Shown: piece after piece, positions 1-64,000 of the stretch
How positions within the stretch are numbered: the stretch's first letter is position 1
How the letters are laid out: each line of letters opens with the position of its first letter
Assembly (NCBI RefSeq): GCF_000300875.1
Contig: NZ_AMSG01000008.1
Coordinates: 1-64,000, forward strand
Origin: Galbibacter marinus
Lineage (GTDB): Bacteria > Bacteroidota > Bacteroidia > Flavobacteriales > Flavobacteriaceae
DNA: 64,000 bases
Direction: 5' to 3'
The notes under the pieces: generated by a model
What the model was told of the DNA's origin: nothing
The model's input: only the letters and a program-made list of their open reading frames with translations
Databases searched by the model: none
Program-made: the position numbers and the translations under genes

Positions 1-1
1 A

Positions 2-301
2 CAACTTCGCTTGCTTTTGGAATACAAGGGAATGCTTATGGGCGTCCCTGTAGTTGTTGTTAATCCTCGATTCACTAGTCAGATCTGTAATGTATGTAAA
101 CATATTGGTAAACGAACTAACAAGCACTTTAAGTGCCAAAACTGTGGAAGCCATATGGATGCTGATGTGAACGCATCTATTAATATAGCTACCCTTGAAC
201 GCGCCATAAACCGTGTCGGAAAATCGAATGATATGTGTTGCACTATTGCTCATGTTCATTCAGGTTTAAAACCCAATCCATCGCTATGCGTGGTTGGGTA
301 G
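2..301 (+). CDS. tnpB: TnpB-like RNA-guided nuclease, C-terminal fragment (IS200/IS605 family), cut by window edge
   Basis: The visible part is the last 99 codons; the reading frame is open to the left edge, so the N-terminus is outside the window. It carries the OrfB zinc ribbon, with CNVC (about residues 30-33) and CQNC (about 46-49), followed by the third RuvC acidic residue in DADVNASINIA. These are the diagnostic 3' features of TnpB, the RNA-guided nuclease encoded by IS200/IS605 and IS607 transposons. The apparent TTG start at base 11 is only the first start-like codon after the edge and is not a real start. In this family the 3' end of tnpB and the transposon right end also encode the guide (omega) RNA, so the tail beyond the zinc ribbon may serve as RNA as well as protein. 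Whether the element is intact cannot be judged from here. Confidence 0.85.
   Translation, partial: QLRLLLEYKGMLMGVPVVVVNPRFTSQICNVCKHIGKRTNKHFKCQNCGSHMDADVNASINIATLERAINRVGKSNDMCCTIAHVHSGLKPNPSLCVVG
272..298 (+). repeat. stem-loop at the TnpB stop, candidate IS200/IS605 right-end / omega-RNA hairpin
   Basis: CCCAATCCA pairs with TGGTTGGG (one bulged base), and CGC pairs with GCG inside it around a TAT loop, ending just before the TAG stop. IS200/IS605 ends carry subterminal hairpins, and the omega RNA ends near the right end. The assignment is inferred from position only; the exact right end is not defined, though it probably lies around 300-326. Confidence 0.4.
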
Positions 302-326
302 TTTATTTTAGTAAAAAGCAGATGCA

Positions 327-1022
327 TTACCCAAGTGATTGTAGGGTCTCATTGGAAAGTTTTAAACACCTCTGAAAAGTTTCTTCTAAACTAAGGTTTG
401 TACTATCAATTTCAATAGCTCCATCAGCCTTCATTAATGGAGAGTCTGACCGAGTGGTATCAATTAAATCACGTTTTTGAACATTCTCCAAAACCGCTTG
501 ATAAGTTACCTGGTCTCCTCTTTCTGTAAGTTCTAAGTAACGCCTATGTGCTCTAACATCCGCGGAGGCTGTCATAAAAAGCTTTAATTCTGCATCTGGA
601 AAAATAACAGTTCCAACATCCCTTCCATCCATTACAATAGCTTTGTTTTTTCCCATTGCCTGTTGTTGTTCGACCAACTTGTGACGAACTTCAGAAACGG
701 CAGCCACCTCACTAACCACATGAGATACTTCAAGTGTTCGGATCTGTTTTTCCACTAGATCTCCATTGAGGTAGATCTCAGGGAGCCCAGTGTTACTGTT
801 TAGTTTAAACTCAAGACGAATCTTATCAAGTGCTTGAATCAATTGGTCTTTTTGAAGTTCTTGGTTGCGAAACATATCGTTAATCAAGGCGTAATACGAC
901 ACGGCACGGTACATAGCCCCTGTATCGACATATACATATCCCAGAGATTTAGCTAATTTCTTAGCTATAGTACTTTTACCTGTTGAGGAATATCCGTCAA
1001 TAGCAATGGTGATTTTTCGCAT
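327..1022 (-). CDS. cmk: cytidylate kinase
   Basis: Phosphorylates CMP and dCMP to the diphosphates in the cytoplasm, in pyrimidine salvage and recycling of CMP from lipid synthesis. At 231 residues it has the usual length. It begins with the P-loop GYSSTGKS at residues 10-17, followed by DTGAMYRA, the CMP-binding signature, and later DGRDVGTVIFPDA, which is conserved in Cmk. The LID region with several arginines follows (RAHRRYLEL). The gene lies downstream of lon on the same strand, separated by 73 bases that hold a strong stem-loop. Its end is only about 25 bases from the TnpB stop on the other strand, so the transposon fragment and cmk are convergent. Confidence 0.97.
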   Translation of the reverse strand: MRKITIAIDGYSSTGKSTIAKKLAKSLGYVYVDTGAMYRAVSYYALINDMFRNQELQKDQLIQALDKIRLEFKLNSNTGLPEIYLNGDLVEKQIRTLEVSHVVSEVAAVSEVRHKLVEQQQAMGKNKAIVMDGRDVGTVIFPDAELKLFMTASADVRAHRRYLELTERGDQVTYQAVLENVQKRDLIDTTRSDSPLMKADGAIEIDSTNLSLEETFQRCLKLSNETLQSLG

Positions 1023-1041
1023 TTCAATGGTTATATAATTG

Positions 1042-1078
1042 TTCCACGTATTGAAGTGTAATTTTTCAATACGTGGAA
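1042..1078. other. 14-bp perfect inverted repeat between lon and cmk
   Basis: TTCCACGTATTGAA is followed after a 9-base loop by its exact reverse complement. It sits between the lon stop and the cmk start. No long T-run follows on either strand, so a classical intrinsic terminator is doubtful. It could be an attenuator, an RNA-processing site or a terminator of the Bacteroidota type. Confidence 0.6.
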
Positions 1079-1095
1079 AATCATTGTTTTAAATA

Positions 1096-3546
1096 TTATA
1101 ATTTTTTAGCATTTTTGACCTTGGAATCTGTGATGGCTAAATCTATAACCTCACTCATTTCCTTCACATAATGAAAAGTCAATCCTTTAAGGTATTCTTC
1201 CTTGATCTCCTCAATATCTCGTTTATTTTCTTCACACAAAATAATCTCTTTAATTCGCGCTCTTTTAGCGGCAAGAATCTTTTCCTTTATTCCTCCCACT
1301 GGTAGGACCTTTCCTCTTAGAGTAATCTCTCCAGTCATGGCCAAACTCTTCTTCACCTTTCGCTGAGTAAAGAGTGAAACCAGTGAAGTGAGCATGGTAA
1401 TTCCAGCACTTGGACCATCCTTTGGTGTTGCTCCTTCTGGGACGTGGATATGAACGTTGTAATTATCAAAAATATTGGGATCAATGCCTATTGATTTTGC
1501 ATTAGACTTGATATATTCCATTGCGATGGTAGCAGATTCTTTCATTACCTTACCTAAGTTACCCGTAATGGTTAAGGCACCTTTACCCTTAGATAGTATA
1601 GATTCAATGAATAAAATATCACCGCCAACACTAGTCCATGCAAGACCTGTAACCACTCCGGCAACATCGTTGTTTTCATACTTATCACGCTCCAATCTTG
1701 CAGGACCTAATACATCCTCCACATCTTTCACACTAACCTTCACGTTATACTCCTGCTCCATTGCGATGGATTTTGCAGCAAAACGAACCATTTTGGCTAT
1801 TTGTTTCTCTAGGCCTCTGACTCCAGACTCACGAGTATATCCTTCTACGATCTTTTCCAGTTCACGTTTTCCAATTTTCAGCTGGCTTGAGGTCATTCCA
1901 TGCTCTTCCAACTGTTTTGGCAATAAATGGCGCTTGGCGATCTCTACCTTCTCTTCAATGGTGTATCCTGTGACATTAATAATCTCCATTCGATCTCTTA
2001 AGGCTGGTTGAATCGGCCCCAAGTTGTTTGCCGTAGCGATAAACATTACTTTAGAGAGATCATACCCCAGCTCTAAGAAATTATCGTAAAACTCACTGTT
2101 TTGTTCTGGATCTAAAACCTCTAGCATTGCAGAGGACGGATCTCCACTGTGACTCACAGAAAGCTTATCAATTTCATCAAGTATAAATACAGGGTTAGAG
2201 GTACCTGCTTTTTTCAAGGATTGAATGATTCGACCAGGCATCGCACCAATATAGGTTTTACGGTGACCCCGAATCTCAGCCTCATCACGTAAGCCTCCAA
2301 GTGATATTCTCACATACTCTCTACCTAGAGCCTCTGCGACAGATTTCCCCAAAGAGGTTTTACCAACCCCTGGAGGACCGTAAAGACATAATATGGGAGA
2401 CTTCATATCATTTCTAAGCTTTAAAACAGCTAAATATTCTATGATTCTCTTTTTGACATCCTCTAAACCATAGTGATCTCTATCAAGGATTTTCTGTGCA
2501 CGTTTTAAATCAAATTTGTCTTTTGAAAATTCACCCCATGGCAAATCTAAGTACAAATCCAAGTAATTCCTCTGAATGGAATATTCGGCTACTTGTGGAT
2601 TCATACGTTGTAATTTTGCCAATTCCTTTTCAAAGTGCTCTTTTACTTTAGTGTCCCACTTTTTTGCTTTGGCTCTAAGTCTCATTTGTTCAACTTCCTC
2701 CTCATAAGAACCACCACCTAGTTCTTCCTGGATGGTCTTCATTTGCTGATGAAGGAAGTACTCTCGTTGTTGTTGATCCATGTCAGATCTCACTCGAGAT
2801 TGGATATCATTTCTAAGGGCTAACTTCTGAAGTTCGATATTCATATACTTCAGGGTTGCCAATGCACGTTCCATTAACCTTGAATTCTCCAGTAATTTCT
2901 GTTTATCAACTACCTCCAAATTTAAATTGGAAGAAATAAAATTCACCAAAAATGAATTACTTTCAATATTCTTAATAGCAAAAGAAGCTTCGGAAGGGAT
3001 GTTCGGACTCTCCTTTATAATCTGAAGCGCCAACTCCTTTACTGAATCGATTATGGTAGTAAATTCTTCGTTATCAAGATCTGGCTTCTCTTCGGGTAAC
3101 CCCTTAATGGTCGCTGTGATATAAGGTTCAGTCTCTAAAATCCGATCAATTTCAAAGCGTTTTTTACCTTGGATAATAACCGTGGTATTCCCGTCAGGCA
3201 TCTTTAAGACTCTTAAGATCCTAGCTACAGTTCCCACCTGATTGAGATCCTTTACCTCTGGATCTTCGATGGACTCATCTTTTTGAGATACTACTCCAAT
3301 GACTTTACTACTATTGGAGGCGTCTTTAATTAGTTTTATGGACTTATCTCTACCTGCAGTTATAGGTATGACTACCCCTGGAAATAAAACGGTATTTCGA
3401 AGAGGTAAAATCGGTAAACTCGCAGGCAAGGATTCGTTGTTAATTTCCTCCTCATCTTCCGGTGTCATCAACGGAATTAATTCGGCGTCGTCATCAATAT
3501 GTTGAAGTGACAAATTGTCAATATTAAAAAAATTATTCCTACTCAT
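1096..3546 (-). CDS. lon: ATP-dependent protease La (Lon)
   Basis: Cytoplasmic AAA+ serine protease that degrades misfolded and regulatory proteins. The 816 residues are in family order: N-terminal substrate-binding LON domain (about 45-240), coiled coil, AAA+ module with Walker [10 protein letters not shown] at 390-398 and Walker [10 protein letters not shown], then the protease domain. The catalytic dyad is visible as Ser about 713 in PKDGPSAG and Lys about 756 in GGIKEK. The acidic N-terminal extension of about 40 residues is common in Bacteroidota Lon. It is probably transcribed alone or with cmk; a stem-loop separates the two. No TAnnTTTG box is seen immediately upstream, so its promoter, perhaps heat-shock controlled, is not identified. 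Confidence 0.98.
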
Positions 3547-3850
3547 AGTTTTACGTGGGTCATTCTGTCATTAATAACAGAGGACATTTGACTTTTAAAT
3601 ATTTTATAAAGCGTTCTACTATTGCTTCCTAGCTATTATATCCACAATAGCTTTTTTTCGTTTAACTATATAGGCAATTGCTGTGCCATTTTCACCCATA
3701 ATGGTAAAATAAAAGTCAGACACGCACCTGATATTCTTTATAAGATGCACCTAACTGACTTTAATTCGCTGCAGGAATACTTTTGGGAGTTGGTATATAT
3801 TGTCATGAGCAAGTCGAAAGAGACTACATAGAATAGACAACTAATTTTAA
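3547..3850. other. gene-free stretch with inverted repeats between lon and the response regulator gene
   Basis: No convincing gene is present. Two inverted repeats stand out: AGCTATT/AATAGCT at 3631-3652 followed by T-rich sequence, and AAGTCAG (3713-3719) with CTGACTT (3755-3761). Between the arms of the second repeat GCACCT occurs twice as a direct repeat. On the minus strand, short stretches around 3640-3760 read like a broken coding sequence in shifted frames, so this may be a decayed gene, but no family could be recognised. Confidence 0.4.
3631..3658 (+). terminator. terminator-like hairpin with T-run
   Basis: AGCTATT, an 8-base loop and AATAGCT are followed by seven T on the plus strand. 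No plus-strand gene precedes it, so its role is unclear; it may be a relic of a lost gene. Confidence 0.35.
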
Positions 3851-4504
3851 TTATACTTCGATGTATTTGTGTTTAATCCCATACAACACAAGTCCAATTC
3901 TACTTCTAACTTCAAGCTTATCGAATAAACTTTCTCTGTAGCCATCAACGGTTTTAGGCGATAAAAACATTTGGGTAGCGATTTCCTTATAGGTCATCTC
4001 AGTACAAGCCAATTTAAGAAACTCAATTTCCCTGTCCTTTAATTTGATCCCACTACCAGCATCGATTTTCTCCTTGCGATCGATTGTTTCAAGAAGTTTA
4101 TTGGTAATTTTATCAGAATAATAAAATCCGTTATAAATCACATCATTCAATGCACCTTCAAAAATTTTCGGATGAATGTCTTTGAGAAGGTATCCTTTAG
4201 CTCCCAAACGTAGCATTTTAATAATCGTCTCTTCACTATCATCCATTGATAGAGCGATCGCTTTTTGCTCTGGTGCGTTATCGTTTAGCCATTCCATGGT
4301 TTCAACTCCACTCATTATAGGCATATTAATATCTAACAATACAATATCAGGAGCACCGTATTTTTGCATACATTCAATAAAATGTTCGCCATTTGTAGCG
4401 TGGAAGCTTACTTGGTATCCTTCAAAGGACTCTATTAAGGATGTTAAGGATTTGGCAAACAATAAATGATCATCTACTACAGCTATGGTATGTTTCTGGC
4501 CCAT
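3851..4504 (-). CDS. two-component response regulator, NarL/LuxR type
   Basis: A 217-residue DNA-binding response regulator. The receiver domain (1-125) has the acidic pair D11-D12, phospho-acceptor D58 in VLLDIN, S86 and K108 in GYLLKD. A LuxR-type helix-turn-helix follows (about 153-210), with LKDREIEFLKLACTEMTYKEIA and LSPKTVDGYRE. It is 2 bases downstream of a HisKA_3 histidine kinase gene on the same strand, so the two form a cognate pair in one operon. Targets cannot be read from the sequence. The upstream membrane-protein and lipoprotein genes on the same strand may belong to the same signalling unit. Confidence 0.93.
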   Translation of the reverse strand: MGQKHTIAVVDDHLLFAKSLTSLIESFEGYQVSFHATNGEHFIECMQKYGAPDIVLLDINMPIMSGVETMEWLNDNAPEQKAIALSMDDSEETIIKMLRLGAKGYLLKDIHPKIFEGALNDVIYNGFYYSDKITNKLLETIDRKEKIDAGSGIKLKDREIEFLKLACTEMTYKEIATQMFLSPKTVDGYRESLFDKLEVRSRIGLVLYGIKHKYIEV

Positions 4505-4506
4505 AA

Positions 4507-5289
4507 TCAGGTTAGTTTGGTTGGATAATTCAAAGTTACTGAAACTCCTTTATTTTTGCCAGTTTTGATTGAAAAATCTGCTCCAATAAGTTCACTTCTG
4601 CGTTGCATATTCATAATACCACTTCCCTTTTTCTCAGATTCTAAATCAAACCCCACTCCATTATCGGTCGCGTTTACGTATAATTCTTCGGGTAGATAGT
4701 TTAGACTAATGGTTAATAAAGAGGCTTTGGAGTACTTGACCACATTAGAGAAGCATTCTTGAAATATTCTAAAAATAATGATTTCGTCCTTTTTGTTTAA
4801 ATGGTAAGGTTCACCTTGCACACAGTATTCAATACGAAGGAAGTTTAAGCGCTTGAAGCGATTAATTTCAAGTTCAAGGGATTCTTGAAGTCCCCTACTG
4901 GAAACAAAATCATTGTTCAGGGTGTGCGATAATTGCCTGAGCTCCTTTAAACCTTGTCCTAAAACATCTGAAGCTTCTTTAAAGGACTTCATCTTATCCT
5001 CTGGAACTTCATTCTGCAACATATTCAACTGTAACTTTGCCACCGAGAGTAACTGCCCTATATTATCGTGTAACTCCCAACTAATATTTCTAAAGGTTTG
5101 TTCTTGAATTTCTGTTTGAGCCTTTGCCAATTCTTGCTCAAATCTTTGTTTTTCCTCAGCATTTTCGATAAGCAACTGTGTTTTTCTTCTTTGATAGGCT
5201 AAAAAAAAGCTTATAAAAAAGGCTAACAAAATTACAATCAGTATACTTACATATACAATCAGACTAATTATTTCCTTTTGGTTTTCCAT
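4507..5289 (-). CDS. membrane sensor histidine kinase, HisKA_3 family
   Basis: 260 residues. One N-terminal transmembrane helix (about 7-31) with almost no periplasmic part is followed by a short coiled coil, then the HisKA_3 dimerisation domain with the phospho-accepting His74 in ELHDNIGQLL. The HATPase domain has the N box QECFSNVVKYSKA, G1 DNGVGF and G2 GSGIMNM. Without an extracytoplasmic sensing domain, it probably senses within or near the membrane or through a partner protein. It phosphorylates the NarL-type regulator encoded 2 bases downstream. Confidence 0.92.
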   Translation of the reverse strand: MENQKEIISLIVYVSILIVILLAFFISFFLAYQRRKTQLLIENAEEKQRFEQELAKAQTEIQEQTFRNISWELHDNIGQLLSVAKLQLNMLQNEVPEDKMKSFKEASDVLGQGLKELRQLSHTLNNDFVSSRGLQESLELEINRFKRLNFLRIEYCVQGEPYHLNKKDEIIIFRIFQECFSNVVKYSKASLLTISLNYLPEELYVNATDNGVGFDLESEKKGSGIMNMQRRSELIGADFSIKTGKNKGVSVTLNYPTKLT

Positions 5290-5342
5290 AGGATTGTAGG
5301 GAACTATGGAGCATCTATATGAATTTTCACAAAATAAATGCT

Positions 5343-5350
5343 CAAAATTA
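5343..5350 (-). promoter_or_regulatory. -7 promoter box (TAATTTTG) for the kinase-regulator operon
   Basis: On the minus strand this matches TAnnTTTG, the -7 element of Bacteroidota sigma-A-type promoters. If the final G is -4, the transcript starts near 5339, 50 bases before the kinase ATG. No clear -33 TTG is visible. Confidence 0.4.
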
Positions 5351-5412
5351 TTAATTATACAAAACTAAGCCTTACGACTATCTTTATAAGGGGTGTTTTT
5401 CCCTGTTTTACA

Positions 5413-6141
5413 TCAAAAGTGTTGCAACTTTTCTTCATGACTAGAGTACTTCACACTCACAATAAAGCCGATCACAAAACAACCATACATCACATAATTG
5501 GATAATACCAGTATGTATACATAAATGGAGGCTGAGAAGCTGAGTTGTTTGGCAAAAATAAAAATGGGCATGGTCACCAAATTAAAGAAAAGAATTCCTA
5601 TAGTGAGCCAAAAAGGTAAGGTTCGATAAAAGCTGAGAATCTTATCACTTTTGAGAATGGTCATAAAATAAAAACAAATGGCCACTACTGTAAAGGCAAC
5701 ACCAGCGAACATATGAGATTGTAGCCACGATACCATAAGGTCTTGATAGTTCAACAGACTATGAATCACAAGCGCGGAGTAAATAGCAATACATAGGTCA
5801 ATCGCCCCTGCTGATCTACTATGCCTTAAAATTGAGCGGTAATACCACAGATAGACATAATATGAAACTATGGAAAACATACTTCCAACCCAGATACTCG
5901 ATGCAATAAGTTCCTCTGGTAGGATATATGCCATTAATTTAAGGAAATTCCAATCTGGATAAAAAAGTCGAGCTGTGGGTAACAAGTTTAGTAATTCTAT
6001 TAAAAAGGTAAACCATAGAAAAGGCATAAAAATCCAAGATTGTGAATCTTTATACCTTTTATAGGTGATCGTCGCAATAACTGCTGTTAAAAAGACTGCA
6101 AAGATTATGGTCTTTTTTAATAAAAATTCAAAACTCAACAT
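5413..6141 (-). CDS. polytopic inner-membrane protein of unknown function
   Basis: About 242 residues from the ATG at 6141 (a TTG lies one codon upstream). Hydrophobic segments suggest about seven transmembrane helices (roughly 10-27, 38-56, 70-98, 113-130, 140-160, 172-192, 205-230), with short loops and a charged C-terminal tail. No enzymatic motif is seen and I do not recognise a named family. It lies 13 bases downstream of a lipoprotein gene and 123 bases upstream of the histidine kinase gene, all on the same strand. Seven-helix proteins beside kinases that lack a sensor domain are sometimes sensory partners; that role is only a guess here. Confidence 0.7.
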   Translation of the reverse strand: MLSFEFLLKKTIIFAVFLTAVIATITYKRYKDSQSWIFMPFLWFTFLIELLNLLPTARLFYPDWNFLKLMAYILPEELIASSIWVGSMFSIVSYYVYLWYYRSILRHSRSAGAIDLCIAIYSALVIHSLLNYQDLMVSWLQSHMFAGVAFTVVAICFYFMTILKSDKILSFYRTLPFWLTIGILFFNLVTMPIFIFAKQLSFSASIYVYILVLSNYVMYGCFVIGFIVSVKYSSHEEKLQHF

Positions 6142-6157
6142 CAATTCACAAAATCAA

Positions 6158-6808
6158 TTATTGAGGATAATTCGCCGATGGTGGATTTCCATCGCTACCA
6201 TATTCTAGGGGGTCTACAGCGGTTATATCACTTGGAACGGCATTAAAAGGTAAACTCAGCGGTACCATGTTCCCTTCTTGCTTTTCATCGCCCATAGTAC
6301 CAGTTGGAGTGATAAAGGTGGTTAAAAAATTATCTTTTTCACCTTGACCCTTTTTTGGAAAAACACCAATATATACTCTAAATCCATCCACTTTTCCCCC
6401 ACTGTTTTCTACCTTCTCAATAGAACTGTCAATATATGTAAGTAGCTGGTCTACTGAAAACCAATCAGAAACGGCAAGTTCAAATTTAGGCTTTCGGGGT
6501 TTGATTATTATTGGTTCTTTAAGCGCTTGAATCTCTTTTAGACTCAGTTTATTTTCCAAGGCGGCCAACAGTTTAGCATTGTGTTCTTTATAGTATGCTA
6601 ATGAATCAGACTGAGCAAATAACATCTCCATATCCTTAATATAGCGTTTGCTCATATTCTCAGCCTTTGTAGGAGGTAATTTATGCTTAGATAACTCTAC
6701 GGGTTTGTAGTTTAATACTCCGCCTTGTGGTTGTGAACAGGAAGAACTAATCAATGATCCGACAACAATAACGGATTTCAGGATTAATTTCAATTGGTTG
6801 GTTTTCAT
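6158..6808 (-). CDS. hypothetical lipoprotein
   Basis: 216 residues from the ATG at 6808; the frame continues three codons to a TTG that is less likely to be the start. A signal peptide ends in a lipobox (SLISSSC), placing the lipidated Cys at about residue 24. The mature part begins with a helical, charged stretch (about 40-105) and continues into a mixed region with a Gly-rich segment. No family is recognised. It is 13-16 bases upstream of the seven-helix membrane protein gene, so the two are probably cotranscribed. Confidence 0.75.
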   Translation of the reverse strand: MKTNQLKLILKSVIVVGSLISSSCSQPQGGVLNYKPVELSKHKLPPTKAENMSKRYIKDMEMLFAQSDSLAYYKEHNAKLLAALENKLSLKEIQALKEPIIIKPRKPKFELAVSDWFSVDQLLTYIDSSIEKVENSGGKVDGFRVYIGVFPKKGQGEKDNFLTTFITPTGTMGDEKQEGNMVPLSLPFNAVPSDITAVDPLEYGSDGNPPSANYPQ

Positions 6809-7149
6809 TTTAAACAAATTTGGTTAATGAATTTGATCCTAATAAATTGTTATACAGTATATAAAATTCACCACGAAGATACTCTAAAAAAACTGAGCAT
6901 CCACTTTCGCTAGTTTACAGTAATTAAATGTAACCTATTTAATATTAACACATTAGATTAATAAATCAGTATTTAAAATACGATTTTTTCACATTAATTT
7001 CGATTAAAAGTAAAAATTCAACGGTGTAAGGCATATTGATAATCAGCTATTTGCAAAAACACTCCGTCGAAAACAATATTGATAAATGCCTGAAACAATT
7101 TTTAATTTCTACCCGCGTTGAGTAGATTTGAGTACTAAACCCATTTAAA
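6809..7149. other. divergent intergenic region
   Basis: About 340 AT-rich bases between the divergent lipoprotein and S66 peptidase genes. Apart from the -7 box at 7123-7130, no gene, terminator or clear repeat is seen. Confidence 0.4.
7123..7130 (+). promoter_or_regulatory. -7 promoter box (TAGATTTG) for the S66 peptidase gene
   Basis: Matches TAnnTTTG. The predicted start is near 7134, giving a leader of about 16 bases. A run of T at 7099-7103 lies where the -33 element is expected. Confidence 0.45.
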
Positions 7150-8217
7150 ATGAATAGAAGATCATTTATTTCAACAGGCGCCCAAGTTTCAATGTTATCA
7201 ATGTTACCTACTGCGAGTCTAGCGGCATCAAATTCTATAAAACCAACATTTAGCACAGTAGAATTAGCAAGTATACTTCCTAAGAAACTAAAAAAAGGAG
7301 ATACTGTTGGTTTAATTGCTCCAGGATATTCATTGTCCTCCAAAGCCTTAGAGAACGCATTAAGTAATGTAAGGGCAATGGGTTTTAAGCCATACCATAC
7401 CCAGAGAATTATAGGACATCACGGGTATTTCAGTAATACTGACAAGCTAAGAGCCGAGGATTTAGAAGACATGTTTTTAGACCCAGAGGTTGACGGTATA
7501 ATTTGCGCTAGGGGTGGATATGGTTGTACTAGGATTTTAGATAGAATCAACTACGACTATATAGCACAAAATCCAAAAGTCCTTGTTGGGTTTAGTGATA
7601 TAACTGCCTTAGCCAACACTATCCATAGCAAAACAGGACTCGTTACTTTCCACGGCCCAGTAGCTACCACATTGGACAACTCCTACAACCGTGATAATCT
7701 ATATAAAATTATCACCCAGCCTAGGGACCATATCAATATTAGATCAGAGCGCTATAGTCCACAAATAATGCAAAATGATGACACTTTTGAGCAGTACGTC
7801 ATTAACCCAGGTATTATAACTGCTCCCCTTGTAGGTGGCAATTTATCACTATTATCAGCCATGTGTGGAACGCAATATGATGTAGATTACACTGGGAAAT
7901 TGGTATTTATAGAGGATATCGAAGAAGATCCGTATCGCATCGATCGGATGTTTACTCAACTTCTTAGTGCTCCTACTTTTAAACACGCAGCAGGAATTGT
8001 TCTTGGGGTTTTTAAAGGATGTAATGAACCTAAAAGGGTTTCCTTTTCTTTAAAAGAAGTGATTTTAGATCGGATTAAACCATTAAGTATTCCATCTATT
8101 TATGGATACTCAATTGGCCATATCGATCGAAATCTCACCCTCCCTATTGGAGTCAAAGCTACTCTTAATACAGATACTTTTTCCATAGAACTCATTCAAA
8201 GAGCTCTCCGGGACTAA
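7150..8217 (+). CDS. LD-carboxypeptidase, peptidase family S66
   Basis: 355 residues of the LdcA/MccF family, which cleaves the L,D bond of murein tetrapeptides during cell-wall recycling or hydrolyses microcin C-type peptides. The catalytic triad is visible: Ser149 in GFSDIT, Glu255 in FIEDIEEDP and His324 in SIGHIDR. The N-terminus has a twin-arginine-like start (MNRRSFIS) followed by a weak hydrophobic stretch and ASLAA, so export by Tat is possible. That would be unusual for LdcA, which acts in the cytoplasm. A -7 box lies 16-20 bases upstream. The next gene follows after 32 bases and has its own box. Confidence 0.9.
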   Translation: MNRRSFISTGAQVSMLSMLPTASLAASNSIKPTFSTVELASILPKKLKKGDTVGLIAPGYSLSSKALENALSNVRAMGFKPYHTQRIIGHHGYFSNTDKLRAEDLEDMFLDPEVDGIICARGGYGCTRILDRINYDYIAQNPKVLVGFSDITALANTIHSKTGLVTFHGPVATTLDNSYNRDNLYKIITQPRDHINIRSERYSPQIMQNDDTFEQYVINPGIITAPLVGGNLSLLSAMCGTQYDVDYTGKLVFIEDIEEDPYRIDRMFTQLLSAPTFKHAAGIVLGVFKGCNEPKRVSFSLKEVILDRIKPLSIPSIYGYSIGHIDRNLTLPIGVKATLNTDTFSIELIQRALRD

Positions 8218-8237
8218 CATCTTAATTGATTTTGGTG

Positions 8238-8245
8238 TAAATTTG
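8238..8245 (+). promoter_or_regulatory. -7 promoter box (TAAATTTG) abutting the acetyltransferase start codon
   Basis: Matches TAnnTTTG; its last base is 4 bases before the ATG at 8250. The predicted transcript would start at about 8249, making it essentially leaderless. Confidence 0.4.
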
Positions 8246-8249
8246 AAAT

Positions 8250-8750
8250 ATGGTTTTTACAACTCAGCGATTACAAATAAGACGCCTTACTTTTGAGGAT
8301 ATTGATCCATTTCACAAAATGCAAAATGACCAACAGGTTATGCGCTATGTGGGTGGAAAAGTATTTTCGTACCAGGAAAACAAAAAAGACCTTGAAAACA
8401 TTCTTAAATTCTACAACACTCCTAAAAATGATTTCTGGGTATGGGCCATTGAATTATCCAGCACAAAAGATTTTATAGGAACCGTTGCACTGGTAAAAAA
8501 TGAAAAAGGTGAACACGAAATAGGGTATCGATTATTGAAAACTTATTGGAAACAAGGATTCGGTAAGGAAGTAACCAATGGTCTAATTAAGTACGCATTT
8601 GAAGAATTACACCTAAAAGAAATTGTGGCTTATGTTGACAAAAATAACATTACCTCGGTTCGAATCCTAGACAGTACGTTCAATTTCATCAAAGAAATTT
8701 ACAACGAACAGGACAACTGCATCGATCGTTATTACAAACTTTCTAATTAA
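8250..8750 (+). CDS. GNAT family N-acetyltransferase (RimJ/RimL-like)
   Basis: 166 residues with the Acetyltransf_3 layout. It starts with the strand TTQRLQIRRLTFEDIDPF; the acetyl-CoA-binding region is EIGYRLLKTYWKQGFGKEVTNGLI (about 91-114), and a C-terminal strand VAYVDKNNITSVRILD follows. The family transfers acetyl groups from acetyl-CoA to protein N-termini or small amines; the substrate here is unknown. It stands between the S66 peptidase gene and the convergent recQ. Confidence 0.85.
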   Translation: MVFTTQRLQIRRLTFEDIDPFHKMQNDQQVMRYVGGKVFSYQENKKDLENILKFYNTPKNDFWVWAIELSSTKDFIGTVALVKNEKGEHEIGYRLLKTYWKQGFGKEVTNGLIKYAFEELHLKEIVAYVDKNNITSVRILDSTFNFIKEIYNEQDNCIDRYYKLSN

Positions 8751-8780
8751 TCTTCGGGTAATGTGTAAGGATCAACTGGC

Positions 8781-10982
8781 TTAATTCGCCACATCACTTA
8801 TGAATTTTATACGATATAACCTTATTTCGTCATCCTCATAATCTCCATCAAACTCTTCCATAGCGTGTGAAATCTTGTCATCTTGAGCCTCTAAGAAATA
8901 ATCCTGTAACTCTTCCTGTTGATCTTCATCAAGGATCTCATCAATCCAGTAATCTAAATTGAGCTTGGTTCCCATATAGACAATCTGTTCCATTTCTTTT
9001 ATCAAATCGTCCATAGAAATTCCTTTAGAGGATGCTATGTCATCCAAGGGCAATTTGCGGTCAATATTTTGAATCACATAAAGTTTTAAAGCAGAATTGG
9101 CCCCTGTAGATTTTACCACTAAATCATCTGGCCTAATGATATCATTATCCTCCACATACTGTTGTATAAGTTGTAGAAAAGGTTTACCATATTTTTTTGC
9201 TTTTCCTTCACCCACTCCATGGATGTTTAACAACTCCTCGGTATCTACAGGATATTTAAGAGCCATATCCTCTAGTGAAGGATCTTGGAATATTACAAAA
9301 GGAGGGACTTCCAATTTCTTAGCCTGTTGCTTTCTTAAATCCTTCAAAAGGGATAATAGTTTTGGATCTGCAACAGCACCACCTCCCTTGGTGGCTGATA
9401 CAATAGTATCGACATTTTTATCGACATAACTGTGATCTTCGGTCATTTTAAAGGACTCTGGATGATTTAAAAACTCTACACCCTTGTCATTTAAATGCAA
9501 TACTCCATACTGCTCAATTTCTTTTCGAATATACCCCTGAACGAGTACTTGGCGAATTAGTGCCATCCAATAAGCAGCATCGTTTTCTTTTCCAATTCCA
9601 AAAAATGGTCGCTCGTCGGTTTTATGCGATTTTATAAGAGCATTCACCTTTCCCACTATGGTGTTGACGATTTCTTTAGCCTTGTATTTTTCTTTTGTTC
9701 CTTTGATCACCTTAAGGAGTTTAACCACGTCATCCATGGCTTCTCGTTTCTTCTTCGGATATCGAACATTATCATCCATGGAAGCCCCTTCTCCTGTCAC
9801 TGGATCAAATTCTTCGCCAAAATAATGAAGTATATACATTCTTCTTGACATAGAGGTCTCGGCATAAGCCACCATATCCTGTAATAAAGCATGACCAATT
9901 TCCTGTTCCGCAACGGGCTTACCGCTCATGAACTTCTCTAGTTTCTCGATGTCTTTATAAGCGTAGAATGCTAAACAATGTCCTTCTCCCCCATCGCGAC
10001 CCGCTCTACCAGTCTCTTGATAATAACTCTCTATACTTTTTGGGATATCGTGATGAATTACAAATCGCACATCGGGTTTATCGATTCCCATTCCAAAAGC
10101 GATTGTTGCAACTACCACATCCACATCTTCCATTAAAAACATATCCTGGTGCTTAGCTCTTGTTTTAGCATCGAGACCAGCATGATAAGGAACAGCTTTA
10201 ATTCCATTAACCTCAAGAGTTTGCGCCAGCTCCTCCACCTTTTTACGACTCAAACAATAAATAATACCAGATTTACCAGTATTTTGTTTTACGAATCGAA
10301 TGATATCAACATCAACATTTTTTGTTTTAGGACGAACTTCATAATAAAGATTTGGCCTATTAAATGAAGCTTTAAACACATTGGCTTTCCCAATTCCTAA
10401 ATTTTTAAGAATATCTTCTTGAACCTTTTCTGTAGCAGTAGCTGTAAGGGCAATAATAGGAATATCATCGCCAAGACGTTGAATTATCGTTCGGATGTTT
10501 CTGTATTCCGGTCTAAAGTCATGCCCCCATTCTGAAATACAATGCGCCTCGTCCACTGCGACAAAAGAAATTTTTACCGTTCTAAAAAATTCGATATACT
10601 CTTCTTTGGTCAAGGACTCTGGTGCCACGTATAGCAACTTTGTTACACCACTAGTAATGTCCTCTTTAACCTGGCGTATTTCCGATTTATTTAATGAAGA
10701 ATTTAACACATGTGCTATACCTTTATTAGAAGAAATTCCTCTAATGGCATCCACTTGATTCTTCATCAGTGCAATTAAGGGAGATATTACAATTGCTGTC
10801 CCCTCTTTCACCAGAGCAGGCAATTGATAGCAAAGGGATTTTCCTCCGCCAGTAGGCATTATAACAAACGTATTGTGATCGTTAACGATACTCTTTATTA
10901 CCTTTTCCTGTAATCCCTTAAACTGACTGAATCCAAAATATTCTTTTAGCGACCCCTGTAAGTCAATTTCAGCTGAACTCAT
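8781..10982 (-). CDS. recQ: ATP-dependent DNA helicase RecQ
   Basis: 733-residue 3'-5' DNA helicase for recombination and replication-fork repair. Walker A TGGGKS is at 44-49 and the DEAH box at 144-147, with FGMGID and [10 protein letters not shown] in the second RecA domain. Then come the RQC region with a winged helix (about 415-512), an HRDC domain (about 540-612) and a C-terminal helix-turn-helix extension rich in acidic residues. The zinc-binding cysteines of classical RecQ are missing: the stretch at about 378-406 reads [14 protein letters not shown] and then GEGASMDDN, where CRR and CGNCDNC would be expected. Helicase motifs are intact, so the gene should be functional. Confidence 0.96.
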
Positions 10983-11004
10983 CCTTTCGTTTTACTATTT
11001 TATA

Positions 11005-11012
11005 TACATTTG
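11005..11012 (+). promoter_or_regulatory. -7 promoter box (TACATTTG) for the kdsD operon
   Basis: Matches TAnnTTTG in the divergent recQ/kdsD spacer. The predicted start is near 11016, 53 bases before the TTG start codon. Confidence 0.45.
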
Positions 11013-11047
11013 CACTACTAAAGGTACTAATTAATCTTTAGTTTTTG

Positions 11048-11055
11048 CAAATATA
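11048..11055 (-). promoter_or_regulatory. recQ promoter (TATATTTG with upstream TTTG)
   Basis: On the minus strand TATATTTG is preceded by TTTG at 11077-11080 with a 21-base spacer, the arrangement known for Bacteroidota -33/-7 promoters. The -33 element lies inside the first codons of kdsD on the other strand. Confidence 0.5.
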
Positions 11056-11068
11056 AAATTTTTAAAAT

Positions 11069-12034
11069 TTGAGTACCAAAAATGCGATTATAGCTAATGC
11101 TATTAAGGTCATTGATACTGAGAGCAATGCTATCAAAAACCTTGCCCAATTTGTGGACGACGCCTTCGCTGATGCTGTAGAGTACATTTATAACTCAAAC
11201 GGTAGAGTAATAATTACTGGCGTCGGAAAGAGTGCGATAATCGGCACAAAAATCGTCGCAACTCTAAATTCAACGGGCACACCTGCCGTTTTTATGCATG
11301 CTGCAGATGCTATCCATGGGGATCTAGGTACTATACTAAAGGACGATGTGGTGATTTGTATTTCCAAAAGCGGAAACACCGCAGAGATTAAGGTATTGGT
11401 TCCTTTTTTAAAAGAAGGCCCTAATAAACTCATCGCCATTACCGCAAACCCAGATTCATATTTAGGACAAGAGGCTGATTATATTTTAAACGCTTATGTG
11501 GAAAAAGAAGCTTGCCCAAATAACCTTGCTCCTACCACAAGTACCACCGCACAATTAGTTATTGGCGATGCACTGGCGATTTGTCTGTTAAGTCTTCGTA
11601 AATTTAGCAGCGCTGATTTTGCCAAATATCATCCCGGAGGCGCTTTAGGAAAAAAACTATATTTGCGAGTCAAGGATATTGCTCGCATGAACCTCAAGCC
11701 ACAAGTCTCAGAACAAAGTAGCGTAAAGGATGTGATCGTGGAGATCTCAGAAAAGCTCATGGGAGTAACAGCAGTTACGAGGAATGAAAAAATCATAGGT
11801 ATTATTACCGATGGTGATATACGTAGGATGCTAAGCAAACATGATTACATCAATGATCTAAAGGCTAAAGATATCATGTCAGAGAACCCTAAAACAGTCA
11901 ATGCCGATATACTGGCAGTAGATGCGCTTGATGTCATGGATGAATTTGGTATTTCGCAGCTTTTGGTGGAAAAAAATGAAAATTATTACGGAGTCATACA
12001 CCTACATGACTTAATTAAAGAAGGAATCATATAA
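11069..12034 (+). CDS. kdsD: arabinose-5-phosphate isomerase, SIS plus two CBS domains
   Basis: Interconverts ribulose-5-phosphate and arabinose-5-phosphate, the first step to Kdo for lipopolysaccharide. The SIS domain (about 35-170) includes ITGVGKSAIIG and CISKSGNTAEI, and the metal/substrate region MHAADAIHGDLG. Two CBS domains follow (about 200-255 and 268-320). The start is TTG: an in-frame stop lies only 4 codons upstream (TAA at 11063) and there is no ATG before the SIS core, so TTG is the only sensible start. The stop overlaps the tatC ATG by one base (TAATG), indicating translational coupling. The lptB gene further down suggests an envelope-biogenesis operon. Confidence 0.93.
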   Translation: MSTKNAIIANAIKVIDTESNAIKNLAQFVDDAFADAVEYIYNSNGRVIITGVGKSAIIGTKIVATLNSTGTPAVFMHAADAIHGDLGTILKDDVVICISKSGNTAEIKVLVPFLKEGPNKLIAITANPDSYLGQEADYILNAYVEKEACPNNLAPTTSTTAQLVIGDALAICLLSLRKFSSADFAKYHPGGALGKKLYLRVKDIARMNLKPQVSEQSSVKDVIVEISEKLMGVTAVTRNEKIIGIITDGDIRRMLSKHDYINDLKAKDIMSENPKTVNADILAVDALDVMDEFGISQLLVEKNENYYGVIHLHDLIKEGII

Positions 12035-12885
12035 TGACAAAGAAGATTGGAACTGGAAAAGAAGAAAAAGAAATGTCTTTTCTCGACCACCTTGAGGTAT
12101 TAAGGTGGCATTTAATAAGGTCAACCTTGGCGGTAATCATTGTCGGAGTTGTCGCTTTTATTGCAAAGGATTTTATATTTGACACCATCTTATTTGGTCC
12201 CAAAAAAGCCGAATTCCCAACCTATCAGTTCTTTTGTCAGATTTCAAAATCGCTTGGTCTAGATGAATCCTTTTGCGCAGGACCCGATTTTAGAATTCAA
12301 AGTAGACAAATGGCAGGACAGTTTTCTGCCCATATTTGGACATCTATTTGGGCTGGGTTTATTTTGGCTTTTCCTTATATTCTTTGGGAAGTATGGCGAT
12401 TTATTAGCCCAGGTCTTTATGAAAACGAACGTAAAAATTCAAGAGGTTTTATTCTAATCGCTTCTTTATTATTCTTTATAGGGGTATTGTTTGGATATTA
12501 TGTCATCTCCCCACTATCGATAAACTTCCTAGCTAATTATCAGGTGAGTCAAGAGGTTTTTAACGACATTGATTTAGCTTCTTATATTTCAACTATACGA
12601 TCCTCTGTAATTGCTTGCGGAATTATATTTGAGTTACCAATTATTATGTACTTCCTCACTAAAGTAGGTATAGTAACTCCTGATTTTCTAAGGAAATACA
12701 GGAAGATTTCAATAGTAGTTGTTTTGATCCTCTCAGCAATAATTACTCCTCCTGATGTGGCTAGCCAAATTATCGTAACTATCCCTATATTGATCCTATA
12801 TGAAATGAGTATTTACATTTCTAAAATCGTTTTAAAAAGAGAGGAACGTAAACTAAAGAGAGAGAAAGCAAAAAACAAAGCATAG
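12034..12885 (+). CDS. tatC: Sec-independent protein translocase TatC
   Basis: 283-residue core of the twin-arginine translocase, which exports folded proteins. It has the N-terminal LDHLEVLRWHLIRS motif that reads the twin-arginine signal, followed by six predicted helices. Between helices 1 and 2 there is a long periplasmic insert of about 40 residues with two cysteines, often seen in Bacteroidota TatC. The C-terminus is a basic tail (KREERKLKREKAK). Its start overlaps the kdsD stop by one base. Tat substrates in this window include the Gfo/Idh/MocA protein at 55.6 kb and possibly the S66 peptidase at 7.2 kb. Confidence 0.96.
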   Translation: MTKKIGTGKEEKEMSFLDHLEVLRWHLIRSTLAVIIVGVVAFIAKDFIFDTILFGPKKAEFPTYQFFCQISKSLGLDESFCAGPDFRIQSRQMAGQFSAHIWTSIWAGFILAFPYILWEVWRFISPGLYENERKNSRGFILIASLLFFIGVLFGYYVISPLSINFLANYQVSQEVFNDIDLASYISTIRSSVIACGIIFELPIIMYFLTKVGIVTPDFLRKYRKISIVVVLILSAIITPPDVASQIIVTIPILILYEMSIYISKIVLKREERKLKREKAKNKA

Positions 12886-12886
12886 T

Positions 12887-13237
12887 ATGGCCAATCAAGT
12901 TGAGGAATTTAACGCCTACCGCAATAAAATGAATGATCGCATTTTGTCTGATAACAACAAAGTGATTAAACGCATTTTTAATTTAGACACCAATGCTTAC
13001 ATGGAAGGTGCTTTGGATGTAAAAACCAAGGAGCTCCTAGGTCTAGTTGCCTCCACTGTTCTTCGTTGTGATGATTGTATTAAATACCATTTAGAGACCT
13101 GTTATAAAGAAGGCCTTACTAGGGATCAAGTTGTCGAAGCTTTGGGGATTGCAACTGTAGTTGGTGGGACAATCGTTATACCGCATCTTCGAAAGGCCTA
13201 TGAGTTTTGGGATGCTCTACAGGAACAAGAATCCTAA
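12887..13237 (+). CDS. carboxymuconolactone decarboxylase / AhpD-like protein
   Basis: 116 residues of the all-helical CMD family. The redox signature is present: RCDDCIKYH (about 61-69), a CxxC followed by xxxH as in AhpD-type alkylhydroperoxidases, so a thiol peroxidase or disulfide-related role is more likely than lactone decarboxylation. The start lies one base after the tatC stop, so it is in the kdsD-tatC operon. The partner and substrate are unknown. Confidence 0.85.
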   Translation: MANQVEEFNAYRNKMNDRILSDNNKVIKRIFNLDTNAYMEGALDVKTKELLGLVASTVLRCDDCIKYHLETCYKEGLTRDQVVEALGIATVVGGTIVIPHLRKAYEFWDALQEQES

Positions 13238-13275
13238 AACTATTCTAAATTGAAGAAATTTAAATTCTAATTCCA

Positions 13276-13283
13276 TATTTTTG
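13276..13283 (+). promoter_or_regulatory. -7 promoter box (TATTTTTG) for lptB
   Basis: Matches TAnnTTTG. TTG at 13250-13252 could serve as -33, with a slightly long spacer of 23. The predicted leader is about 36 bases. Confidence 0.45.
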
Positions 13284-13322
13284 AATTTACGCTGTTAAAT
13301 TTAAGAGATTCAAAACATAACA

Positions 13323-14069
13323 ATGAAGTTAAGAGCTGAAAATATAATGAAGTCCTACAAAGGGCGCAAGGTTGTAAAGGGAATCTCACTTGAGGTAAAT
13401 CGCGGTGAAATTGTAGGATTGTTAGGACCAAATGGTGCAGGAAAAACGACCTCTTTCTATATGATTGTGGGGTTAATTAAGCCTAATGGAGGTAAGATCT
13501 TTTTGGATAATATGGAGATTACTAAATTTCCAATGTACAAACGAGCACAAAACGGAATTGGATATCTGGCCCAGGAAGCTTCTGTTTTTAGAAAGTTAAG
13601 TATCGAGGATAACATCATGAGTGTTCTTCAACTTACCAAGCTGTCTAAAAAAGAACAGAAAATGAAAATGGAAGCGCTTATTGATGAATTCAGCCTCGGA
13701 CACATAAGAAAAAGTCGAGGGGACTTACTCTCTGGTGGAGAGAGAAGGAGAACTGAAATCGCTCGAGCACTGGCTACTGACCCTAGTTTTATTTTACTTG
13801 ATGAACCTTTTGCAGGTGTAGACCCTGTTGCAGTGGAAGATATTCAACGAATCGTTGCTCAGTTAAAAAATAAAAATATCGGAATCTTAATTACCGATCA
13901 TAATGTTCAAGAAACCTTAGCCATTACAGAGCGCTCATATCTGATGTTTGAAGGAAGTATTTTAAAGGCTGGAGAGCCTGAGGAATTAGCAGCCGATGAA
14001 ATGGTAAGAAAAGTATACTTAGGTCAAAACTTTGAACTTCGAAAAAAGAAATTAGACTTCCACTCATAA
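13323..14069 (+). CDS. lptB: lipopolysaccharide export ABC transporter ATPase LptB
   Basis: 248-residue ATPase that powers LptFG extraction of lipopolysaccharide from the inner membrane. Walker A GPNGAGKTTSFYMIVGL is typical of LptB, followed by the Q loop (LAQEASVF), signature LSGGERRRTEIARAL, Walker B FILLDEPFAGVDP and the switch His in ITDHNV. Length and sequence match LptB better than the related LivG branch. Lipid A/Kdo export fits the kdsD gene 1.3 kb upstream, but it has its own promoter box. A META-domain lipoprotein gene follows after 19 bases. Confidence 0.95.
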   Translation: MKLRAENIMKSYKGRKVVKGISLEVNRGEIVGLLGPNGAGKTTSFYMIVGLIKPNGGKIFLDNMEITKFPMYKRAQNGIGYLAQEASVFRKLSIEDNIMSVLQLTKLSKKEQKMKMEALIDEFSLGHIRKSRGDLLSGGERRRTEIARALATDPSFILLDEPFAGVDPVAVEDIQRIVAQLKNKNIGILITDHNVQETLAITERSYLMFEGSILKAGEPEELAADEMVRKVYLGQNFELRKKKLDFHS

Positions 14070-14088
14070 CTTAAATTATTCCGAAATC

Positions 14089-14583
14089 ATGAAAACATTT
14101 GGACTATTATTCTCCTCCCTAAGCCTCGTTATATCCTTGAGCTGTAATGGAAACTCCAATAAGAAGGATTCTCAAAATGAACAAAAAAACAGTAGCCCAC
14201 AAGAACAACTAAGTTCTGATCAAGAAAATTCACAAGAGTCACTTGTGGATAAAAAATGGAAGCTCACCAAACTTTTAGGTCGTGAGGTATCAGAATTAGA
14301 TAGCAGCGCACAACGGGTTTTTATTCAATTTTCTACCCAAGAGAATCGATTGAGCGGAAATTCTGGTTGTAATTCATTTGGTGGCACTTATACCCTAAAA
14401 CAAGGCAATCGATTCGAGACAAGTCAATTAATCAGCACCATGATGGCTTGTGAAAACATGGAAATCGAAGATCAATTCATCGGTGTACTTCAAAAAGCAG
14501 ACACCTATATAATCAATGAAAACACTCTTCAGATTACCAAAGCAAGAATGGCGCCATTAGCAGAATTCGAATTGGAAAATTAA
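14089..14583 (+). CDS. META domain lipoprotein (HslJ-like)
   Basis: 164 residues. The signal peptide ends in the lipobox VISLSC with Cys19, followed by a Ser/Asn/Gln-rich linker (20-55) and a META domain (about 56-160). The domain shows WKLTKLLGREV, RLSGNSGCNSFGGTY and ISTMMACENM, which match the HslJ/META signature. HslJ is linked to heat shock and novobiocin resistance, but the biochemical role of META domains is unknown. It sits 19 bases after lptB and is probably cotranscribed; an envelope function is likely. Confidence 0.88.
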   Translation: MKTFGLLFSSLSLVISLSCNGNSNKKDSQNEQKNSSPQEQLSSDQENSQESLVDKKWKLTKLLGREVSELDSSAQRVFIQFSTQENRLSGNSGCNSFGGTYTLKQGNRFETSQLISTMMACENMEIEDQFIGVLQKADTYIINENTLQITKARMAPLAEFELEN

Positions 14584-14657
14584 TTAATCCGATTCTAAAC
14601 TCAACTACCCTTCTAAATAAAAATTTGTAGCGAATAACTCTATCTTATTTTTATAAC

Positions 14658-15407
14658 CTAGGCTGCTTTGGCGTAATTTGACCAAACAGACAATAGTATA
14701 TAGAGTAGGATTATCATCGGAATTCCAGCATACTGCAATAAAATTAATAGTAGCAGAGCTATTATTAAAAATACATAACGTATCGCATTTTCCTTAAATC
14801 CCCAAGTCTTAAATTTTAAAGCAAACAGTGGGATTCTGGCATTTAGAATATAGGTCGAGAAAATTGTTAATCCGATTAAAAACCATTTGTTTAAAATTAT
14901 CGCATCAAAAGCGCCAGGCTGATAATACAGCATCAGTGGTAGAGACAGAATTAAAAGTGCGTTGGCTGGGGTCGGTAGGCCTATAAAAGATGTAGTTTGT
15001 TCTTGATCAATATTGAACTTGGCTAGACGATAGGCCGATCCTAAACTCACTAGGATTCCAAATAATGGTAAGAGCTTTAAAGTTTCAAAGCCCTCGACAG
15101 GATGAGTACCAAGGATGGTTGTTCCTGGAATAAAGTTTTCTCCTAGACTCAATTGAAATAATTGATATAGCACAATACCAGGAACCACACCAGAGGTCAC
15201 CACATCAGCTAATGAGTCCAATTGCAATCCCAATTCACCTTGCACATTAAGAAGCCGAGCAGCCATTCCATCGAAGAAGTCAAAGAAAATTCCCGCAAAA
15301 ACAAAATAGGCAGCCAAAACTATGTTTCCTTGAACAGCCAATATAACAGCAGTAATACCAGCTGATAAATTTAATAATGTTAGTGCATTAGGAATATATC
15401 TTTTCAT
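14658..15407 (-). CDS. pssA: CDP-diacylglycerol-serine O-phosphatidyltransferase
   Basis: 249-residue CDP-alcohol phosphatidyltransferase. It makes phosphatidylserine, the precursor of phosphatidylethanolamine, in the inner membrane. The signature DGxxAR(x)8G(x)3D(x)3D is complete at residues 46-68. Several transmembrane helices follow through to the C-terminus. The start NALTLLNLSAGITAV matches bacterial PssA type II rather than PgsA. It is convergent with the META lipoprotein gene, 74 bases apart. Confidence 0.9.
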   Translation of the reverse strand: MKRYIPNALTLLNLSAGITAVILAVQGNIVLAAYFVFAGIFFDFFDGMAARLLNVQGELGLQLDSLADVVTSGVVPGIVLYQLFQLSLGENFIPGTTILGTHPVEGFETLKLLPLFGILVSLGSAYRLAKFNIDQEQTTSFIGLPTPANALLILSLPLMLYYQPGAFDAIILNKWFLIGLTIFSTYILNARIPLFALKFKTWGFKENAIRYVFLIIALLLLILLQYAGIPMIILLYILLSVWSNYAKAA

Positions 15408-15794
15408 AATTTTTCTCTTCGAGGTTCGAATAAGTAAAATTACAATTTAATTTTAATTCGGGTGTTTAATTCCACACTAGACTTATGTAAATGTTAAATA
15501 AAGTAAGAAGCTAAAAACCCAAAAAAACAATCTTTAAAAGGAGTTCCACTGAATTCCCAAATGGCATTACCCATAACTAAGTTTAAGACTGCTATAGGAG
15601 TGTGATTAACTATGTTGTTTCATAAATATACTGAGCAAACCCATTCCATTGGACCCGCCATAAACGGCGATAGAAAATCGAATGCTATGTGTTGCGATAT
15701 CACTCTTGTAGCTTCAGGTTTAAAACCAATCCTTCGCTACGTGTTGTTGGATAGTTTATTTATTATTAAGATATTCGTGTTCTAATTTGCAACG
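15408..15794. other. gene-free divergent region holding a TnpB-end relic
   Basis: 387 bases between the divergent pssA and lnt genes. The left half (15408-15640) shows nothing recognisable. The right half contains the decayed transposon end described separately. A weak TAATTTG sequence at 15783-15789 lies just before the lnt start. Confidence 0.5.
15642..15763 (+). mobile_element. degenerate copy of the IS200/IS605 tnpB 3' end / right end
   Basis: Hand alignment to 187-309 shows roughly four identical bases in five over about 110 bases, including exact blocks AAAATCGAATG, TATGTGTTGC and AGGTTTAAAA and the terminal TAGTTTATTT. The matching tnpB frame is open here (AIN, KSN, MCC, SGLKP), but a one-base deletion removes the stop and no zinc ribbon precedes it. 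This is therefore a truncated relic of the same or a closely related element. Confidence 0.8.
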
Positions 15795-17378
15795 ATGAAC
15801 AAACGCATAATTCTAGCCACTCTTTCTGGTTTACTTCTAGGCCTGTCATGGCCAACATACGGATTAGCCTTATTAGTATTTATCGGATTTGTTCCCTTAT
15901 TGATTGCAGAACATGAAATTCGCAGCTCCGATTCTAGCAAGAAAAATCGAAAGGTATTTTTCACTGGCTATATTACTTTCTTAATATGGAACTCCATTAC
16001 CACTTGGTGGATTTGGTATTCTACCCCTTTCGGGATGCTCTTTGCAATTTTAGTGAATTCCCTATTAATGGCTATTGTGTTTCTATTATACCATATTGTA
16101 GCCAAGCGTTTACCTGCAAAGATTCATTTGGTCTTTTTAGCAGCTATCTGGATTGCATTTGAAAAATTTCATTTGAATTGGGATTTTTCATGGCCTTGGT
16201 TGAATCTAGGAAATGTTTTCTCTGAGAACATTCATTGGATACAATGGTACCAGTACACGGGTATATTTGGAGGCAGTATTTGGATTTGGCTAGTGAACAT
16301 CGGACTTTTTAAAGTGGTAACGCGATATAATAAGGATTTTAATAAAAGACTCTTAGGCATTGGGATTGGAAAAAATGTATTAATCATTGCCATTCCCATT
16401 ATCATTTCGTTATGGATCTTCCAAAAGTATGAACCAGGAACAAATAAAGTCAAAGTCACTCTATTGCAACCCAATATTGATCCCTATTCTGAAAAATACA
16501 ATATTCAAAACACTCAGGTGGCTCAGGATCTCATTACCTTAGCTAAAGATAATGTGACTCAACAAACGGATTACGTAATCGCCCCAGAAACGGCACTCTC
16601 TCGAGGAACCTCCATAAAAAACTTTGACCTCTCGCCAGAGAAACGAATCTTACAGCAATTTGTTAACCAATATCCAGAACTACAATTTATTACCGGTGTT
16701 GATTTTTATCAACAATATCCAAGCGGTCGAAGACCGTCTCTTTCTGCGAATTACTATCCACAAGGATGGTTTGATTTTTACAATGCAGCAGTACAAATTG
16801 ATTATTCAGGTAACAGTCAAAAATACATAAAGTCTAAGTTAGTCGTTGGGGTTGAAACCTTCCCGTTCAAAAGTGTTCTTGAACCCTTATTGGGCAATGT
16901 CATGTTAGACCTCGGAGGTACTGTCGCCATGAGAGCTACTCAAAAAGATCGCTCTGTTTTTATCAATAACACAAAAGGAATCAGTGCAGCACCTATTATC
17001 TGTTATGAATCAATTTATGGAGAATTTGTAACTGGCTATGTCCAAAAGGGTGCCAATTTTTTAGCCATTATCACAAATGATGCATGGTGGAGTGATACAC
17101 AAGGCCATAAGCAACATTTGAGTTATGCCCGTCTTAGAGCCATAGAAACCAGGAAAAGCGTAGCTAGAAGTGCAAACACAGGTATTTCAGCCTTTATTAA
17201 TGAAAGGGGTGAAATAACCAAGCAATTAGGATATGGATTAAAAGGGACCCTATCAGCGGAGATAACCACCAACAAAAAAGAAACATTCTATGTAAAATAC
17301 GGTGATTACATCGCTAGAATCGCAGCCTTGTTAGCCGTTATGATATTTCTATTCGCAATCGCTAAAAAAAAGAAGTGA
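15795..17378 (+). CDS. lnt: apolipoprotein N-acyltransferase
   Basis: 527-residue inner-membrane enzyme that adds the third acyl chain to the N-terminal Cys of lipoproteins. About seven N-terminal transmembrane segments (1-215) are followed by a periplasmic nitrilase-like domain. The catalytic triad is visible: Glu in APETALSRG, Lys in YIKSKLVVG and Cys in PIICYESIYGE. One C-terminal helix closes the protein, also as in the family. The many lipoproteins in this window are presumed substrates. A relic of a transposon end lies just upstream, within the likely promoter region. Confidence 0.95.
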   Translation: MNKRIILATLSGLLLGLSWPTYGLALLVFIGFVPLLIAEHEIRSSDSSKKNRKVFFTGYITFLIWNSITTWWIWYSTPFGMLFAILVNSLLMAIVFLLYHIVAKRLPAKIHLVFLAAIWIAFEKFHLNWDFSWPWLNLGNVFSENIHWIQWYQYTGIFGGSIWIWLVNIGLFKVVTRYNKDFNKRLLGIGIGKNVLIIAIPIIISLWIFQKYEPGTNKVKVTLLQPNIDPYSEKYNIQNTQVAQDLITLAKDNVTQQTDYVIAPETALSRGTSIKNFDLSPEKRILQQFVNQYPELQFITGVDFYQQYPSGRRPSLSANYYPQGWFDFYNAAVQIDYSGNSQKYIKSKLVVGVETFPFKSVLEPLLGNVMLDLGGTVAMRATQKDRSVFINNTKGISAAPIICYESIYGEFVTGYVQKGANFLAIITNDAWWSDTQGHKQHLSYARLRAIETRKSVARSANTGISAFINERGEITKQLGYGLKGTLSAEITTNKKETFYVKYGDYIARIAALLAVMIFLFAIAKKKK

Positions 17379-17386
17379 GCCAGTGC

Positions 17387-18424
17387 TTACTTAAAGGTCA
17401 ATTTTGAAATTCTTCCATTCCCTGCAGCGTATGCAGTACTATCGCTAGTAAACTTTATGGTATAGAAAGGTTCATCTGATAATTGTTTCCAATTCTCACC
17501 GGAATCATTACTAAAAGAAATTCCCGTAAAGCCAACAGCTACTAGCTCTTTTGCTTGGCTACCTGGGAGATATTGTACACATGAACGATATCCAGGGTCT
17601 TTTCCTTGGGCGATAAGTTGCCAAGTCTTTCCACCATCGGTAGTAAAGGCTTTATTAGCAGTGTTATCTTCTGGCTTGGTATAATCTCCTCCTATTATAA
17701 ATCCCGTTTTTTCATCATAAAATGCTATAGAATAGATTCCTTGAGTAGGTTCACCTTGAACTATAGGTGTGTTGTAAACTTCCCAGTTCATTCCTTTATC
17801 TGGGGAGTAAAATACACGCGCTTTGGATCCTCCTGTAGCTATCCAAGTGTGATCACCAATCACAGCGATATTTGTATTACTCGCGGCAAAGGCATACTCC
17901 TCTTTAGATTGATCTGGAAGCACTCCACAGTTTAGTTTATTCCAGCTCTTCCCACCATCTCTTGTTATGATAATCGACAAACAACCATCTGTAGGGTCCC
18001 CAACTGCAATTCCTTCTTGATCATTCCAAAATTCCATAGCATCGTAAAATACTCCTTCTCCTTTTTCTTTATAAACTACTTCCATCTGACCATGATCCCC
18101 TGTTTTATACAATAAAGCAGGACTCTCTATACTGAGCATATAAAAATCAGTACTTGTAGATGCCACAGCTCTAAATTCCAATTCAAGGCTATCGTATGCG
18201 ATTTGTTTTGAAACAGTTTTGTTTCCTTGAGTATTGTAAATACCAAAGGTGTTATTTGAACCAGCAAACCCAAGATTTCCTTGCATAAGGGTTATGGCTC
18301 TTATGCTTGTGGTATCAAGGTAAATGTCCTGAACCTCAACTTTTGTATACTGATGAGGTTGGTAGGTTTGATTGACACATGATCCCACAAAGACACCTAA
18401 GAAAATGAAGATAAGTTTCTGCAT
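17387..18424 (-). CDS. BNR/Asp-box beta-propeller lipoprotein
   Basis: 345 residues. The signal peptide ends in VGSC with Cys16, followed by a repeat protein with four clear Asp boxes: TRDGGKSW, SPDKGMNW, TTDGGKTW and SNDSGENW. This is the six- or seven-bladed propeller of the sialidase/Ycf48-like (YCF48/HCF136) group, here membrane-anchored. No catalytic sialidase residues can be assigned, so it is more likely a binding or assembly protein than a glycosidase. It converges with lnt 8 bases away and diverges from the rRNA methyltransferase gene. Confidence 0.85.
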   Translation of the reverse strand: MQKLIFIFLGVFVGSCVNQTYQPHQYTKVEVQDIYLDTTSIRAITLMQGNLGFAGSNNTFGIYNTQGNKTVSKQIAYDSLELEFRAVASTSTDFYMLSIESPALLYKTGDHGQMEVVYKEKGEGVFYDAMEFWNDQEGIAVGDPTDGCLSIIITRDGGKSWNKLNCGVLPDQSKEEYAFAASNTNIAVIGDHTWIATGGSKARVFYSPDKGMNWEVYNTPIVQGEPTQGIYSIAFYDEKTGFIIGGDYTKPEDNTANKAFTTDGGKTWQLIAQGKDPGYRSCVQYLPGSQAKELVAVGFTGISFSNDSGENWKQLSDEPFYTIKFTSDSTAYAAGNGRISKLTFK

Positions 18425-18476
18425 AATACGAATATATTTCTTTTGATAAAAATAAGTTTAATAGTTCACAAAGCAA

Positions 18477-18484
18477 TACCTTTG
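18477..18484 (+). promoter_or_regulatory. -7 promoter box (TACCTTTG)
   Basis: Matches TAnnTTTG upstream of the RsmB-like gene. The predicted start is near 18488, giving a 50-base leader. Confidence 0.4.
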
Positions 18485-18537
18485 CACCCAAATTGTACAA
18501 CTTAAAAAAAGTTGAACTAAAAATACTTTAATTATTT

Positions 18538-19752
18538 ATGCGACTTCACAGAAATCTAGTATATGCCGTCATTGATGGACTCCAGCTTATTTTTAATGAA
18601 GATAAGTATGCTGATAAAGTTGTAGAACAACTCCTTAAAAGAGATAAGCGTTGGGGTGCACGGGATCGTGGTTTTATAGCAGAAACTACTTATGAAATCG
18701 TAAGGTGGAAACGATTATATGCACAGATTGCGGAAGTTAAAGAACCCTTTACTAGAGAAAACCTATGGCGAATCTTTGCAGTTTGGGCCATTTTAAAAGG
18801 TATACATCTACCCGATTGGAAACAATTAGAAGGTACACCAAGTAGACGAATCAAAGGAAAGTTTGACGAACTAAATAAAATCCGAAAATACCGAGAATCC
18901 ATTGCAGACTGGATGGATGAAGTTGCTGTTAAAGAACTCGGTGAAGAGGTATGGGATAAGGAAATACACGCCTTAAACCAACAAGCGGACGTTATCTTAA
19001 GAGTTAACAGATTGAAAACCGACAAGAAAACACTTCAAAAATTACTGCGCCAAGAGAATATCGACACTGATTTTATAAACAATTATCCTGATGCCTTACT
19101 GTTAAAAGAACGATCAAATATCTTTAAAACGGAAGCTTTTCAAAATGGCCTTTTTGAAGTCCAAGATGCTTCCTCACAACTAGTAGCAGAATTATTAGAA
19201 GTTGAACCGGGTATGCGGGTGGTTGATTGCTGCGCAGGTGCTGGAGGTAAAACTCTTCACTTAGCTTCCAAAATGGATAACAAAGGACAGATTATCGCTC
19301 TTGACATCTATAGCAACAAATTAAAAGAACTTAAAAGACGGGCGCGTAGAAATGGTGCTCATAATATAGAAACTAGAGAAATTGATTCTAATAAGGTTAT
19401 TAAGAAACTTCACAATTCAATGGATAGGGTCCTAATCGATGCTCCTTGTAGTGGACTTGGAGTGTTAAGAAGAAACCCAGATGCAAAGTGGAAGCTACAA
19501 CCTGAGTTTCTAAATACCATAAGAGAAACCCAACAAGAAATCCTAAGTAATTATTCGAAAATGCTTAAAGTTGGGGGTAAAATGGTTTATGCTACTTGTT
19601 CGATCCTTCCCTCGGAGAATCAAGATCAAGTCTCAGCCTTTTTAGCCTCTTTAGAAGGACAAGGATTCAAACTATTAAAAGACAAAAAAGTACTAGCATC
19701 TACTTCTGGATTTGATGGTTTTTACATGGCTCTCTTGGAGAGAACTAACTAA
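18538..19752 (+). CDS. RsmB/NOP-family RNA (cytosine-C5) methyltransferase
   Basis: 404 residues. The C-terminal half is a class I SAM methyltransferase of the NOL1/NOP2/Sun type: SAM-binding DCCAGAGGKT (about 230-239), the PC motif with Cys304 in DAPCSGLG, and the TC catalytic nucleophile Cys354 in YATCSI. The N-terminal 130 residues are helical and resemble a diverged NusB-like domain, as in RsmB, which methylates C967 of 16S rRNA. Substrate identity is inferred. An endonuclease I gene follows after 15 bases. Confidence 0.88.
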   Translation: MRLHRNLVYAVIDGLQLIFNEDKYADKVVEQLLKRDKRWGARDRGFIAETTYEIVRWKRLYAQIAEVKEPFTRENLWRIFAVWAILKGIHLPDWKQLEGTPSRRIKGKFDELNKIRKYRESIADWMDEVAVKELGEEVWDKEIHALNQQADVILRVNRLKTDKKTLQKLLRQENIDTDFINNYPDALLLKERSNIFKTEAFQNGLFEVQDASSQLVAELLEVEPGMRVVDCCAGAGGKTLHLASKMDNKGQIIALDIYSNKLKELKRRARRNGAHNIETREIDSNKVIKKLHNSMDRVLIDAPCSGLGVLRRNPDAKWKLQPEFLNTIRETQQEILSNYSKMLKVGGKMVYATCSILPSENQDQVSAFLASLEGQGFKLLKDKKVLASTSGFDGFYMALLERTN

Positions 19753-19767
19753 AAAGGGCTCCATTAC

Positions 19768-20580
19768 ATGACCAACATTCAACTAACCACACCAAAAGCA
19801 TTACTGCTTATTTTTTGGGTTTCAACCCTTATTTTTAGTTGTAAAAACAGTAATACAACTGAAAAATCAACAAGCAATATTGAATTTCACAAGGATAGTG
19901 TATTGCTTAAAATTCCCTCTGCGTTAAAATCCTACTATAGCCAAGTTGATTTTAACAAAGATGACCTTGTTTTATATGAAGACTTGGCTACCACTACAAT
20001 TTCCAAACACGTAAACATCCAGAGTTATAGTGCTCGGCATAAACAACTCTACGATATTGATGCAAAAGTAGGCCAACGTGATAGTGTTGTTCTTATATAT
20101 TCTGGTGAAATCCGCTATAGAGAGGAGTTCCTCTCTGGAGGCAACAATTACAAACCACAGACATTTAACACAGAACATGTATACCCCCAATCATTAATTG
20201 TCAATACAGCAAAAGGTGATTTACACCACTTAAGAGTTTGTGATAACCGCGTAAATTCTAAAAGAAGTAATTATCCATTTACCCAGGGACAAGGAAGCTA
20301 TAAAGTAATAGACAAATCGTGGTTTCCAGGAGATGAGTGGAAGGGAGATGTTGCAAGGATGATTATGTATTTAAATCTTCGATACGCCGAATCTTTTGAA
20401 GATGCTGGGTCTCTTGAACTCTTTCTTAATTGGAACGTAGAAGATCCAGTGAGTGATTTTGAAATCCAACGCAATGATCGGATAGAAAAAGTTCAAGGAA
20501 ATCGTAATCCTTTTATAGACAACCCTTATTTAGCCACTATGATCTGGGGAGGACCAAAGGCTGACAATCATTGGAAGTGA
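19768..20580 (+). CDS. endonuclease I family nuclease, predicted lipoprotein
   Basis: 270 residues of the EndA/endonuclease I family (PF04231), Mg-dependent nucleases with a beta-beta-alpha-metal fold. Conserved blocks are NTEHVYPQSL, GDLHHLRVCDNRVNS and GDVARMIMYLNLRY. The N-terminus is a hydrophobic signal ending in LIFSC with Cys25, so unlike periplasmic EndA it is predicted to be lipid-anchored, perhaps on the cell surface to use external DNA. It is probably cotranscribed with the preceding methyltransferase gene. The family also contains secreted phosphodiesterases, so DNA as substrate is likely but not certain. Confidence 0.88.
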   Translation: MTNIQLTTPKALLLIFWVSTLIFSCKNSNTTEKSTSNIEFHKDSVLLKIPSALKSYYSQVDFNKDDLVLYEDLATTTISKHVNIQSYSARHKQLYDIDAKVGQRDSVVLIYSGEIRYREEFLSGGNNYKPQTFNTEHVYPQSLIVNTAKGDLHHLRVCDNRVNSKRSNYPFTQGQGSYKVIDKSWFPGDEWKGDVARMIMYLNLRYAESFEDAGSLELFLNWNVEDPVSDFEIQRNDRIEKVQGNRNPFIDNPYLATMIWGGPKADNHWK

Positions 20581-20732
20581 TCACTTAAGTATCTTACCCA
20601 CCATATTCCCTTGCAGAGGTCAATATTTTCTATAAGCACCACTACCCTATTTCTAATTCATAGTGCAAGAATTTCCACAATGTTAGGTAGTTTCTTAACA
20701 TTTTAGCTCTCATTTCAATTTCCAATTTTGAT

Positions 20733-20740
20733 TATCTTTG
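20733..20740 (+). promoter_or_regulatory. -7 promoter box (TATCTTTG)
   Basis: Matches TAnnTTTG upstream of the SGNH hydrolase gene; the predicted leader is about 29 bases. Confidence 0.4.
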
Positions 20741-20772
20741 GAAGCACTTGAAAATCCAAAAAGAAAACTAAA

Positions 20773-21459
20773 ATGAAAAAATTACTTTTAATCACTTTTA
20801 TGCTTAGCTTTTTACAATCCTTCAGCCAAGAATCTGCAACAGCCTTTGCTAATTTTGATAAATATGCCGAGCAAAATGCCGCACTCGCTCCTGCCAAAGC
20901 CAACGAAGACCGTGTTGTCTTTATGGGAAATTCCATTACTGAAGGTTGGATAAATGCACGTCCTTCGTTTTTTGAAACAAATCCTTATATAGATAGAGGT
21001 ATCAGTGGACAGACTACCTCTCAGATGTTACTTCGTTTTCGTAGAGATGTCATTGATCTTAGCCCTAAGGTTGTGGTATTTTTAGCGGGGATTAATGATA
21101 TAGCAGAAAATACCGGGCCGATTGCCATTGAAGATATTTACGGAAATATCATCTCTATGGTGGAACTTGCGCAAGCCAATCAAATTAAGCCTGTAATTTG
21201 TTCGGTACTACCGGCTAACAACTTTCCTTGGAGGCAATCCATTAAACCAGCCGAAAAAGTCATTGAATTAAACAGCTTATTAAAGCAGTATGCAGATAAT
21301 AACTACCTAGTGTATGTGGACTATTTCACCGCCATGGTTAATGACCAAAAAGGATTAAGCCCAGAATTAGCTCACGACGGGGTTCATCCAACTGTTAAGG
21401 GGTATAAGATCATGGAGCCACTTGTTAAAGCGGGAATCCAAAAAGCTTTAAAAAAATAA
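20773..21459 (+). CDS. secreted SGNH/GDSL-type hydrolase
   Basis: 228 residues with an N-terminal signal peptide (MKKLLLITFMLSFLQSFS). SGNH blocks are all present: block I GNSITEGW with the catalytic Ser, block II Gly in GISGQTTS, block III GINDIAE with Asn, and block V DGVHPTVKGY with Asp and His. The closest family type is the acetylhydrolase/lysophospholipase-like GDSL esterase group, often carbohydrate esterases in this phylum. The substrate is unknown. It has its own promoter box and a terminator-like hairpin downstream. Confidence 0.88.
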   Translation: MKKLLLITFMLSFLQSFSQESATAFANFDKYAEQNAALAPAKANEDRVVFMGNSITEGWINARPSFFETNPYIDRGISGQTTSQMLLRFRRDVIDLSPKVVVFLAGINDIAENTGPIAIEDIYGNIISMVELAQANQIKPVICSVLPANNFPWRQSIKPAEKVIELNSLLKQYADNNYLVYVDYFTAMVNDQKGLSPELAHDGVHPTVKGYKIMEPLVKAGIQKALKK

Positions 21460-21513
21460 TTGCAAAGCCCCCAGTGCAAAGGGAGTTTAGAGCACCTTAA
21501 CTTTACAAAACGT

Positions 21514-21547
21514 CTACCGACAACCTAAAAGTCTGTAGGTGTTTTAA
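21514..21547 (+). terminator. terminator-like hairpin after the SGNH hydrolase gene
   Basis: CTACCGAC and GTCTGTAG pair with one mismatch around a 9-base loop and are followed by GTGTTTT. The stem is imperfect and the T-run short. Confidence 0.4.
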
Positions 21548-21608
21548 TACCGTTATTTTGATTTTAAAATCACCAATTATAAGTAGCCTAAAATAGGATA
21601 GAATTACT

Positions 21609-21616
21609 TAAATTTG
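21609..21616 (+). promoter_or_regulatory. -7 promoter box (TAAATTTG) for purL
   Basis: Matches TAnnTTTG. The predicted start is near 21620, giving a 50-base leader. No purine riboswitch fold was recognised. Confidence 0.45.
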
Positions 21617-21669
21617 CACTTTATTTTATAGAACAGGTCTCATTAAAAAGACATAAACACAGCAACCCT

Positions 21670-24600
21670 ATGATTCTTTTCTTCGGAAACCCGAAAACTA
21701 AGGTTTACGCCGTTCAAACCAATAGCGAACTTTCTAAGGAGGATACCTCAAAACTCGTTTGGTTATTTGGCGATCAGCCAAAAATAGATTCGGCGTCCAT
21801 TGACGCTTTTTTTATTGGCCCGCGAGCAGCGATGATTACACCATGGAGTACCAATGCAGTGGAAATAACACAGAATATGGACATTCGAGGAATTATTCGA
21901 ATTGAAGAATTTCTGTCTTGCTCAAGTGACACTACGGATTTTGATGTGATGCTATCTCAGAAATTCAATTCCTTAAATCAATCAATCTTCCAGGTGGATA
22001 TTAAGCCAGAAGCTATACAAGAGATTGATGATATAGCCGCATACAATGTAAAAGAAGGACTTTCTCTAAATGAAGAAGAGGTTGAATATCTGAATCAACT
22101 TGCAGAAAAATTAGGACGTAAATTAACCGACTCAGAGGTTTTTGGGTTTTCTCAGGTCAATTCAGAGCACTGTAGACATAAAATTTTTAATGGCTCTTTT
22201 GTTATCGATGGCCAAGAAAAAGAACTTTCGCTTTTTAAACTAATCAAAAAGACCTCAGAAGTAAATCCGAATACTATTGTTTCTGCATACAAGGATAACG
22301 TCGCATTTTTAAAAGGACCTAAGGCCACTCAATTTGCACCTAAAACTGCAGAACAACCTGACTACTATCAAGAAAAAGAATACGACTCCGTATTATCCAT
22401 AAAAGCAGAAACCCATAACTTCCCTACCACTGTAGAGCCCTTTAATGGTGCTGCTACAGGATCTGGAGGGGAAATTCGCGATCGATTGGCTGGTGGAAAA
22501 GGATCTTTACCATTAGCAGGTTCTGCCGTTTATATGACCTCGTATTCAAGATTAGAAAAAGACCGCTTATGGGAAGACAATATGGCGGAGCGAAAGTGGT
22601 TATACCAATCCCCTATTGATATCCTAATAAAGGCTTCTAATGGGGCTTCAGATTTTGGAAACAAATTTGGTCAACCACTAATTAGCGGGTCTGTTCTAAC
22701 TTTTGAACACGACGAGGCTCATGATGAATTTGGAGATAAAGCGAGAAAACTAGGCTTCGATAAAGTTATTATGTTAGCTGGAGGAATTGGTTATGGAAAA
22801 GAGTCCCAAGCTATAAAAGAAAAGCCTCAACCTAGTGATAAAATTATTGTACTAGGAGGTGAAAATTACCGTATTGGTATGGGTGGTGCAGCTGTTTCAT
22901 CAGCAGATACTGGAGAATTCAGTAGCGGAATAGAACTCAATGCTGTCCAACGTTCCAACCCTGAGATGCAAAAGCGTGTTGCCAATGCAGTTAGAGGCAT
23001 GGTAGAGAGTCAGGAGAATTCAATTGTATCTATTCACGACCACGGGGCAGGAGGACATTTAAACTGTCTCTCTGAACTGGTTGAAGATACTGGTGGACAT
23101 ATTGACCTAGATAAACTTCCTGTGGGAGATCCTACCCTATCTGCCAAAGAAATTATCGGTAATGAATCCCAAGAGCGAATGGGACTTATTATTGCCGAAC
23201 AAAATAAAAGCAAACTTATTAAGATCGCTGAACGCGAACGCACCCCTCTCTATGAAGTTGGTGAGGTATCAGAAGACCAGATCTTTAGTTTTCAATCAAA
23301 AACCAGCGGTGACAAACCTATGGATTTAGCACTTTCCGATATGTTCGGAAGCTCGCCTAAAACAGTAATGACTGACACCTCTATTGAAAGAACTTATAAA
23401 GACAAACCATATACTTTAGAGAAGCTCCAAAGTTATTTAGAGGCTTTATTACAATTGGAGGCCGTTGGAAGCAAGGATTGGTTGACCAATAAGGTAGACC
23501 GATGTGTATCTGGTCTGGTTGCAAAACAACAGTGTGCTGGCGAACTTCAACTCCCTTTAAATAACTGTGGTGTGATGGCCCTCGATTATAAAGGAAAAGA
23601 AGGTATTGCAACCTCTATAGGCCATTCTCCTATATCTGCACTTATTGATCCAGTGGCTGGAAGTAGAAATTCTATCGCTGAGGCGCTAACGAACATCGTT
23701 TGGGCTCCACTTGAAGAGGGTCTAAAATCAGTCTCTCTATCTGCCAATTGGATGTGGGCTTGTAAAAATGAAGGAGAAGATGCACGCTTATACCAAGCTG
23801 TAGAAGGCTGTTCTGAGTTTGCTATCGCACTTGGAATTAACATTCCTACTGGTAAAGACTCCCTATCGATGAAACAAAAGTATCCAGATGCCGACATCAT
23901 CGCCCCTGGAACTGTGATTATATCTGCTGGTGGTCATTGTAGTGATATCAAAAAAGTAGTTGAACCTGTCCTGAAACAAAATGCAGGAAGTTTGTACTAC
24001 ATCAATTTATCAGAAGATCAGTTTAAATTAGGAGGGTCTTCTTTTGGACAAATTATAAACACTATCGGAAGCCAAGCGCCTACGGTAACCAATCCTGAAG
24101 GATTTAAAACAGCATTTAACACACTTCAAGAGCTTATCAAAAACAATCAGATTGCCGCAGGACATGATATAGGCAGTGGCGGATTAATCACCACCTTATT
24201 GGAGATGTGTTTTTCAAATACTGATCTAGGTGCACAACTCAACCTATCTTCTCTTGGGGAAAAGGATTCTATTAAAGTCCTCTTCAACGAGAACATCGGT
24301 GTAGTTATACAAGCTAATGATGACAAAGCAGTTGAAGCAGCTTTTGAAAAATCAGGAGTTGTTTTACATAAAATAGGAAATGCAGTTCAGGGAGATCGGC
24401 TTCAAATATTAAATAATCAAGATAGCTTCTCCTTTAGTGTAAGTCATCTTAGAGATGTTTGGTTTAAAACATCATACTTACTAGATCAAAAACAAACCAA
24501 GAATGATCTTGCAAGGCAAAGATTTAACAATTATAAAGTTCAACCGCTGCGTTATGAGTTCCCAAAACATTTTACAGGTAAACTCGAGTCAGTTAGCGGA

Positions 24601-25350
24601 AACAGACCAAAGGCGGCTATTTTACGTGAAAAAGGAAGTAATTCTGAACGCGAGATGGCCCATGCAATGTACTTAGCTGGATTTGATGTTAAGGACGTTC
24701 ATATGACCGATTTAATCAGCGGTCGTGAAACCTTAGAAGATATTCAGTTCATTGGATCGGTCGGAGGTTTTTCTAACTCTGATGTCTTGGGATCAGCAAA
24801 AGGATGGGCTGGCGCGTTTTTATACAATGAGAAGGCCAATCAAGCTCTTAAGAATTTCTTTAACAGAAAAGACACCCTGTCTGTGGGTATATGTAATGGA
24901 TGTCAACTGTGGATGGAACTTGGATTGGTTTATCCCAATCACGAACAAAAACCACAAATGCTCCATAATGAGAGTGGTAAACACGAGAGTATTTTCACCT
25001 CGGTAACCATCCAAGAGAACAATTCGATAATGCTAAAATCTCTAGCAGGAAGTACATTGGGAATATGGGTTTCTCACGGAGAAGGGAAGTTTAAGCTTCC
25101 GTATAAAGAAGATCGCTACAACATCGTCGCCAAATACGGATACCAAGAATATCCTGCAAACCCTAATGGATCGGATTACAATACCGCTATGATGGTTTCT
25201 GATGATGGAAGACACCTAGTTACTATGCCACACTTTGAACGTTCCATCTTTCAATGGAACTGGGCAAATTACCCAGAAAATCGAAATGATCAAGTTTCCC
25301 CATGGTTAGAAGCATTTATCAATGCTAGAAAATGGCTGGAAAACAAATAA
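21670..25350 (+). CDS. purL: phosphoribosylformylglycinamidine synthase, large single-chain form
   Basis: 1226 residues. Converts FGAR, glutamine and ATP to FGAM, the fourth step of de novo purine synthesis. The order is the N-terminal PurS-like domain, linker, two AIRS-type synthase domains (with SQVNSEHCRHKIF and AETHNFPTTVEPF) and a C-terminal class I glutaminase. The glutaminase Cys is in GICNGCQLW and the His in WVSHGEGKF. It is slightly shorter than the E. coli enzyme but complete. It is monocistronic, with a promoter box upstream and a strong terminator downstream. Confidence 0.98.
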   Translation: MILFFGNPKTKVYAVQTNSELSKEDTSKLVWLFGDQPKIDSASIDAFFIGPRAAMITPWSTNAVEITQNMDIRGIIRIEEFLSCSSDTTDFDVMLSQKFNSLNQSIFQVDIKPEAIQEIDDIAAYNVKEGLSLNEEEVEYLNQLAEKLGRKLTDSEVFGFSQVNSEHCRHKIFNGSFVIDGQEKELSLFKLIKKTSEVNPNTIVSAYKDNVAFLKGPKATQFAPKTAEQPDYYQEKEYDSVLSIKAETHNFPTTVEPFNGAATGSGGEIRDRLAGGKGSLPLAGSAVYMTSYSRLEKDRLWEDNMAERKWLYQSPIDILIKASNGASDFGNKFGQPLISGSVLTFEHDEAHDEFGDKARKLGFDKVIMLAGGIGYGKESQAIKEKPQPSDKIIVLGGENYRIGMGGAAVSSADTGEFSSGIELNAVQRSNPEMQKRVANAVRGMVESQENSIVSIHDHGAGGHLNCLSELVEDTGGHIDLDKLPVGDPTLSAKEIIGNESQERMGLIIAEQNKSKLIKIAERERTPLYEVGEVSEDQIFSFQSKTSGDKPMDLALSDMFGSSPKTVMTDTSIERTYKDKPYTLEKLQSYLEALLQLEAVGSKDWLTNKVDRCVSGLVAKQQCAGELQLPLNNCGVMALDYKGKEGIATSIGHSPISALIDPVAGSRNSIAEALTNIVWAPLEEGLKSVSLSANWMWACKNEGEDARLYQAVEGCSEFAIALGINIPTGKDSLSMKQKYPDADIIAPGTVIISAGGHCSDIKKVVEPVLKQNAGSLYYINLSEDQFKLGGSSFGQIINTIGSQAPTVTNPEGFKTAFNTLQELIKNNQIAAGHDIGSGGLITTLLEMCFSNTDLGAQLNLSSLGEKDSIKVLFNENIGVVIQANDDKAVEAAFEKSGVVLHKIGNAVQGDRLQILNNQDSFSFSVSHLRDVWFKTSYLLDQKQTKNDLARQRFNNYKVQPLRYEFPKHFTGKLESVSGNRPKAAILREKGSNSEREMAHAMYLAGFDVKDVHMTDLISGRETLEDIQFIGSVGGFSNSDVLGSAKGWAGAFLYNEKANQALKNFFNRKDTLSVGICNGCQLWMELGLVYPNHEQKPQMLHNESGKHESIFTSVTIQENNSIMLKSLAGSTLGIWVSHGEGKFKLPYKEDRYNIVAKYGYQEYPANPNGSDYNTAMMVSDDGRHLVTMPHFERSIFQWNWANYPENRNDQVSPWLEAFINARKWLENK

Positions 25351-25378
25351 ATAAGTAAAATTTACTTACCCTGTAATT

Positions 25379-25409
25379 AAAGGAGTTATCACAGGTAGCT
25401 CCTTTTTTT
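25379..25409 (+). terminator. intrinsic terminator after purL
   Basis: AAAGGAG pairs with CTCCTTT (extended by TTA/TAG) around a short loop, followed by seven T. Confidence 0.85.
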
Positions 25410-25477
25410 ATATCTTATTTTGAAAATAGTCAGCAAATTTCATATTTTGCATAGTATAATTCTTATTACTTATAATT

Positions 25478-27250
25478 ATGAATAAGGTGACCCGTTTGTT
25501 TGACTTCCCACATTATCAGCTGGAGAAATTCAACTTAGAAACTGCTTTCGCAACCAAACACAATAACAAATGGGAGACCATTTCCTCTCAAAACTACGTC
25601 GATCGCGCCAATCAATTAAGTCGAGGGCTTCTTCGACTAGGTGTACACCCTAATGATAAAATTGCCATTATCTCACATAACAATAGTGCTGATTGGAATA
25701 TCGCTGACATAGGCATATTGCAAACGGGGGCACATAACGTACCCATTTACCCTACCATATCGGCAGAGGATTACTTGTATATATTAAATCACTCGGACGC
25801 GAAGTACTGTATAGTGAGTGATATGGAAATTCTCGAGAAGCTGAATTCTATTAAGGATAAGGTCACATCTTTGAAGGAGGTTTATTCCTTTAGAGACTTA
25901 GACGGGGTTAAAAGCCTATCGGAGGTATACAATCTTGGTAAGGATCAAAGTAACCAGCAAGAAGTTCAATCCAGAATGGATGCAGTATCCCCTGATGATT
26001 TAGCGACCCTTATTTATACCTCAGGAACCACAGGAAAGCCAAAAGCGGTGATGCTATCGCATAATAATATTGTGTCTAATGTATTGGGTAGTGAAGAACG
26101 TGTCCCGCTCTCTGAAGGCGATAAAGCCCTGAGTTTCTTACCTATATGTCACATATTCGAGCGTATGGTGGTATACTTATATCAATATTGTGGTATTAGC
26201 ATCCATTTTGCCGAGTCTATTGACAAGATGAGTGATAACTTAAAAGAAGTAAGACCACATGTGATGACGGTTGTTCCTCGACTTATCGAAAAAGTATTTG
26301 ATAAAATACACGCTAAAGGAAGTGAGTTAAGTGGTATTAAGAAGAAATTGTTTTTCTGGGCAATAGAATTAGGGGAAGCCTATCAGCCCTATGGAGCCAA
26401 TGGCTCATGGTATGAATTTAAGTTAAAGATAGCCCGTAAATTAATCTTTAGTAAATGGCAAGAAGGTCTAGGGGGCAACTTAAAAATATTGGTCTCTGGA
26501 AGTGCAGCACTTCAACCAAGATTAGCACGAATATTCGGCGCTGCAGACATCCCAGTTATGGAAGGTTATGGACTCACTGAAACTTCTCCCGTAATTGCGG
26601 TAAATGATCAAAATAATCGAGGGTGGAAAATCGGAACTGTCGGTCGTATGCTTCCAAATGTCGAAGTAAAAATAGCTGAAGATGGAGAAATTCTTTGCAA
26701 AGGACCAAACATAATGTTGGGATATTATAAGGATGAAGAAAAGACAAAGGAAGTTATGGACGGTGATTATTTTCACACTGGAGATATCGGTCAGATTGAC
26801 CAAGAGGGCTTCTTAAAAATAACGGATCGTAAGAAAGAAATCTTTAAAACCTCAGGAGGAAAGTACGTAGCTCCCCAAATGATAGAAAATCAAATGAAAC
26901 AATCGCGATTTATTGAACAAATCATGGTTGTAGGAGAAGGTGAAAAAATGCCATGTGCGTTTATCCAACCTAATTTTGAATTTGTCAATAAATGGGCAAA
27001 GCGTCAAAAAATCGATATTGCTAATAATAAAGAGCTGGTTAAAAACCCTAAAGTGATCGAGCGCATTGAGAAAGAGGTAGCTAAATACAACAAACAGTTT
27101 GGACGTTGGGAACAAGTTAAGAAGTTTGAATTAACCCCTGATGAATGGACAGTTGAAGACGGTCACCTCACTCCTACTTTAAAACTAAAGCGAAGAATTA
27201 TTAAAGAAAAATATATGGATCTATACAAATCTATGTATAAACCAGAATAG
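25478..27250 (+). CDS. long-chain fatty acid-CoA ligase (AMP-forming)
   Basis: 590 residues. Activates fatty acids to acyl-CoA through an acyl-adenylate. The AMP-binding P-loop YTSGTTGKPKAVMLSHNN lies at about 179-196, with GYGLTETSP and DYFHTGDIG downstream and the C-terminal domain lysine region KITDRKKEIFKTSGGKYVAP. It belongs to the FAA1/long-chain branch rather than acetyl-CoA synthetase. It ends in a strong terminator just upstream of the marR-fadNAE operon, so it is a separate unit of the same beta-oxidation pathway. Confidence 0.93.
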   Translation: MNKVTRLFDFPHYQLEKFNLETAFATKHNNKWETISSQNYVDRANQLSRGLLRLGVHPNDKIAIISHNNSADWNIADIGILQTGAHNVPIYPTISAEDYLYILNHSDAKYCIVSDMEILEKLNSIKDKVTSLKEVYSFRDLDGVKSLSEVYNLGKDQSNQQEVQSRMDAVSPDDLATLIYTSGTTGKPKAVMLSHNNIVSNVLGSEERVPLSEGDKALSFLPICHIFERMVVYLYQYCGISIHFAESIDKMSDNLKEVRPHVMTVVPRLIEKVFDKIHAKGSELSGIKKKLFFWAIELGEAYQPYGANGSWYEFKLKIARKLIFSKWQEGLGGNLKILVSGSAALQPRLARIFGAADIPVMEGYGLTETSPVIAVNDQNNRGWKIGTVGRMLPNVEVKIAEDGEILCKGPNIMLGYYKDEEKTKEVMDGDYFHTGDIGQIDQEGFLKITDRKKEIFKTSGGKYVAPQMIENQMKQSRFIEQIMVVGEGEKMPCAFIQPNFEFVNKWAKRQKIDIANNKELVKNPKVIERIEKEVAKYNKQFGRWEQVKKFELTPDEWTVEDGHLTPTLKLKRRIIKEKYMDLYKSMYKPE

Positions 27251-27270
27251 CAACTTAACTCATCAATCTG

Positions 27271-27297
27271 ACGCTCCCAACAGGGAGCGTTTTTTTT
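27271..27297 (+). terminator. intrinsic terminator after the acyl-CoA ligase gene
   Basis: Perfect 8-bp stem ACGCTCCC/GGGAGCGT, AACA loop and eight T. Confidence 0.92.
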
Positions 27298-27350
27298 AAC
27301 CATAATTCTATAAACCATTCCCACAAATAATTAATAAAAATTTCATTAAT

Positions 27351-27370
27351 TTACTATGCATGCATAATAA
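27351..27370. promoter_or_regulatory. palindromic operator candidate of the MarR regulator
   Basis: TATGCATGCATA is a perfect 12-bp palindrome, and the symmetry extends to 20 bases with one mismatched pair. It ends 8 bases before the -7 box and covers the expected -33 region, a good position for repression by the MarR protein encoded 36 bases downstream. Confidence 0.55.
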
Positions 27371-27378
27371 ATTATTTG

Positions 27379-27386
27379 TATATTTG
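27379..27386 (+). promoter_or_regulatory. -7 promoter box (TATATTTG) for the marR-fadNAE operon
   Basis: Matches TAnnTTTG. The predicted leader is about 17 bases. Confidence 0.5.
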
Positions 27387-27406
27387 GGTATGACCATATT
27401 AGAATA

Positions 27407-27844
27407 ATGAAGGATAAGACTATAGATTTTGTACTAAGAGCTACCTGGCAAGCAGTAGCGAAGATGTATAATGAAGAAGCTGCCAAAGAACAGAGTACTA
27501 TGGCCATTGGCTTCACCTTGTTGAGTATTGATCCAGAATCAGGATCATCCTCTACAACATTGGGACCGAAAATGGGCATGGAGGGAACAAGCCTCTCAAG
27601 AATTTTAAAAAGTATGGAAGAGAAAGGCTTAATTATCAGAAGGCCAAACCCTAATGATGGGCGTGGAGTACTTATATGTCTAACCGAATTTGGAAAACAA
27701 AAAAGAGAATTTTCCAAAGAAGTAGTTCTTAAATTTAATGATATAGTTCGCAATCACGTTACCCAAGAGGATTTAAATGGATTCTACAAAGTGGCTGGCG
27801 TGATACACGAATTAATAGCAGAAAAGAAAATATATTCCAATTAA
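27407..27844 (+). CDS. MarR family transcriptional regulator of the fad operon
   Basis: 145 residues with the MarR winged helix-turn-helix in the middle: MGMEGTSLSRILKSMEEKGLI (about 58-78) as recognition region and RRPNPNDGRGVLICLT as the wing. The N- and C-terminal helices form the dimer interface. As the first gene of the operon, 54 bases before fadN, it probably represses beta-oxidation genes and responds to acyl-CoA or fatty acid. That function parallels FadR-type control in other bacteria, carried out here by an unrelated family. A palindrome over its promoter is the likely binding site. Confidence 0.9.
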   Translation: MKDKTIDFVLRATWQAVAKMYNEEAAKEQSTMAIGFTLLSIDPESGSSSTTLGPKMGMEGTSLSRILKSMEEKGLIIRRPNPNDGRGVLICLTEFGKQKREFSKEVVLKFNDIVRNHVTQEDLNGFYKVAGVIHELIAEKKIYSN

Positions 27845-27898
27845 CTATTTGGAACAGTCCATATTACCACTGATAAATTTTAAAAAACCAAACACAAA

Positions 27899-30304
27899 AT
27901 GAAAAGACATATTAAAAAAGTAGCGGTTATCGGCTCAGGGATTATGGGGAGCGGAATTGCTTGTCATTTTGCCAATATTGGTGTGGAAGTTTTATTGTTA
28001 GACATTCTGCCAAGAGAACTTACTGACAAGGAGAAGGCCAAAGGCCTTTCGATAGAAGATACCGTTGTTAGAAATCGTGTGGTAAACGAGAACCTACAAG
28101 CTGCGTTAAAATCTAACCCCTCTCCTATTTACAATAAAAAGTTTGCCAATAGGATTTCCACTGGAAACCTTGAAGATGATATTTCCAAAATTAAAGATGT
28201 AGACTGGATTATAGAAGTGGTCATCGAAAGACTAGATATTAAGAAATCGGTTTTCCAGTCCATAGAAAAACATCGAACTCCAGGGACTTTAATTACTTCC
28301 AACACCTCTGGAATTCCAATTCACTTTATGAATGAAGGAAGAAGTGATGATTTTCAAAAACATTTTGCTGTAACCCACTTTTTTAATCCTCCTCGATATT
28401 TAAAACTTTTCGAAGTTGTTCCAGGGCCTAATTGTAAAAGTGAGGTAACCTCCTTTTTAATGGAGTACGGCGAGAAATTCCTCGGAAAAACGTCCGTCCT
28501 TGCGAAAGACACTCCTGCTTTTATTGGTAACCGTATCGGTATATTTGGAATACAAAGCTTATTCCATCAGGTAAAGGATATGGGACTAAGTGTGGCAGAG
28601 GTAGATAAGTTAACAGGTCCCGTAATTGGACGACCAAAATCAGCAACATTTAGAACTGTTGATGTTGTAGGGCTAGATACTCTTATTCACGTTGCCAATG
28701 GCTTATATGAAAATTGTCCAGAGGATGAAGCTAGAGAATTGTTTAAACTGCCTAACTTCATTGAAACAATGATGGAGAATAAGTGGTTAGGTAGTAAAAG
28801 CGGTCAAGGGTTCTATAAGAAAGTAAAAGATAAAAGTGGAAAGAGTACTATCCTAGAGCTCAATTTAGATACCTTAGATTACCAAGAAAGTAAAAAGGCT
28901 CATTTTGATACACTGGAACTCACAAAGTCCGTGGATCGCGTCTCAGATAGATTTCCAATACTGGTGGATGGCAAAGATAAAGCTGGTGAATTTTACCGAA
29001 AGAACTTTGCCTCTCTTTTTGCCTATGTGCAAAATAGAATTCCTGAAATTTCAGATGAATTGTATCGTATTGATGATGCGATGAAAGCTGGTTTTGGATG
29101 GCAACATGGCCCCTTTGAAATTTGGGATGCCATTGGTGTAGAAAAGGGAATTGAGCTGATGAAAAATGAAAACCTCGAAGTTGCCTCTTGGGTGACCGAT
29201 ATGGTTGCTGCAGGAACAAACTCCTTCTACACCGTTAAAGATGGTGCAACCTATTATTTCGATATTCCTAAAAAGCAATATCTTAAAAAGCCTGGACAGG
29301 ACGCCTTTGTTATCCTTGATAACATTAGATCCACTAAGGAAGTATGGAAAAACCCAGGTGTTGTGGTTGAGGACTTAGGTGATGGTATTCTCAACGTTGA
29401 GTTCATCTCAAAAATGAATACCCTAGGAGGTGAAGTTATTCAAGGATTAAATAAAGCCATCGATATTGCTGAAAAGGATTTCCAAGGATTAGTAGTTGGA
29501 AATCAAGGAGCGAATTTCTCGGTGGGTGCTAACATCGGTATGATCTTTATGATGGCAGTTGAACAGGAATATGATGAACTTAATTTTGCCATAAAGACTT
29601 TCCAAGATACAATGATGAGAATGCGATACTCTGCTATTCCGACAGTGGCTGCACCACACGGAATGACCTTAGGAGGTGGTTGTGAACTATCCATGCATGC
29701 TGATAAGGTAGTAGCCGCGGCTGAAACATATATTGGATTAGTAGAATTTGGTGTAGGAGTTATTCCTGGCGGTGGAGGTTCAAAAGAAATGACCTTGCGG
29801 GCTGCTGATTTATTTCGAAAAGATGATGTTGAACTCAACATCCTTCGCGAACATTTCTTAACTATTGGAATGGCTAAGGTATCTACCTCAGCTCATGAAG
29901 CCTTTGATTTGAATATTCTTCAAAAAGGAAAAGACATAGTGGTGGTGAACAACGATCGTCTTATCGCCGAGGCTAAAAAGCATGCATTAATTATGGCAGA
30001 GGCTGGTTACACCCAACCTGTTAAACGAAAAGATGTTAAAGTATTAGGCAAACAAGCCCTCGGTATGTTCCTTGTTGGGACCGATGCTATGGAAGCGGGA
30101 GGATACATCTCAGAACACGATTTGAAAATTGCAAACAAACTTGCCTATGTAATGGCAGGGGGTGACTTATCTGAAGCCACTATGGTATCAGAGCAGTACC
30201 TACTCGATTTAGAACGTGAGGCTTTTTTATCCCTATGCACTGAACGAAAAACCTTGGAGAGAATACAACATATGTTGAAAACAGGAAAACCACTTAGAAA
30301 TTAA
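27899..30304 (+). CDS. fadN: 3-hydroxyacyl-CoA dehydrogenase / enoyl-CoA hydratase (FadN type)
   Basis: 801-residue bifunctional beta-oxidation enzyme. The N-terminal NAD-binding Rossmann motif is VIGSGIMGSGIA (about 10-21), followed by the 3HCDH catalytic part with HFFNPPRYLKL and KDTPAFIGNRIG. The hydratase/crotonase domain is C-terminal (about 490-690), with GANFSVGANI and GGGCELSMHAD. This order, dehydrogenase first, is that of Bacillus FadN, not of E. coli FadB. The gene order fadN-fadA-fadE also matches the Bacillus operon. Confidence 0.94.
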   Translation: MKRHIKKVAVIGSGIMGSGIACHFANIGVEVLLLDILPRELTDKEKAKGLSIEDTVVRNRVVNENLQAALKSNPSPIYNKKFANRISTGNLEDDISKIKDVDWIIEVVIERLDIKKSVFQSIEKHRTPGTLITSNTSGIPIHFMNEGRSDDFQKHFAVTHFFNPPRYLKLFEVVPGPNCKSEVTSFLMEYGEKFLGKTSVLAKDTPAFIGNRIGIFGIQSLFHQVKDMGLSVAEVDKLTGPVIGRPKSATFRTVDVVGLDTLIHVANGLYENCPEDEARELFKLPNFIETMMENKWLGSKSGQGFYKKVKDKSGKSTILELNLDTLDYQESKKAHFDTLELTKSVDRVSDRFPILVDGKDKAGEFYRKNFASLFAYVQNRIPEISDELYRIDDAMKAGFGWQHGPFEIWDAIGVEKGIELMKNENLEVASWVTDMVAAGTNSFYTVKDGATYYFDIPKKQYLKKPGQDAFVILDNIRSTKEVWKNPGVVVEDLGDGILNVEFISKMNTLGGEVIQGLNKAIDIAEKDFQGLVVGNQGANFSVGANIGMIFMMAVEQEYDELNFAIKTFQDTMMRMRYSAIPTVAAPHGMTLGGGCELSMHADKVVAAAETYIGLVEFGVGVIPGGGGSKEMTLRAADLFRKDDVELNILREHFLTIGMAKVSTSAHEAFDLNILQKGKDIVVVNNDRLIAEAKKHALIMAEAGYTQPVKRKDVKVLGKQALGMFLVGTDAMEAGGYISEHDLKIANKLAYVMAGGDLSEATMVSEQYLLDLEREAFLSLCTERKTLERIQHMLKTGKPLRN

Positions 30305-30328
30305 ATTTTCAAATCAAAAATTTAGAAC

Positions 30329-31516
30329 ATGAAAAATACAGCATATATAGTACAAGCCTACAGGACTGCGGTTGGAAAAGCACCCAGAGGCTTACTCCGT
30401 TTTAAAAGACCCGATGAATTAGCTGCTGAGACTATCCAATACATGTTGAAGCAGATACCCCAACTCGATATCACGCGAATCGATGATGTGATTGTGGGGA
30501 ATGCCATGCCTGAGGCCGAACAAGGTTTAAACATGGGACGTTTGATCTCATTGATGGGGTTAGGTATCGAGGAAGTTCCTGGCGTAACAGTTAATAGATA
30601 TTGTGCCTCTGGCCTAGAAACCATTAGCATAGCAACAGCCAAAATACAATCCGGAATGGCGGAGTGTATTATCGCTGGTGGGGCAGAAAGCATGAGTTAT
30701 ATCCCAATGGGAGGTTATAAACCAGTACCTAATTATCAAGTGGCCAAAGATGGACATGAAGATTACTATTGGGGCATGGGGTTAACTGCAGAAGCAGTAG
30801 CTAATGAATATAAGGTATCTCGTGAAGAGCAGGATGAGTTCTCCTATAACTCGCACCAAAAAGCATTAAAAGCAATAAAAGAAAATCGATTTAAAGATCA
30901 GATTGTTCCGATTACTATAGAACAGGTCTATGTTGATAAATCTGGTAAGAAGGCAACAAAACAATACACCTTTGATACCGATGAAGGACCAAGAGGGGAT
31001 ACTTCCAAAGAAATATTAGCCAAACTTCGGCCTGTTTTTGCTCAAAATGGAAGCGTGACCGCTGGAAACTCCTCACAAATGAGTGACGGTGCAGCATTTA
31101 CCCTAGTGATGAGCGAGAAAATGGTTAAAGAGCTCAATATAGAGCCAATCGCAAGATTGGTTTCCTTTGCAGCTGTTGGTGTTCCTCCTAGAATAATGGG
31201 AATAGGTCCAATGAGAGCTATCCCGAAGGCACTTGATCAAGCAGGTTTAAAATTAAACGATATCGACTTGGTGGAATTAAACGAAGCTTTTGCTTCTCAA
31301 TCGGTGGCTGTAATAAGAGAGACCGGTTTAAATCCAGATATTGTAAATGTTAACGGTGGAGCTATAGCTTTAGGTCATCCACTTGGGTGTACTGGGGCGA
31401 AACTCTCTGTACAACTATTTGATGAAATGAGAAGACGCAAAAACAAATATGGTATTGTAACCATGTGTGTAGGTACTGGGCAGGGTGCTGCCGGAGTTTA
31501 TGAGTTTTTAAACTAA
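30329..31516 (+). CDS. fadA: acetyl-CoA acyltransferase (3-ketoacyl-CoA thiolase)
   Basis: 395 residues of the thiolase family; it cleaves 3-ketoacyl-CoA with CoA to acetyl-CoA and a shortened acyl-CoA. The acyl-accepting Cys92 lies in NRYCASGLE, the catalytic His350 in GHPLGCTGA and the second Cys380 in TMCVGTGQG; NEAFASQ is also present. It starts 24 bases after fadN. Confidence 0.95.
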   Translation: MKNTAYIVQAYRTAVGKAPRGLLRFKRPDELAAETIQYMLKQIPQLDITRIDDVIVGNAMPEAEQGLNMGRLISLMGLGIEEVPGVTVNRYCASGLETISIATAKIQSGMAECIIAGGAESMSYIPMGGYKPVPNYQVAKDGHEDYYWGMGLTAEAVANEYKVSREEQDEFSYNSHQKALKAIKENRFKDQIVPITIEQVYVDKSGKKATKQYTFDTDEGPRGDTSKEILAKLRPVFAQNGSVTAGNSSQMSDGAAFTLVMSEKMVKELNIEPIARLVSFAAVGVPPRIMGIGPMRAIPKALDQAGLKLNDIDLVELNEAFASQSVAVIRETGLNPDIVNVNGGAIALGHPLGCTGAKLSVQLFDEMRRRKNKYGIVTMCVGTGQGAAGVYEFLN

Positions 31517-31530
31517 AAAAACAAGATGTG

Positions 31531-33330
31531 ATGGAAACCAAACAAGAAACAATAAGAGGTGGTCAATTTTTAGTAAAACAGACCGAAGCATCAAATGTGT
31601 TTACTCCAGAAGATTTTACGGAAGAACAACAAATGATGCGCGATGCAGTAAAAGAATTTGTTGATCGCGAAGTATGGCCAAACAAAGATCGATTCGAAAA
31701 CAAAGACTATGCCTTTACAGAAGAGATCATGGGTAAGGCGGCAGAACTTGGATTATTAGGTACTGCTGTGCCAGAACAATATGGGGGTCTAGGAATGGGA
31801 TTTGTCACCACTATGTTAGTGTGTGATTATATCTCTGGTGCCACTGGATCACTAGCAACTGCATTCGGGGCCCATACAGGAATCGGAACTATGCCAATTC
31901 TGTTATATGGTACTGAAGAGCAAAAACAAAAATATGTTCCAAAACTAGCATCTGGAGAATGGTTTGGAGCATACTGCTTAACAGAACCTGGAGCAGGTTC
32001 TGATGCCAATAGTGGTAAAACTAAAGCTGTTTTGTCAGAGGACGGAAAACATTATTTGATCAGTGGGCAGAAGATGTGGATTTCAAATGCAGGATTTGCA
32101 AGCTTATTTATCGTTTTCGCTAGAATTGAGGACGATAAGTATATCACTGGGTTTATTGTAGAAAACGATCCTGAAAACGGAATTACATTTGGTGAAGAAG
32201 AGAAGAAGTTAGGTATCCACTCCTCTTCTACCCGACAGGTGTTTTTTAATGAAACAAAGGTACCAGTAGAGAACATGTTATCCGAGCGTGGAAATGGGTT
32301 TAAGATTGCTATGAATGCGCTAAATGTTGGTAGAATTAAATTGGCTGGTGCCTGTTTAGATGCGCAGCGTCGTGTAATTACCGAGGCTACAAAGTACGCT
32401 AATGATCGTATTCAGTTTAAAACTCCAATTAGTCAATTCGGTGCCATTAAAGCAAAAATAGCCCAAATGGCTACTACCGCTTATGTTGATGAATCTGCGG
32501 TATATAGAGCTGCCAAAAATATAGAAGATAGAATTGCAATCCGCATAAGTAATGGAGAAAGCCATCAGGATGCTGAATTAAAAGGAGTTGAAGAATTTGC
32601 TATCGAATGTTCAATTCTAAAAGTAGCCGCTTCAGAGGACTGTCAAGACTGCACGGATGAAGGAATTCAAATATTTGGAGGAATGGGATTTTCTGCAGAC
32701 ACCCCAATGGAGTCAGCTTGGAGGGATGCTCGTATTTCTAGAATTTACGAAGGAACCAATGAGATTAATAGAATGCTCTCAGTAGGCATGCTTATCAAAA
32801 AAGCAATGAAGGGTCATGTGGATCTTTTAGGACCTGCAATGGCCGTAAAAGATGAGCTTATGGGAATCCCAGACTTTAACACTCCAGACTACTCTGAATT
32901 ATTTGCAGAAGAAAAGCAAATCATCTCAAATCTTAAAAAAGCATTTTTAATGATTGCTGGATCAGCAGTTCAAAAATTTGGACAAGATTTAGAGGAACAC
33001 CAACAAATTTTAATGGCAGCTTCAGATATCCTTATTCAGATCTATATGGCTGAATCAGCCATTCTAAGGACAGAAAAAAATGCTGATAGATTTGGTGAGG
33101 ATTCACAAAAACATCAAATAGCAATGGCAAAACTCTATCTCTTTAATGCGGTAGAAAAAGTGAATGCTAAAGGTAAGGAAGCAATCATTTCATTTGCACA
33201 ATCAGATGAGCAACGAATGATGCTTATGGGACTTAAACGCTATACCAAGTACACCAACTTCCCTAACATTGTTGAGCTAAGAAATGCTGTAGCTGACAAA
33301 GTTATCGAGGAAAATGGATATTGCTTTTAG
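31531..33330 (+). CDS. fadE: acyl-CoA dehydrogenase (FadE type)
   Basis: About 599 residues; FAD-dependent first step of beta-oxidation, electrons passing to ETF. The N-terminal helical domain is followed by the FAD/substrate motif CLTEPGAGSDA (about 150-160) and WISNAGFAS. The catalytic base Glu is in RIYEGTNEI, and a C-terminal extension of about 150 helical residues is typical of the long FadE/VLCAD-like type found in Bacillus fadE. The ATG at 31531 is preceded by an in-frame GTG; ATG gives the usual N-terminus. It is the last gene of the operon, followed by a terminator. Confidence 0.94.
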   Translation: METKQETIRGGQFLVKQTEASNVFTPEDFTEEQQMMRDAVKEFVDREVWPNKDRFENKDYAFTEEIMGKAAELGLLGTAVPEQYGGLGMGFVTTMLVCDYISGATGSLATAFGAHTGIGTMPILLYGTEEQKQKYVPKLASGEWFGAYCLTEPGAGSDANSGKTKAVLSEDGKHYLISGQKMWISNAGFASLFIVFARIEDDKYITGFIVENDPENGITFGEEEKKLGIHSSSTRQVFFNETKVPVENMLSERGNGFKIAMNALNVGRIKLAGACLDAQRRVITEATKYANDRIQFKTPISQFGAIKAKIAQMATTAYVDESAVYRAAKNIEDRIAIRISNGESHQDAELKGVEEFAIECSILKVAASEDCQDCTDEGIQIFGGMGFSADTPMESAWRDARISRIYEGTNEINRMLSVGMLIKKAMKGHVDLLGPAMAVKDELMGIPDFNTPDYSELFAEEKQIISNLKKAFLMIAGSAVQKFGQDLEEHQQILMAASDILIQIYMAESAILRTEKNADRFGEDSQKHQIAMAKLYLFNAVEKVNAKGKEAIISFAQSDEQRMMLMGLKRYTKYTNFPNIVELRNAVADKVIEENGYCF

Positions 33331-33363
33331 AACGATTTAATAATATATTTCATAGAGGGTGAG

Positions 33364-33403
33364 AATAGCTGTTGTACACTTTTAGTCGGCAGCTATTTTT
33401 TTT
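33364..33403 (+). terminator. intrinsic terminator of the fad operon
   Basis: Perfect 8-bp stem AATAGCTG/CAGCTATT around an 18-base loop, followed by T8. Confidence 0.8.
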
Positions 33404-33521
33404 GGAATTATCTCAAAATACATTCAATTTCATTTATAATTATTATAGTACAGATCTACAACCTACAGTCAACAAGAAAAGATAGTGGGTGAAAATATAA
33501 TGAGAGCTCCCATCCCCTTTT

Positions 33522-34475
33522 TTATAAATCAAGACTTCCATTTTTAATTTCCTTTAAGAGGGACTGATACTCTAATACAATTTCTTCTACGATAGCTGCG
33601 GTGGGCTTTATAGAATTTATAAGTCCGCTAATTTGACCTATTTCAAGCTCACCTTCATCAAGATCACCTTCAAACATTCCTTTTTTAGCCCTTGCTCTTC
33701 CTAAATGAGCAGCTAAAACTTCTTTCGAAACACCTTGGTGGTATAAGTCTTCTATTTCATAAAAGAATTTGTTTTTCAGCAGTCGTACAGGAGTAAGTTC
33801 TTTTAAAGTGAGTTTAGTATCTCCTTCTTTGGAGGCTACGACCTTTTCCTTGAAATTATGATGAGCCGAGGCTTCATCGCTAGCAACAAACCTACTTCCG
33901 ATCTGTACGCCATCGGCCCCAAGAGTCATTGCGGCTAGCATACCCCTACCCGTTGCAATCCCACCTGCTGCAATTAAAGGACAATTCAGTGCTGAGCGCA
34001 CCATAGGTATTAAGCTCATCGTAGTGGTCTCCTCCCTCCCATTATGACCACCTGCCTCAAATCCTTCTGCCACGATTGCATCAACTCCAGATTGTTGGGC
34101 TTTTAGCGCAAATTTAACGCTGCTCACTACGTGTACAACAGTCACGCCATGCTCTTTTAAAAATGGTGTCCAAGTACTGGGATTACCTGCAGAGGTAAAA
34201 ACAATTTTGACTCCATGATCAAGGACTATATTTAGAAGTTCTTCAATATTTGGATAAAGCAACGGAATATTAATCCCAAAAGGATTCTTTGTAGCCTGTT
34301 TACATTTAATAATATGTTCCTGAAGTACATGTGGATACATAGAACCTGCTCCAATGATTCCTAAAATACCGGAATTCGAAGCAGCAGATGCTAGTCTCCA
34401 ACCACTAGTCCATACCATACCCGCTTGAACTATCGGATATTTTATATCAAAAAGTTGTGTGATTCTATTGTCCAT
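33522..34475 (-). CDS. nitronate monooxygenase / FabK-like flavoprotein
   Basis: 317 residues from ATG 34475; the frame continues 7 codons upstream, but MDNRITQLFDIKYPIVQAGM is the family N-terminus. It is an FMN-dependent TIM barrel of the 2-nitropropane dioxygenase group, with AGGHNG holding the likely catalytic His and PLIAAGGIATGRG and GADGVQIGSRF binding FMN phosphate. The family includes nitronate monooxygenases and FabK enoyl-ACP reductases; sequence alone does not separate them. Next to the fad operon, a lipid-related reductase role is conceivable. Confidence 0.85.
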   Translation of the reverse strand: MDNRITQLFDIKYPIVQAGMVWTSGWRLASAASNSGILGIIGAGSMYPHVLQEHIIKCKQATKNPFGINIPLLYPNIEELLNIVLDHGVKIVFTSAGNPSTWTPFLKEHGVTVVHVVSSVKFALKAQQSGVDAIVAEGFEAGGHNGREETTTMSLIPMVRSALNCPLIAAGGIATGRGMLAAMTLGADGVQIGSRFVASDEASAHHNFKEKVVASKEGDTKLTLKELTPVRLLKNKFFYEIEDLYHQGVSKEVLAAHLGRARAKKGMFEGDLDEGELEIGQISGLINSIKPTAAIVEEIVLEYQSLLKEIKNGSLDL

Positions 34476-34544
34476 AGCCCAAAGATAAGAAAGCATTTTG
34501 AACCTATGGATATTGCGATAATTTTCAAATAAAAACTGCTAATG

Positions 34545-35732
34545 TTAGCCAATAACTCCAGATCCTATCAATTCTTCGCCCAAGTAAAAAGCTACGAATT
34601 GGCCCTCTGTGATAGCACTTTGTGCCTGATCAAATTCAACATACATTCCTCCATCTACTTGGTAAAGTGTTGCTTTTTGAAGCGGCTGACGGTATCGTAT
34701 ACGTGCCATAACTTCAAGCTTCTGATCTGCAATTAACGCTAAATCTTCACGTACCCAATGTAATTCTTCATTGCTCACAAATAAAGCTTTCCTAAACAAA
34801 CCTGGATGGTCTTTACCCTGACCAGTATAGATAATATTTTGATCGACATCGGTTTCTATAACAAATAATGGTTCAGGCGTACCACCCACAGCTAGACCTT
34901 TACGTTGACCTTTTGTGAAATAATGAGCTCCTTGGTGTTTTCCTACAACCTTTCCTTCAGTAATATTATAAGTAAGACGTTGAGCATTATAGGCTAGCTC
35001 GTCAATTTTATTATCAAAACTTCGCAGTTCTTTTTTCTTGAGAACACTACTGGAATCAATCTCGACAATTTGACCCTCTTTAGGTTTTAGTTTTTGTTGT
35101 AAAAACTCAGGTAACCGAACTTTACCAATAAAACAAAGGCCTTGTGAATCCTTCTTATCAGCGGTAATTAACTCATTTTCTTGTGCAATTTTTCGAACCT
35201 CAGGTTTAATAAGTTCTCCTATTGGAAAAAGTGTTTTACTGAGTTGTTCTTGAGATAATTGACAAAGGAAATAAGATTGATCTTTATTTGGATCTTTTCC
35301 AGCCAATAGACGATGAACTTCTTTTCCCTGAACTTCGATTGTTTCTTTTCTACAATAGTGCCCTGTAGCTACATAATCAGCACCTAAACTCAGTGCTATC
35401 TTTAAGAATACATCAAATTTGATCTCTCTATTACAAAGTACATCTGGATTTGGTGTACGGCCTCTTTCGTATTCGTTGAACATATAATCAACGATACGTT
35501 CCTTGTATTGCTCACTTAAATCTACAGTCTGAAAAGGAATCCCTAACTTTTCTGCTACCATCATGGCATCATTGCTATCTTCTAGCCAGGGACACTCATT
35601 TGAAATGGTCACAGAATCGTCATGCCAATTTTTCATAAATAGGCCGATCACCTCATATCCTTGTTGTTTTAAAAGGTATGCAGCTACACTAGAATCCACT
35701 CCTCCGGACAAGCCAACGATCACTCTTTTCAT
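34545..35732 (-). CDS. mnmA: tRNA-specific 2-thiouridylase MnmA
   Basis: 395 residues; adds sulfur to U34 of tRNA Lys, Glu and Gln. The PP-loop SGGVDS is at 9-14; the catalytic cysteines are Cys100 in [11 protein letters not shown] and Cys200 in SQGLCFIG, at the expected spacing. The C-terminal beta-barrel domain is present. A -7 box just upstream predicts a 16-base leader. Confidence 0.97.
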
Positions 35733-35751
35733 CTTCTTTGTTTATTAGGCG

Positions 35752-35759
35752 CAAAATTA
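35752..35759 (-). promoter_or_regulatory. -7 promoter box (TAATTTTG) for mnmA
   Basis: Matches TAnnTTTG on the minus strand. The predicted start is near 35748. Confidence 0.4.
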
Positions 35760-35842
35760 CAAAATTCACCTGTAATTTATAGTCGAACCTTCCAATGTTA
35801 CCTTTCAGAAGATTTAGCTTAAAAGTTTTAAAATCCCTTTTA

Positions 35843-35887
35843 AAATTCAAAAGACGGAAATTGTACTATTCCCGTCTTTTTGAATTT
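35843..35887 (-). terminator. long hairpin terminator between yidC and mnmA
   Basis: AAATTCAAAAGACGG pairs with CCGTCTTTTTGAATTT around a 13-base loop. T-rich sequence inside the arms on both strands makes it a good terminator for yidC on the minus strand. Confidence 0.75.
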
Positions 35888-35937
35888 AAGTTATATGTTT
35901 TTTTAGTCCACCTAAAGGTGCAACTAAACTGGCGTAT

Positions 35938-37824
35938 TTATTTTTTCTTTTTCTGTTGCGTTTCCGCCTGCTCCATCATCTCACGCATTTTACGTTGGAA
36001 ACGATTTTCTTTTTTAGGCTTTTTCTTATTCTCTTGAATCTTATCATGTATCTTATCCTCATCTATGATATAATTCTTAATCACAAGCATTATAACAATT
36101 GTAATCAAGTTAGAAATGAAGTAATACAAACTCAATCCACTAGCATAGTTATTAAAGAAAAACAACATCATTATCGGAGAGATGTAAATCATGATTTTCA
36201 TGATGCTGCTCATATCAGGCATCCCTTCTTGAGTAGGTTGTTGCATAGCCTGCTGTTGACCAGTAGTCATTTTCATGTAAAAGAAAATTGCAACCGAAGC
36301 CAAGACAGGAAACAAACTAACGTGGTCTCCATAGAAAGGTATGCTGAACCCATCAGGGAATTTGTAAACAATATCATAAGAAGAAAGATCATCTGCCCAT
36401 AGAAAGGGTTTATGTCTTAACATAATAGCTGTTGGGAAGAACATGAACAGCGCGTAGAAAACTGGTAGCTGAAGTAAGGCGGGAACACATCCACTCATTG
36501 GACTTACTCCTGCTTTACCATAAAGCTTCATAGTCTCCTGCTGACGCTTCATTGCGTTGTCCTTATACTTATCATTAATCTCCTTTATCTCCGGACGCAG
36601 CACTTTCATTTTAGCCTGTGACAAATACGATTTGTAGGTCACCGGTGAAAGCACAATTCGAACCAGAATGGTCATCACAATAATGGCTATACCATAAGGA
36701 AAAACTGTACTTAAAAATCCAAATAGTGGAGTAAAAACATGTTTGTTAATGAATCCAAAGATTCCCCATCCAAATGGAATAGAATCAGAGAGTTGAAGCC
36801 CTTTATAATCGTTAAAAATTCTAGCATCTGTTGGGCCGTAGTACCATTTTAAATTAGAATTCAGCTCTCCTGCTTGTATTTCCAGAGGAAGACTTGAGGT
36901 GTAAAGCTTGGTAAACTTCTCTTCAATAGACTCATCTTCAAACAATTGTTCTGAAGTAAAACTAACGTTTGAAAATTCATTAGGATTAATTAAAATGGAA
37001 CTAAAGAAGTGTTGTCTATAAGAAATCCATTTTACATCCTTAGCTGTGTCATCATCATCTCCTCCTTGAGACAGTTTATTGCTGTTGCCCTCTTCTAAAA
37101 AGGACAAACGCGTATAACGATTCTCGTATTGAATACTTTGACTTTGACGGATCGATTTTTGTTTCCAGTTCAGTTGTACTGGTTGTGAACCGTTTAATAC
37201 ATTAGATAGTCCCTGAGAACGGATCGTATAATCCATCATATATTCTCCTGGCTTTAGTTCGTATCGGTACTCCAAATATTGGTTATTGGATGCCTTGAGT
37301 TTCATGGAAAGTACTTGAGCCTCTCCATTTTGAGTCAAACTAGGTTCAAAGTATAAATCTTGAGTATTGAGTGTTCTGTTGTTTGTAGTTGAAAAGGTCA
37401 AATTAAAAGATGCATTGCCATTCTCTACAAGATACACAGGAACAGAATCATAGCGACTAAAGTTTTTCAAAAGAACTTCAACAATTTGGCCACCTTTATT
37501 GCTTACCTTAAAGCGCACCTTTTCATTCTCAAGTGTTGTCAAATTTTCAGTAGCTGAAGGTAGTGATGCGGAATAAGCAAAAGACCCCAAACTACCTTTA
37601 TATGCAGCAAGAGCAGTAGAATCTTGCAGGTTCACTTGTGGAGTTTGCTCAGTTAATACATTATTTTTACTGGCCTGCTGCTGAGTATCAACTTGTTCTT
37701 GTTTAGCTTTTTCAGCTTGAATCTCCTGATCTGTCGGTGCGTTATTATACAACACCCATATAAGTATAGCACCTATAAGCACAAAACCAATAATAGAGTT
37801 TAGGTCAAACTTTTTTTCTTCCAT
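35938..37824 (-). CDS. yidC: membrane protein insertase YidC
   Basis: 628 residues. Inserts and folds inner-membrane proteins with or without SecYEG. The N-terminal helix (about 7-26) is followed by a large periplasmic beta-sandwich domain (about 80-345) and the conserved Oxa1 core, beginning LFGFLSTVFPYGIAIIVMTILVR, with the hydrophilic-groove Arg in LVRIVLSPVTYKS. The C-terminal tail is strongly basic (KKPKKENRFQRKMREMMEQ), suited to ribosome binding. It lies 97 bases downstream of pyrG on the same strand. Confidence 0.97.
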   Translation of the reverse strand: MEEKKFDLNSIIGFVLIGAILIWVLYNNAPTDQEIQAEKAKQEQVDTQQQASKNNVLTEQTPQVNLQDSTALAAYKGSLGSFAYSASLPSATENLTTLENEKVRFKVSNKGGQIVEVLLKNFSRYDSVPVYLVENGNASFNLTFSTTNNRTLNTQDLYFEPSLTQNGEAQVLSMKLKASNNQYLEYRYELKPGEYMMDYTIRSQGLSNVLNGSQPVQLNWKQKSIRQSQSIQYENRYTRLSFLEEGNSNKLSQGGDDDDTAKDVKWISYRQHFFSSILINPNEFSNVSFTSEQLFEDESIEEKFTKLYTSSLPLEIQAGELNSNLKWYYGPTDARIFNDYKGLQLSDSIPFGWGIFGFINKHVFTPLFGFLSTVFPYGIAIIVMTILVRIVLSPVTYKSYLSQAKMKVLRPEIKEINDKYKDNAMKRQQETMKLYGKAGVSPMSGCVPALLQLPVFYALFMFFPTAIMLRHKPFLWADDLSSYDIVYKFPDGFSIPFYGDHVSLFPVLASVAIFFYMKMTTGQQQAMQQPTQEGMPDMSSIMKIMIYISPIMMLFFFNNYASGLSLYYFISNLITIVIMLVIKNYIIDEDKIHDKIQENKKKPKKENRFQRKMREMMEQAETQQKKKK

Positions 37825-37921
37825 GTAATCTAATCATTAAATTTTTTATTTGGAATACTCCGAATCTAGTGTACTCAAAGATGTATCCAAATGCTTGTTG
37901 TATGTCAAAGTGACATTTATT

Positions 37922-39547
<1,626 letters not shown>

Positions 39548-39594
39548 TTAATTGATTTTAAATGCTTTAATAAGGATAACCGAAATAGTCGCGG

Positions 39595-39602
39595 CAAAAA
39601 TA
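39595..39602 (-). promoter_or_regulatory. -7 promoter box (TATTTTTG) for pyrG
   Basis: Matches TAnnTTTG on the minus strand; the predicted start is near 39591. The spacer was not searched for a pyrimidine attenuator beyond visual inspection, and none stood out. Confidence 0.45.
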
Positions 39603-39653
39603 CAAATAAGAATTAAATAAACACTTTTAAAGGGATTTGATTTTATCCTAAAG

Positions 39654-39884
39654 TCAGCGCATTTGGTTTTTAATATTTCTAATGAGGTCCTCAAGGCCAT
39701 TTACTTTAATTTCGTACATGGCCTCAAGTTGTTGTCCTAATTTTCCCTTTGGGAATCCTTTTTGTTTAAACCACACATAGTAATATTCGGGAATATCCAC
39801 TAAATGATAATCTTTATACTTTCCAAAAGGCATTTTAGCCTTTGCAAGTTGGATCAAAAATGTTCTATTTTCAAGGGTATTCAT
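39654..39884 (-). CDS. DUF3820 family small protein
   Basis: 76 residues. It matches the DUF3820 pattern: MPFGKYKDYHLVDIPEYY, then WFKQKGFPKGKLG and a C-terminal LNGLE-like motif (VNGLEDLI). The family was named from a quorum-sensing-regulated virulence factor and is sometimes linked to nucleic-acid processing; the function is unknown. It starts one base after the stop of the PLP decarboxylase gene, so the two are cotranscribed. Confidence 0.82.
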   Translation of the reverse strand: MNTLENRTFLIQLAKAKMPFGKYKDYHLVDIPEYYYVWFKQKGFPKGKLGQQLEAMYEIKVNGLEDLIRNIKNQMR

Positions 39885-39885
39885 C

Positions 39886-41256
39886 CTAGTCCATGGAATT
39901 TAGAATCGCCAAAACATCCTCCTTTGTAGTATCTGGGTTTATAAAACAAAATCTAGCTATAGTTTCAAAGTCATCAGCAGTCCTCCATTTGGTAGGGGTT
40001 ACCAGCGCAAATCCTTCTCGGTGATTTTTATAGGTCCAGTTACGGTAGTCATCAGGAGTCCATCCCTTTCTTCTAAAGAGCACACAAGATAAACTAGGTT
40101 CTCTTACTAACTCTACGTTTGGATTCTCTTTTATGAGTTCCCCTGCAAGTTGTGCTAAACTTATACCCTGCTCCACTGATGATTTATACTTATCAGTACC
40201 GTGCATCGCTAAAGAAAACCAAAGAGGTAATCCTCGAACTCTACGTGTTAACTGAATTTGATAATCAGAAGGGTTAAAGCCATGTGCTCCAGGGTCCTTA
40301 AATATCTCTAAATAAGAACCTTCTTGAGAATGGGCTTCTTTTGCCAGTTCTGGGTTCTTATAGATAATCGCTCCACAATCATAAGGTGAAAATAACCATT
40401 TATGAGGATCAATAGTGATACTATCAGCTCTTTCAATTCCATGGAACAAATGTCGAACAGAATCAGCAGCCAATGCTCCTCCTCCATAAGCGGCATCCAC
40501 ATGAAACCAAAGATTCTCAGCCTCACAAATACCTGCAACACCATCTAAATCGTCAATGATCCCTGCGTTGGTGGTTCCTCCCGTTGCAACAACTGCAAAT
40601 AGTCGTTTGCGTTGTTCAGGGCTAAGGCTATCGATTTTTTCTTTTAAGTCCTCTTGACTCATTCTGTCTTCTGTCTCTACCAACAGTACATCAGCATCAA
40701 TGACCTTAGCCATAGATTTTATAGATGAATGGGCTCCGACAGAGGTAATCATCAATCCTTTTTGACCAATATTCTCTGGGTTTTTTCGCCAATTTTCACG
40801 TGCAGTAACCATAGCTGACAAATTCGCTGCGGTACCTCCACTTGTAAAAACGCCAAAAGCACCTTGAGGAAGTCCGGTTAAAGACACCAACCATTTCATA
40901 GCCTCCATCTCACAAAATATGCCTCCTGCACCTTCCATCCAATACGCCCCATGAATACTCGATGCAGAGGTCACTAAATCAAACATGATTGAAGCTCTAG
41001 TGGGTGAAGCAGGAACAAATGCCAAATGTCTTGGATGATCGATAGGGACAGTAGCCTTAATCAAAACATCTTTAAACAATTGAAAAGCCCGCTCCCCGCC
41101 TATTCCTTCTTCGGTGATGGTCTCACCTACCAAGGCTCTTAATTCTTCTTCTGATTTAGGATGTCCCAGCTCTGGAGATACTGAGGTAATTCTATTTAAA
41201 ACGTATTTCATGACATCAAGAGTCATTTCTACGCTTTCCATGTCAATATCGTACAT
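39886..41256 (-). CDS. PLP-dependent group II decarboxylase
   Basis: About 456 residues from the ATG at 41256. The frame is open for 20 more codons to an ATG at 41316, but a good promoter box (41272-41279) lies inside that extension, favouring 41256 or 41241. It is a fold-type I PLP enzyme of the aromatic-L-amino-acid/glutamate decarboxylase family: SGGTAANL binds phosphate, HVDAAYGGG holds the Asp that pairs with the pyridine nitrogen, and the Schiff-base Lys is in TIDPHKWLF. The substrate cannot be read safely; aromatic amino acids are the usual guess. Confidence 0.88.
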   Translation of the reverse strand: MYDIDMESVEMTLDVMKYVLNRITSVSPELGHPKSEEELRALVGETITEEGIGGERAFQLFKDVLIKATVPIDHPRHLAFVPASPTRASIMFDLVTSASSIHGAYWMEGAGGIFCEMEAMKWLVSLTGLPQGAFGVFTSGGTAANLSAMVTARENWRKNPENIGQKGLMITSVGAHSSIKSMAKVIDADVLLVETEDRMSQEDLKEKIDSLSPEQRKRLFAVVATGGTTNAGIIDDLDGVAGICEAENLWFHVDAAYGGGALAADSVRHLFHGIERADSITIDPHKWLFSPYDCGAIIYKNPELAKEAHSQEGSYLEIFKDPGAHGFNPSDYQIQLTRRVRGLPLWFSLAMHGTDKYKSSVEQGISLAQLAGELIKENPNVELVREPSLSCVLFRRKGWTPDDYRNWTYKNHREGFALVTPTKWRTADDFETIARFCFINPDTTKEDVLAILNSMD

Positions 41257-41271
41257 AAACACTATTTTGAG

Positions 41272-41279
41272 CAAAGGTA
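41272..41279 (-). promoter_or_regulatory. -7 promoter box (TACCTTTG) for the decarboxylase-DUF3820 operon
   Basis: Matches TAnnTTTG on the minus strand. The predicted start near 41268 argues for the shorter decarboxylase N-terminus. Confidence 0.4.
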
Positions 41280-41440
41280 GCCTTTTGAACTGTTTTTCCA
41301 TTAAAATTACCTCCATGGTTCCAAGAAAAAAATCTAGAAAGCAAAACAGAGAACACTTACCACCTGAGTTTGAGTCACTAAGAAAAGTACCTTAATTCGA
41401 ATGGCAATAATATGGAAAGTAAATTACAGAGTTTGTATAT

Positions 41441-43054
41441 TTAAATTCGGATCAGGACAAACTCAGCGCGCAATGGATCTAGCTCTTCCAATAGAAGTTT
41501 AATAAATAGCGGTCCATACTGCACGTATAAATTTGAAAAATTATCAGTTCGTTCTTGTAAGCTACCGTTGGGAAACAGCTCATTTTGAAGTGCAGTTAAT
41601 CTTAGTACCTGGTCTGATAGTTTTTTCTTTTGGGCTTTTAACAAGCGTTTTTCCAAACGGTCAAGTCCTCTAAGTTGTTTAATTTCTTGGGCTTTCACTG
41701 CACCTAAAAACGTCTTATCAGTTTGTTCGGCGATTTTGTACATTTCCTGGAATTGCTCCGTTAGATGTTTTTTTTGTTTACTGAAATCAATATCAATATT
41801 GCTAATTTCTCTTATTTTACTATTTATAAAGGAATTCTTATCTAAAAAAAGCTGCTTGTCACTGATGTTCAATTTCTCGAGCTTATTGGACTGTTTCTCA
41901 GAAATAATTAATGCAGAATTTCTAAGAAGCAACATTGGAAATGGCACCTTTTGAGAGTCAAAAAATCCTTTGAGTTCCAACCAATAGGCAATTTCTCCTC
42001 CACCTCCGATATAACAAAGGTTAGGCAAAATCACTTCCTGATACAATGGCCTAGTCATAACATTGGGTGAGAATCGTTCAGGGTAATTAGTAAGGTGCTC
42101 TTCCAATTCTTGATGGCTCCAAATGATATCAGTATTGTTGACTCCAAAACCATTTTCTGTTTCTATAATGCGCTCCCTCTTGCCTGTTTGTAGATAAAAC
42201 AGGTTTATCGCTCTTGGATTCACTTGTATCTTATATGAAGAATCTACATTGTTTAATTCTGAGATAGTTTCTTCGACAGTGTTTTGTGATGTAGACTCAA
42301 ATAGCTCTTGTCTCATATGTGGAATAAAAAGACGCTTTAACGCCTTATCCGATGCATCCAAAATAACCAGCCCTTGCTCAGAAAATAATTGGTTAACGAT
42401 ATAGCGAGTAGCATCCGCTAAATTGTCATGCTCGATATATGCATTATGAAATAAATCCACCAGCGCTTGTGCTTGTATTCCCTTTCCGAGCTCTGATGAG
42501 AATAGCTCCAACACGCAATCTAATCCTTCAGTGGGATATGCCCCCACCATACCGCCTTGCTGATTTGTACCCGGGCCCTGCCATTGAAATTTCTTACCAT
42601 TGAAATTAAAAAAGTTAATTTCTTCAAAATCGTGATCCTCACTCGCCATCCAGTACACAGGAACAAAACAGTTGTTAGGATGTTGCTGTTGTAACTCTTT
42701 ACAAAGATTTATGGTACTTACAATTTTGTAAAGAAAATAAAGCGGGCCTGTGAATAAATTTAATTGATGCCCAGTAACTACTGTAAAAGTATCTTCATCC
42801 TCTAAAGCCGTGATATTCGCAATAGTGGCACTTGATGTTTGAAAGCCTTGATATTGCCTCTGTAAGACACTGCTTAACACCTTTCTATTTTCCTGGGTAA
42901 ACGACTCTTTCTTTTCCTTTAGTTGATCTGCAAAATTTTCAAGATGTGGAAATCGATTATAAAAAGGTTTTAACTCCTGTTTCTGATCAAGGTAGTCACA
43001 TATAAGCTTTGAAAAATAATTTGTTTGTGGAAAAGATAAATAGGATGTTGGCAT
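41441..43054 (-). CDS. bshC: bacillithiol biosynthesis cysteine-adding enzyme BshC
   Basis: 537 residues of the BshC/YllA family; it adds cysteine to glucosaminyl-malate in the last step of bacillithiol synthesis. Characteristic blocks include VVTGHQLNLFTGPLYF, PVYWMASEDHDFEEIN and LYQEVILPNLCYIGGGGEIAYW, followed by a long C-terminal coiled coil. bshA and bshB are not in the window. Its presence indicates bacillithiol as the low-molecular-weight thiol of this organism. Confidence 0.93.
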   Translation of the reverse strand: MPTSYLSFPQTNYFSKLICDYLDQKQELKPFYNRFPHLENFADQLKEKKESFTQENRKVLSSVLQRQYQGFQTSSATIANITALEDEDTFTVVTGHQLNLFTGPLYFLYKIVSTINLCKELQQQHPNNCFVPVYWMASEDHDFEEINFFNFNGKKFQWQGPGTNQQGGMVGAYPTEGLDCVLELFSSELGKGIQAQALVDLFHNAYIEHDNLADATRYIVNQLFSEQGLVILDASDKALKRLFIPHMRQELFESTSQNTVEETISELNNVDSSYKIQVNPRAINLFYLQTGKRERIIETENGFGVNNTDIIWSHQELEEHLTNYPERFSPNVMTRPLYQEVILPNLCYIGGGGEIAYWLELKGFFDSQKVPFPMLLLRNSALIISEKQSNKLEKLNISDKQLFLDKNSFINSKIREISNIDIDFSKQKKHLTEQFQEMYKIAEQTDKTFLGAVKAQEIKQLRGLDRLEKRLLKAQKKKLSDQVLRLTALQNELFPNGSLQERTDNFSNLYVQYGPLFIKLLLEELDPLRAEFVLIRI

Positions 43055-43330
43055 AGTATGTTTTAAAATATCTCGCTTTGCTAATGCACAGAGTTCTTAA
43101 ATTTTATAGTTTTAAGTCGTTTACTAAAATGAGAACTTACCCCAGGCTTAATTTAATTTGAATTTTAGTTCCCAAAATTTAACATTATGTCTCAAAAGTA
43201 AACAAATTTCAATTCTAGAATTAACTCTAGAAAAATATTAAAGATAAGTATCCTTAAATTTTTTCTCTATTATCGCATAAAATTATAGGAAAAGTTTAAC
43301 TTCATTACTTGATATTCTAAACTAAGTTAG
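43055..43330. other. divergent AT-rich spacer between bshC and the DUF6807 gene
   Basis: 276 bases with no gene. The notable element is a perfect palindrome at 43211-43222, listed separately. No clear TAnnTTTG box faces the DUF6807 gene. Confidence 0.4.
43211..43222. promoter_or_regulatory. palindrome AATTCTAGAATT, possible operator
   Basis: Perfect 12-bp palindrome followed 3 bases later by a second CTCTAGAAA half-like element. It lies 109 bases before the DUF6807 start. The bound protein is unknown. Confidence 0.25.
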
Positions 43331-44245
43331 ATGAAAGCGGCATTGTTTACCATTATTATTTCCCTATTATCCTTTATGGGAATGGCTCAAGGATTCAAGG
43401 CACACAGTACCCCTCAAGGTATTCTAATAACCGAATCCAATCAAAAAGTGATGTTTTTTCAAAAACAAACCAAATCATTGGACCATCAGTACCCCCGTGC
43501 CAATTACATCCATCCTTTATTTGATTTACAAGGTAAGGTACTAACTGAGGATTTCCCCGAAGACCATAGGCACCATCGAGGGATATTTTGGGCATGGCAC
43601 CAAGTGCTAGTTCAAGGCAAACCAATGGGTGATTCTTGGGAGTGCAAAGATTTCTTTTGGGATGTAAAAAAAGTAACCTCAGAAAATATAGGAGAAAACC
43701 TACAACTTCAAATTAAAACACAGTGGAAATCTCCTAATTACAGTAAGGATGGACAACAGCTCCCTTTTATAGAAGAACACACTAAAATCACTTTATATCA
43801 AAGAACAAAAAACCATAGGATATTGGATTTCGAAATATCATTAACAGCCCTTGTTCAGGATGTACAAATTGGAGGATCAAACGACGTTAAAGGTTACGGA
43901 GGATTCTCCACCAGATTTAAACTTCCTTCTGATATTAAATTTACCTCCTTAGGTGAATCTATCCCCCCTAGAAACGAAGCAGTTCAAGCTGGTCGTGGAA
44001 TGCAAATGGATGGGAAGATTAATTCTGATCAAAAATTAGGGGTTCTAGTAGTAGCTAGTAAATCAAACCCCGAGCCCAACAACTCATGGATACTGCGCTC
44101 AGAAAACAGTATGCAGAACCCTGTTTACCCAGGAGCTGAGTTAGTTTCCGTATCAAGTGATACTCCAACAATTCTTAAGTACCGTATCGTGGTTTATAAT
44201 AATAAACCTAGTGAACAGGAACTTGATTTGTGGCAGGAATTTTAA
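43331..44245 (+). CDS. DUF6807 (PmoA-like) secreted protein
   Basis: 304 residues with an N-terminal signal peptide (MKAALFTIIISLLSFMGMAQG). It matches the PF14100/DUF6807 family: LDHQYPRANYIHPLF, PEDHRHHRGIFWAWHQV (His-rich, a possible metal or active site) and NPEPNNSWILRSENS near the C-terminus. Despite the PmoA label, the family is unrelated to methane oxidation. It often occurs with Gfo/Idh/MocA oxidoreductases in carbohydrate loci of Bacteroidota and Planctomycetota. The function is unknown; a sugar-binding or lyase-like beta-sandwich is plausible. Confidence 0.82.
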   Translation: MKAALFTIIISLLSFMGMAQGFKAHSTPQGILITESNQKVMFFQKQTKSLDHQYPRANYIHPLFDLQGKVLTEDFPEDHRHHRGIFWAWHQVLVQGKPMGDSWECKDFFWDVKKVTSENIGENLQLQIKTQWKSPNYSKDGQQLPFIEEHTKITLYQRTKNHRILDFEISLTALVQDVQIGGSNDVKGYGGFSTRFKLPSDIKFTSLGESIPPRNEAVQAGRGMQMDGKINSDQKLGVLVVASKSNPEPNNSWILRSENSMQNPVYPGAELVSVSSDTPTILKYRIVVYNNKPSEQELDLWQEF

Positions 44246-44259
44246 ATTCTTTTTTGGAT

Positions 44260-44664
44260 TCATCTCCAGTTAAACTGAATATCCTTTTTTATATCTGGGT
44301 GCAAGCTATAGTATACTGGACAGGTCAAAGCCGCGTTTTCCAATATTTTTCTGTGTTTTTGCTCTGCAACACTGGGAAAATCAAAAATCACTTTAATTTC
44401 TGATATCCTCCTCGGGTTGGTATCCATCACCTTAGTTACAGTGGCGGTTGTATCGGTAAGGTCAATATCTAGATCGTTTGCCTTAATACCCATAATGGTC
44501 ATCATACAGCTAGCTAGAGCCGTCGCAACAGTATCTGTTGGAGAAAAGGCTTCCCCTTTACCATTGTTATCAACTGGTGCATCAGTAATAAAAGAATTGC
44601 TACTTTTTATGTGAACACATTTAGTTCTTAGCGCTCCCAAGTAGGTCACTATCGAGGTCGACAT
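44260..44664 (-). CDS. OsmC family peroxiredoxin-like protein
   Basis: 134 residues from the ATG at 44664; another in-frame ATG lies 4 codons upstream. It is of the OsmC/Ohr family, thiol-dependent organic hydroperoxide reductases. The two redox cysteines are in TALASCMMTIMG and AALTCPVYYS, and SPTDTVATAL precedes the first. Its start overlaps the 3' end of the LysM-PBP gene by 44 bases, so translation may be coupled. In a bacillithiol-containing cell it may use that thiol or dihydrolipoamide as reductant; this is inference. Confidence 0.88.
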   Translation of the reverse strand: MSTSIVTYLGALRTKCVHIKSSNSFITDAPVDNNGKGEAFSPTDTVATALASCMMTIMGIKANDLDIDLTDTTATVTKVMDTNPRRISEIKVIFDFPSVAEQKHRKILENAALTCPVYYSLHPDIKKDIQFNWR

Positions 44665-46582
44665 TTTTTTCTGCATCTTTAATTTCTAAATTTTCGTATT
44701 TGACAATATATACCGCTTGGTTAATATACCCACCTGAGGGCACCTGTACATAATCAAATTTATTTTCTAAGTATTCTGTTTCACTTACCCTAGAGGCCAC
44801 CAAACTGAGGTCCTTATTATAGGAAAGTCTAAGAATAACATCCATTGTTAAGTCAAACCCTCTTGTAGCGTATCGATTTGGAGTAATTCCATATTTCTTT
44901 TCATAAGCCAAACTAAACTCTCCTTCAAAATTGGACATCTTATCCATGGAAGGGAAATGAAATTGAAGGTTTGATAAGTGCATGTTGGATATATTGCCAC
45001 TATCGTAAGCACTCCCTCTAAAGGTTGTTAACAATACAATATCATGTTCCTGATTCTTTGCTGAATTCACTACTCCTGTAATATTGGTCAGTAATGGAAT
45101 GCTGTTAGTTTCAACGATCACCCAATTTTGTTTATCTGCAGAAAGAAAAGGATTTATCTCATCCAAACGAATAAATTTATCTTCTATTGGATTTATAATT
45201 TTTGCTCCAGGAAAAATAGTTTGAAGTTTTGCTTTAATAGCAGCACTTTTTAAATCCGCAATTATTATAACGTTCTTATCAACTCCATAGTCTCTAAGAA
45301 ATGTATACATACGTTCTCTGAGCAAGTTGTCTGCTGGCAGTGTTTGAAATACATTCGGACCTAGGTTGATTCCCTTATTCGAAAAAGGAGAGAATATCGG
45401 CGTTTGAGATGCTCCTAAATAGGTAGTTAATCTATTAAACCCAACAGGTAGTATTGGCCCGATTACAGCATCGGATCCTAATAAATCTCCGCTGGTTGCG
45501 ATTTGATTTACTCTACCCGCGTCCGCCTGGCTGTCGATTACATTGACATCCACAGTTAAACCAAGTTGTTTTGCAGAATCTATCGCCATGAGGGCTCCAG
45601 TATAGAAGTCAAGAGCTATTCCCATTAAACGGTCTTTAGTTATTTTTTCCTTGCTATTCTTGAGCTCGTCAAAATCTAGATCATTAAGTTTAAAAGGTAG
45701 AACCAACGATAAGCGAGTCGTTTGGTTGTAATTCAAGCTATCTAATAAGGAAAAACGCTCCACTAATTGACCATCACTTATAGCCATATCACCCGTTTTT
45801 TCCTTTGGCAATTTTAAAACCATTCCAACTTTTAGCCCCCCTTCTCTAACTTCAGGATTAAGGCTCTCAATCTCCTGCTGCGTAACACCTAGTTTCACCT
45901 TTAGCCTATAGAATCCTTCTTTGGGTAAAACAGTATAGTAATTGTACTGTTCAATCTGAACAGGTGTCTTTTCATTTCCTGCAACAAATGGAACCCAAAG
46001 CGTATCTCCTGGATTTAAAACATCTTGCATTCCAGGGTTTAGAACCTTTAAAGAATCTACTGTAATTCCATGCTCGTATGCAATTCTCCAAGGCCCTTCT
46101 TTAGGAGAAACTACATAAGGAAGTAAATCTGATCTGTCAAAACCTCCTTCTGTAATTCCGGTGGAAGCATATACAGGTATTCTAATCTTTTGATTTCTGT
46201 CTAATTGCTGGCTGTATAATTCTTTATTGTATCGTTTAATATCATCGATACTGACATTGTATTGTTTAGAAATCCCATAAAGGGTTTCTTTGCGATTTAC
46301 TTTATGTGTTATAAAGCGTGTCACTTCTCCTGGTTGCCCAGTTTGGGGTTGTTCACCAGTTGTTTGCTGCTCTGCTAATGGGACAATAAGAATAGTGTTT
46401 GCCTTCACCCCGTCTTTTACCTCTGGATTTAAACTTAAAATAGAATACGGAGTTACTCTATAATGTTTGGCAATACTCTCTAAAGTCTCACCTTGTTTAA
46501 CTGCGTGTGTTTCATACTTTTGCGCATGTAGGCTCACACAACTAAAGAACAATATGACAAAGACTATTTTATTGATATTCAT
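44621..46582 (-). CDS. LysM-repeat protein fused to a type-1 periplasmic-binding domain
   Basis: 653 residues from ATG 46582 (a TTG 5 codons upstream is less likely). A signal peptide is followed by four LysM-like repeats (about 22-70, 88-137, 150-196 and 205-255), the first two with clear GETLESIAKHY and KETLYGISKQY motifs. The C-terminal 370 residues resemble the ABC-type amino-acid-binding (PBP1) fold, with VIGPILPVGFNRL and GSAYDSGNISN. This pairs murein binding with a fold also used by LpoA, the activator of penicillin-binding proteins. A role in regulating peptidoglycan synthesis is therefore possible but unproven. Confidence 0.82.
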   Translation of the reverse strand: MNINKIVFVILFFSCVSLHAQKYETHAVKQGETLESIAKHYRVTPYSILSLNPEVKDGVKANTILIVPLAEQQTTGEQPQTGQPGEVTRFITHKVNRKETLYGISKQYNVSIDDIKRYNKELYSQQLDRNQKIRIPVYASTGITEGGFDRSDLLPYVVSPKEGPWRIAYEHGITVDSLKVLNPGMQDVLNPGDTLWVPFVAGNEKTPVQIEQYNYYTVLPKEGFYRLKVKLGVTQQEIESLNPEVREGGLKVGMVLKLPKEKTGDMAISDGQLVERFSLLDSLNYNQTTRLSLVLPFKLNDLDFDELKNSKEKITKDRLMGIALDFYTGALMAIDSAKQLGLTVDVNVIDSQADAGRVNQIATSGDLLGSDAVIGPILPVGFNRLTTYLGASQTPIFSPFSNKGINLGPNVFQTLPADNLLRERMYTFLRDYGVDKNVIIIADLKSAAIKAKLQTIFPGAKIINPIEDKFIRLDEINPFLSADKQNWVIVETNSIPLLTNITGVVNSAKNQEHDIVLLTTFRGSAYDSGNISNMHLSNLQFHFPSMDKMSNFEGEFSLAYEKKYGITPNRYATRGFDLTMDVILRLSYNKDLSLVASRVSETEYLENKFDYVQVPSGGYINQAVYIVKYENLEIKDAEKNVDLDSDLLGSAKN

Positions 46583-46635
46583 ATAAATTGGTTTCAATTT
46601 TGTATTAACAACCGTGGTGTCACAGCATGGAAATC

Positions 46636-46643
46636 CAAAAGTA
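46636..46643 (-). promoter_or_regulatory. -7 promoter box (TACTTTTG) for the LysM-PBP gene
   Basis: Matches TAnnTTTG on the minus strand. The predicted start near 46632 gives a 50-base leader. Confidence 0.4.
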
Positions 46644-46658
46644 CAAATGTTTTTGTTA

Positions 46659-48188
46659 TTACTCCCACTCTATAGTTGCTGGTGGTTTCGAGCTAATATC
46701 GTATACTACTCTATTAACGCCTTTTACCTTATTTATTATATCATTAGACACCTTTTGTAAAAATTCATAAGGTAAATTCACCCAATCAGCGGTCATACCG
46801 TCTGTGCTCTCTACAGCTCTTAGCGCTACACACTTTTCATAGGTACGTTCATCTCCCATAACACCCACAGAATTAACAGGCAATAATATCGCCCCTGCTT
46901 GCCAAACTTTATCATACAGTCCAGCATTTCGTAGTCCATTTATAAAAATGGCATCAACCTCTTGCAATATACGTACTTTTTCCGCTGTAATATCACCAAG
47001 AATTCGGATAGCCAATCCAGGACCAGGAAATGGATGCCTTCCTAATAATTCTGGATTAATACTCATCGAAGCACCCACACGTCGAACCTCATCCTTAAAC
47101 AACATCCTTAAAGGCTCAACAATTTTTAATTTCATAAAGTCAGGAAGTCCACCTACATTATGGTGACTTTTAATAGTAGCAGAAGGACCATTAACTGAAA
47201 TAGACTCGATCACATCAGGATAAATAGTTCCTTGTCCTAGCCATTTAACATCATTAATTTCATGAGCCTCATCATCGAAAACTTCAATAAAAACTTTTCC
47301 AATTGCCTTACGCTTGAGCTCAGGATCTGACTGCCCTTCCAATTCTTTTAAGAATCGATTAGAAGCATCCACCCCTTTAACATTCAGCCCCATTCCCTCG
47401 TACTGCTTCAATACACTTTCGAATTCATTTTTTCGAAGTAATCCATTATTCACGAAAATACAATACAAATTATCCCCTATTGCTTTGTTTAATAAAACAG
47501 CGGCGACAGTGGAATCTACTCCACCAGAGAGTCCAAGAACAACTTTGTCATTTCCAACCTTCTCTTTCAACTCTGCAACTGTCATGTCAACAAAGTTATC
47601 AGGGGTCCAACTCTGGGCAACACCTGCAATTTTAACCAAGAAGTTTTCTAAGAGCTGCTTCCCATCTGTAGTATGATATACCTCAGGGTGAAATTGAATG
47701 GCATAGGTAGATTCTCCTTCTATCTTATAGGCAGCAAACTGAACATCCTCAGTACTTGCCAATTTAACACCGTTTTCTGGTAATTTTTTAATCGAATCAC
47801 TATGGCTCATCCAAACTTGGCTGCCTGTATGAATCTCTTCAAAGAAAACTTCATTTTCTTCTATAAAAGAAAGTTTAGCACGGCCATACTCCCTAGTATC
47901 AGAAGGGGCTACTTCCCCTCCACTAAAATGAGCGATGTATTGTGCTCCATAACAAACCGCTAATGTAGGCAGCTTCCCTCTTATTTGAGATAAATCAGGA
48001 TGTGGAGCTTCCTCTGATCGCACTGAAAATGGGCTGCCAGAAAGAATCACTGCCTTGTATTGTGAAATGTCTTTTGGAGGATTGTTGAATGGATAAATTT
48101 CGCAGAAGATATTTAGCTCTCTAACGCGTCTTGCGATAAGTTGCGTAAACTGCGAACCGAAGTCTAAAATGAGTACGTTGTTTTGCAT
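46659..48188 (-). CDS. guaA: GMP synthase (glutamine-hydrolysing)
   Basis: 509 residues from ATG 48188. Converts XMP to GMP. The N-terminal class I glutaminase ([17 protein letters not shown], nucleophile Cys in [10 protein letters not shown], His in [10 protein letters not shown]) is followed by the ATP pyrophosphatase domain with the PP-loop GLSGGVDST and the C-terminal dimerisation domain ending IEWE. A -7 box ends only 3 bases upstream of the ATG, predicting a leaderless transcript. Confidence 0.98.
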
Positions 48189-48191
48189 GCG

Positions 48192-48199
48192 CAAAAATA
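48192..48199 (-). promoter_or_regulatory. -7 promoter box (TATTTTTG) abutting the guaA start codon
   Basis: Matches TAnnTTTG on the minus strand. With the G at -4, +1 coincides with the A of the ATG. Confidence 0.4.
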
Positions 48200-48365
48200 C
48201 TATTTAATAAGAAATTCGAAAGCCTTAACACGAGTATTTTTTCAACATTCAATTCTACAAAATGTTTACAAGTCTAAACTTACTTATTAGGCGGTTAAAT
48301 TTTAGGCAAACGATAGAACAATACTGGCCTGAGTAAAGAATCAAGTAAATTAAATCGTGCTCCAT

Positions 48366-48397
48366 TACTTTTGTATGGCTCAATTTCCCTACTTTTG
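48366..48397 (+). promoter_or_regulatory. two TACTTTTG -7 boxes in tandem
   Basis: TACTTTTG occurs at 48366-48373 and again at 48390-48397, both matching TAnnTTTG. Predicted leaders for the downstream gene are about 49 and 25 bases. They may be alternative promoters. Confidence 0.4.
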
Positions 48398-48425
48398 GAA
48401 TTACTAACTATTATCCAATATCAAC

Positions 48426-49358
48426 ATGAAAAAAACAATTCTAAAAAATCTTACGGCCATCGCCACGGTGTTGGCTGTTACCACTGTTATGTCCTGCAAG
48501 GAGAAAACAGAAAAAAAATCTGAAAACGCGACTCCTGCAGTCGAGCAGACTACACAAACAACCCAAGATCAATTTGGCGGTATTGCGCTTTACACTTTAC
48601 GCGATGATATGGGGAAAGATGTTGCTGGCACCCTGGAAGAGGTAGCAAAAGCTGGATATCAAAACCTAGAAGCTGCAGGTTATAAAGATGGTATGTATTA
48701 TGGTATGGCTCCTGAAGAATTTAAACAGCTTGCGGAATCTAAAGGACTTAACCTAATTAGCACACACCAGTCAAGTGCGACGCTGGACAATGCGGATAAA
48801 GAAATCGCAGATGCTAAAGCGGCAGGCTTTAAGTATTTTGTAATTCCCATTCCTCCTATGGGACATTTTAAATTCGATTCAAAAACGCAAACCATGGGAA
48901 TGGACCCTGATTTGGATTTTGTAGTTGATTTTTTAAATACTGTCGGTGAAAAATGTGCAGACGCTGGTTTACAATTACTATACCACAACCACGATTTTGA
49001 ATTCATGCCAAATGAAAATAACATTGTTCCAATTAAATATTTCCTTGAAAACACTGATCCAAAATATGTCAATTTTCAAATGGATCTCTTTTGGGTAACC
49101 AAAACTGGTGCAGATCCAGTTGCTTACTTTGAGGAATATCCTGGACGCTTTAAACTATGGCATGTTAAAGACATGGACGATGAAGGTAAATTTGCCCCTG
49201 TAGGTGAAGGCACCATTGACTTTGGAAGAATTTTAGCTAAAAAAGAGCAATCGGGAATGGAATATTATATGGTTGAACAAGACATGACTTTTGACCAAAC
49301 ACCTATAGAGGCAATTAATGTAAGCCATAAAGGACTTGAAGAAATCGGATTCAAATAG
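48426..49358 (+). CDS. sugar phosphate isomerase/epimerase-like TIM-barrel lipoprotein
   Basis: 310 residues. The signal peptide ends in VMSC with Cys24, then a polar linker leads into a xylose-isomerase-like TIM barrel (about 50-310). Barrel motifs include LEAAGYKDGMYYG, LISTHQSSATL, LLYHNHDFEFM, with His and Glu as likely metal ligands, and LWHVKDMDDEGKFAPVGEG. Lipid anchoring implies that it acts outside the cytoplasm, so the substrate is probably a free or keto sugar rather than a sugar phosphate. Relatives occur beside DUF1080 and Gfo/Idh/MocA genes like those at 54-57 kb. Confidence 0.87.
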   Translation: MKKTILKNLTAIATVLAVTTVMSCKEKTEKKSENATPAVEQTTQTTQDQFGGIALYTLRDDMGKDVAGTLEEVAKAGYQNLEAAGYKDGMYYGMAPEEFKQLAESKGLNLISTHQSSATLDNADKEIADAKAAGFKYFVIPIPPMGHFKFDSKTQTMGMDPDLDFVVDFLNTVGEKCADAGLQLLYHNHDFEFMPNENNIVPIKYFLENTDPKYVNFQMDLFWVTKTGADPVAYFEEYPGRFKLWHVKDMDDEGKFAPVGEGTIDFGRILAKKEQSGMEYYMVEQDMTFDQTPIEAINVSHKGLEEIGFK

Positions 49359-49387
49359 AAACGATTTCACTATGATAATCATTTAGG

Positions 49388-49420
49388 GATGGCAGGATTT
49401 AACTTCTGCCATCTTTTTTT
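49388..49420 (+). terminator. intrinsic terminator after the TIM-barrel gene
   Basis: GATGGCAG pairs with CTGCCATC around a 10-base loop, followed by eight T. Confidence 0.88.
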
Positions 49421-49422
49421 TC

Positions 49423-49445
49423 ACACCTTCTGTAAAGGTGTTTTA
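49423..49445 (+). terminator. second hairpin following the terminator
   Basis: ACACCTT/AAGGTGT with a 5-base loop, followed by TTTT. It could back up the first terminator or serve the opposing PepSY gene. Confidence 0.45.
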
Positions 49446-49571
49446 AACGCTCTAAGCTAATCCTATTAAATGATAGGAAATGATGGGAAGTAGGTATATA
49501 AATAAAAAGACGTGGCCCGTGAAGCCCCCCTCCATGGTTATTTGAAAAGACCCTACTAAAATTCACACGAT

Positions 49572-50009
49572 TTAGTCAACTCTTAGAAACTTCCCTTTCT
49601 TATCAAATTCAAGGTCAACTCCATTGATCAATTCTACATCTTGATCTTTACCATCCACATCCCAACTCTTGATTCCAGCTGCCTCATAGTTATCTTGCAC
49701 ATATGAAACTATTGTTGAAGGAAGTGCTTCTACAGGGATACTTTGATTTTTTGCGGCCTCAATTTCAGTTACTTCTCCATCTTTATTGAACACAATTTCT
49801 AGTCCACTCGAAAAGTGAACCTCATACATATCATCATTGTTCCAAGGCATCAAATCCTTGTCTTTTTCTACAAATGTAATATTCTCCGATGGGAATTTCT
49901 GTTCGATGTATTCTTTCGCACTCTCTGGTAATTCCTCAATGCCAGTTTGGGCAAGCAGAAAACCAAATGTGAATACTGATAATACTCCTGTTAAAATTGC
50001 TTTTTTCAT
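49572..50009 (-). CDS. PepSY-like (PF11396) secreted protein
   Basis: 145 residues with a signal peptide (MKKAILTGVLSVFTFGFLLAQ). Two PepSY-like repeats follow: LPESAKEYIEQKFPSENI through LEIVFNKDGEVTEIEA, and LPSTIVSYVQDNYEAAGI through VDLEFDKKGKFLRVD. The family is very common in Bacteroidota, small periplasmic proteins of unknown role that may bind peptides or inhibit proteases. It converges with the TIM-barrel gene. Confidence 0.87.
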   Translation of the reverse strand: MKKAILTGVLSVFTFGFLLAQTGIEELPESAKEYIEQKFPSENITFVEKDKDLMPWNNDDMYEVHFSSGLEIVFNKDGEVTEIEAAKNQSIPVEALPSTIVSYVQDNYEAAGIKSWDVDGKDQDVELINGVDLEFDKKGKFLRVD

Positions 50010-50366
50010 AATAAATAAATTTTAAATTAATTATTTTATTTACTCATTTCATGTTGTAATTCATGAGATGCTAATTAAAAGACAGTTTAAAAACTACTTT
50101 GATAAACCTCTCATTCTCAAATTCATTACAATTTAACAATTCAATTCTGGAATCATTTAGGAAAAGGAGCTTTTATCAAAATTTTAATTTTATCTGTACA
50201 GTAAATCACTTTGCGTTAAAAACTTTCCCTGGAACATTCCGCCATCTTAATTTTTTATAGAAATTAAAAATTTATCATCATTTATGCCTCATCAATAGGT
50301 TTGGTATATCTCTGATTCTCGTTGGCGCAATATTTACCGTCGTAAAAATTATGTAAATTTGCCTTT
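50010..50366. other. AT-rich divergent region
   Basis: 357 bases between the divergent PepSY-like and DUF4159 genes. Nothing gene-like is seen; apart from the -7 box at 50354-50361 there is only weak AT-only symmetry around 50250. Confidence 0.4.
50354..50361 (+). promoter_or_regulatory. -7 promoter box (TAAATTTG) close to the DUF4159 start codon
   Basis: Matches TAnnTTTG. The predicted start near 50365 leaves a 2-base leader. Confidence 0.4.
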
Positions 50367-51023
50367 ATGATTAATCAAATTAAAAGAATCATACTTCTTA
50401 GCTTCTTTGCATTTAGTGTCATACAGTTAAATGCACAACAGATCGCAGTTCTAAAATATCAAGGCGGTGGTGATTGGTACGCTAATCCAACTGCCTTGCC
50501 AAACCTTATCACATTTTGTAATACAGAGATTGGCAGCAGCATTGAAAGCAAACCAGCTACAGTGGAACCTAGTAGCAGCGATATTTTTCAATACCCTTTC
50601 ATTCATATGACGGGTCATGGTAATGTATTCTTTAGCCCACAAGAGGCCAAGAATTTACAACAGTATTTATTGTCGGGCGGTTTTTTACACATTGATGATA
50701 ACTATGGCATGTATGATTATTTTAAGAAAGAGCTTCCGAAAATATTTCCTGACAAACAATTCGTAGAATTACCTACAACCCACCCTATATTTCAGGACCC
50801 CTTTGATTTTCCTGATGGACTTCCTAAGATACACGAGCACGATGGAAAAAGACCTCAAGCCTTTGGTGTTTATGACAACAACAGATTAGTACTATTATTT
50901 ACTTTTGAATCCGATTTGGGAGATGGCTGGGAAAATCAACAAGTCCATAACGATCCTGAAGAAGTTCGCCTTAATGCCTTAAGGATGGGTGCTAACATAA
51001 TTTCTTATGTATTTAAAAACTAA
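50367..51023 (+). CDS. DUF4159 domain protein, exported
   Basis: 218 residues with a signal peptide (ending VIQLNAQ). The mature part is a DUF4159 domain: YQGGGDWYANPTALPNL, FIHMTGHGNVFFSPQEAKNL, GGFLHIDDNYGM and a C-terminal NALRMGANIISYVF. The fold is like a class I glutaminase/ThuA-like domain and is often seen beside gliding or surface-protein genes. The function is unknown. The TrmH-type methyltransferase gene begins 3 bases after its stop. Confidence 0.87.
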   Translation: MINQIKRIILLSFFAFSVIQLNAQQIAVLKYQGGGDWYANPTALPNLITFCNTEIGSSIESKPATVEPSSSDIFQYPFIHMTGHGNVFFSPQEAKNLQQYLLSGGFLHIDDNYGMYDYFKKELPKIFPDKQFVELPTTHPIFQDPFDFPDGLPKIHEHDGKRPQAFGVYDNNRLVLLFTFESDLGDGWENQQVHNDPEEVRLNALRMGANIISYVFKN

Positions 51024-51026
51024 ATA

Positions 51027-51542
51027 ATGATCCAGCATCAACTAGAACACAACAATACAGGGTTCACTCAAAAACAACATCCGATAATTTTGATCTGTGA
51101 TCAGCTCACAGGCGCTGCCAATATCGGTTCTATTTTTCGATTAGCTGATGGTTTTGGCATTCAGAAAATCTATTTTTTAGGTCCAGAAGTTGAAATTAAT
51201 AGAAGAATTGAAAAAACCTCAAGGTCCACCCATAAGTTTATAGACTATGAATTTGTAGATCACATGGATCAAATTGACTTTGAGCAGGATCATAAAAAGA
51301 GAAACTGCATCGCTTTAGAAATCACCGATACAAGTAAACCTATTCAAAATTTGACACTTCAAACTGATCTCCCGACGTATCTAATTATAGGAAATGAAAA
51401 TTATGGTATAAGTCAAAGGCTGTTAAATTTGGTTGACCAGAGTTATCATATTTACATGTATGGAAAAAACAGTAGCATGAATATTGCCCAAGCAACGGGA
51501 ATTGCCCTATATGAAATCACTAATTTATATGTCACTGTTTAG
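51027..51542 (+). CDS. TrmH/SpoU family RNA 2'-O-methyltransferase
   Basis: 171 residues of the SPOUT class. Motif 1 is LTGAANIGSIFRLADGFGI with the catalytic Arg, motif 2 is LIIGNENYGIS and motif 3 is NSSMNIAQATGIALYE, which form the knot that binds SAM. It lacks an N-terminal RNA-binding extension, as in TrmL-like or small TrmH forms. The target nucleotide (tRNA or rRNA) is not known. It is cotranscribed with the DUF4159 gene. Confidence 0.9.
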   Translation: MIQHQLEHNNTGFTQKQHPIILICDQLTGAANIGSIFRLADGFGIQKIYFLGPEVEINRRIEKTSRSTHKFIDYEFVDHMDQIDFEQDHKKRNCIALEITDTSKPIQNLTLQTDLPTYLIIGNENYGISQRLLNLVDQSYHIYMYGKNSSMNIAQATGIALYEITNLYVTV

Positions 51543-51690
51543 ATCAAAATCATGGAGAAGATTCCGTTTAGAAAAGTTCCGGAATAAACTCATAATAAAG
51601 GCCTATATTTGAGATTTATGAGCTACATTTAAAAGAATAATTCATAAATTTCAATGAATTAAAACCCAACACAAAATCTGCAGTAACACT

Positions 51691-52866
51691 TTGAATAAAG
51701 ACATATTAAACACTGGAATTCAGCACTTTATAAACAAAAATTTAAATACTGACATTTCGTCACTTTTACTAAAATACCCCAAAATCGAAGGTGTTGACAC
51801 TAAAATTGTAGCCGAGCAAATTCAAGCTAAATTAAAATCTAAAAAAAAACTTCCCTCTTGGTTCAACACATCAAATATTTATTATCCCAATAAATTAAAT
51901 ATAGAACAAACCTCTTCAGAAAAGACAGCGCTTTATAAAAGCCACTTAATACAAGGAAACACCCTTTCAGACCTAACTGGAGGATTTGGGGTGGATTCGT
52001 ATTACTTTGCTAAAGTATTTAAAAAAGTAACTCATTGTGAAATAAACACCGAGCTATCGCGTATTGCACAGCACAATTTTAAGATGCTAAAACAGCATAA
52101 TATCAGCTGTCAAGCTGTTGATGGGATGGAATTTTTAGCTAATTGCAATAAAGTTGACTGTATTTATCTAGACCCTTCAAGAAGAGATCAAACTAAAAAA
52201 AAGGTGTTCCTGCTACAAGATTGTACTCCAGACATTACAGAGATACACGAGCAATTATTAGAAAAGGCGAAAATGGTTCTTGTTAAAGTATCACCACTAG
52301 TAGATATAAGCAAGGCTATTGCAGATTTGCCCCACATTAATGAAATTCATATTGTAGCTGTAGATAATCAGGTCAAAGAGATGCTTTTACTAATCTCTGG
52401 TAAAACTTCAAATACCCTAATTAAAGCTATTAACATTAAGGAAGATAGCGCAGAGAAATTCTCTTTCCAACACACCGAGGAATCACAAAAACAGGCAAAT
52501 TACAGCCTTCCTCTCACCTATTTATATGAACCAAATTCAGCCATTTTAAAAAGTGGTGGTTTTAATATGGTATCCCAACGCTACAATCTAAACAAACTAC
52601 ACCCAAGCACCCATTTATACACAAGTGATAGTCTTACTGATTTTCCCGGAAGACGGTTTTTAATTAAGCAAATCCTACCCTATAATAAACAGGGCATAAA
52701 GAAGTTAAAAACTCTTACAAAGGCCAATATCACCTCTAGAAATTTTCCCCTAACGGTGGACAAACTCAGGTCACAGCTTAAAATTAAAGATGGAGGCTCA
52801 TTATATCTGTTTTTCTGTACCGACTCAAATAACGCTAAAATTGCTGTTATTACTGAAAAAATATAA
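51691..52866 (+). CDS. class I SAM-dependent methyltransferase, PG_1098/THUMP-like type
   Basis: 391 residues. A SAM-binding core (LTGGFGVDSYYFAKV at about 97-111, then IYLDPSRRD) is followed by a ferredoxin-like and a THUMP-like C-terminal domain (NKQGIKKLKTLTKANI, NFPLTVDKLRSQLKIKDG), the layout of the Bacteroidota PG_1098 family. It probably methylates RNA, but no substrate is established. The start is TTG; there is no ATG between the upstream stop at 51655 and the conserved part, and the leader contains no alternative. Confidence 0.85.
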   Translation: MNKDILNTGIQHFINKNLNTDISSLLLKYPKIEGVDTKIVAEQIQAKLKSKKKLPSWFNTSNIYYPNKLNIEQTSSEKTALYKSHLIQGNTLSDLTGGFGVDSYYFAKVFKKVTHCEINTELSRIAQHNFKMLKQHNISCQAVDGMEFLANCNKVDCIYLDPSRRDQTKKKVFLLQDCTPDITEIHEQLLEKAKMVLVKVSPLVDISKAIADLPHINEIHIVAVDNQVKEMLLLISGKTSNTLIKAINIKEDSAEKFSFQHTEESQKQANYSLPLTYLYEPNSAILKSGGFNMVSQRYNLNKLHPSTHLYTSDSLTDFPGRRFLIKQILPYNKQGIKKLKTLTKANITSRNFPLTVDKLRSQLKIKDGGSLYLFFCTDSNNAKIAVITEKI

Positions 52867-52881
52867 GAATGTTAAAATAGC

Positions 52882-52891
52882 GTGTACGTAC
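52882..52891. promoter_or_regulatory. GTGTACGTAC, operator-like copy in the lacI promoter
   Basis: Ten bases identical to the core of the palindrome before the DUF1080 gene (54163-54178). It lies 20 bases upstream of the -7 box, over the -33 region, consistent with autoregulation of the LacI-type gene. Confidence 0.55.
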
Positions 52892-52911
52892 CTTATTTTT
52901 AAAATTAATTG

Positions 52912-52919
52912 TATATTTG
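52912..52919 (+). promoter_or_regulatory. -7 promoter box (TATATTTG) for the LacI-type gene
   Basis: Matches TAnnTTTG; the predicted start near 52923 gives a 19-base leader to the TTG start codon. Confidence 0.45.
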
Positions 52920-52941
52920 GTAGGCAATCAAAACCAAAACA

Positions 52942-54006
52942 TTGACAATTAAAGAAATAGCCAAACTAGCCAACGTATCATTAGGTACAGTAGATCGGGT
53001 AATTCACAAAAGAGGAAAAGTTTCCAAAGAAACTGAAAAAAAGATTCTGGACATTATTGATAAAGTGAATTACACACCCAATATTTATGCGCGCGGCTTA
53101 GTGTTGAATAAACAGTATCGCATTAAAGCACTCCTGCCTGAATTTAGACAAGGGCAATATTGGGAAATGCCTGTAAAGGGGATGCAAAATGCGGCTACTA
53201 ACCTGAGTCAGTTTGGCATTCAATTAGAAGTGTTATACTTTGATCAAAATTCTGTAACCTCCTTTAATAGTGCAGCTAAGCAACTATTGAGCTATAAACC
53301 TGATGGGGTAATTTTAGCTCCTGTAATTAACTTCGAGGCTGTAAAATTATCCAAGAAATTAAAGGACGCTCAAATACCCTATGTGCTTATCGATTCGCTA
53401 ATTCAAAATAGCGAACCTTTGAGTTTTATTGGGCAAGATGCCTTTCAAAGCGGTAGGCTTGCCGCTAAGCTTCTTTGCACAGAGATCAATTTAAAAGGAT
53501 CTATTTCCATTATTTCAATTAAGAATAATGAAAACTACAACAGCACTTTACAGCAAAGAATTGAAGGTTTTAAGGATTATATAGCCAATAGCGACTTTAT
53601 AGATCAAATATCTTTAAATGAATCGCATATCCACGTTGGTTCACCTGATATGCCTATGGCAATAGAGAATGCTATTGGTACGAAAGAAAACGTTGATGGG
53701 GTTTTTGTTCCTAGTTCAATGATCCACCATGTCGCAGCCTATGTGGATAGGTACAGACAAAGATTTCCGAATTTAAAAATGATTGGAAACGACCTTATTC
53801 CAAACAATATTAGACATTTAGAAAAAGGAACTATTCACTACCTTATCGGGCAACGACCAGAGAATCAAGGTTACTATGCTCTATCTAGCTTTTATAAACA
53901 TTTAGTGTTAGGGCAAAGAGTTGCCGAAGACATCTATCTTCCTCTAGATATCATAACACAAGAAAATCTAAAATATTACAATAATAATTTTCAGTACAAC
54001 TTTTAA
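52942..54006 (+). CDS. LacI family transcriptional regulator
   Basis: 354 residues. The N-terminal helix-turn-helix is TIKEIAKLANVSLGTVDRVI, followed by the hinge region (KILDIIDKVNYTPNIYARGL) and a periplasmic-binding-like sugar-sensing domain (about 60-350). The start is TTG, chosen because it places the HTH at the usual distance from the N-terminus. The effector is unknown, but the neighbouring DUF1080/oxidoreductase/uronate genes point to a sugar or uronate. The GTGTACGTAC sequence in its own promoter and its palindromic form before the next gene are likely binding sites. Confidence 0.92.
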   Translation: MTIKEIAKLANVSLGTVDRVIHKRGKVSKETEKKILDIIDKVNYTPNIYARGLVLNKQYRIKALLPEFRQGQYWEMPVKGMQNAATNLSQFGIQLEVLYFDQNSVTSFNSAAKQLLSYKPDGVILAPVINFEAVKLSKKLKDAQIPYVLIDSLIQNSEPLSFIGQDAFQSGRLAAKLLCTEINLKGSISIISIKNNENYNSTLQQRIEGFKDYIANSDFIDQISLNESHIHVGSPDMPMAIENAIGTKENVDGVFVPSSMIHHVAAYVDRYRQRFPNLKMIGNDLIPNNIRHLEKGTIHYLIGQRPENQGYYALSSFYKHLVLGQRVAEDIYLPLDIITQENLKYYNNNFQYNF

Positions 54007-54162
54007 TAATTAAGATAACTCTCTATGAAAAAAACACTTAATCAACTTACTACTAATATTTTAACACTGTCAATCGCATTTTTTAAAACACAACAACTAG
54101 TTTTGATAACCTATTAGGCCCAGTTACTAGTTAAAATCATAAAAATTAAAGTATACCTTGCC

Positions 54163-54178
54163 GTGTGTACGTACACAC
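54163..54178. promoter_or_regulatory. perfect 16-bp palindrome GTGTGTACGTACACAC, LacI operator
   Basis: Each half is the exact reverse complement of the other, with a central CG as in LacI-family operators. It lies 38 bases before the DUF1080 start and 2 bases after a TATACCTTG sequence that may be a weak -7 box, so binding would block transcription initiation. Confidence 0.75.
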
Positions 54179-54215
54179 AAACAAAATAGTATAATCCTGC
54201 TAATAATATATAAAT

Positions 54216-55595
54216 ATGAAAACTACAGTAAGCAACATGAAACTACTAAGCCTTGCCATTTGTTCACTAGGGCTTCTTTGGTCTTGCGAACCTCAGGGCG
54301 ACCCTACTCCATGGGAGCCATTATTCAACGGTGAAGACTTAAATGGATGGACTCAAATCGGTGGTAAGGCCAATTACAGAGTGGAAAATCAAGCTGTCAT
54401 TGGTTCTACAGTACACAACACACCGAATTCATTTATGACAACAGAAAAAATGTATGATGATTTTATTTTAGAATTGGAATATAAGGTAGATTCCACGATG
54501 AATTCTGGAATTCAAATTCGAAGTAACAGCACACCTACTTATCAAAATGGTCGTGTCCACGGCTATCAAATTGAAATTGATCCTTCTGATCGCGCATGGA
54601 GTGCTGGGATATACGATGAGGCACGTCGTGGTTGGCTTGTTCCACTTACGGACAATAAGGACGCACAAGAGGCTTTTAAGCAAGGACAATGGAATCATTA
54701 TAGAATTGAAGCTATTGGTGATACAATTAAAACTTGGATCAACGATATCCCTGCTTCATTTCTCATTGATGACAAAACCCATTCAGGATTTATTGCCCTT
54801 CAAGTACACAGTATCGGAAAAGATGCTAAGGAGGGTACTGAAATCCACTGGAGGAATATCAATATACTCACAGATAGCCTTCAAAAATACACTAAAAAGA
54901 GCCCTTTAACTCCAGTGACTACGAAAAATAAGTTAACTATCAGTGAGCAGAAGGATGGTTGGGAATTACTTTGGGACGGAACTTCCACAGACGGATGGAG
55001 AGGTGCTAAATTGGAAAGTTTTCCTGAAAAAGGCTGGATAATTGAAGATGGTGTTTTAACCGTTATCGAGAGTGAAGGTAAAGAATCTGCTGCTGGCGGT
55101 GATATTGTAACAGAACAAACATATGGGAATTTTGAACTCAAAATTGATTTTAGAATAACCCAGGGTGCAAACAGCGGGATTAAATATTATGTTGATACTG
55201 ACCTTAATAAAGGAACTGGTTCAGCTATTGGTTTGGAATATCAAATTTTAGATGACTTAAGGCATCCAGATGCGAAGTTAGGAAATCATGAAGGAAGTAG
55301 AACCCTGGCCTCTTTATACGATTTGATTAAAGCTGATCTTAACAAACCTGTCAATGAAATCGGAAGCTGGAATACAGCGCATATTATATCAAAAGACGGT
55401 AAGGTTCAGCATTGGCTCAACGGCATGAAAGTTCTGGAGTTTGACCGCTTTAGCGAAGAGTTTCAAATGTTGGTTTCTGAAAGTAAATACAAAGACTGGC
55501 CAAATTTTGGGGTCTTAGAGACTGGAAATATTCTTTTACAAGACCACGGAAATAGAGTGTCTTTTAAAAATATTAAAATCAAAACTTCAAATTAA
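54216..55595 (+). CDS. two-domain DUF1080 (3-keto-disaccharide hydrolase-like) lipoprotein
   Basis: 459 residues. A signal peptide ends in LWSC with Cys24; a second ATG at codon 8 is an alternative start. Two DUF1080/PF06439 jelly-roll domains follow (about 30-215 and 245-457). Both open with the family hallmark (WEPLFNGEDLNGW and WELLWDGTSTDGW) and both carry NSGI (SGIQIR and NSGIKYYV). Most family members have a single domain, so the tandem form is notable. Members have been tied to breakdown of 3-keto glycosides made by Gfo/Idh/MocA-type dehydrogenases, and one is encoded 6 bases downstream. The substrate is unknown. Confidence 0.88.
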   Translation: MKTTVSNMKLLSLAICSLGLLWSCEPQGDPTPWEPLFNGEDLNGWTQIGGKANYRVENQAVIGSTVHNTPNSFMTTEKMYDDFILELEYKVDSTMNSGIQIRSNSTPTYQNGRVHGYQIEIDPSDRAWSAGIYDEARRGWLVPLTDNKDAQEAFKQGQWNHYRIEAIGDTIKTWINDIPASFLIDDKTHSGFIALQVHSIGKDAKEGTEIHWRNINILTDSLQKYTKKSPLTPVTTKNKLTISEQKDGWELLWDGTSTDGWRGAKLESFPEKGWIIEDGVLTVIESEGKESAAGGDIVTEQTYGNFELKIDFRITQGANSGIKYYVDTDLNKGTGSAIGLEYQILDDLRHPDAKLGNHEGSRTLASLYDLIKADLNKPVNEIGSWNTAHIISKDGKVQHWLNGMKVLEFDRFSEEFQMLVSESKYKDWPNFGVLETGNILLQDHGNRVSFKNIKIKTSN

Positions 55596-55601
55596 AATAC
55601 C

Positions 55602-56942
55602 ATGACAAATAGAAGAAAATTCATAAAAAACACCATTTTAGGAAGTACAGCTGTCGCATTAGGTGGATCTGCCATGGCCATGCCAGCGAGTAGTTATCGT
55701 AATATCATAGGAGCAAACGATCGCCTAAATGTAGCTATTGCTGGTCTAGGGCGACGTGTAGGCGCTTTTTATGAGCCCATTGCTCGCAAACAAAGCAACG
55801 TACGTCTTAGTTACTTATGTGATGTCATGGAGCACCAAAGAACTAGAGCCATGGAAAATGTCTCAAAACTACTAGATTATAAACCAACTCCTGAGAATGA
55901 CATCAGAAAGGTAATTGATGATAAGAAGGTAGATGTTCTAATTAACGCTACACCAGACCATTGGCACACACCAGGGTCAATTATGGCTCTTAAAGGAGGA
56001 AAACACGTATATGTTGAAAAGCCTTCAAGCCACAACATGAATGAAAATGAGCTTCTTGTAGAAGCTGCCAAAAAATACGACAAGGTTGTTCAAATGGGGA
56101 ATCAACAGCGATCTGCTCCCCATACGATAGAGATCATCAACGAAATACATAACGGACTGATTGGTAATGCTTATAAGGCTCTTGCATTCTATAGCAATTC
56201 AAGAGGCGAAACTCCAAAGCAACAAAAAGCGCCCATCCCTACTGGGTTAGATTGGGAATTATGGCAGGGCCCTGCAATACATCGCGAGTATACCTCAGAA
56301 ACTTGGGATTACAATTGGCATTGGTATGGTTGGAACTACGGAACAGCTGAAGCTGGAAATAATGCTACTCATGAATTGGACATTGCTCGCTGGGCATTAG
56401 ATGTACATTATCCAAGCTATGCTTCCGTGGAGGCTGATAAAAGACACTTTGTTGATGATGGTTGGGAAATGTACGATTCCATTTTAGCAACCTTCGAATT
56501 CCCTAATAAGAAAGTAATACAATGGGATGGACAAAGTAGAAATGGCTACCAGACCTATGGTGCAGGACGAGGAACGATTATTTACGGTACCGAGGGAAGT
56601 GTTTTTGTTGATAGAGGAAGATATGTGGTATACGACCGTTATGGTAAAATTGTAAAACAATACGATTCCGCAAATTCAGAATCCGGGACAGCCCTAGGTG
56701 GTGGCGGTGATATATCTACGGATCATATGGTGAACTTTTTTGAAAGCATCCGAGGGAAACAAAAGTTAAATGCACCCATCGATGATGCGAACATCAGTAT
56801 GGCTCTAGTACACTATACCAACATTGCTTATAGAATAGGTAAAGGATTTAACGTGGATCAAAACACAGGTCGATTCCAAGACCCTGCTGCGATGAAGCTT
56901 TGGGGTAGAACGTATCAAGAAGGCTGGGAATTAACCTTGTAA
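55602..56942 (+). CDS. Tat-exported Gfo/Idh/MocA family oxidoreductase
   Basis: 446 residues. A twin-arginine signal (NRRKFIKNTILGSTAVALGGSAMA) precedes the Rossmann domain (LNVAIAGLGRRVGAFYEP). The conserved YVEKPSSHN motif holds the EKP Lys, and the second half contains the substrate-binding GWNYGTAEAGNNATHELDIA. Export by Tat means that it leaves the cytoplasm folded with its nicotinamide cofactor. It is likely to oxidise a sugar at C3, or reduce the keto form, together with the DUF1080 protein upstream. kdgF follows 15 bases later, so the two functions are in one transcript. Confidence 0.92.
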   Translation: MTNRRKFIKNTILGSTAVALGGSAMAMPASSYRNIIGANDRLNVAIAGLGRRVGAFYEPIARKQSNVRLSYLCDVMEHQRTRAMENVSKLLDYKPTPENDIRKVIDDKKVDVLINATPDHWHTPGSIMALKGGKHVYVEKPSSHNMNENELLVEAAKKYDKVVQMGNQQRSAPHTIEIINEIHNGLIGNAYKALAFYSNSRGETPKQQKAPIPTGLDWELWQGPAIHREYTSETWDYNWHWYGWNYGTAEAGNNATHELDIARWALDVHYPSYASVEADKRHFVDDGWEMYDSILATFEFPNKKVIQWDGQSRNGYQTYGAGRGTIIYGTEGSVFVDRGRYVVYDRYGKIVKQYDSANSESGTALGGGGDISTDHMVNFFESIRGKQKLNAPIDDANISMALVHYTNIAYRIGKGFNVDQNTGRFQDPAAMKLWGRTYQEGWELTL

Positions 56943-56957
56943 AATCTATTTTGAAAT

Positions 56958-57314
56958 ATGAACAAGAATGACGCCTTTTTTTTAGCAAAGAAGAATGAGT
57001 GGGAAACCGTATCAAAAGGCATAAGTAGGCAAATCACAGGATATAATGACCAAATAATGATGGTCAAAGTAAAGTTTGAAAAAGGGGCTATAGGTTCCCT
57101 GCACCAACATCCTCATACCCAAAGTTCATACGTGGCCTCTGGGGCATTTGAAATTACCATCAACGGCGACAAACAACGTCTTGAGACTGGGGATACATTT
57201 TTGGTAAACCCTGATCTAATCCATGGTGCTGTTTGTCTAGAGGCTGGGATACTCTTGGATGTTTTTACCCCTTTAAGAGAAGACTTTATAAATAATAAAG
57301 AAACACAAAGATGA
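56958..57314 (+). CDS. kdgF: KdgF-like cupin, unsaturated uronate ring-opening enzyme
   Basis: 118-residue single-domain cupin. KdgF converts the unsaturated uronate monomers released by pectate or alginate lyases into the open-chain ketouronates. The protein matches that family along its length: a start with EWETVSKGISRQITGY, metal ligands in HQHPHTQ (two His and Gln) and a further His in NPDLIHGAVCLEAGILLDVFTPLREDF. The next gene's ATG overlaps its stop by 4 bases, showing translational coupling to the SDR. Confidence 0.9.
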   Translation: MNKNDAFFLAKKNEWETVSKGISRQITGYNDQIMMVKVKFEKGAIGSLHQHPHTQSSYVASGAFEITINGDKQRLETGDTFLVNPDLIHGAVCLEAGILLDVFTPLREDFINNKETQR

Positions 57315-58114
57315 CATTAAAAGATAAAGTAGCCATCATAACTGGTGGAAACGGAGTGCTAGGAGGTGCTATCGCTATGGGATTAGCTTCACAAGGTGTT
57401 AAAGTCGCAATATTAGGAAGAACTGAACATTCAGTACAGGCGCGGGTTGATCAAATTAAACAATCTAAAGGTCAATCTATTGGACTTATAGCAGATGTAT
57501 TAGATCAAGCTAGTTTAGAATGTGCAAGTGAAACAATTATAAAAAAATGGGGGAAAATCGACATTTTGATCAATGGCGCAGGAGGAAATTTAAAAGGTGC
57601 TACCATCGCTGATCAAGACAATTTTTTTGATCTTTCTTTTGATGATTTTGACAAAGTCACTCAATTAAATTTAAAAGGAACCTTACTACCCACCTTTGTA
57701 TTTGGAAAATCCATGGCAAAACAGGGTAAAGGAAGTGTTCTAAATATATCTTCCATGTCAGCACAACAAGCAATTACGCGCATTGTGGGTTATTCTGCCA
57801 GTAAGGCAGCGGTGGACAACTTTACAAAGTGGTTGGCTGTAGAGATGGCATTAAAATACGGAGAAGGAATCAGGGTCAATGCCATAGCACCTGGCTTTTT
57901 TATTGGAGAACAAAACAGAGCTCTTTTGCTGCAGGATGATGGTAGTTTAACCCAAAGAGGGAAAACCATTGTAGAGCAGACCCCTATGAAAAGATTCGGA
58001 AAACCTGAAGAGCTTCAAGGAGTAGTGAATTGGCTGGTAAGTGATCAAGCTAGTTTTGTCACTGGAGTTATTATTCCTATTGATGGAGGGTTTAGTGCCT
58101 TTAGCGGAGTTTAA
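57311..58114 (+). CDS. SDR oxidoreductase, probable D-mannonate / fructuronate oxidoreductase
   Basis: 267 residues of the classical short-chain dehydrogenase family: cofactor motif [18 protein letters not shown] in place of NNAG, Ser in NISSMS, and YSASK as the YxxxK pair. It lies between kdgF and uxuA, where the reductase making mannonate from fructuronate is needed. Bacteroidota commonly use an SDR in place of the E. coli UxuB polyol dehydrogenase type. The alternative is a DEH reductase for alginate products. The function is inferred from context. Confidence 0.85.
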
Positions 58115-58125
58115 AAAAAAATAAG

Positions 58126-59328
58126 ATGAGTACAGAACAGATCATATTTGAAAAAACATGGCGGTGGTATGGACCAAATGACCCCGTGAGCCTAGATGAT
58201 ATCAAACAAGCTGGTGCCACTGGAATAGTAACTGCATTGCACCATATCCCCAATGGCGAGGTGTGGGAAGTGGATGAAATAGAAAAACGAAAAAAAATCA
58301 TCAAGCAAAAAGGACTTCGCTGGGCAGTTGTAGAAAGCGTACCAGTTCATGAGTCAATTAAAACACAGAGTGGAGATTTTCAAAAATACATAGCGAATTA
58401 TAATCAAACTATCAAAAACCTTGGTCAGTGCGGAATTCACATTCTGTGTTATAATTTTATGCCTGTTTTAGATTGGACACGTACCGATTTGGAGTATAAA
58501 TTAGAAGATGGTTCTACTGCCCTTCGCTTTGATAAAAATGCCTTTGCAGCCTTTGAACTCTACCTTTTAAAAAGACCAGGAGCAGAAAATGTCTACACCG
58601 AGCTTGAACAAAAGCAAGCATTGGCATACATAGAGTCTTGCAATGAGAACCAAAAAAAGCAACTGATCAATAACATTATCGCTGGATTACCTGGTGCGGA
58701 AGAGGGTTATACCCTTGATGCTTTTAATAGCATACTAGAGACCTATAAGGAAGTGGATGAGAAAAAATTAAAATCCCACTTATTTTACTTTCTTCAGCAA
58801 GTTGTCCCCGTTGCCGAGTTATCTGGAGTACGCATGTGTATTCATCCTGATGATCCCCCCTTCCCTATTTTAGGATTACCAAGGGTGGTGAGTACTCTTG
58901 AAGATATACAACAGATCTATAAAGCAGTGGATAGTCCAAATAATGGATTGACATTCTGTACAGGTTCATTTGGCGTTCGAGCCGATAACGATCTAGTTAC
59001 AATGATAAAAACCCTAGGAGACCGCATACACTTTGCACACCTTAGAAGCACTCAAAGAGATGCATCAGGGAATTTCTATGAAGCGAATCACTTAGAAGGA
59101 GATGTAGATATGTATGGTGTGGTAAAGGCACTAATAGAGCAACAGCTGAAAAGAAAACAAAACAATCGCTCAGATTTTAGCATTCCTATTCGCCCTGATC
59201 ATGGCCATAAAATGCTCGATGATTTAAATAAGTGGACAAACCCAGGCTATTCAGCTATTGGAAGACTTAAAGGTTTAGCAGAACTGCGAGGACTAGAATT
59301 TGGTATACTCAAATCAATAAAAAGGTAA
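58126..59328 (+). CDS. uxuA: D-mannonate dehydratase
   Basis: 400 residues; removes water from D-mannonate to give 2-keto-3-deoxygluconate (KDG). The N-terminus ([25 protein letters not shown]) and the metal-binding [27 protein letters not shown]-like (IHFAHLRS) and [11 protein letters not shown] motifs are those of UxuA. It starts 11 bases after the SDR stop and is the last gene before the kduI promoter. Confidence 0.96.
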
Positions 59329-59427
59329 TTTGCCGTAGAAAATCAAACATTTTTACCAAAAAAACGATGAATTACAAATTATATAAGAAGTTTTTTTTGA
59401 TTATTGCCAATATTTAAAAAATTAATT

Positions 59428-59435
59428 TATATTTG
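59428..59435 (+). promoter_or_regulatory. -7 promoter box (TATATTTG) for the kduI operon
   Basis: Matches TAnnTTTG. The predicted start near 59439 falls inside the palindrome that follows directly; leader about 25 bases. Confidence 0.55.
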
Positions 59436-59449
59436 TGTAATCGATTACA
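59436..59449. promoter_or_regulatory. perfect 14-bp palindrome TGTAATCGATTACA, LacI-type operator
   Basis: Perfect symmetry with central CG, beginning at the base after the -7 box and covering the predicted start of transcription. It differs from the GTGTACGTAC-type site at 54.2 kb, so a second LacI-family regulator, not in the window, probably binds here. Confidence 0.72.
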
Positions 59450-59463
59450 TAAAACAAAATATT

Positions 59464-60300
59464 ATGATGAAGATAGACTTTAGATACGCTAGCCATCCAG
59501 TGGATGCGAGAAGCTACGGAACAGATGAATTAAGATCTCATTTTTTACTTGACCCCATTTTTAGTGCAGATCAAATTCACCTCACCTACTCCATGTACGA
59601 TCGCTATATCGTCGGAGGGGTAATGCCTGTAAATAAAGCTCTAAAATTAGAAACCTTTGACCATTTAAAATCATCCTATTTTTTGGAACGAAGAGAGTTA
59701 GGAGTTATTAATGTCGGAGGATCGGGCAAGGTAACAGTGGATGGAGAGGTATTCCAGTTAGACAAAAAAGAAGCACTATATGTTGCCAAGGAATCCAAGG
59801 AAGTTACCTTCGAATCTAGTGGTAATGAACAGGCTTTATTTTATATCAACTCCGCACCTGCACACCACAGGTTTACAACTAAAAAAGTTGGACGTCAGGA
59901 TGCTGAAATTATAAACCTAGGAGATGATAAGTACGCCAATAAGAGGATTTTAAATAAATTAATTGTAAATAGTATTGTAGAGACCTGTCAATTACAAATG
60001 GGACTTACGGAGCTTGAACCTGGTAATGTTTGGAATACGATGCCAGCTCACACGCATAATAGAAGGATGGAAGCTTATTTTTACTTTGATCTCGAAGATG
60101 GGCAAACTGTTTGTCACTTTATGGGTGAACCTCAACATACTAGACACATCTTTATGCAAAACCACCAAGCAGTTCTATCTCCAGAATGGTCAATTCACTC
60201 TGGTTCGGGAACTGCAAGCTATTCCTTTATATGGGGCATGGCTGGTGAGAATCTAGATTATGGCGATATGGATGGTGTTGCTCCAAATGAATTAAAATAA
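59464..60300 (+). CDS. kduI: 5-dehydro-4-deoxy-D-glucuronate isomerase (KduI)
   Basis: 279 residues from ATG 59464. A frame extension to a TTG at 59404 would include the operator and promoter, so it is rejected. Isomerises 4-deoxy-5-ketouronate (DKI) to DKII, the substrate of KduD. Conserved blocks include SYFLERRELGVINVGGSG, NTMPAHTHNRRMEAYFYF with zinc-binding His and Glu, and WSIHSGSGTASYSFIWGM. kduD follows 7 bases later. Confidence 0.96.
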   Translation: MMKIDFRYASHPVDARSYGTDELRSHFLLDPIFSADQIHLTYSMYDRYIVGGVMPVNKALKLETFDHLKSSYFLERRELGVINVGGSGKVTVDGEVFQLDKKEALYVAKESKEVTFESSGNEQALFYINSAPAHHRFTTKKVGRQDAEIINLGDDKYANKRILNKLIVNSIVETCQLQMGLTELEPGNVWNTMPAHTHNRRMEAYFYFDLEDGQTVCHFMGEPQHTRHIFMQNHQAVLSPEWSIHSGSGTASYSFIWGMAGENLDYGDMDGVAPNELK

Positions 60301-60307
60301 ATTGAAA

Positions 60308-61093
60308 ATGAAACTATTTGATTTAAAAGGCAAACGTGCCCTGGTAACTGGAGGAACTCATGGACTAGGAATGGCTATGGCCGAAGGTCTAGCCGAAGCT
60401 GGAGCAGAACTAGTGATCAGTAGTACAACTCCTGAAAAACTTGAAAAAGCCCTTGTGCATTATAAAAGTAAAGGATATACCGCCTCGGGATATATCTTTG
60501 ATATCACAGATGAGGAAGAAGCTGCTAGAAAAGTAAAAGAAATTAACACTAACCAAGGCACGATTGACATCTTAGTCAATAATGCTGGGATCATTAAACG
60601 AGAATTAGCCATAGATATGAAGGTTTCGGACTTTAGAAGAGTCATCGATGTAGACCTTGTGGGCGCCTTTATTATGTCGCAACTTGTTGTTAAAGATATG
60701 ATCGAGAACGGAGGTGGTAAAATCATCAATATCTGTTCGATGATGAGTGAGCTTGGAAGAAATAGTGTATCAGCGTACGCCGCTGCTAAGGGAGGGCTCA
60801 AAATGCTAACCCAGAACCTGGCCACAGAATGGGCTAAGTATAATATCCAAGTAAATGGTATTGGTCCAGGATATTTTGCCACAACACAAACTGCGCCTAT
60901 TCGCGTGGATGGAAATCCATTTAATGATTTTATCATTAATCGCACACCAGCGGCACGTTGGGGAGATCCAGAGGATCTTGCAGGTACAGCGGTCTTTTTA
61001 GCTTCTCAGGCAAGTAAGTTTGTCAATGGCCAAGTAATTTATGTTGATGGTGGTATACTTGCTACTATTGGTAAACCTTTAAATGAAAATTAA
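60308..61093 (+). CDS. kduD: SDR oxidoreductase KduD (2-deoxy-D-gluconate 3-dehydrogenase type)
   Basis: 261 residues from ATG 60308; a TTG two codons upstream is less likely. Reduces DKII to KDG with NAD(P)H. SDR motifs: TGGTHGLGMAMA (about 13-24), NNAG, INICSMMS with Ser, and YAAAK. Its pairing with kduI, and RIPA-like NRTPAARWG near the C-terminus, support KduD over gluconate 5-dehydrogenase. The TAA stop shares one base with the uxaC ATG. Confidence 0.92.
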   Translation: MKLFDLKGKRALVTGGTHGLGMAMAEGLAEAGAELVISSTTPEKLEKALVHYKSKGYTASGYIFDITDEEEAARKVKEINTNQGTIDILVNNAGIIKRELAIDMKVSDFRRVIDVDLVGAFIMSQLVVKDMIENGGGKIINICSMMSELGRNSVSAYAAAKGGLKMLTQNLATEWAKYNIQVNGIGPGYFATTQTAPIRVDGNPFNDFIINRTPAARWGDPEDLAGTAVFLASQASKFVNGQVIYVDGGILATIGKPLNEN

Positions 61094-62499
61094 TGGAAAA
61101 CGATGCCTTTATACATGATAATTTCTTATTAAGCAACAAATTTGCTGAGGAGTTATACCACAACTATGCCAGTAAAATGCCAATCATCGATTATCACTGC
61201 CACCTTTCACCAAAAGAAATTGCAGAGAATAAGGTTTTTGAAAATATCACCCAGGCATGGATTTATGGTGATCACTATAAATGGAGAGCAATGAGAACCC
61301 TGGGGATTCCAGAGAAATATATCACTGGAAAGGCAAGCGATCAGGAGAAATTTGAAAAATGGGCTCAAACTGTACCCTACACTCTTAGAAATCCCTTATA
61401 CCATTGGACACAGCTAGAACTTGCTCGGTATTTTGACATCGATCAGTTGCTTAGTCCTAAGACGGCTACAGAGATCTATAATCAAACTTCAGATCAGTTA
61501 AACACTCAACAGTACAGTACTCAGGGCATCCTTAAGAAAATGAATGTCAAGGTAGTATGTACCACAGAAGATCCAACTGATACTTTGGAGCACCATAAAA
61601 CGCTGGCTGAGTCCGATTTAGAGACTCATATAAGCACTTCTTTCCGTCCTGACAAGGCTATTATGATTAATCATCATGGCTTTTTAGGCTACATCAGTGC
61701 CTTAGAAGAAGCCTCTGGGGTTTCCATTAATTCCTATCGCGATTTAAAGTTTGCCCTACTCCAGAGGATTGAATATTTCCACCAAAACGGATGCCGCGTT
61801 TCTGACCATGGATTAAATTACATTCCTTTTACCTCCTATAACGAAGCGGAAGTAACTAAAATATTTAATAAAAAACTAGATAAGCAAAATTTAAGTGCTG
61901 AAGAGATCTTAAAATACGAGACAGCTATACTACGATACCTGTCTCAAGAATACCATACTCGAGGGTGGGTTCAACAATTTCATCTTGGAGCCTTGCGCAA
62001 TAATAACACCAGAATGCTGGCTGAATTAGGGCCAGATACTGGATGGGATTCCATAGCTGATTATCCACAAGCTGAAAATCTATCTAAATTTTTAAACAGC
62101 CTAGATGTAGAAGATCAACTCACCAAGACCATTATTTACAACCTCAACCCAGCAGACAATGAAGTCATGGCCTCAATGATTGGAAACTTTAATGATGGAT
62201 CAATCAAAGGAAAAGTACAGTTTGGTTCAGGATGGTGGTTTTTAGATCAAAAGGATGGAATGACCAAACAGATGAACGCATTATCGAACATGGGACTTAT
62301 TAGTTGTTTTATAGGTATGCTTACAGATTCAAGAAGCTTTTTGTCCTTTCCTAGACATGAGTATTTTAGAAGGGTCTTATGTAACTTATTCGGCCAAGAA
62401 ATCCAGCAAGGGGAATTACCGAATGACATGCCATGGATAGGTAAAATCATACAAGATATCTCATACAATAACGCAAAAGAGTACTTTAACTTTAAATAA
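61093..62499 (+). CDS. uxaC: glucuronate isomerase
   Basis: 468 residues of the amidohydrolase-related UxaC family; isomerises D-glucuronate to D-fructuronate and D-galacturonate to D-tagaturonate. It has the metal-site IIDYHCHLSPKEIAENK near residue 30 and later FHLGALRNNNTRM, GPDTGWDS and MLTDSRSFLSFPRHEYFRR. Its start overlaps the kduD stop, indicating coupled translation. With uxuA present and no altronate enzymes seen, the glucuronate branch is the likely one. Confidence 0.96.
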   Translation: MENDAFIHDNFLLSNKFAEELYHNYASKMPIIDYHCHLSPKEIAENKVFENITQAWIYGDHYKWRAMRTLGIPEKYITGKASDQEKFEKWAQTVPYTLRNPLYHWTQLELARYFDIDQLLSPKTATEIYNQTSDQLNTQQYSTQGILKKMNVKVVCTTEDPTDTLEHHKTLAESDLETHISTSFRPDKAIMINHHGFLGYISALEEASGVSINSYRDLKFALLQRIEYFHQNGCRVSDHGLNYIPFTSYNEAEVTKIFNKKLDKQNLSAEEILKYETAILRYLSQEYHTRGWVQQFHLGALRNNNTRMLAELGPDTGWDSIADYPQAENLSKFLNSLDVEDQLTKTIIYNLNPADNEVMASMIGNFNDGSIKGKVQFGSGWWFLDQKDGMTKQMNALSNMGLISCFIGMLTDSRSFLSFPRHEYFRRVLCNLFGQEIQQGELPNDMPWIGKIIQDISYNNAKEYFNFK

Positions 62500-62519
62500 T
62501 CATTATACGCTAATACCCT

Positions 62520-63530
62520 ATGAAAAAAGTCATTGCACTAGGTGAAATATTACTTCGGTTTTCCACCACAGATCACCTTAGAATCTCGCAATCCAATGCG
62601 TTCAATGCTGATTATGGGGGTAGTGAACTAAATGTTCTTACCTCCGCGGCTAACTTTGGAATGGACTGCGAAATGGTCACGGTATTACCTAACAATGATC
62701 TGGGAATGGCTGCTGTAATGCAAATGCGAAAGTTTAACATTGGCACAAAATTTATCCCAAAAGCTGGAGAGCGTCTTGGGCTTTACTTTTTAGAAAAAGG
62801 AGCCTCTGTCCGCGGCAGTAAAATTATTTATGACCGAACGCATTCTAGTTTTTCTCAAATCAAGCCAGGAATGATCAATTGGGAGGATGTTTTCAAAGAA
62901 GCAAGTTGGTTTCATTGGTCTGGAATAACCGCTGGTGTGTCACAAGGTGCTGCAGATGTATGTCTAGAAGCTATTGAAGTCGCTTATAAAATGGGACTAA
63001 CCATTTCTACGGATTTTAACTATAGAGCAAATCTTTGGAATTACGGAAAATCTGCAGGGGAAATTATGGAGGCTATGGTATCGAAATGTCATATTATCTT
63101 GGCAGGAGATTATGCGTCAAGACAATACTTTAACATCCATGCTAAGGGAGAATCTAAAGACGAATTGAATAAATCACTTTGTGAAAAATTAAAAGATCGT
63201 TTTCCAATAGCAGAAAAAATAATTATTACCCATCGCGATAATATTAGTGCTTTGCATAACAAGTGGAGTGCTGTACTCTACACTGATGGGAAACTGTTAA
63301 AATCCCAATCCTATGACATCACAGATATTGTTGACCGCATAGGAGCTGGTGATAGCTTTATGGGTGCATTGATTTACGGGTTAAATCACTTCGAAGACCA
63401 AAAAGCCCTAGAGTTTGCCGTTGCAGCATCATGCTTAAAACACACCATCTATGGGGATGCGAATTTAGTTACCACTCAAGAGGTTATTGATCTTACACAG
63501 GGAGATTCAACAGGAAGGGTGCGCAGATAG
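62520..63530 (+). CDS. kdgK: 2-keto-3-deoxygluconate kinase (PfkB family)
   Basis: 336 residues; phosphorylates KDG to KDPG. PfkB features: an N-terminal GEILLRFS and YGGSELNVLTSAANFG substrate region, and the C-terminal signature DRIGAGDSFMGAL with catalytic Asp278. The last residues are basic. It starts 20 bases after uxaC and is followed after 23 bases by the KDPG aldolase gene. Confidence 0.94.
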   Translation: MKKVIALGEILLRFSTTDHLRISQSNAFNADYGGSELNVLTSAANFGMDCEMVTVLPNNDLGMAAVMQMRKFNIGTKFIPKAGERLGLYFLEKGASVRGSKIIYDRTHSSFSQIKPGMINWEDVFKEASWFHWSGITAGVSQGAADVCLEAIEVAYKMGLTISTDFNYRANLWNYGKSAGEIMEAMVSKCHIILAGDYASRQYFNIHAKGESKDELNKSLCEKLKDRFPIAEKIIITHRDNISALHNKWSAVLYTDGKLLKSQSYDITDIVDRIGAGDSFMGALIYGLNHFEDQKALEFAVAASCLKHTIYGDANLVTTQEVIDLTQGDSTGRVRR

Positions 63531-63553
63531 ATTTAATCATTTAAACAATCAAA

Positions 63554-64000
63554 ATGAAAACATATACCAGAATAGAAGTTCTCAAAACCATGGAAACAAC
63601 AGGTTTAGTACCCTTGTACTACAACCCTGAAGCAGAAGTGATGTGTGAAGTTGTAAAAGCTTGTTACCAAGGGGGAGCACGATTATTCGAATTTACCTCC
63701 CGGGGACCATTGGCTCACGAGGTGTTCACCACCCTTGTCAAATACTGTCAAAAAAACTGTCCTGACCTCATCCTTGGTGTGGGCTCGGTAACTGATGCAG
63801 GATCTGCTTCGTTGTACATGCAACTTGGAGCTCAATTTATTGTAACTCCTGTTTTTAGAGAAGATATCGCTAGGGTATGTAATCGTAGAAAAGTATTGTG
63901 GTCACCGGGATGCGGTTCTTTAACTGAAATTGCCTACGCTGAAGAATTCGGATGTGAAATCGTTAAATTATTTCCAGGCTCCATATACGGTCCTGAATTT
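63554..64000 (+). CDS. eda: KDPG / 4-hydroxy-2-oxoglutarate aldolase, 3' end beyond window
   Basis: The first 149 codons are visible and the frame is open to the right edge. Class I aldolase of the Eda family; splits KDPG into pyruvate and glyceraldehyde-3-phosphate. The proton-transfer Glu46 is in FEFTSRGP, the GVGSV strand follows, and the Schiff-base Lys138 is in CEIVKLFPG. The protein is more diverged from E. coli Eda in its N-terminal third. It completes the KDG route begun upstream. Confidence 0.9.
   Translation, partial: MKTYTRIEVLKTMETTGLVPLYYNPEAEVMCEVVKACYQGGARLFEFTSRGPLAHEVFTTLVKYCQKNCPDLILGVGSVTDAGSASLYMQLGAQFIVTPVFREDIARVCNRRKVLWSPGCGSLTEIAYAEEFGCEIVKLFPGSIYGPEF

Follow-up and report, generated by a model that had tools for sequence, protein, structure and literature searches.

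A tandem DUF1080 protein and its Gfo/Idh/MocA partner lie in hexuronate gene runs of Bacteroidota and may free hexuronates in the periplasm

A tandem DUF1080 protein (DUF1080x2) and a Gfo/Idh/MocA dehydrogenase (GFO), encoded side by side in the 64,000-nucleotide stretch of Galbibacter marinus DNA analysed here (the window), probably form an exported oxidoreductive deglycosylation module that serves a hexuronate regulon. To this reading, in which saturated hexuronates would be released in the periplasm and taken up by a TRAP transporter into the UxaC pathway, we assign a probability of about 55%. Algal and plant polysaccharides contain uronic acids as major constituents, the release of which is commonly attributed to lyases together with GH88/105 enzymes, or to glucuronidases.

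All genes of the run are on the forward strand in the window. A LacI-family regulator gene (52942–54006, TTG start as called; PF00356, 59.4 bits; PF13407, 123.5 bits) is followed by a 16-bp palindrome, the predicted operator GTGTGTACGTACACAC (54163–54178, no strand), 37 bp before the start of DUF1080x2 (54216–55595). Then come GFO (55602–56942), a KdgF-type cupin (56958–57314; 4,5-unsaturated uronate ring opening), an SDR (57311–58114) and the mannonate dehydratase UxuA (58126–59328; TIGR00695, 617 vs a cut-off of 199.55), the successive gaps from DUF1080x2 to UxuA being 6, 15, -4 and 11 bases. By its score on NF006132 (376.4 vs a cut-off of 281), the SDR is predicted to be a D-mannonate oxidoreductase of the UxuB type rather than a generic SDR. 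The initial annotation had described the LacI gene, the palindrome, the five genes and their gaps, and each of these features is present in the sequence; it had omitted the continuation of the run, which resumes about 134 bases after UxuA. There we found the 5-dehydro-4-deoxy-glucuronate isomerase KduI (59464–60300; NF002091, 425.5 vs 250, scored on a longer open reading frame starting at 59404, the ATG being placed at 59464), an SDR in the KduD position (60302–61093), the hexuronate isomerase UxaC (61093–62499; PF02614, 697 bits), a KdgK-type sugar kinase (62520–63530) and a KdgA-type aldolase (63554–64000, ending at contig position 64222). The SDR in the KduD position matches a 'gluconate 5-dehydrogenase' model (NF005488, 426 vs 369), and the KduD model itself gives 249, below its cut-off of 338.85. 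The kinase is named for its position between UxaC and KdgA, as it falls under both NCBIfam cut-offs (aldolase/sugar-kinase fusion, the best, 398 vs 700; KDG/KDGal kinase, 182 vs 440), and the aldolase is named from position and sequence. Past the window end lie DctP, a DctQ-sized gene (also named from position and sequence) and DctM, which make up the TRAP transporter, and then UxaB (mannitol-dehydrogenase-type) and UxaA (altronate-dehydratase-type), DctP, DctM, UxaB and UxaA being assigned with Pfam. A second PUL, with LacI, SusC/D, DUF4861, GH88/105, CE8 and CE12, follows the uronate run. Scans of the DNA gave 15 promoter matches vs 20.8 in shuffles, and 7 terminators vs 4.6.

DUF1080x2 belongs to the 3-keto-disaccharide-hydrolase family, with two PF06439 stretches (288.8 bits vs a gathering cut-off of 26.8), and it matches over nearly its full length (E 1.5e-161) the solved structure 4jqt, a tandem DUF1080 'putative glycosyl hydrolase' whose entry name gives no function. 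On inspection its N-terminus resembles a lipoprotein signal, which makes it a probable lipoprotein; of 120 DUF1080x2 sequences, taken with uncorrected starts, 79 fit a loose lipobox pattern and 54 fit a stricter one. GFO has the Pfam Rossmann and C-terminal domains, and its N-terminus, MTNRRKFIK, contains by inspection a twin-arginine motif, which suggests Tat export. Among 37 aligned GFO partners, selected from the adjacent partners found at pair loci, R4, R5 and F7 of this motif were invariant, and so were E139, K140 and P141, H257 and D260; the EKP lysine and the H..D residues correspond to the Gfo/Idh/MocA catalytic motifs. The glucoside-3-dehydrogenase AL3 of Alistipes (8tdf, 8tdh) was the best match in both profile (8tdf, E 1e-60 over residues 40–412) and fold, where the AlphaFold model of GFO (pLDDT 87) superposed on 8tdf with Z 38.3 and rmsd 2.7 over 370 residues. 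By full-length fold and profile homology, GFO is thus predicted to be a member of the wider AL3/BT2158-like family of Gfo/Idh/MocA glycoside 3-dehydrogenases. A second GFO of about 393 residues follows many pairs; we considered it as a glucuronide enzyme, and its PDB matches with E up to 1e-15 did not include the glucuronide-3-dehydrogenase 8tdi.

We propose that GFO, exported by the Tat system with NAD(P) bound, would act on oligosaccharides or glycosides that contain a uronosyl residue, such as GlcA or GalA, and oxidise this residue at C3. The resulting 3-keto glycoside would be cleaved by the tandem DUF1080 protein through elimination and hydration, and the 3-keto uronate would be reduced back by GFO, for a net redox-neutral hydrolysis that uses no external NAD. 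The free saturated hexuronate would be imported by the TRAP transporter and enter a GlcA branch (UxaC, SDR/UxuB, UxuA, KdgK and KdgA) or a GalA branch (UxaB and UxaA), and the LacI protein would repress the operon through the palindrome.

Among the closest described systems is that of B. thetaiotaomicron, where BT2158 has been described as a glycoside 3-dehydrogenase of the periplasm that is required for disaccharides (PMC11300592) and BT2157 has been named 3-ketotrehalose hydrolase (PMC9007349). It likewise combines an exported Gfo/Idh/MocA 3-dehydrogenase with a DUF1080 protein, but in the window the DUF1080 protein is tandem, the operon is one for hexuronates, and GFO is distant, scoring 136.1 against the BT2158-family equivalog cut-off of 750 (NF058561). 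Flavobacteriaceae partners scored 162 (locus L135), 130 (L016) and 90 (L145) on this model, and a Bacteroidales partner (L054) scored 292. We considered the possibility that the pair cleaves neutral sugars by the known route of the BT2157/BT2158 type, such as the Rha, Xyl or Glc partner residues in ulvan, rhamnogalacturonan or glucuronoxylan fragments, and that its co-regulation with uronate genes reflects solely the uronate content of these polymers. AL3, the nearest solved relative of GFO, is a neutral glucoside enzyme by its title and has a trehalose-bound structure, though its identity to GFO is 26%, and the C-terminal half of DUF1080x2 also matches the single-domain proteins 8tda and 8rr2. 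By fold, GFO is nearer to AL3 than to the glucuronide-3-dehydrogenase P2B11 (8tdi, released 2024-06-12; Z 34.1), which shares the Gfo/Idh/MocA fold with 19% identity in the structural alignment and is absent from the GFO profile matches at E 1e-20. C3 oxidation of glucuronides, given in the title of that entry, is therefore not new. No residue set marking uronate specificity emerged from the 37 aligned partners. Arg170 of GFO was considered as a carboxylate-binding residue, a role that we do not claim: it is kept in 32 of the 37 (28 of 28 of the window type and 4 of 4 of the L145 type) whereas the remaining five, all from Bacteroidales, have His or Tyr at this position. A sulfatase-GH78 fusion is present at 16 of 119 pair loci, and DUF1080 proteins have been proposed to cleave the glucan backbone in xanthan, which contains glucuronate (PMC5673643). 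Yet, in the TRAP operons that contain the pair (in a genome of the same genus and at L131, L135 and L141), the labelled partners are hexuronate genes; in the same-genus genome, a single run reads LacI-DUF1080x2-GFO-UxuA-UxaC-KdgK-KdgA-DctPQM. We consider cleavage of neutral sugars unlikely, though still a serious candidate.

The action on uronates is favoured by the neighbourhoods of the pair in other genomes, for which a simple longest-ORF script supplied the genes and BLASTP against the window proteins supplied their names. At 101 of 120 loci, DUF1080x2 has a GFO gene on its own strand no more than 400 bp away. In UxaC-bearing genomes of the family, 14 of 45 DUF1080x2 query matches were found within 20 kb of UxaC, as compared with 0.54 expected from random placement; 'tandem' is loose here, since a few query matches are half-length (G108, G020:C30:25441, G102 and G139), of which G020:C30:25441, with 201 residues, is counted among the 14 near UxaC. 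A second, wider sample gave 8 of 61 full-length tandem loci near UxaC (0.61 expected), and UxaC was present in 39 of 44 family genomes with a DUF1080x2 match vs 16 of 105 without. The pair also occurs in ulvan-type loci, with a Uly1040-like lyase, PL28 or the sulfatase-GH78 fusion. Alternatively, the pair could be a general 3-keto glycosidase, placed beside UxaC by loose clustering of carbohydrate genes and with no functional link. Against this, just 1 of 61 single-domain DUF1080 genes of these genomes was within 20 kb of UxaC (Fisher 1.6e-5, in tests that treat genomes as independent); this sole control family comprised 98 rows with open frames of 203–354 codons among the matches listed, longer frames being excluded. 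The neighbourhoods of the pair are uronate-related more often than expected from random placement or than those of single-domain DUF1080 genes, and the initial suggestion of 3-keto-type chemistry by two exported proteins linked to uronate use is supported in this respect, as an inference. Hexuronate genes generally cluster with polysaccharide genes, however, and a neighbourhood never proves a substrate.

A general role would be consistent with the lack of the tested uronate markers at 72 of 119 pair loci, an absence that is soft because flanks were at most about 10 kb and often ended by contig edges (119 of the 120 loci were counted, L011 being on the same chromosome as L012, and 40 of the 50 family matches were fetched wide). 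It would also fit the presence of at least 20 DUF1080 matches in some family genomes, and some pairs lie among housekeeping genes, at L148 (aldehyde dehydrogenase and, by inspection, amino-acid-biosynthesis-like genes) and L121 (PMSR). On a tree, the hexuronate label was clustered, with 8 changes vs 17.5 in shuffles, so that the counts comprise fewer independent cases than loci. Nevertheless, the label needs these 8 changes, at least 4 of them forced by well-supported branches, as counted on hexuronate and ulvan rows with 67 unlabelled rows left aside; on the tree, any same-cluster sulfatase also sufficed for the 'ulvan' label, and the marker counts at pair loci come from a separate tally of the 119 loci.

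The regulator and its predicted operator also argue against a general role, as the operator is common to several runs containing DUF1080x2. GTGTGTACGTACACAC was the sole match in the window with up to 3 mismatches (0.06 expected from shuffling). A partial copy, GTGTACGTAC (52882–52891, forward strand, an exact match lying 50 bp upstream of the LacI start as called), is a 10-mer absent from 100 of 100 window shuffles, and 3 of its 4 matches in the whole genome, both strands counted, are at this locus. In the same-genus genome, the pair is preceded by a LacI 63% identical to that of the window, and the DNA-binding region GTVDRV(I/L)HKRGKVS is common to both. The operator core TGTGTACGTACACA, an exact 14-mer, also occurs upstream of DUF1080x2-containing runs in other Bacteroidota. 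It precedes the pair in the same-genus genome, SDR/UxuB-headed runs ending in GFO-DUF1080x2 (L051, L054, L057 and L058) and, at L068, a SusC-...-LacI-DUF1080x2 run. These 6 sites in about 2.2 Mb compare with about 0.01 expected; they remain of 8 exact matches after exclusion of the window, the source of the motif, and of L158, fetched by the motif. At L158, in the same-genus genome, the 14-mer precedes an SDR/UxuB gene that has no place in the main operon. A search of 149 genomes with one mismatch gave 28 places in 23 genomes (counted from the table), mostly noise, vs 18 forward matches for a reversed control pattern; the 3 exact ones were in the own genome and, twice, in the same-genus genome. 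Six loci (L158–L163) were fetched after this search, three further sites being in the own locus, L118 and L150. Beside the motif sites of L159 lie a LacI and a 41% GFO, and L160–L163 contain neither the pair nor a hexuronate gene, L160 having a 30% GFO-like gene. These findings support the earlier proposal that the pair is under LacI-type control together with uronate genes. Its membership of a hexuronate regulon is suggested by an operator sequence and a gene run that match those of UxaC/UxuA/UxuB genes in other genomes, and we regard a general glycosidase without a link to hexuronates as improbable.

The initial annotation had coupled the pair to kdgF, proposing that unsaturated uronates are released by elimination, without a classical polysaccharide lyase. 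KdgF follows GFO directly, at 15 bases, and is a clear homologue of BeKdgF (7zyb, 8e-40) and of the Yersinia and Halomonas enzymes (further PDB matches, 5fq0, 3.5e-26, and 5fpx, 4e-25), its Asp101, as counted from the alignment, aligning with the proposed catalytic Asp102 of BeKdgF (PMC11381880). Yet, KdgF was near the pair at none of the 119 other loci and for 1 of the 50 family query matches, that of the own genome; of the 149 family genomes, 24 carry both KdgF and a DUF1080x2 match, and in the window's own genome alone are they within 20 kb. Neither KdgF nor KduI was found in the LacI-to-DctPQM stretch of the same-genus genome. We rejected DUF1080x2-GFO-kdgF as a conserved unit: comparison of neighbourhoods indicates that the position of the pair beside kdgF is accidental and that its position beside the hexuronate pathway is not. 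The chemistry points the same way, as C3 oxidation followed by beta-elimination is described to yield 2-hydroxy-3-keto-glycals (PMC7676230, PMC10628242), a 1,2-ene, while the substrates of KdgF are described as 4,5-unsaturated monouronates (PMC11381880). The genome also carries a PL11 rhamnogalacturonan lyase and three GH88/105 genes above cut-off (a PF00544 pectate lyase was not found in it), which, with this mismatch, led us to discard a lyase-free origin of unsaturated uronates. It is thus very improbable that the pair frees unsaturated uronates for KdgF as the next enzyme. No literature joining DUF1080 or 3-keto chemistry with KdgF or uronates was found in a search that covered subscription journals thinly. 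KdgF, KduI and KduD would rather be a lineage-specific addition to the run, belonging to the lyase-derived branch; they may process unsaturated uronates from ordinary lyases and GH88/105 enzymes, and would not come after the DUF1080 step in the pathway.

Glucuronate and galacturonate genes of Bacteroidota have also been predicted to be under LacI-family control in the KdgR, UxaR and UxuR regulons of Bacteroides, and in the portions of that report available to us, unlike here, neither DUF1080 nor a dehydrogenase pair is mentioned (PMC3878776). In the proteome of Maribacter grown on arabinogalactan, a Gfo/Idh/MocA protein of unknown function, which may differ from this GFO, belongs to a PUL with mannonate dehydratase beside a sugar-acid operon, and the available portions do not mention DUF1080 (PMC11036162). 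Going further, and more tentatively, at somewhat less than even odds, we suggest that a dedicated oxidoreductive 'uronosidase' under LacI control exists in Bacteroidota, made of a Tat-exported, captive-cofactor GFO and a two-headed DUF1080 lipoprotein. Acting in the periplasm and needing no classical glucuronidase or lyase, it would free saturated hexuronates from fragments of ulvan, pectin and similar polymers, feed the TRAP/UxaC route, and be wired into the hexuronate regulons of several lineages, one of them apparently epimerising mannonate to gluconate. If this is true, tandem-DUF1080 proteins would gain a substrate class, and a conserved, co-regulated oxidative module would represent a third route of uronate release, missed by CAZyme-based annotation.

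The gene order and gaps described in the initial annotation at 52942-59328 were borne out, family and structure searches agreeing for each gene: a LacI gene, a palindrome, a tandem-DUF1080 (PF06439) protein (DUF1080x2, 54216-55595), a Gfo/Idh/MocA dehydrogenase with a twin-arginine start (GFO, 55602-56942), a KdgF-type cupin, an SDR and UxuA. With a score of 376 against NF006132 (cut-off 281), the SDR is identified as a D-mannonate oxidoreductase and therefore, together with UxaC and UxuA, completes the glucuronate branch. KduI, an SDR in the KduD position, UxaC, KdgK and KdgA lie downstream of UxuA; DctP-Q-M and then UxaB and UxaA, the galacturonate branch, follow past the end of the window, which covers positions 1-64000 of contig C8. 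The scope is thus wider than the unsaturated-uronate pathway proposed earlier: with both hexuronate branches and a TRAP transporter, this is a full hexuronate gene run. The next feature in this 3.57-Mb genome is a PUL with SusC/D, GH88/105, CE8 and CE12. A sugar isomerase/epimerase-like TIM-barrel protein (PF01261) is encoded at 48426-49358, 3.6 kb upstream of the LacI gene, and a 30% relative of it (L118:19223-20000) lies behind the TRAP genes of a pair operon in the same genus.

It had been suggested that the DUF1080x2-GFO pair is coupled to kdgF. In 149 genomes sampled from the family, searching with DUF1080x2 (E 1e-60) gave 50 matches in 44 genomes; UxaC was found in 55 and KdgF (E 1e-20) in 45. 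DUF1080x2 and KdgF occurred together in 24 of these genomes, and within 20 kb of each other solely in the window's own genome. Of 119 further loci with the pair, 79 taken from named genomes and 40 from the family sample, none had a KdgF or KduI match, and the same-genus genome G030 also lacked a KdgF match at E 1e-20. In these samples the pair is not tied to kdgF.

The chemistry does not join either. According to published accounts, C3 oxidation and beta-elimination in the levoglucosan pathway yield a 2-hydroxy-3-keto-glycal, unsaturated between C1 and C2, which is then hydrated and reduced (PMC7676230), and an O-glycoside eliminase uses the same oxidation and elimination (PMC10628242), whereas KdgF acts on 4,5-unsaturated monouronates (PMC11381880). 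KdgF would thus not be the next step after a 3-keto elimination. Nor does the idea of unsaturated uronates released without a classical lyase fit this genome, which encodes PL11 and three GH88/105 genes over cut-off, besides three GH28 genes; no PF00544 lyase was found in it. Judged from these gene assignments, PL11 and GH88/105 can serve as a source of 4,5-unsaturated uronates. On contig C2 of this genome (~66.9-71.3 kb; L005:6940-11303), a Gfo/Idh/MocA and single-domain DUF1080 pair stands beside the PL11 rhamnogalacturonan lyase, with GH28 and GH88/105 genes 20-40 kb further on. A cluster on contig C1 (~380-390 kb; L004:8297-17723) comprises two DUF1080 proteins, TIM-barrel proteins, Gfo/Idh/MocA proteins and what looks on inspection like a GMC-like oxidoreductase; it resembles the general 3-keto-glycoside pathway and is separate from the window's pair.

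The pair is linked to hexuronate use beyond chance. UxaC lay within 20 kb of 14 of the 50 DUF1080x2 matches (one of the 14 being a half-length match), versus 0.54 expected from random placement in the 149 family genomes. When only UxaC-bearing genomes were considered, this proximity was seen for 14/45 DUF1080x2 versus 1/61 single-domain DUF1080 genes (Fisher 1.6e-5). A wider set of 395 genomes spanning the phylum contained 80 with a DUF1080x2 match, 75 of them new; UxaC was present in 66 of these 75. The genomes with UxaC had 61 full-length tandem loci, 8 of which lay no more than 20 kb from it (0.61 expected). At the genome level, UxaC occurred in 39/44 genomes with a DUF1080x2 match versus 16/105 without, a contrast inflated by relatedness and genome content. 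Hexuronate genes marked 29 of the 119 fetched loci, a PL28, Uly1040-like or GH88-type gene 9, and a sulfatase-GH78 fusion 16; any tested marker class was found in 47 and none in 72. A tree built by a quick method from 120 DUF1080x2 proteins was used to compare hexuronate rows with ulvan-labelled rows only: the hexuronate label needed 8 changes, and well-supported branches require at least 4 of these. Shuffled labels needed 17.5, and 0/500 shuffles were as low, so that the label is clustered and the loci are not independent cases.

In the best cases, the direct neighbours of the pair are a whole hexuronate operon: LacI-DUF1080x2-GFO-UxuA-UxaC-KdgK-KdgA-DctPQM in L118 (same genus), UxuB-UxuA-UxaC-...-DctPQM-DUF1080x2-GFO in L131, L135 and L141, and a similar set with UxaA in L149. 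In Bacteroidales the pair comes last in a run of a UxuB-type SDR, a PfkB kinase, 6-phosphogluconate dehydrogenase and a nickel-dependent hexonate epimerase (NF052594, 644.6 versus 500 in L037). Runs joining UxaC or the SDR with these genes were observed at L037:510-11377, where UxaC and a UxaE-type gene stand in front, and in its relatives L023, L029, L034, L050, L051, L054, L057, L058 and L073; the epimerase accompanies UxaC or the SDR in 15/119 loci. This looks like a mannonate-to-gluconate route replacing UxuA/KDG. Directly behind the pair, many Flavobacteriaceae loci encode one more Gfo/Idh/MocA protein, ~393 aa long, whose start looks twin-arginine-like by inspection (L131:6574-7755, L148:6550-7728 and L150:6887-8068 among others); that of L131, the only one tested, fell below every family cut-off.

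The palindrome GTGTGTACGTACACAC (54163-54178) occurs once in the window, and GTGTACGTAC, ahead of LacI, is likely a second operator site, judged by its sequence. The exact 14-mer TGTGTACGTACACA was found at 6 places outside the window in ~2.2 Mb of loci not selected for the motif (~0.01 expected): ahead of DUF1080x2 in the same-genus genome, ahead of the SDR/UxuB gene heading GFO-DUF1080x2 runs in L051, L054, L057 and L058, and ahead of a SusC-...-LacI-DUF1080x2 run in L068. A 13/14 copy precedes the pair in L150, with the start as we placed it. Because L054, L057 and L058 are close relatives, there are ~4 independent cases, window included. The same-genus genome has two more sites (14/14 and 13/14) ahead of an SDR/UxuB gene absent from its main operon. 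Divergent from that gene is one for a protein of 2340 aa that looks secreted and has Ig-like, nidogen-like and Por-secretion domains (L158:2795-9817). In the wider family the 14-mer is rare: across 149 genomes an exact copy occurs at 3 places, each within this genus. The LacI recognition region is common to the window, L118 and L051, and for Bacteroides control of hexuronate genes by LacI regulators has been predicted (PMC3878776).

DUF1080x2 matched the tandem DUF1080 structure 4jqt across nearly its whole mature length, its C-terminal half also resembling the single-domain 8tda and 8rr2. Both halves are conserved, with 44 and 69 positions at ≥96% in 120 sequences, all selected as ≥400 aa. 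In 101/120 loci a dehydrogenase gene is found on the same strand no more than 400 bp from the tandem gene, and all 37 aligned GFO partners keep the twin arginines and the EKP and H..D motifs. GFO scored 136 bits, the equivalog cut-off being 750; its profile matched the Alistipes AL3 glucoside-3-dehydrogenase (E 1e-60), and its predicted model (pLDDT 87) gave Z 38.3 with that enzyme (8tdf), 34.1 with 8tdi, 'P2B11 Glucuronide-3-dehydrogenase', and 33.9 with glucose-fructose oxidoreductase. GFO belongs to the glycoside 3-dehydrogenase group as a distant member. Glucose-fructose oxidoreductase is Tat-exported with a captive cofactor, and by this precedent GFO would run a redox-neutral cycle with a captive cofactor.

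Since the 8tdi title implies it, C3 oxidation of glucuronides by Gfo/Idh/MocA enzymes is not new. One study links DUF1080 to the glucuronate-containing polymer xanthan, where it is proposed as a backbone glucanase (PMC5673643), and a Maribacter proteome notes a Gfo/Idh/MocA protein without assigned function together with a mannonate dehydratase in the vicinity of a sugar-acid operon (PMC11036162). A literature search, with most subscription journals outside it, found no precedent for a tandem-DUF1080/Tat-GFO pair within a LacI-controlled hexuronate operon. That the pair acts on uronates has, in our estimate, a probability of about 0.55; its proteins, predicted to be exported, would then free saturated hexuronates by C3 oxidation, cleavage and re-reduction.
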